Source of the DNA: Polyangium jinanense
GTDB taxonomy: Bacteria; Myxococcota; Polyangia; Polyangiales; Polyangiaceae
Length of the DNA stretch: 17,618 nucleotides
Direction of reading: 5' to 3'
Assembly: GCF_028435365.1 (NCBI RefSeq)
Contig: NZ_JAGTJJ010000101.1
Location: 1-17,618 of the forward strand
The position numbers and the translations under genes were made by a program. The notes under the pieces were generated by a model that was given only the letters and a program-made list of their open reading frames with translations, searched no databases and had not been told where the DNA came from. Every line of letters begins with the position of its first letter. Positions within the stretch are counted from its first letter, which is position 1. Positions 1 to 17,618 of this stretch are shown here, piece after piece.

Positions 1-114
1 GGCAAGTCCTCCGGAGGACCCCCCGGATCCGTCACCATCAGCCGCGGGCTCGAACGACTGGCACCCGCAGCAGAGATGCTACGGGTGCTCAGGGAGAATG
101 GGCTCGCGAGATGA
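1..114 (+). CDS. 3' end of an unidentified plus-strand gene (partial)
   Basis: An open frame enters from the left edge and ends at TGA 112-114. The 37 visible residues finish with LERLAPAAEMLRVLRENGLAR, an Ala/Leu/Arg-rich, probably helical tail. Codon use is GC-rich as in the rest of the window. The first copy of the large inverted-repeat element begins about 10 bases after the stop. I do not recognise the family. The fragment is too short to exclude a chance open frame, so only its existence is proposed. Confidence 0.35.
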   Translation, partial: GKSSGGPPGSVTISRGLERLAPAAEMLRVLRENGLAR

Positions 115-124
115 GACCAATGCT

Positions 125-372
125 CAGAACCAGGGCAAGCCCTGGACCTTTGGGGAAGAACTGCGCGGTGCGCAGTTCTTCCAACGGGCCCGTTTGCCGG
201 TAGAACCGTCAGCGCGGCGGTCTCGATGGGCAGGGCCTTCGCTGGTCTTGCCTTGGCCTGTTCGATGAACTGCGCATTGCGCAGTTCATCGACCCCGGGT
301 CCAGCGCTTGCGCTGGTCCGGGTCCAGGGGCGGATAGCCCCTGGTGGGGCCTGGGGCAACGCCCCAGCGCGA
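125..372. repeat. Giant inverted-repeat element, copy A
   Basis: This is one of three copies of the same non-coding element (others at 4724-5070 and 17325-17618). It contains two 27-bp palindromes at 155-181 and 264-290, both built on GAACTGCGC...GCGCAGTTC. The left one has GAAG/CTTC ends and the right one GATG/CATC ends. Outside them lie further small hairpins: CCAGGGCAAGCCCTGG, CCAGCGCTTGCGCTGG, CAGGGG...CCCCTG and CTGGGGCAACGCCCCAG. The left arm is shorter than in copy C because the outermost hairpins are missing next to the upstream stop codon. No convincing ORF lies in it. It sits just past the 3' end of the minus-strand lipoprotein gene. Confidence 0.85.
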
Positions 373-384
373 CGCCCCCATCGA

Positions 385-1017
385 TCACTCCGTATCGTCG
401 GTGCACCCTGCCGAGACGAAGCTCGTGTGGGCGTATCCCATGTCCACGGCGCAGTTCGATGACGAGGACAGGTCCGCGCCGATCGTGAAATCGGACGCGG
501 CATAACAGCCGTGGAACGACGTGACGGGCAGGCCGAGGAATCCTTCGATCCCCGCGAGCAGCTCCGGGGTCTCACAGCCGCTCGTGGGATCCTGGTCCGG
601 GAACGCGTACCCGCAGCCCAGGAATTCGGCGCCGCTCTCGGACGCAAAGACGGTCGCCTCGACGCCGTCGGGCGCTTGCACGGTTTGCGCCTCGTATCCA
701 TGCGCATAGACGGCGACGAGGTCGGTCTCCGGGCCGGTGGTCACGGTCCAGTCGGCGGCCGAATACGAGGAGAGGAAGAGCACCACCGATCCTGGGCGAT
801 CGATGTGCACGCTGGCGGGCCCCTGGACATTCGTGGCGGCGGAATACGGATCGTAGATGCCGACGACGTGCAGCTCCACGTCGCCACAGGTCCCGCCCCC
901 CTGCAAAACGGTCTGTTCGCCCTGCCCGAGCTCCTGCTCGACCGTGACGGCGGGTGCGCAGGCGGTGGCGAGCGAGGCGAGCGAGAGGGCCGCGATGGCA
1001 ATGTAGGAAGTCTTCAT
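385..1017 (-). CDS. Small lipoprotein sharing the outer domain of the anti-sigma-like protein
   Basis: A 210-residue exported lipoprotein. The signal peptide ends in a lipobox, LATAC, with the lipidated Cys at residue 20. The start at 1017 is set by AGGAG upstream (AGGAGAAAGCACC then ATG); a longer open frame upstream is only read-through. The rest is one domain clearly paralogous to the C-terminal domain of the protein at 1107-2327. Shared blocks are HV(V/I)GIY, WTVT, GYE-QT, PDQDP-SGCET, TSFHGCYA-S-FTI and C--(D/E)MGY, with conserved Cys that may form disulfides. The family name is unknown to me. Its place as third gene after an ECF sigma factor and a membrane protein suggests it is a ligand, decoy or partner in the same surface-sensing circuit; this is inference. 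It may be co-transcribed across the 89-base gap or have its own promoter. Confidence 0.88.
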   Translation of the reverse strand: MKTSYIAIAALSLASLATACAPAVTVEQELGQGEQTVLQGGGTCGDVELHVVGIYDPYSAATNVQGPASVHIDRPGSVVLFLSSYSAADWTVTTGPETDLVAVYAHGYEAQTVQAPDGVEATVFASESGAEFLGCGYAFPDQDPTSGCETPELLAGIEGFLGLPVTSFHGCYAASDFTIGADLSSSSNCAVDMGYAHTSFVSAGCTDDTE

Positions 1018-1058
1018 GGTGCTTTCTCCTGCCGGGATATCCTGTTCACCCGGGAGGA

Positions 1059-1076
1059 CCGGGGAAGTTTCCCCGG
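1059..1076. other. Intercistronic hairpin
   Basis: A perfect inverted repeat, CCGGGGAA-gt-TTCCCCGG, lies in the 89-base gap between the anti-sigma-like gene and the lipoprotein gene. On the plus strand it is followed by a run of T at about 1084-1091, so in the direction of the minus-strand genes the A-run precedes the stem. It is therefore not a classical Rho-independent terminator for this operon. It could stabilise or process the mRNA between the two cistrons. The function is not determined. Confidence 0.5.
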
Positions 1077-1106
1077 GGTCGTTCTTTTTTTGGACCGGCC
1101 GCCTGT

Positions 1107-2327
1107 TCAGGGAAAACCCGTGAACGGATAGCCCATCTCGGTCATGCAGGTTCCCGCGTAGTCGTCCTCCGTGATGGTGAACGCGGAGCCGGCGTAGCAG
1201 CCGTGAAAGGACGTCGCCGAAAGGCCGAGCGCGTCGTGCAGCGCCGCGAGGAACGGCTCGGTCTCGCAGCCGCTGTGTGGATCCTGGTCCGGCCACTCGT
1301 AGGCGCAGCCGAAAAACCCCCCCGAGCTCTCGGCGCTCGCGACGTGCACCACGGTATCCGGCGCGGATGCGAGGGTCTGCGTCTCGTAACCGAGCACGAA
1401 GATCTTGCGAATGTCGGCCTCCGGGGCCGCCGTGACCGTCCACGTCGTGGCGGCGAAAGCCGATAACACGAGAACCATGGGACCCGAGCGGGCGATATGC
1501 ACCGACACGCCGCCCTCGGAGGTCGACGCCTCGTAAATACCGATCACGTGCACGTCGAACGTGGCATCCGTCTCCGGATGGGTTCCGCCCTTCGTCTCGT
1601 CCACGGAAGGCGCGGGCCTCTCCACGTCACGCGTGGACCTGTCCACACCAGGCGAGCCTGAAACGCTCGGCTTTCCAGGGCTCGCCGCGAGATCTCCGCC
1701 GGCACGTGGCGCGAGGGGCGAAGCCGGCCCGGGGGCCGCGAGGGGAAGCACCGGTGAAACGCTCCAAGGGTCGGGCGGATCCGCCTGGGAACGAGGCGCT
1801 CGAGACGACCACGGCGACGGGCCGGACGAGGGCCGTGGCAATGGCAAAACCCGCCGTGGCTCCGGGGTCCTCGGCGACAGCGAGGGCACGATCGGGTCGC
1901 CCACGGATGGCTTTCCCGATCGTGACGGAGCGGGCGCGCGCGCCGCGGGCGGTTCGAGCCGCGAGGTTTGCTCCGAGGAGATGCGGCGCGCATCATCCGC
2001 GCGCGGCCGTTCGATCGCTATATCCGCGTCCCCCTCGCCGGTGGGAGACTCCGGCGCCGTCATGTCCTCCGGCGGCTTCGACGCCTCGGCGGCGGGCGAC
2101 TTGTCCAGGCCTGGCCCCCACGTGGCCACGGCGACGGCCATCGCCACCGCGGGCACCACGAAGAGCGCGGCTCGACGGACGCGAATCCCTCGAAGATCCG
2201 GCCCCACGGCGTCCAGGATTCGGTTCTTCAAGGCCGGCGCGGGATCTGCCTCGGAGAGGACCCGATCCGCCTCGCGTAAAGCGGAAAGGAGCGCCGGGGG
2301 ACGCGGTCCTTCAGGTCGATCCGCCAT
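1107..2327 (-). CDS. Single-pass membrane protein in anti-sigma position with extracytoplasmic sensor-like domain
   Basis: A 406-residue protein. Residues 1-50 are cytoplasmic and helical (LLSALREADRVLSEADPAP), about 53-70 form one membrane segment (ALFVVPAVAMAVAVATW), and about 75-250 are a Pro/Ser/Arg-rich linker. About 255-405 form a domain paralogous to the whole mature lipoprotein at 385-1017. ATG 2327 is preferred because GGAGG lies 6 bases upstream; an adjacent GTG at 2330 is only 3 bases away. The gene overlaps the end of the ECF sigma gene by 17 bases, so translation is probably coupled. Order, overlap and topology fit an anti-sigma factor. No HxxxCxxC zinc anti-sigma motif is visible in the short cytoplasmic part, so the sigma-binding role is inferred from context. 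The long linker may span the periplasm or peptidoglycan. Confidence 0.85.
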   Translation of the reverse strand: MADRPEGPRPPALLSALREADRVLSEADPAPALKNRILDAVGPDLRGIRVRRAALFVVPAVAMAVAVATWGPGLDKSPAAEASKPPEDMTAPESPTGEGDADIAIERPRADDARRISSEQTSRLEPPAARAPAPSRSGKPSVGDPIVPSLSPRTPEPRRVLPLPRPSSGPSPWSSRAPRSQADPPDPWSVSPVLPLAAPGPASPLAPRAGGDLAASPGKPSVSGSPGVDRSTRDVERPAPSVDETKGGTHPETDATFDVHVIGIYEASTSEGGVSVHIARSGPMVLVLSAFAATTWTVTAAPEADIRKIFVLGYETQTLASAPDTVVHVASAESSGGFFGCAYEWPDQDPHSGCETEPFLAALHDALGLSATSFHGCYAGSAFTITEDDYAGTCMTEMGYPFTGFP

Positions 2328-2955
2328 CACCCACCTCCCACCCGTCCTCCGTGAGCCGAGCCTGCGCGCGCATCACGAGCTTCGATACGTAGCCCTTCGT
2401 GTGACCCAGCACCGCGCCGATCTCCTCGAGCGTCAGGCCATCGATAACGTGCATGGCGAATGCCACGCGTTCCTTTGCGGGCAATGTGGAGAGCGCTCGA
2501 AACGCGTGGCGGAGCTCGTCACGGGCCCCGGCGAGCGCGTCTCCGTCCATCGACGGCTCCTCGCGGCTCTCCCCGCGCAGGAAGTCCATCGTCACCCACG
2601 CGAGCAGCCGCTCCTTGCGCAGCTTGTTCAGGCACCTGCGCGTCGTCGTCCGGTAAAGCCACCCCTCGAGCGCATCGAGATCGTCGAGCACTCCGGCGTG
2701 CCGCACGAGCTGCAGGAACACCTCCTGCGTCACGTCCTCGGCCCAGGCCCTACGCGCGGAGCCATAACGCAGCGCGAGCCGATACACGAGCCCGCGGTGC
2801 CTCTCGTAGGCCGCGGCGATCGCGGCGCGGAGCTCGCTCGGAGACAGATCACGACCATCGCAGCGCGCGTCCATCCGCGTGCTTGGGATGGGTCTCTCGT
2901 CCGCCCCGCGGCTCGGCACGGTCGGAACGTACAGCTGACGGACGGGGGCGGGCAT
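2311..2955 (-). CDS. ECF-type RNA polymerase sigma factor
   Basis: An extracytoplasmic-function sigma factor that would direct RNA polymerase to a small regulon. Region 2 is clear: ERHRGLVYRLALRYG, then AEDVTQEVFLQLVRH (the DxxQEVF signature) and WLYRTTTRRCLNKLRKE for the -10 element. After a linker of about 35 residues, region 4 reads LPAKERVAFAMHVIDGLTLEEIGAVLGHTKGYVSKL, a helix-turn-helix for the -35 element. It overlaps the anti-sigma-like gene downstream, the usual arrangement for a sigma/anti-sigma pair. The start is uncertain. ATG 2955 is chosen because GC-rich third positions begin there; GTG 2988 and ATG 2874 are alternatives, and none has a strong ribosome site at ideal spacing. The upstream gap to the next gene is about 110 bases and may hold its promoter. 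Confidence 0.9.
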   Translation of the reverse strand: MPAPVRQLYVPTVPSRGADERPIPSTRMDARCDGRDLSPSELRAAIAAAYERHRGLVYRLALRYGSARRAWAEDVTQEVFLQLVRHAGVLDDLDALEGWLYRTTTRRCLNKLRKERLLAWVTMDFLRGESREEPSMDGDALAGARDELRHAFRALSTLPAKERVAFAMHVIDGLTLEEIGAVLGHTKGYVSKLVMRAQARLTEDGWEVGDGGST

Positions 2956-3063
2956 GGGTCGACGGGGCTTCTCTCCGCCTTCACCCACGATCGGGGCAAA
3001 CGTTTCCTGCCCGCTGTCGATTTTGCCTGGGCACGGCGCCCGAGGGGACGGACGTGGCGGGGC

Positions 3064-4611
3064 CTACTGCTCGATGAAGATCTGCGGCGCGTCCGTGAGC
3101 GAGAGCGAAACGCTCCCGCCCGCCGGCGCGAGATCCGTGGCCGCGCCGGTCTTGCTATGGTCCCACGCATACGCCTTGATCGGCCCGCCCGCGGCGAGCG
3201 AATACGTCGCGCTCGCGTCCTCGCTGGTACCGCTCGTCTTCGCCCACAGGACGAAGGCCGTTTTCCCATTCGAGAGCTTGAACGCCGCGCCGCCGACCGC
3301 TTCCGGCAGCGCGAGCGCCTCCGTCGCGCCTGCGTCGAACGAGGCGCCGGCGAGGAGCTGCCCGTGCGTTCGATACGCGACGCCCGTATCCGTGATCTTT
3401 GCCTCGGTCGGCGCGCCGAGCTTCAGGACATCGTAATACAGGCCCATGTAGTCGAAGGAGCTGTCGCTCGCGCCGAGCTCCGCGCTGTCGGTCAGGAGAT
3501 ACCAATCGACGCCGCCGATCCCCTCGGCCTGCGCGGTGGTCATCACCTTGAGGATGTAGTTTCTCGCGTATTCCGCCCCGCCCGGGCCTGCGCCGATGAG
3601 CTCATGCGGCGCCCCGCTCTCGGTCACCATCCACGTCTTCCCGCTGACGCCCGCAGCATCGAGGACCTTCGCCAGATTGTTCTTGGAATCGACGAAGCCG
3701 TTCACACCGACGTCCGAGCTACCCGGGCTGAAGACCGGATAGTAATGGAAGCTCAGGACGTCGAAGTACTTCGCGCCCTTCTCGGGGTAATCGGCCGTCA
3801 CGGCGCCGCCCTCGGGGTTGTCCGTGTAACGGAGCACGGCCGAGAGGAAATTCGGGTATCCGATCCCGCCGAGCGCAATCTTCGCGTCCGGATCGGCCTT
3901 GAGCGCCGCCTCGCGCGTTACGCGCAGCATGCGCACGTAATCGAAGATCGAGCCATGAAAGCGCGGGAGTTGCTCCTTCGTGGGCGGGTCCTTGTCCCAT
4001 GTCACCGTCACCTGCCAATCGGCGACCCAATCGGGCTCGTTCCACACCTCCCACACCTTCACCCAATCCTTGTAGGTGCTCACCGTCTTGTACACATACG
4101 CGCCCCAGTAGTTGTCGGGGTTGATCGTGCCGTCCTCGAGGAACACGGGTTGATGCAGGTTTTTCGGCATGTACTCGGCAACCTGCCAGTCCGGCGTGCC
4201 TGCGGGCGCCGTCGAATGTTCGGCCGTGGGGGTCGTCAAGAAGGCGACGTGGTTCGACATGCCGAGCGCCGCGTATTGCTTGATGTCCTCGACCTCGATC
4301 TCGTACCCCCACGTCGTCAAGTGCTGCTCGGGTAGCGAGATCCGCTGGCTGTCGGCGCCGGCCTCGCGCGCGAGCTTCGCAAGCTCGGGGTCACTCCAAG
4401 TGGGGTGGCGGTGGCCGGCATTGATCCCATGCCGGAATGGCCCACCAAGCGCGCTACCGCTGCCGCCGGATCCGCCGCTGCCGCCGCTCCCGGCACTTCC
4501 GCCTCCGCCGCCGGTCTCCCCTGCCGCGGAGCCGCCTTCGCCGCCGCCCCCCGAGCATGCGGCAGCCAGAACAAGAAGCGACGCGGAGATAATACGACTC
4601 ATCGAACTCAT
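3064..4611 (-). CDS. Secreted lipoprotein with clan GH-A glycoside hydrolase-like domain
   Basis: A 515-residue lipoprotein. The signal peptide ends LAAAC, with the lipidated Cys at residue 19. A Gly/Ser linker (about 20-57) follows, then a TIM-barrel-type domain. WEVWNEPDW places the Asn-Glu acid/base pair at N191-E192, the hallmark of clan GH-A (GH5/GH39-like) retaining glycosidases. TWMVTESG gives a probable nucleophile at E331, and FHYYP (288-292) matches the barrel strand between them. The last 120 residues look like a beta-sandwich (FKLSNGKTAFVLWAK...). The closest analogues by eye are GH39 beta-xylosidase-like and related enzymes, but the substrate cannot be told. ATG 4611 has GGAGG 7 bases upstream; Met4 is a weaker start. 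It probably acts on polysaccharide at the outer surface. It is in the same direction as the sigma operon downstream, but no functional link is shown. Confidence 0.85.
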   Translation of the reverse strand: MSSMSRIISASLLVLAAACSGGGGEGGSAAGETGGGGGSAGSGGSGGSGGSGSALGGPFRHGINAGHRHPTWSDPELAKLAREAGADSQRISLPEQHLTTWGYEIEVEDIKQYAALGMSNHVAFLTTPTAEHSTAPAGTPDWQVAEYMPKNLHQPVFLEDGTINPDNYWGAYVYKTVSTYKDWVKVWEVWNEPDWVADWQVTVTWDKDPPTKEQLPRFHGSIFDYVRMLRVTREAALKADPDAKIALGGIGYPNFLSAVLRYTDNPEGGAVTADYPEKGAKYFDVLSFHYYPVFSPGSSDVGVNGFVDSKNNLAKVLDAAGVSGKTWMVTESGAPHELIGAGPGGAEYARNYILKVMTTAQAEGIGGVDWYLLTDSAELGASDSSFDYMGLYYDVLKLGAPTEAKITDTGVAYRTHGQLLAGASFDAGATEALALPEAVGGAAFKLSNGKTAFVLWAKTSGTSEDASATYSLAAGGPIKAYAWDHSKTGAATDLAPAGGSVSLSLTDAPQIFIEQ

Positions 4612-4723
4612 GACAGAGCCTCCGTCGTAAAAAGACGCGTGAACTCTATCATCGGCCGAAAAGCCTCAGGGGACTTTTCGCCGTTCCGTAGGCTCTTGCA
4701 TCAACGCATCTTTATGCTGAAGG

Positions 4724-5070
4724 TGCGCTTCGCTGGGGCTTTGCCCCAGGCCCCACCCGGGGCTGTCCGCCCCGGGACCCGGACCAGCGCAAGCGCTGGA
4801 CTCGGGGTCGATGAACTGCGCGATGCGCAGTTCATCGAACAGGCCAGGTCAAGACCAGCGACGACCCTGCCAGCCAAGACCGCGGCGCTGAGGATTCAAC
4901 TGGCAACGTGCCCGCTGCCAGCGTGAAACGCACCTTCCTGGTCTTGCCACCGGCCTGTGGGAAGAACTGCGCATCGCGCAGTTCTTCCCCAAATGGTCCA
5001 GGGCTTGCCCTGGTTCGGGTCGAGGGGCGAACAGCCCCCGCGGGGCCCGGGGCAGAGCCCCGGCGCGGCC
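4724..5070. repeat. Giant inverted-repeat element, copy B (reverse orientation)
   Basis: The second copy of the element also seen at 125-372 and 17325-17618, here inverted relative to both. The 27-bp palindromes are at 4810-4836 (GATG/CATC type) and 4961-4987 (GAAG/CTTC type), separated by 124 bases. Flanking hairpins include CTGGGGCTTTGCCCCAG, CCCGGGGCTGTCCGCCCCGGG, CCAGCGCAAGCGCTGG, CCAGGGCTTGCCCTGG, GGGGCGAACAGCCCC and GGGGCAGAGCCCC. It fills most of the 460-base gap between the GH-A lipoprotein gene and the small lipoprotein gene and abuts the latter's stop codon. The remaining 4612-4723 should contain the promoter of the GH-A gene, but no clear promoter was recognised. Confidence 0.88.
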
Positions 5071-5071
5071 A

Positions 5072-5614
5072 TTATTGCGACTTCATCACCTTGACCGGCC
5101 GACCGTCTTTATCGACCTTGCTCTCCCCGTCCAGCGTGCCTTTGGGCTGGCTGCCCAAGTTGATCGTGAATGACTGCACTTTGGCCTGCTCTCGGCCGTT
5201 GAAGGTGCCGCTGACGCGGATTGCGAGGTTACTCTCGGTCGCCACCGCGTCGTAGAGAACGGACACCTTGACGGATTGCCCGTTTCTCACGGACGGCTGC
5301 GAGACCGGGCTCGCTCCTCCCTTGAGCTTCAGCCCGTCCACCCCCCAGACCTCGATGGTGATGTTCGAGCCGTCTGCGCCGAAGACGACATCCAGATCGG
5401 CCGCGCCTGGCTTTAGCGTCGCGGTCACGTTCACGGGAGCGGAGGGCTTCGCTGTGGGCTCGACCGTGCTTGGGGCCGCGGCTTGGGGCTCGCCCGGGGC
5501 CGCCTCGGAAGAGCCGCCCGCGCTTGCGGGAGGAGCCGGAGGTCGCGCTCCGTCAGACCCGCACGCCGCTGCCGCGAGAAGTACGACCATCCCCACGATG
5601 CTGATGTATTTCAT
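5072..5614 (-). CDS. Small secreted lipoprotein of unknown function
   Basis: A 180-residue lipoprotein: signal MKYISIVGMVVLLAAAAC with the lipidated Cys at residue 18, then an Ala/Pro/Ser-rich linker (about 20-60). The C-terminal domain of about 115 residues is rich in Val/Thr/Ser and predicted to be beta-strand (VNVTATLKPGAADLDVVFG, SVKVSVLYDAV, LAIRVSGTFNG), resembling an Ig-like or adhesin-like sandwich. The start is ATG 5614 because AAGGA lies 7 bases upstream and the lipoprotein signal begins there; an upstream in-frame Met is not supported. It begins 16 bases after the stop of the metalloprotease-like gene, so the two form an operon and the products may work together at the cell surface. 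No enzyme motif is visible. Confidence 0.85.
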   Translation of the reverse strand: MKYISIVGMVVLLAAAACGSDGARPPAPPASAGGSSEAAPGEPQAAAPSTVEPTAKPSAPVNVTATLKPGAADLDVVFGADGSNITIEVWGVDGLKLKGGASPVSQPSVRNGQSVKVSVLYDAVATESNLAIRVSGTFNGREQAKVQSFTINLGSQPKGTLDGESKVDKDGRPVKVMKSQ

Positions 5615-5630
5615 TGTCGATTCCTTTTCT

Positions 5631-7280
5631 TCAGTGCGAGATGGTGATGTCGGCCGCGTACGACATGGGCATGGTGTTGTACCCACGCACGCTGAGCACG
5701 TAGATCGTCCCTGCCTCCGAATCGAACGTGAGGCTCTCTTCCCCGCTCGGGTTTTCGTCGGACGTGACGAGGACGCCGGCGTTGTACACCGCCAGATCGA
5801 CGTTGCTCGGGCTGGTGGAGGTGACGGTGATGGGCATCCCGTCGCCTTCCATCCGGAAGTAGACGTTTTGGGAGAGTCGATTGGATTCGTCGTCGCCGGT
5901 CATGTCGACGGTGTAGCTATCGCCGACGACACCCTCCTTGTAGACCGGCAGGCTCCCGGGGAAGCCGCCTGCGTGCGTCTCGTTCGTCCCCCACTCGTCC
6001 TCGATGGGGTCGATGCCGAAATCGGCGCTGGCGTTGTAGAACGACGTGACCGCGTCGATGTCCGCCGCTGCTTGCGGGTTGTTCTCCTTGAGCGAGGCCA
6101 CGAACGAGAAGAGCGTCGTGAACGAAGCCTTGGTCTTTTGGCTCTGGTGCGCCTCGTAGATGCCTTTGATGCCCACGCTGACCTGGTCGAAGGGCTCGTT
6201 CGCCCCGTCATAGAGATCGTACACGAGCCCCTCGATCGTCGTCTCCGAGAACCAGCCCGGGTTCGTCTCGACGTTGTTGTTGTTCACTTCGACATCGTTC
6301 GCGAAGCCGCTCGCCTGCCCGGGCCCGGAGCTGTCGGTGTACGTGGTGTCCGGATCGAGGATGATCGCGCTCAAGCCGGTGCAGAACCCTTCGCTCCAGG
6401 CGAGCCGCGGGTCCTCGATGTCGCCGGAGCCGTGGGTGCCTCCGATGGTGTCCGCACGGCCGAGCGTGTTGTCGAACCAGTGGCCCCACTCGTGGACGAT
6501 GATGTGCGAATCGAACTCGTCGGTGTCCACGTCCGCCTTGCCGAGGATATAGAGCTCCTCGCCGTCATAATGGGAGGTGCCGACCTGGCCCAGGGCTTTG
6601 TCCCCCTCCTCGGGGCGATTGTCGATGCTCCAGTTGAATTTGAGCGGAGGGAGCTCGGGGGGCGGAGAGACCTCGTCGAGGAAGCGCCTCACCGCGGTGT
6701 AGGCCGTATCGAGCACGGCGAACGGCGCGGCGGCGCGGGTCTTGGTGTACGCGGTCCCGTCCCAGCCCGTGGCGGCGAGGACGTCGAGCTTCGCGTCGGC
6801 GGCGCTGTCGGCCGTGTTGCTCTCCATCACGTAGACCTCGTCTCCGGACGTATTGTCCTCGACGATCAACGAGGGGACTTCCGTCTGGGCGTAGACCCAG
6901 ACCTTCACTTTGGCGGCCCCCATGTAGTCGAAGCTGTAGGCGCCCTCGTCGTCGGAGGTCGTCTTCGCGATCTCGGCGTCGGTGTCGGCGTCGATCAGGC
7001 GGACCGAGGCCCCGCGGATCGGGCGCTTCTCGATCTTGCCATAATCGAGCTTTTCGAGGTCGACGTCGAAGGGCACGTACTCGTACGAAAGCGAACCCGA
7101 GAGGCGAAAGCTTTCGTCCTGACCACCGGCTCCGCCGCTTCCCGAGGAAGAGCTGCTGCTGCTGCTACTGCTGTTGTTGCTGCCATTGTCGTCGTCGCAG
7201 CCGGCGACGGGCCCGAGGGCGAGCGCCGATATGAGGAAAGGGAGGGTCCTGCGGAGAACGAGAGAGCGTGCGTAGATCAT
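5631..7280 (-). CDS. HExxH metalloprotease-like lipoprotein
   Basis: A 549-residue protein with a lipoprotein signal (LALGPVAGC, Cys28) and a poly-Ser/Gly linker (about 31-53). A carboxypeptidase-regulatory-like beta domain follows (about 57-130, GASVRLIDADT...DDEGAYSFDY), then a peptidase domain. IIVHEWGHWFD contains the zinc-binding HExxH (H263, E264, H267), and LAWSEGF about 29 residues later supplies a probable third ligand (E297), a gluzincin-like layout. The last 100 residues look like a pre-peptidase C-terminal beta domain (VDLAVYNAGVLVTSDENPSG, IYVLSVRGYN). ATG 7280 has AAGGA 6 bases upstream; the open frame extends further but without signal peptide or ribosome site. It is the first gene of an operon with the small lipoprotein. 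The active-site residues appear complete. The substrate is unknown. Confidence 0.88.
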   Translation of the reverse strand: MIYARSLVLRRTLPFLISALALGPVAGCDDDNGSNNSSSSSSSSSSGSGGAGGQDESFRLSGSLSYEYVPFDVDLEKLDYGKIEKRPIRGASVRLIDADTDAEIAKTTSDDEGAYSFDYMGAAKVKVWVYAQTEVPSLIVEDNTSGDEVYVMESNTADSAADAKLDVLAATGWDGTAYTKTRAAAPFAVLDTAYTAVRRFLDEVSPPPELPPLKFNWSIDNRPEEGDKALGQVGTSHYDGEELYILGKADVDTDEFDSHIIVHEWGHWFDNTLGRADTIGGTHGSGDIEDPRLAWSEGFCTGLSAIILDPDTTYTDSSGPGQASGFANDVEVNNNNVETNPGWFSETTIEGLVYDLYDGANEPFDQVSVGIKGIYEAHQSQKTKASFTTLFSFVASLKENNPQAAADIDAVTSFYNASADFGIDPIEDEWGTNETHAGGFPGSLPVYKEGVVGDSYTVDMTGDDESNRLSQNVYFRMEGDGMPITVTSTSPSNVDLAVYNAGVLVTSDENPSGEESLTFDSEAGTIYVLSVRGYNTMPMSYAADITISH

Positions 7281-7339
7281 AAAGCATCCTTCTGCCGGAC
7301 AGTCTGGACGCGCCGGCCATGCGTCAGTGATGGGTAAGG

Positions 7340-7758
7340 TCAGCTCCGGCGGCGGCGTCGCGCGAAGAGCATTCCGAGGAGCCCGAGCGCAGCCCACGCG
7401 GCCGCTCCCTCGCGTTCGGTCGTGCCGGCCGCGACGCAGCCGCACCCGTCGCTGTCGCCGCCGGTGTCACCGCCGCCGCTTCCGCTTCCGCTTCCGCTTC
7501 CGCTTCCGCTTCCGCCGCCGCTTCCTCCCGCTCCTGTGTCCATGCATGCGCCCGCGAGGCACGTGCCGCCGGTGCAGACCGTGCCGTCGGGCTTGTTCGG
7601 GTTCGTCGGGCTTGCGTCGGGGCGGCGGAGGCCGGCGCCGGCTGGCTCTCGGGGACGGTGTCGGGGCCGCAAGACGCGGCAAGCAGGACCAACACGGCGC
7701 CGGCGGAGGCGCGGCGGAGCCACGACCTCCGGCCCAAGAACGAAGCGACGTGTGTCAT
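7340..7758 (-). pseudogene. Frameshifted gene for a small MYXO-CTERM surface protein
   Basis: Two frames together make one sensible secreted protein. The 5' part starts at ATG 7758 with an Arg-rich signal peptide and lipobox (AGAVLVLLAASC), then runs through PDTVPESQPAPASAAP and loses sense. The 3' part, in another frame, reads DASPTNPNKPDGTVCTGGTC, a Gly/Ser repeat and a MYXO-CTERM-type tail: GCGCV, then AAWAALGLLGMLF, then ARRRRRS and stop. Adding one base in the G run 7619-7622 would join them as ...SAAPDASPTNPN.... It is either a real loss-of-function mutation or a sequence error. The intact product would be about 139 residues, exported and possibly processed at the tail. The gene follows a copy of the AraC-type operator. 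Confidence 0.7.
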
Positions 7759-7766
7759 GGGCGGCA

Positions 7767-7848
7767 ATCTACACCCAGACGTCATTTCCGCGATGGCCGT
7801 CCTGGAGCCGGGGCGAGATCGTTGCGTTTGTTGACCAGCCTTGCGTTT
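7767..7848 (-). promoter_or_regulatory. Putative AraC-type operator and promoter, copy 1
   Basis: On the minus strand two direct half-sites, AAACGCAAGG (7839-7848) and AAACGCAACG (7820-7829), are spaced 19 bases start to start. A conserved TGTAGAT (7767-7773), possibly a -10 element, lies about 9 bases before ATG 7758. The same arrangement, with nearly the same spacing, occurs at 9697-9781 immediately after the intact araC gene. Direct-repeat half-sites about two helical turns apart are typical of AraC-family binding sites, so this is a likely target of the regulator at 9787-10851. Binding is inferred, not shown. Confidence 0.55.
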
Positions 7849-7852
7849 TTTG

Positions 7853-7919
7853 ATCAGCGCGCGGGGCCGCGGGGCGAGGAGCATGCGGCGAGCCTGCTCG
7901 AGCCGACGAAGCTTTTGGC
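7853..7919 (-). pseudogene. Remnant of an araC-family gene
   Basis: On the minus strand the bases just upstream of operator copy 1 translate to LRRLEQARRMLLAPRP, matching IRRLEQARHMLLAPQP in the helix-turn-helix region of the intact regulator at 9787-10851. The sequence then jumps directly to the GCGCTGATCA that ends the intact gene, so about 110 bases are deleted and everything upstream of the match is gone. It marks a past duplication of the whole regulator-operator-target unit. It cannot encode a functional protein. Confidence 0.7.
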
Positions 7920-8173
7920 CCGCTACAAGAGCCTGCCTTCGAGCGAATTCGAAGCCCCCCTCGTCGAGCTGCTCCCCACGGCCGCCTGGGCGTGCGGGTA
8001 TGCCGCGACGGAGGATCAGAGGGCCCCCCCGAGAGGCCGTCGACGGGCGTCTCGGGGCTCCCCAACCCCCCTTCACGGCCCGGGGGCAGGACATGCGCGG
8101 CCCGGACCAAGGTTGTACGGCTTGCGCTACCAGGGTGGCTCGTCATGCCGGGCGCCGGCCAGGAGCCGCAGGC

Positions 8174-9568
8174 TCACTCGCAGACGCCGCCCTGGGCCGC
8201 CCCGAAGTTCAGGACCTTGGTCCTGCACGCCGCGCCCTCCGCCGCGGTGAGACTGCTCAGGATGACGGGGAAAGCACCCCCACTGCATTGCGTGGGGCTG
8301 GACGGCTGCATCACCTGCACACCGCAGAAGCTCTCGCCGCCCTGCGTTCCGGCGAGGAGCTCCACGAGCGACGCGCCGGCCTCGGACACTGCCCAGGAAA
8401 AGCTGTCTGGGCTCATCACGTTGCTCCCGCAGGGGCCCGGGAAGGAGTAATTGGTGCACCGTCCATCCGTCACGAGCGTCCCAGCCAGCGCGCTTTGCCA
8501 CGACGGATCCGCATCGCAGGGACAGACGGCGCAAGCCGGCCCGCAGGAGAGCATGCCACCGCAGCCATCGGGGATGGTGCCGCAGGTCGCTCCCTGGGCC
8601 TCGCAGGTGGTGGGGACGCAGATCTCGCAGTTGACACCCGAGTAGCCGGACGGGCAGGAGCAGGTGTAGCCGGTCTCCTCCGTCGCGCACGTGCCACCGT
8701 TCTGGCACGGCTGCCCGGCGCCGGGGGTGCAGGTCCCGGCCTGGCAGGTGTCGGCCAGCGTGCACGCGTCGCCGTCCGCGCAGGTGGTGCCGTCCGGCGC
8801 GTCGGCCACGGCCGGCTGACCGGCGCTGCACGCGGGGACCTTGCAGGGGTTCGCGTCGTCGGGCGGCAGGTCGGTGTCGTCGGCGATCGTGGTGGTGTCG
8901 CCGCTGCCGTCACACACGATCGCACTGCAATCCCCGGGGGTCTGCATGTCCACGGGCGTGTTCGCGGGCGTGAAGCTCACGCCGCAGACCCCGGCCTCGC
9001 ACGTGCGGGCCTTGCACGCGTCGTCCATGCCCGCGCAGTCGGCCGGCGTGTTGCAGCCGATGCACATGCCGTTGCCGTCACACACGAGGCCCGCGCCGCA
9101 GGCGGAGCCCGCCGAAAGCGGGGGGTTCGACGCCACGCCCGCGGTGCACACGTCGCTCGTGCATTCGTTCATGTCGTCGGGCAGGTCGGCGTCGTCGGCT
9201 TGCTGGATCACGACGCCGTTGCCGTCACACACGGCCTCTTGGCAATCGCCCGTCACCTGATCGGGCAGGGCGGTCCCGGCCGCCGTGGGCTTGTGCGTGG
9301 GCACGCCGCCCTCGCAGACGTCCTCCGTGCAGGGGTTCTCGTCGTCCTCGGGGGTGCATTCGCCGCCGCCCGCGCCGCCGCTCCCGCCCACACCGCCGCT
9401 CCCGCCCGCGCCGCCGCTCCCGCCCACGCCGCCGCTCCCGCCCGCGCCGCCGCTCCCGCCGGCGCCGACGTCGATCTGGCTGCGGTCGACCGTGGCGATG
9501 AGCTCGCAGCCGAGCGAACCGCCCGAAAGCAGGACGAGCAAGAGGGGTGTGATGGATGCCTTCGTCAT
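8174..9568 (-). CDS. Cys-rich lipoprotein with EGF-like module
   Basis: A 464-residue surface lipoprotein. The signal ends SLGC (Cys21), then comes a Gly/Ser/Val/Ala linker (about 35-69) of repeated six-residue units. From residue 71 to 285 there are repeated Cys-rich segments with CDGNG and CDGSG motifs and a spacing like slime-mould-type or keratin-like disulfide repeats. An EGF-like module at about 288-314 reads CQNGGTC...YTCSCPSGYSGVNC. A further Cys-rich part follows, then a C-terminal domain (about 350-464) of unknown fold. ATG 9568 is preferred, with GGAAAG about 7 bases upstream; TTG 9592 in the same frame is an alternative. It lies downstream of operator copy 2 and the AraC gene in the same direction, so it is a likely AraC target. 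A role in adhesion or binding is plausible; no catalytic motif is seen. Confidence 0.88.
   Translation of the reverse strand: MTKASITPLLLVLLSGGSLGCELIATVDRSQIDVGAGGSGGAGGSGGVGGSGGAGGSGGVGGSGGAGGGECTPEDDENPCTEDVCEGGVPTHKPTAAGTALPDQVTGDCQEAVCDGNGVVIQQADDADLPDDMNECTSDVCTAGVASNPPLSAGSACGAGLVCDGNGMCIGCNTPADCAGMDDACKARTCEAGVCGVSFTPANTPVDMQTPGDCSAIVCDGSGDTTTIADDTDLPPDDANPCKVPACSAGQPAVADAPDGTTCADGDACTLADTCQAGTCTPGAGQPCQNGGTCATEETGYTCSCPSGYSGVNCEICVPTTCEAQGATCGTIPDGCGGMLSCGPACAVCPCDADPSWQSALAGTLVTDGRCTNYSFPGPCGSNVMSPDSFSWAVSEAGASLVELLAGTQGGESFCGVQVMQPSSPTQCSGGAFPVILSSLTAAEGAACRTKVLNFGAAQGGVCE
9375..9464 (-). repeat. Five 18-bp tandem units inside the lipoprotein linker
   Basis: Five consecutive 18-bp units (plus strand: CCGCCGCTCCCGCCCRCR with small changes) encode GGSGGV/GGSGGA alternately in the linker of the Cys-rich lipoprotein. 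The period is a multiple of three, so gain or loss of units would change linker length without breaking the frame. Confidence 0.85.
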
Positions 9569-9631
9569 TTTTGGTCTTTCCGTAATCGTCAAGTCTTCAG
9601 CGGCGACCGTTAACTGAAACGTCCGCTCACG

Positions 9632-9688
9632 TCAAAGCGTCTGCTCTGAGGACCACCTCCGCCCCGGCGATGGAGAGGCGTGTGTCAT
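9632..9688 (-). other. 18-codon leader or truncated ORF after operator copy 2
   Basis: ATG 9688 opens a short frame, MTHASPSPGRRWSSEQTL and stop. Its first residues resemble the start of the frameshifted gene at 7758 (MTHVASFLGRRSW), and the two ATGs lie at nearly the same distance from their operators (about 64 and 61 bases). It is probably the remnant of the original target gene, or a leader peptide before the Cys-rich lipoprotein gene 63 bases further on. No strong ribosome site is visible. Confidence 0.35.
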
Positions 9689-9696
9689 GGCGGCGG

Positions 9697-9781
9697 ATCT
9701 ATACCCGAGCGCGAAAGCTCCCGCGACAGCCGTCCCGGAGGCAGGGCGGAATCGTTGCGTTTGTCGAGTAGCCTTGCGTTT
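9697..9781 (-). promoter_or_regulatory. Putative AraC-type operator and promoter, copy 2
   Basis: Minus-strand half-sites AAACGCAAGG (9772-9781) and AAACGCAACG (9753-9762) form a direct repeat with 19-base period, starting 5 bases after the stop codon of the araC gene. TATAGAT (9697-9703) fits a -10 element. The block from the regulator's stop to the short ATG is conserved at 7756-7853, including the spacer length of 9 bases. It is probably the regulator's binding site for the downstream lipoprotein gene. Confidence 0.55.
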
Positions 9782-9786
9782 TCTGA

Positions 9787-10851
9787 TCAGCGCAGGGCGG
9801 AGGCGCGGCCGCGCGTGAGCGTCTCGGAGGGGCTCTCCTGGAAGCACTTCCTGTATTCGACGCTGAACCGCCCCGCGTTGCGGAAGCCCATGACGGCGGC
9901 GACGCCCGACACGGTCGTCTCGGGCTGCGGGGCGAGGAGCATGTGGCGCGCCTGCTCGAGCCGCCGGATCTTCAAAAACTCCATCGGCGTCATGCCCCGC
10001 GCCGCGCGGAACGCCGCCTGGAGCGAGCGGGCCGGCGCGCCCGCCGCGGCGACGATGTCCGAGAGCCGGATCGCCTCGCCGGCGTGCGCCGCGATGTACT
10101 CCTCGGCCCGGCGCACGACCGCGGGGGCGACGCGCGGGGGCGGGAGCTCGAGCAGGCGCAAGCCCTCGTGGCGAGGAATGGTCACGAGCGCGGTGAGGAG
10201 CACGTCGAAGAGCCGCGGCCGGACGAACGGCGAGACCGCGGGGCGCTCGATCTCCTCCCGGAGCAGCCGCACGATCCCGTGGAGCGTCGCGCCGCCGCCC
10301 GTGGTGAGATCCAGATCGGGTTCGAATGGGATCGCGCCGTGGCTCGCGTGGCCCGTGAGCATGGCGAAGTGCGCTTCGAGGGCCGATCGCTCGATGGTGA
10401 CGGTCCGGCCCTTCGAGCCCACGGGCATCCTGATGTTCGCCGGCCGCACGGGAACGAAGAGCGCGGCCTGCTTTCCAGGCGTGATCGAAAGGCGCCGGCT
10501 CCGGATCTCCACCTCCCCGTCGCCGCTGCCTTCCCCTCCGAACACCAGCGCGTACCGATCGCCGAGGGCGGCCGCCTCGACCCGGCCGCCGAGGTCCCAG
10601 TCCCCCGCCACGAACGACACGGGCCCGGCCGAGGTGACCGCGAAATGGCACCGGAAGGCGGTCCCTGACAGGGGCTTTAGCGTCGCGCCCGGGTAGAGGC
10701 GGGAGTAGGTGGGGAGCAGCTCGTCGAGGTCGGTGGTGCTGAGGTGACTCTTCACGACCAAGAGGGGCGCTGCTTCTCGACGGGCGGAAAGCGCCACCTT
10801 GTCGGGGATCGGCTGGCTGTGGACGAGATCCGTTCCCAACCTGGCGTGCAT
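9787..10851 (-). CDS. AraC-family transcriptional regulator
   Basis: A 354-residue regulator. The N-terminal 210 residues are a beta-rich domain resembling the AraC-binding-like domain of this family (LYPGATLKPLSGTAFRCHFAVTSAGPVSFVAGDW...). The C-terminal 100 residues hold the two helix-turn-helix motifs: RAEEYIAAHAGEAIRLSDIV, then ARSLQAAFRAARGMTPMEFL, then IRRLEQARHMLLAP, then VSGVAAVMGFRNAGRFSVEY and YRKCFQESPSE. The signature GF-N-GRFS-EYRK-F--SPSE is intact. ATG 10851 is preferred because GGAGG lies 6 bases upstream; ATG 10854 is only 3 bases from it. The gene is divergent from the plus-strand gene at 10999. The predicted operator begins right after its stop codon. It probably activates the secreted-protein genes downstream. 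The inducer is unknown. Confidence 0.92.
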   Translation of the reverse strand: MHARLGTDLVHSQPIPDKVALSARREAAPLLVVKSHLSTTDLDELLPTYSRLYPGATLKPLSGTAFRCHFAVTSAGPVSFVAGDWDLGGRVEAAALGDRYALVFGGEGSGDGEVEIRSRRLSITPGKQAALFVPVRPANIRMPVGSKGRTVTIERSALEAHFAMLTGHASHGAIPFEPDLDLTTGGGATLHGIVRLLREEIERPAVSPFVRPRLFDVLLTALVTIPRHEGLRLLELPPPRVAPAVVRRAEEYIAAHAGEAIRLSDIVAAAGAPARSLQAAFRAARGMTPMEFLKIRRLEQARHMLLAPQPETTVSGVAAVMGFRNAGRFSVEYRKCFQESPSETLTRGRASALR

Positions 10852-10932
10852 CATGCGCCTCCATGATCACGCGTACCGGCGGTCAAAGCCAACGCGATGG
10901 TGCTGCCTCTTCGGCTTCCGCGGCTCTTCCCC

Positions 10933-10965
10933 TTGACAGCCCGGTTGCATGTCGGCGAGCCTACG
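10933..10965 (+). promoter_or_regulatory. Possible sigma-70-like promoter
   Basis: A perfect TTGACA hexamer at 10933-10938 lies in the 147-base divergent gap, about 60 bases before ATG 10999. No good -10 hexamer stands at 16-18 bases; the nearest AT-containing stretch, CCTACG, is at about 10960. The assignment is therefore weak. Confidence 0.25.
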
Positions 10966-10998
10966 GCCTGGTTTCGTGTGTTGGGAAAGGATGGGTTC

Positions 10999-11796
10999 AT
11001 GGACGTCAGTCTTCAGGCGATATTCCCAGGCATCTACGTGTTCACGCCGGGCCGCCGCGTGCACTGCATGCGGCAGGTGAGGGCGGAGGCGCTCGCGGCG
11101 GAGCTCGCCGCGCTCGCGTTGCATGCGGATATCTGCGTCGCGCATGATCAAGATACGCTCGTCATCGAAGCAAAGTGGAATGGCCGCGCGCAGGACTCGA
11201 CCGTCGTCCCGGGGCTGCGTGAGCTCGACATCACGCTCGACGGGACGATAACGTCTCTCCGCGACACCATCGATCGCCAGGTGCGAGCTTCCAAGGCGGG
11301 CGACCCGCTCGCCGTTTCCGGCGCGTCCTTGCTCCAGATTCTCTTTCCGCTCGGCGCGGCGGCCGTCACGAATGCCACGTATCCTGACGAGGCGGCCGAA
11401 GTGGAGCGGATCCTGACGGAGCTCAAGCAACCCAAATGGGCATCGCTCGTGATGGAGTTTGGTTTGACGCGTATGATCGTTCATATCACCGACCTTGCGA
11501 CCGAATACAGGAAGCTCCTCGATACGCCCGCCGATGGCTTGAAGTTCCTTGCCGTCAAGGAAGCCCGCGCGAAGGGCCAGAATCTCATGCTCCAGGCCAT
11601 GGCGATGATCGCCGGCAGGCATCCGTCGGAGAGCGACGCGGACCGCGCGGGCCGACAAGCGCTCATGGGCCCGATTCTCCGTCAAAATGATGCCATCGGA
11701 CAGTACCTCAAAGCCCGTCGCTCGGTCCCGGACGTGAACCCCGAAACGGGCGAGGAGATACTGCCCGCGGTGCCTTCGGCGAACGCGCCGACCTGA
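10999..11796 (+). CDS. Conserved-looking protein of unknown function
   Basis: A 265-residue, probably cytoplasmic, largely helical protein with no signal peptide or membrane segment. The start is ATG 10999 with AAGGA 7 bases upstream; the open frame extends 34 codons further but without ribosome site. It opens MDVSLQAIFPGIYVFTPGRR. The middle part includes LDITLDGTITSLRDTIDRQV, ASLLQILFPLGAAAVTNATY and FGLTRMIVHITDLATEYRKL, with regular helix periodicity. It ends in a Pro-rich tail (DVNPETGEEILPAVPSANAPT). Third-position GC is high, supporting real coding. No catalytic motif or family is recognised. It is divergent from the AraC gene, and the 43-bp tandem hairpin array starts about 20 bases after its stop. 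Confidence 0.82.
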   Translation: MDVSLQAIFPGIYVFTPGRRVHCMRQVRAEALAAELAALALHADICVAHDQDTLVIEAKWNGRAQDSTVVPGLRELDITLDGTITSLRDTIDRQVRASKAGDPLAVSGASLLQILFPLGAAAVTNATYPDEAAEVERILTELKQPKWASLVMEFGLTRMIVHITDLATEYRKLLDTPADGLKFLAVKEARAKGQNLMLQAMAMIAGRHPSESDADRAGRQALMGPILRQNDAIGQYLKARRSVPDVNPETGEEILPAVPSANAPT

Positions 11797-11817
11797 ACCC
11801 GAGCCGGGGACCACTTC

Positions 11818-12161
11818 GAGGTCGGCAAGCCGACATCAATCCCCAGCCGGAGACCTCTCCGAGGTCGGCAAGCCGACATCAATCCCCAGCCGGAGACCTC
11901 TCCGAGGTCGGCAAGCCGACATCAATCCCCAGCCGGAGACCTCTCCGAGGTCGGCAAGCCGACATCAATCCCCAGCCGGAGACCTCTCCGAGGTCGGCAA
12001 GCCGACATCAATCCCCAGCCGGAGACCTCTGCGAGGTCGGCAAGCCGACATCAATCCCCAGCCGGAGACCTCTGCGAGGTCGGCAAGCCGACATCAATCC
12101 CCAGCCGGAGACCTCTGCGAGGTCGGCAAGCCGATATCGACCCCCAGCCGGAAGGCTCGGG
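11818..12161. repeat. Tandem array of eight 43-bp double-hairpin units
   Basis: Units start at 11818, 11861, 11904, 11947, 11990, 12033, 12076 and 12119, an exact 43-base period. The eighth is degenerate, and a degenerate half unit precedes the first. Each unit contains GTCGGC-AA-GCCGAC, and each unit junction forms GACCTC-TSC-GAGGTC, so two short hairpins alternate along the array. Copies differ mainly at one position (TCC versus TGC at the junction), which divides the array into an earlier and a later block. There are no spacers, so it is not CRISPR. The period is not a multiple of three and no gene uses it. It lies between two convergent genes (stops at 11796 and 12215). Confidence 0.93.
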
Positions 12162-12214
12162 AAGGTCCGCGTGTCGGCATCGACATCGAGCCGATGACCT
12201 TCGGGGCGGAGCCG

Positions 12215-12754
12215 TCAGCGGGGAGCGCAGAGCGCGAGGCGGCTCCGGGCGAGCATCAGGCGGGCGTAGGCGGTCTTCAGGTGGATCCCGAGCGCGCGGG
12301 CGATCTCCGGCATCGAGCGGCCTTCGATTTCGTAAGCCCAAAGCACGGGGGCGAGCTTTTTGCCGAGCTTCTGGTTGGCCTTCCAGAGGAGGCGGGTCGC
12401 GTCCATGGCCTGCGTCGTCCGCGGATGGACCGGAGGCTCGGGGGGTTCGTCCGTGAGGGCTTCCCAGCGATTCCGCGCGAGCTTGCGATGGTTCGCCGCG
12501 CGATAGATCGCGATCGTGTAGAGCCAAGCCCGCGCTTGCTCACCCCACAAGAGCCCGTCGCGCCGTCGCCAGGCGACGAGGAAGACATCCTGCACGAGGT
12601 CGTCAACCTCCCGCTCCTCCACGCGGCCATGCTTGAGCAGGACGGAGCGGACGAAGCCCCGGAACTCGCGGTAAAACCACGCGAAGGTGGCCTCCGGGGA
12701 GGCAAAGGTCACCGGTTTCTTGGCGGACTCAGGACAGACCTCTAGATTGATCAC
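12215..12754 (-). CDS. ECF-type RNA polymerase sigma factor (second)
   Basis: About 179 residues. Region 2 reads FAWFYREFRGFVRSVLLKHG, VDDLVQDVFLVAWRR (D-x-x-QDVF signature) and WLYTIAIYRAANHRKLARN. Region 4 reads LGKKLAPVLWAYEIEGRSMPEIARALGIHLKTAYARLMLARSRL, a helix-turn-helix. The length matches a minimal two-domain ECF factor. The start is uncertain. GTG 12754 is chosen because the reading frame upstream (to 12901) looks non-coding; a weak GTGGAG lies about 10 bases before it. No anti-sigma gene adjoins it: downstream is the 43-bp array and a convergent gene, and upstream is the IVS-protein cassette. Its control may therefore be unusual or its partner elsewhere. The pairing with any gene here is unknown. 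Confidence 0.85.
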   Translation of the reverse strand: MINLEVCPESAKKPVTFASPEATFAWFYREFRGFVRSVLLKHGRVEEREVDDLVQDVFLVAWRRRDGLLWGEQARAWLYTIAIYRAANHRKLARNRWEALTDEPPEPPVHPRTTQAMDATRLLWKANQKLGKKLAPVLWAYEIEGRSMPEIARALGIHLKTAYARLMLARSRLALCAPR

Positions 12755-12974
12755 AGCTCGTGAACTCCACTGCCGTTGGGGTTTGCGGGTCAGACGCCGG
12801 TCGGTGTTGCAAGCGCCGGCTGGCGTCGCTTGTTTTGTCCCACAGATGAGGGCGAAACTCAACTTCAAAAAGGGAGATAGGTTCGTCGCCGGAGAACCCA
12901 CGATCCACCGGGAATGGTGCGAGGTGTGTTGGAATGGGAGCCGTGATCCTGCGCTGAAAGTCCCTCACCCCCAA

Positions 12975-12999
12975 CCCCTCTCCCGTCCCGGGAGAGGGG
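12975..12999. terminator. Hairpin in the IVS-protein cassette flank, left copy
   Basis: CCCCTCTCCCG-tcc-CGGGAGAGGGG makes an 11-bp perfect stem. It lies 15 bases beyond the stop codon of the truncated four-helix-bundle gene, where a terminator is expected. There is no T tract, so intrinsic termination is uncertain. The equivalent stem in the right copy is longer. Confidence 0.5.
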
Positions 13000-13014
13000 C
13001 GAGGGCGGCTGGTG

Positions 13015-13220
13015 TTATGAGGCGCGGTGGTAGACGAGGCGTCCCAGGGTGGCGATGACGTGGTCCATGCGATCGAGGACCTTTGGATTGACGCTGCCGG
13101 TGTAGCGCATGGCCTGGGCGACCTGGATGCAGGCCAGCACCTCCCGAGCGGAGCCGAGGGCGGTTTGATAGCGCTGCCGTTTATGCCCGGCCGTGTTCCC
13201 TGCCCCCTCGGCGATGTTGA
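13015..13220 (-). pseudogene. Truncated four-helix-bundle (23S rRNA IVS-type) protein gene
   Basis: The frame ends at TAA 13015-13017 and matches the last two-thirds of the intact protein at 14434-14763: NIAEGAGNTAGHKRQRYQT and onward to RMDHVIATLGRLVYHRAS, with only a few substitutions. The conserved first helix is missing; at about 13220 the frame continues into unrelated sequence that has no start with a ribosome site. The family fold needs all four helices, so this copy is very probably dead. Confidence 0.78.
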
Positions 13221-13380
13221 TCTTACGCCAAACGGCGATGCCGGCGCTGATCCTGGAAAGAACGGTGAAGTTGCCGGCGCGGAGGACGCCCGCGGGTGTG
13301 GCGGAGGCGTGGGCGGAGGCGGAGAACGCGAAGGGGCATGTGTGCGCCTGCGGGTGCGCGGGGAGGATCATGGTGAAGCC
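13221..13380 (+). pseudogene. Internal fragment of a gene with a Cys cluster (possible HNH/zinc protein)
   Basis: Plus-strand frame reads LRQTAMPALILERTVKLPAR and, further on, AEAENAKGHVCACGCAGRI followed by MVKPQ, then loses sense. The CxCGC cluster followed by Arg-Ile and a KP motif resembles zinc-site regions of some HNH-type proteins. Neither end of the gene is present. It joins the truncated IVS-protein gene at 13220 and another scrap at about 13412. The family assignment is tentative. Confidence 0.35.
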
Positions 13381-13411
13381 TCAGGGCGGACCGCGAGCTC
13401 CGTGGTCGTGA

Positions 13412-13552
13412 GCCCTGCTGCCGCGTCCCGTCGACGGCGTGAACGGCACCGGCGACGAGTACGACCCGTGGCTCGCGCCGGATCTCGACGTGCTCTGGTA
13501 TGCGGCCGAGCCGAGGGGCCACGCCGACCTGTTCGTCGCCGTCCGGCAGTGA
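13412..13552 (+). pseudogene. 3' fragment of a WD40-like (PD40/TolB-type) propeller gene
   Basis: The plus-strand frame reads PRPVDGVNGTGDEYDPWLA, then PDLDVLWYAAEPRGHADLFV and AVRQ before TGA 13550-13552. This matches the recurring blade pattern of PD40/TolB-like propellers (N-x-x-x-DE-x-DPW-x-x-PD...L-A...R-G-x-DL). A stop codon (13409-13411) lies just upstream, and no start is present, so it is the last blade of a lost gene. It ends 31 bases before the GST start. Confidence 0.55.
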
Positions 13553-13583
13553 TACACCGCGGTTCGAAAAACGAGGAGGAACG

Positions 13584-14213
13584 ATGTCCATCACGCTCTA
13601 TCACCACCCGTTCTCGCGCGCGGCCGGAATCCTGTGGATGCTCGAGGAGGTCGGCGTCGACTACGAGCTCCGCTGGGTCGACATGCAGGCGGGGGAGCAG
13701 AAGGCCCCCGAGATCGTCGCGCTCAACCCGATGGGCAAGCTGCCGGTGCTCGTCGACGGCGAGGCGGTCGTCACCGAGGCGGCGGCGATCGGCCTGTACC
13801 TCGGCGATCGCTACGGCTACGGCACGCTCGCGCCGAAGGTCGACGATCCCGCGCGCGCGACGTACCTGCGGTGGTCGCTGTTCGCTCCGTCGGTGATCGA
13901 GCCGGGCTCGATGGCGAAGATGGCGGGCTGGCAGTACAAGCCGGGCTCGGCGGGGTGGGGCACGCCCGAGGAGATGCTCTCCGCGATCGAGGCGGCGATC
14001 GGCGATCGCCAGTTCCTCCTCGGCGACCGCTTCTCGATGGCCGACACGATCTTCGGCGGCACCGTGCGCTACATGCTGCGCTTCGGCCTGCTGGAGAAGC
14101 GGCCCGCGTTCATGGCATATGCGGAGCGGCTGTCGGCCCGCCCGGCGTCGCAGCGCGCCGAGGCGCGCAACGTCGCCGTGATGAAAGAGCACGGCATCCA
14201 ACCGCCCGGCTGA
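13584..14213 (+). CDS. Glutathione S-transferase family protein
   Basis: A 209-residue soluble protein. It has an N-terminal thioredoxin-fold domain, SITLYHHPFSRAAGILWMLEEVGVDYE, then NPMGKLPVLVDG with the cis-Pro before Val, and VVTEAAAIGLYLGDRY, the glutathione gamma-glutamyl site (Glu-Ala/Ser). An all-helical C-terminal domain follows (about 90-205), with RQFLLGDRFSMADTIFGGTV, the usual N-capping/hydrophobic staple region. The start is ATG 13584 with GAGGAGG 4-6 bases upstream; the open frame before it is not coding. It would conjugate glutathione or a related thiol to electrophiles, or act as a dehalogenase/isomerase; the substrate is unknown. It is the only intact gene between the two IVS-protein cassettes. 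Its stop abuts the stop of a minus-strand MYXO-CTERM remnant. Confidence 0.92.
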   Translation: MSITLYHHPFSRAAGILWMLEEVGVDYELRWVDMQAGEQKAPEIVALNPMGKLPVLVDGEAVVTEAAAIGLYLGDRYGYGTLAPKVDDPARATYLRWSLFAPSVIEPGSMAKMAGWQYKPGSAGWGTPEEMLSAIEAAIGDRQFLLGDRFSMADTIFGGTVRYMLRFGLLEKRPAFMAYAERLSARPASQRAEARNVAVMKEHGIQPPG

Positions 14214-14317
14214 TCATCGCCGGCGTCGTCGCGCCGCGAGCACGAGCAACACGAGCGGGGCTGCGGCGCTGCGCGTCGGCGCACGACAGCCGCAGCCACC
14301 GCCGTCGTCGGCCGCCG
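14214..14317 (-). pseudogene. Orphan MYXO-CTERM tail of a lost surface protein
   Basis: The minus-strand frame reads SAADDGGGCGCRAPTRS, then AAAPLVLLVLAARRRRR and TGA at 14214-14216. This is a MYXO-CTERM-type sorting tail: Cys-Gly-Cys, short hydrophobic stretch, Arg cluster. Upstream the frame runs directly into the start of the right IVS-protein cassette at 14318, so the body of the gene is missing. The cassette probably inserted here, or a recombination at its end removed the gene. Confidence 0.65.
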
Positions 14318-14639
14318 ACGATCCACCGGGAATGGTGCGAGGTGTGTTGGAATGGGAGCCGTGATCCTGCGCTGAAAGTCCCTCACCCCCTCGCCCCTCT
14401 CCCGTCGCGGGAGAGGGGCGAGGGCGGCTGGTGTTACGAGGTGCGGCGGTAGACGAGGCGTCCCAGGGTGGCGATGACGTGGTCCATGCGATCGAGGACC
14501 TTCGGATGGACGCTGCCGATGTAGCGCATGGCCTGGGCGACCTGGATGCAGGCCAGCACCTCCCGAGCGGATCCGAGGGCCGTTTGATAGCGCTGGCGTT
14601 TATGCCCGGCCGTGTTCCCTGCCCCCTCGGCGACATTGA
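14318..14639 (-). repeat. IVS-protein cassette, right copy (shared part)
   Basis: This is the part of the right cassette that is shared with 12900-13220, in the same orientation. The cassette itself continues to at least the start of its intact gene at 14763. The identical non-coding flank at 14318-14433 shows that the repeated unit is larger than the gene, as expected for a cassette that moves or recombines as a block. Confidence 0.88.
14388..14424. terminator. Strong hairpin after the four-helix-bundle gene
   Basis: CCCTCGCCCCTCTCCCG-tcg and its perfect complement form a 17-bp stem with a 3-base loop, 9 bases beyond the stop codon of the gene at 14434-14763. It probably ends its transcript, although no T tract follows. 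Confidence 0.6.
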
Positions 14640-14763
14640 GGGCGACGCTATGCATGGCCCTTCGCAGTTGCCGAGCGAGATCCGAATCTCTCCGTTCGAT
14701 CTGCTCCGCGATACCCGCCGCGTCCCCAGCCATGGTCAAAACGACTTCGTAGATCCTCAGCAT
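14434..14763 (-). CDS. Four-helix-bundle protein (23S rRNA intervening-sequence protein family)
   Basis: A 109-residue helical protein beginning MLRIYEVVLTMAGDAAGIAE, then IERRDSDLARQLRRAMHSV, then LNVAEGAGNTAGHKRQRYQT, ALGSAREVLACIQVAQAM and RMDHVIATLGRLVYRR. The LR-A--S---N-AEG motif and the length are characteristic of the family first found encoded in 23S rRNA intervening sequences (S23-type proteins). ATG 14763 has GGAGGG 7 bases upstream. The molecular role of the family is not settled; it forms oligomeric bundles. Here it is not inside an rRNA gene but in a repeated cassette, with a truncated sister at 13015-13220. No partner gene adjoins it. Confidence 0.9.
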   Translation of the reverse strand: MLRIYEVVLTMAGDAAGIAEQIERRDSDLARQLRRAMHSVALNVAEGAGNTAGHKRQRYQTALGSAREVLACIQVAQAMRYIGSVHPKVLDRMDHVIATLGRLVYRRTS

Positions 14764-14824
14764 GACGAAACCCTCCGCCCGACGACCCAATCGCCGGGAC
14801 CCACGTCCCACACCGTCGCGCGGA

Positions 14825-14918
14825 GCGCTCTTCAAGGCTGCGCAGCACCGCGCGGAGCCGCGCGGAGCAGCACGTAGTGCTGCGAGCACGGTGAGCACGG
14901 CTTGGCCTTGAAGAGCGC
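14825..14918. repeat. 14-bp inverted repeat with inner hairpin
   Basis: GCGCTCTTCAAGGC (14825-14838) and GCCTTGAAGAGCGC (14905-14918) are a perfect inverted repeat 66 bases apart. Inside is GCAGCAC-gta-GTGCTGC at about 14867-14883 and a repeated CGCGGAGC. The whole could fold as a long branched hairpin. There is no ORF in it. It lies between the IVS-protein gene and the hexanucleotide repeat upstream of the M20 dipeptidase. Confidence 0.7.
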
Positions 14919-14963
14919 GAGCACGACGGTACGATCAAAGTCCCCGAGCGGGATCCTCTGCAT

Positions 14964-15041
14964 CCCGCTCCCGCTCCCGCTCCCGCTCCCGCTCCCGCTC
15001 CCGCTCCCGCTCCCGCTCCCGCTCCCGCTCCCGCTCCCGCT
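14964..15041. repeat. Hexanucleotide microsatellite (CCCGCT)13
   Basis: Thirteen uninterrupted CCCGCT units, followed by about 17 bases of imperfect continuation (to about 15058). The run ends about 55 bases before the start of the M20 dipeptidase gene, so it lies in the promoter or 5' leader. On the opposite strand it is purine-rich AGCGGG. Slippage would change the length of the leader. Confidence 0.95.
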
Positions 15042-15112
15042 TGCCGCTCCCGCTCCCCGCTTCACCTTTGTACACGTTCGGCGCTAAGTTCCCGCCCGAA
15101 GGAACGACCCGC

Positions 15113-16537
15113 ATGACCACCAAGCTCGACAAGTCGCACGCCGAAGCCTTCTCCGAGCGCGTCTGGGAGCAGGAGATCCTCCCCGCCCTCACGGAGTACA
15201 TCCGCATCCCCAACAAGTCCCCCTCGTTCGATCGCAACTGGCGCGAGAACGGGCACATGGAGCGCGCCGTCGCCCTCATCGAGCAGTGGTGCCGGGCCCA
15301 GCCCGTCCCCGGCCTCAAGGTCGAGGTCGTGCGCCTCGAAGGCCGGACGCCGGTCATCCTCATGGAGGTCCCCGGCAAGAGCGACGACACCGTCCTGCTC
15401 TACGGCCACCTCGACAAGCAGCCCGAGATGACCGGCTGGGCCGAGGGCAAAGGCCCCTGGGACCCCGTGCGCGAGGGCGACAAGCTCTACGGTCGCGGCG
15501 GCGCGGACGACGGGTACTCGGCCTTCGCCTCCATCGCGGCCCTCCGCTTGCTCGCCGAGCAAGGCATCCCGCACGCGCGTTGCGTCGTCCTGATCGAAGC
15601 GGCCGAGGAAAGCGGGAGCTTCGACCTGCCGGCGTACATCGACGCGCTCGCCCCCCGCATCGGCAAGCCGAGCCTGGTCGTTTGCCTCGACTCCGGCTGC
15701 GGCAACTACGATCAGCTCTGGACCACCACCTCGCTCCGCGGCCTCGTGCAAGGCACGCTCGAGGTCCGCATCCTGCGCGAGGGCGTGCACTCCGGATCGG
15801 CGAGCGGCGTCGCAGCGTCGAGCTTCCGCATCCTCCGCCAGCTCCTCTCGCGCATCGAGGACGATCGCACCGGCCGAATCCTCGTGGACGAGCTCTTCGC
15901 GGTGATCCCCGAGCAGCGGATCGCCCAGGCCGAGGCCGCGGCGGCGGTGCTCGGCGACGCGGTCTACGCGGAGATGCCGTGGGCCGCGGGGGCGCGGCCG
16001 ATGGCGCAGGACAACAAGGAGCTCCTCTTGAACCGCACCTGGCGCCCCGCACTCAGCGTGACGGGCGCGGACGGGATCCCGCCGATCGCGAACGCGGGCA
16101 ACGTCCTCCGCCCCTTCACGAAGGTAAAACTCTCGATGCGGATCCCGCCCCGCGTGCACCCGCGGCGCGCGGCCGATGCGCTGAAGCGCGCCCTGGAAGC
16201 GGATCCGCCGTACGGCGCCGACGTGACGTTCACGCTCTCCGAACCCTCGGAAGGCTGGGACGCACCGCCGCTCGCGCCATGGCTCGACGAGGCGATGCAG
16301 CGCGCGAGCCAGGCGTTCTTCGGCCAGCCCGCGATGGCGTTCGGCGAGGGCGGGACCATCCCGTTCATGGCGATGCTCGGCGAGAAGTTCCCCGAGGCGC
16401 AGTACCTCATCACAGGTGTCCTCGGTCCGCAGTCGAACGCCCACGGCCCAAACGAGTTCTTGCACATCCGTTGCGGCAAGAAGCTGACGGCGTGTGTCGC
16501 CAGCGTCATCGCGGATCATTTCACGCGCAGCGCGTAA
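15113..16537 (+). CDS. M20-family metallopeptidase (dipeptidase, CNDP-like)
   Basis: A 474-residue cytosolic enzyme. All M20 metal-site motifs are visible. LLYGHLDKQPE gives H99 and D101, GRGGADDGYSAF gives the bridging D132, and EAAEESGS gives the base E165 and ligand E166. CLDSGCGNYD gives D193, and AHGPNEF near the C-terminus supplies the last His. The GVHSGSASG block is the dimerisation/substrate-binding His region of the lid domain. Length and order match the bacterial carnosinase-like dipeptidases that use two metal ions. ATG 15113 has AAGGA about 9 bases upstream; the frame extends leftwards into the hexanucleotide repeat, which is not coding. It probably splits dipeptides. No signal peptide is seen. 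The next gene follows after 44 bases in the same direction. Confidence 0.93.
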   Translation: MTTKLDKSHAEAFSERVWEQEILPALTEYIRIPNKSPSFDRNWRENGHMERAVALIEQWCRAQPVPGLKVEVVRLEGRTPVILMEVPGKSDDTVLLYGHLDKQPEMTGWAEGKGPWDPVREGDKLYGRGGADDGYSAFASIAALRLLAEQGIPHARCVVLIEAAEESGSFDLPAYIDALAPRIGKPSLVVCLDSGCGNYDQLWTTTSLRGLVQGTLEVRILREGVHSGSASGVAASSFRILRQLLSRIEDDRTGRILVDELFAVIPEQRIAQAEAAAAVLGDAVYAEMPWAAGARPMAQDNKELLLNRTWRPALSVTGADGIPPIANAGNVLRPFTKVKLSMRIPPRVHPRRAADALKRALEADPPYGADVTFTLSEPSEGWDAPPLAPWLDEAMQRASQAFFGQPAMAFGEGGTIPFMAMLGEKFPEAQYLITGVLGPQSNAHGPNEFLHIRCGKKLTACVASVIADHFTRSA

Positions 16538-16581
16538 AGAGATCGGGGCACGGCACACGCGGGTCGTAGTATCCTCGTGTC

Positions 16582-17283
16582 ATGCCCCCGTCCTCTGGCT
16601 CGCACCAGTTTTCCCCCGGCATCCACCACGTCGACTGGCCCGTCGTCGCGGACGAGGAGCGGCTCCCACGCGATCCGATGGAGGCGCTCGACAAGCTCAC
16701 GCAACTGAACGGAACGAGCCCCTCGGCAAGCGCGCACGCATGCGGCGCAGTCTCGCTCGTGGGCGCCATGCTCGCGACCTCGGGCTACACGGGGCTCGTC
16801 GATCTCGCCGAGCGGATCGCAGACGAGCTCGATGACGAGAAGCGCGTCGAGCTGACGCGGCTCGCGCAAGCCATCGCAAGCGGAGGCCCCGACGCGACGT
16901 ACGGCGCGCTCGCCGATTACGCGCTCCTGCTCTACCGGCGTTACCGCGGGATGGACGGCGGAATGGAGTACCGCAAGCTGCTCCACCTGATGCAACGCGC
17001 GGGCTTTTCGGCGCCGCACCGGCCGAACGACGACGACCTCGCGCGGACGCTCGGCCGCAAAGGCGAATGCTGGCCCGCCAAGATCTCGATATTCGGCGAC
17101 GAGGGCGACCACTGGATCCTCGTCGGTCGCGACGCGCGTGGGCTCTTCGTGTTCGATCCGTATCCGCGAGACGACGGAAGCCAAATCATCCGCCCCGGCG
17201 AAGCCGACTGGAAGCGGTACGTCGACGCCATCGGGAAGGACGAAGCAGGCCGGAACACGATTGGCTTTTTGCCGGCCGAATGA
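16582..17283 (+). CDS. Unknown protein with possible papain-like Cys-His-Asp site
   Basis: A 233-residue soluble protein without signal peptide. SAHACGAVSLVGAMLA places C54 at the start of a helix, and GDHWILVGRDARGLFVFDPYP places H177 and D192 on neighbouring strands. This order and spacing resemble the C39-like and other papain-fold peptidases, in which CG-x-x-SL and H-x-x-x-V-G...-V-x-DP carry the triad. The middle part is helical (LVDLAERIADELDDEKRVEL, YALLLYRRYRGMDGGMEYRK). The start is ATG 16582; no strong ribosome site is visible. It follows the M20 dipeptidase by 44 bases and may be co-transcribed. Peptidase or amidase activity is inference. It may also be an inactive homologue. Downstream lies the third inverted-repeat element. 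Confidence 0.82.
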   Translation: MPPSSGSHQFSPGIHHVDWPVVADEERLPRDPMEALDKLTQLNGTSPSASAHACGAVSLVGAMLATSGYTGLVDLAERIADELDDEKRVELTRLAQAIASGGPDATYGALADYALLLYRRYRGMDGGMEYRKLLHLMQRAGFSAPHRPNDDDLARTLGRKGECWPAKISIFGDEGDHWILVGRDARGLFVFDPYPRDDGSQIIRPGEADWKRYVDAIGKDEAGRNTIGFLPAE

Positions 17284-17324
17284 TGGGCGGGCGCCGATGG
17301 CGCTTGACAAGCGAGCGTCGCGCC

Positions 17325-17618
17325 GGGGCGCTGCCCCGGACCCCGCGGGGGCTGTTCGCCCCTCGACCCGAACCAGGGCAAGCCCTGGACCTCAGGGGGA
17401 AGAACTGCGCGATGCGCAGTTCTTCCCACAGGCCCGTGACAAGACCGCGAAGGGTCGTTTCACGCCGTCGGCGTCATGGGTCGAGACGTCAGCGCTGCTG
17501 TCTTGGCTGGCAGGCTCGTCGCGGGTCTTGACCTGGCCTGTTCGATGAACTGCGCATCGCGCAGTTCATCGACCCCGGGTCCAGCGCTTGCGCTGGTCCG
17601 GGTCCAGGGGTGGACAAC
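17325..17618. repeat. Giant inverted-repeat element, copy C (runs off the window)
   Basis: The most complete left arm of the family: hairpins GGGGCGCTGCCCC, GGGGGCTGTTCGCCCC and CCAGGGCAAGCCCTGG, then the 27-bp palindrome at 17399-17425 (GAAG/CTTC type). After 118 bases comes the second palindrome at 17544-17570 (GATG/CATC type), then CCAGCGCTTGCGCTGG. It is in the same orientation as copy A. The central spacer carries CAAGACC near the left palindrome and GGTCTTG near the right one, so the symmetry continues inward. It starts about 40 bases after the stop of the preceding plus-strand gene. Confidence 0.87.

Follow-up and report, generated by a model that had tools for sequence, protein, structure and literature searches.

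A chain-of-hairpins repeat of Polyangium is very probably a MITE of a Tn5-like insertion sequence

The repeat described here, found in three copies in a 17,618-nucleotide stretch of Polyangium jinanense DNA (hereafter the window), is very probably a MITE of a Tn5-like IS (IS4 family, Tn5/IS50 type). It is assigned to the MITEs and not to the REP/REPIN class because it has terminal inverted repeats, 9-bp target-site duplications and a partner IS with the same ends and the same duplication; these features bear out the MITE reading, one of several offered in an earlier note on this DNA.

Organization of the repeat in the window

The three copies proposed in the earlier note are all present as copies of one repeat, designated elements A, B and C, and lie in both orientations as had been stated. 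Element A (128-377, minus strand) has its right arm cut at hairpin H6 by an IS, element B (4724-5070, plus strand) possesses both arms with its outer terminal repeats lost, and element C (17314-17618, minus strand) is cut by the window edge. The bounds of two copies are revised: element A, previously placed at 125-372, starts at 128, because 109-127 is the end of the IS, and its right edge is at 377; element C, previously placed from 17325, begins at about 17314.

Each element contains two 27-bp palindromes, of GAAG and GATG type and assigned to neither strand, located respectively at 155-181 and 264-290 in element A, 4961-4987 and 4810-4836 in element B, and 17399-17425 and 17544-17570 in element C. 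As described earlier they face each other across a spacer (82, 124 and 118 in A, B and C), and they are exact save for a 3-base centre. The palindrome core ACTGCGCNNNGCGCAGT occurs six times in the window at no more than one mismatch, and 0.00 times in shuffled sequence. Every arm is a chain in which a 27-bp palindrome is joined to three GC-rich hairpins, giving hairpins H1-H8 over the two arms. The arms are opposed and are indeed related as reverse complements, with 101 nt at 78% complementarity in element B and 82 nt at 82% in element C. The whole element measures about 335-390 bp and carries no gene. Complete copies elsewhere extend about 22 bp further at each end than the repeat of about 320 bp; at the four checkable ends of A, B and C the best match to this terminal sequence has 13-14 mismatches in 27, indicating that the outer terminal sequence has been lost there.

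Two further features of the window are a tandem array at 11755-12227 with a 43-bp unit, in which eight register-shifted 172-nt copies show 71-100% identity to the reference copy, and an array of CGCTCC-like hexamers at 14960-15057, near the start of an M20 peptidase gene.

Terminal repeats and target-site duplications

Complete copies are bounded by terminal inverted repeats CTGAGCATNGGTCTCATC (consensus ends GGAGGCG/CTGAGCAT) and flanked by 9-bp target-site duplications. A 17-base terminal motif was found outside the repeat, 2-5 bases (once 19) from its edge, at 29 of 266 ends, as compared to 3 of 266 control stretches; the other 237 ends have no outer terminal motif. The motif extended by three bases gave 126 matches at no more than two mismatches in six genomes and none for the reversed control. 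Most of these mark one end of a copy, and some form inverted pairs 334-390 bp apart.

After 75 additional stretches around such matches had been fetched, all loci together contained 38 two-ended places, defined by both ends with at most five mismatches summed. Six are of IS length, three of 885-1033 bp and 29 of 320-468 bp. The 9-bp duplication is perfect at 10 of the 38 and one base off at six, and 207 of 342 positions match, as compared to a mean of 121 and a maximum of 156 in 5000 shuffles. The match fraction is 0.605 for a duplication of nine bases and 0.30-0.40 for lengths of 4-8 and 10-13. The signal is retained on exclusion of the six IS-length places (166 of 288 positions; seven perfect and five one-off among 32), and it was present in the initial set of 21 places without any IS (109 of 189 positions, as compared to 65 on average and at most 92 in shuffles). 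Against it, six or fewer of the nine positions match at 22 of the 38 places.

Longer forms, measuring 0.9-1.0 kb and sharing these ends, were also recorded (L247:1500-2510, L222:637-1521 and L235:1500-2532); those in L247 and L222 have short repeats in the middle, and that in L235 carries an IS end.

The partner IS

The IS sharing the element ends, probably an autonomous partner, is 1503-1504 bp long and is present as one copy in G001, the nearest genome (locus L317), and as four copies in G005 (L318-L321), which are 99.6-99.9% identical. The 9-bp duplication around it matches at 9 of 9 positions in L317 and at 8, 9, 4 and 9 of 9 in L318-L321, and the partner was probably active recently. In G002 a diverged relative (L323), which also bears the terminal repeat on both sides, lacks the duplication (2-3 of 9).

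The IS transposase matches the IS4 family model NF033590 with 254.8 bits (cut-off 160) and possesses the Tnp_DNA_bind, DDE_Tnp_1 and Dimer_Tnp_Tn5 domains above cut-off. Its structure match is the Tn5 transposase (1mus, E 4.6e-36), and all six solved chains at E <= 0.01 are Tn5 transposase or its inhibitor form. The search for partners started from 47 DDE_Tnp_1 matches in the six genomes, of which 30 loci and 16 further stretches covered 45. Among these 45 no two-ended partner was seen in G003, G004 or G006, whose draft contigs may break at repeats; a single element end with three mismatches lies beside a DDE_Tnp_1 gene in G006 (L313/L324) and in L290.

The resemblance between the element and the IS is confined to their ends. 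Apart from the hybrid L235, in which an element arm is joined to 164 bp of the IS end (89%), the 10 complete elements compared all have 12-21 terminal bases in common with the IS, and their interiors share with it only exact words of 13-14 bases (E 0.009-0.04). Since so little is shared beyond the terminal bases, the element is not simply the IS with its interior deleted. The common ends and the common scar suggest that the element may be mobilised in trans, wherein the transposase of the partner would bind the element ends, move the element and duplicate 9 bp of the target.

An IS1-like transposase (PF03400) in L262 was also considered as the partner and was rejected because its gene belongs to a distinct insertion bounded by different ends, GGTAGTGGGG. 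This 3.2-kb insertion splits an element (L262:1060-4598) and shows an apparent 8-bp duplication, GGACTCGG, read by eye; relatives of the IS1-type protein are present in all six genomes.

Insertion of the IS into element hairpins

The first 127 bases of the window (plus strand) are the 3' end of the partner IS, inserted in element A. They include the C-terminus of the transposase (1-114, plus strand, with the stop codon at 112-114) and the terminal inverted repeat (109-127, 0 mismatches; 0.00 in shuffles). The adjoining bases 128-136, AACCAGGGC, assigned to neither strand, are the right-hand half of the target-site duplication within hairpin H6 of element A, and are duplicated at 9 of 9 positions around the IS in L317; the left-hand half, if there is one, falls beyond the window. 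Bases 1-149 of the window are 96% identical to the IS end in L317 together with 22 bases of its target; as the match stops at base 149 and window bases 380-1500 have no match in L317, this locus does not look orthologous to the window site, which suggests that hairpin H6 has been hit more than once.

The IS abuts element sequence or arms at four of the six IS-length two-ended places as compared to one of the 32 shorter ones, and the IS end in the window likewise abuts element A. A further junction of IS and element was read by eye in the flank of L059 (P. fumosum). Three of the duplicated IS targets are AACCAGGGC (once) and GGCACGGCC (twice), both within hairpin H6.

Targets were rebuilt for the 16 places, four of them IS, where eight or nine of the 9 bases are duplicated. 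A central perfect stem of at least 7 occurs in four of them, as compared to 2.2% of control positions, and the mean stem is 5.6 as against 3.9; nevertheless, the stem is 5 or less in nine of the 16, and insertion into palindromes is a preference and not a rule. Two targets (L247 and L257) are another hairpin repeat, CCCCTCTCC...GGAGAGGGG. The window itself holds two near-identical stretches (94-99%) at 12897-13220 and 14315-14639 with a CCCCTCTCCCG...CGGGAGAGGGG hairpin, the second of which overlaps a 23S_rRNA_IVP gene (14434-14898); hairpins related to this one are the targets of the two-ended copies in L257 and L247.

Insertion would tend towards GC-rich palindromes, among which, in Polyangium, are the hairpins just past stop codons and those of the element itself, and extruded hairpins may be the preferred target. 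A bolder proposal, put forward tentatively and rated as rather unlikely, is that the IS and the MITE form a self-landing pair. Both would have a common liking for GC-rich hairpins, and the MITE, being a string of such hairpins, would with each copy draw later insertions away from genes. Its body would have been built by, and kept for, repeated hairpin insertion, and exact pairing would be maintained since an extruded hairpin would be the target.

Distribution in Polyangium and beyond

The repeat is common in Polyangium, a genus of soil bacteria: it was detected in all six genomes of the genus among 59 relatives and, weakly (E 8e-4), in one of the 53 relatives outside the genus, with 12 candidates scored per genome; among the searched genomes it is restricted to Polyangium, this one weak match apart. 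The earlier note had named two observations that would count against a repeat family, namely only three copies or arms unrelated to each other; neither was made, as the 27-bp palindromes number 431, 248, 177, 183, 480 and 37 in the six genomes, a range of 37-480 per genome, with 431 in G001, 183 in G004 and 177 in G005. At least 120 matches were obtained in G001 from 40 of 370 candidates scored. Polyangium accounted for 76 of the 80 matches listed in a pattern scan of named genomes (at least 120 stretches). In a 60-genome sample of the family, three genomes of the genus carry 599, 220 and 56 copies of the core motif, which is found once each in three of the 57 others. The open-access literature searched on palindromic repeats of Polyangium and Sorangium cellulosum yielded no description of this repeat. 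Across 112 genomes, the outer-hairpin motif GGGGCNNNGCCCCNGNCCCC was counted 402 times in G001, 28 times in G151 of the same phylum and no more than four times in any of the remaining 110.

In G005, scoring of 40 full-length copies out of 224 candidates placed them all within 2.3-10.0 Mb of contig C1. The 5.5 Mb that run from 10.0 Mb via the contig start to 2.3 Mb, and include dnaA at 11.65 Mb, hold none of these 40 copies; a palindrome at 1.31 Mb shows that this remainder is not empty. A bias of orientation relative to replication was rejected for the same 40 copies of 224 candidates, 22 lying with the fork and 18 against it by hand count, on the assumption of a terminus opposite dnaA at about 5.0 Mb.

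Turnover between species

At 13 interspecies gaps the element is present in one species and the other has fewer than 100 bases; at least two of these gaps hold a different hairpin instead (L013 and L024). No consistent duplication was seen at the 13 empty sites, which gave one 4-base candidate (L019), most such copies being without outer ends.

Full-length copies in shared gaps have opposite orientations in some species pair at four of six gaps. Of 13 species pairs at these gaps, a single one (element C of the window with L069, 94.0%) exceeds the 95th percentile of random pairs (92.3%). In-place inversion of the flipped orthologous copies, though possible, is unneeded because most flipped copies resemble each other no more than random pairs do (mean 87.1%). 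Among 132 sampled copies no pair is more than 94.8% identical, and with most copies lacking their outer ends no fresh burst is seen.

The surroundings of element B (4686-5071) were also followed. Its flanks lie at separate places or on separate contigs in the six genomes of the genus, or only one flank is listed. In G005 they are separated by 88 kb in inverted orientation, which marks the element as the site of a rearrangement breakpoint. Rearrangement mediated by the elements was considered on this basis but set aside, as the region is shuffled in short blocks.

Genomic placement and a possible role at gene ends

None of 185 unique places lies within a predicted gene. Among 174 places with both neighbours, 107 are convergent, 52 tandem and 15 divergent, as compared to 311, 979 and 280 of 1570 background gene pairs; genes were taken from a purpose-made codon-usage caller with rough starts, and many loci had been fetched for holding the repeat. 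The median distance from stop codons is 13 bp (n=266), and from starts 116 bp (n=82). Five contiguous regions, chosen by their match to the flanks of element B and including one of 140 kb (P. fumosum) that holds no element, show the element in 20 of 133 spaces between convergent genes, as compared to 14 of 450 between tandem and 5 of 133 between divergent ones. Copies are therefore found near gene 3' ends, with convergent gaps favoured; the location of REPs within 20 bp of convergent gene ends is a precedent (PMC3733652). The target tendency, together with the loss of harmful insertions, could bring copies to lie between convergent genes. A recurrent gene beside the elements was sought and rejected, the largest cluster among 358 neighbour proteins having 11 members, which look like protein kinases, and that of the random control 24.

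The same placement is what would be expected of a bidirectional terminator or a protector of mRNA 3' ends, which the transposon would have spread and which would since have been retained for that function, and this explanation is a real possibility although not the one expected to hold. The filling of convergent spaces, the closeness to stop codons and the equal constraint on both strands (see below) agree with it. Moreover, in element-free spaces of 20-150 bp, hairpins without T-runs occur in 10 of 47 lying between convergent genes, in 8 of 210 between tandem genes and in none of 53 between divergent ones (0, 2 and 0 in shuffles), and hairpin clusters devoid of U-trails are reported to terminate (PMC8355165). 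The terminator suggested in the earlier note thus fits by placement; however, a T-run was found at 0 of 260 ends, and the element comes and goes at orthologous gaps in either orientation, its occupants mostly being no more alike than random pairs. A terminator role is compatible with a MITE origin, to which it could possibly have been added.

Fold and covariation

The fold was assessed on an alignment of 76 copies out of the 185 places, with joined regions, a third palindrome, scores below 200 and unusual lengths left out. Across 75 pairs and 76 copies, 99.4% of 5652 cells are paired (95.5% in shuffles); slid structures pair at most 46.7%, a comparison that favours the tested structure, which was read from one copy. 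Both sides have changed in 21 of 75 pairs (11.2 in shuffles) and in 208 cells (45.1 in shuffles), and one side in 13 cells, these cell counts being inflated by subfamilies. Double changes are absent from H3 and the left loop pairing, and palindrome H4 shows one. The small hairpins covary almost purely via Watson-Crick double changes. Neither strand is favoured, given that G-T cells (15 of 5652) are about as scarce as A-C cells (10). The triplet after H6 covaries with the loop triplet of H7 in 74 of 76 rows (TCC/GGA 38, TTC/GAA 34, CGC/GCG 2).

The view of the element as one large palindrome stands as a description of sequence; covariation backs the small hairpins and hardly the large one. A long arm-to-arm hairpin was rejected as the selected fold, as the palindrome centres do not covary (112 Watson-Crick as compared to 116.9 shuffled in 84 elements). 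Arm-to-arm pairing amounts to 3683 as compared to 3665 +/- 8.5, and the double changes to 53 as compared to 45.3 +/- 4.3, a weak excess of about 2 sd.

A family of non-coding RNA genes, with a conserved fold and a pairing of loop to flank (pseudoknot), would also produce double changes in 21 of 75 pairs, 99.4% paired cells and triplets in loop and upstream flank that change together with two exceptions in 76. This explanation is nevertheless very improbable: the G-T and A-C counts show no strand preference, further pair types are as frequent as in shuffles (33 as compared to 32.7, no excess), and the structured RNA suggested earlier is not supported by Rfam, to which nothing in the window matched with a gathering score; the best weak match had E 0.064 and 17.7 bits against a cut-off of 70.

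In the MITE, the local hairpins may have been kept nearly exactly paired after insertion, either through selection acting on both strands or through template-switch repair. Exact pairing would fit either; template switching is proposed in published work as a source of paired changes without a G-U step (PMC8794818).

Comparison with known systems

Bacterial MITEs are exemplified by RUP with IS630-Spn1 and by the Correia elements. Like these, the present repeat is short, gene-less and present in many copies, with terminal repeats and a duplication length common to an autonomous IS. It differs in that the partner is of IS4/Tn5 type, the body consists of eight hairpins strung along two inverted arms, and just 12-21 terminal bases are common with the IS.

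REPINs and BIMEs, with which ERIC belongs in the comparison, are likewise intergenic inverted palindromes with a spacer near gene 3' ends, but the present element has no linked RAYT, has 9-bp duplications and is much larger (320-390 bp). Derivation as a REPIN or BIME, in which a REP-associated tyrosine transposase (RAYT) copies REP palindromes arranged as inverted pairs, would agree with the two inverted palindromes and spacer, the occurrence of single arms as well as pairs, and an intergenic position favouring convergent genes as for published REPs (PMC3733652); it is the least credible reading, since PF01797 (REP transposase) has no match at E <= 0.001 in three of the six repeat-carrying genomes (G001, G004 and G005) despite their 431, 183 and 177 palindromes, four PF01797 loci of 3.2-3.4 kb in other genomes contain no element, the duplications are of 9 bp and the ends are common to a DDE transposon, and the palindrome foot has no conserved GTAG or CGTC (consensus GGAGGCG/CTGAGCAT, by eye). 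The BIME-like alternative of the earlier note is hence discarded in favour of the MITE.

The partner resembles IS of Tn5/IS50 type in its transposase domains, its length of about 1.5 kb and its 9-bp duplication; it differs in possessing its own terminal repeat and in that four of the six IS-length places are in arms of its small relatives. ISRm22 is another IS4-family element inserted into repeated palindromes, with all nine Sinorhizobium meliloti copies in REPs according to the accessible portion of PMC1525189. Those REPs are not described there as relatives of the IS, whereas here target and IS share their terminal repeats.

With this assignment, a string of hairpins that had lacked an explanation becomes a defined transposon system of a myxobacterial genus. 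It provides a series of natural hairpins whose paired bases nearly always change jointly, with no G-T intermediates, making selection and template-switch repair testable against each other, and it indicates that the gaps between convergent genes can exchange structured DNA among related species.
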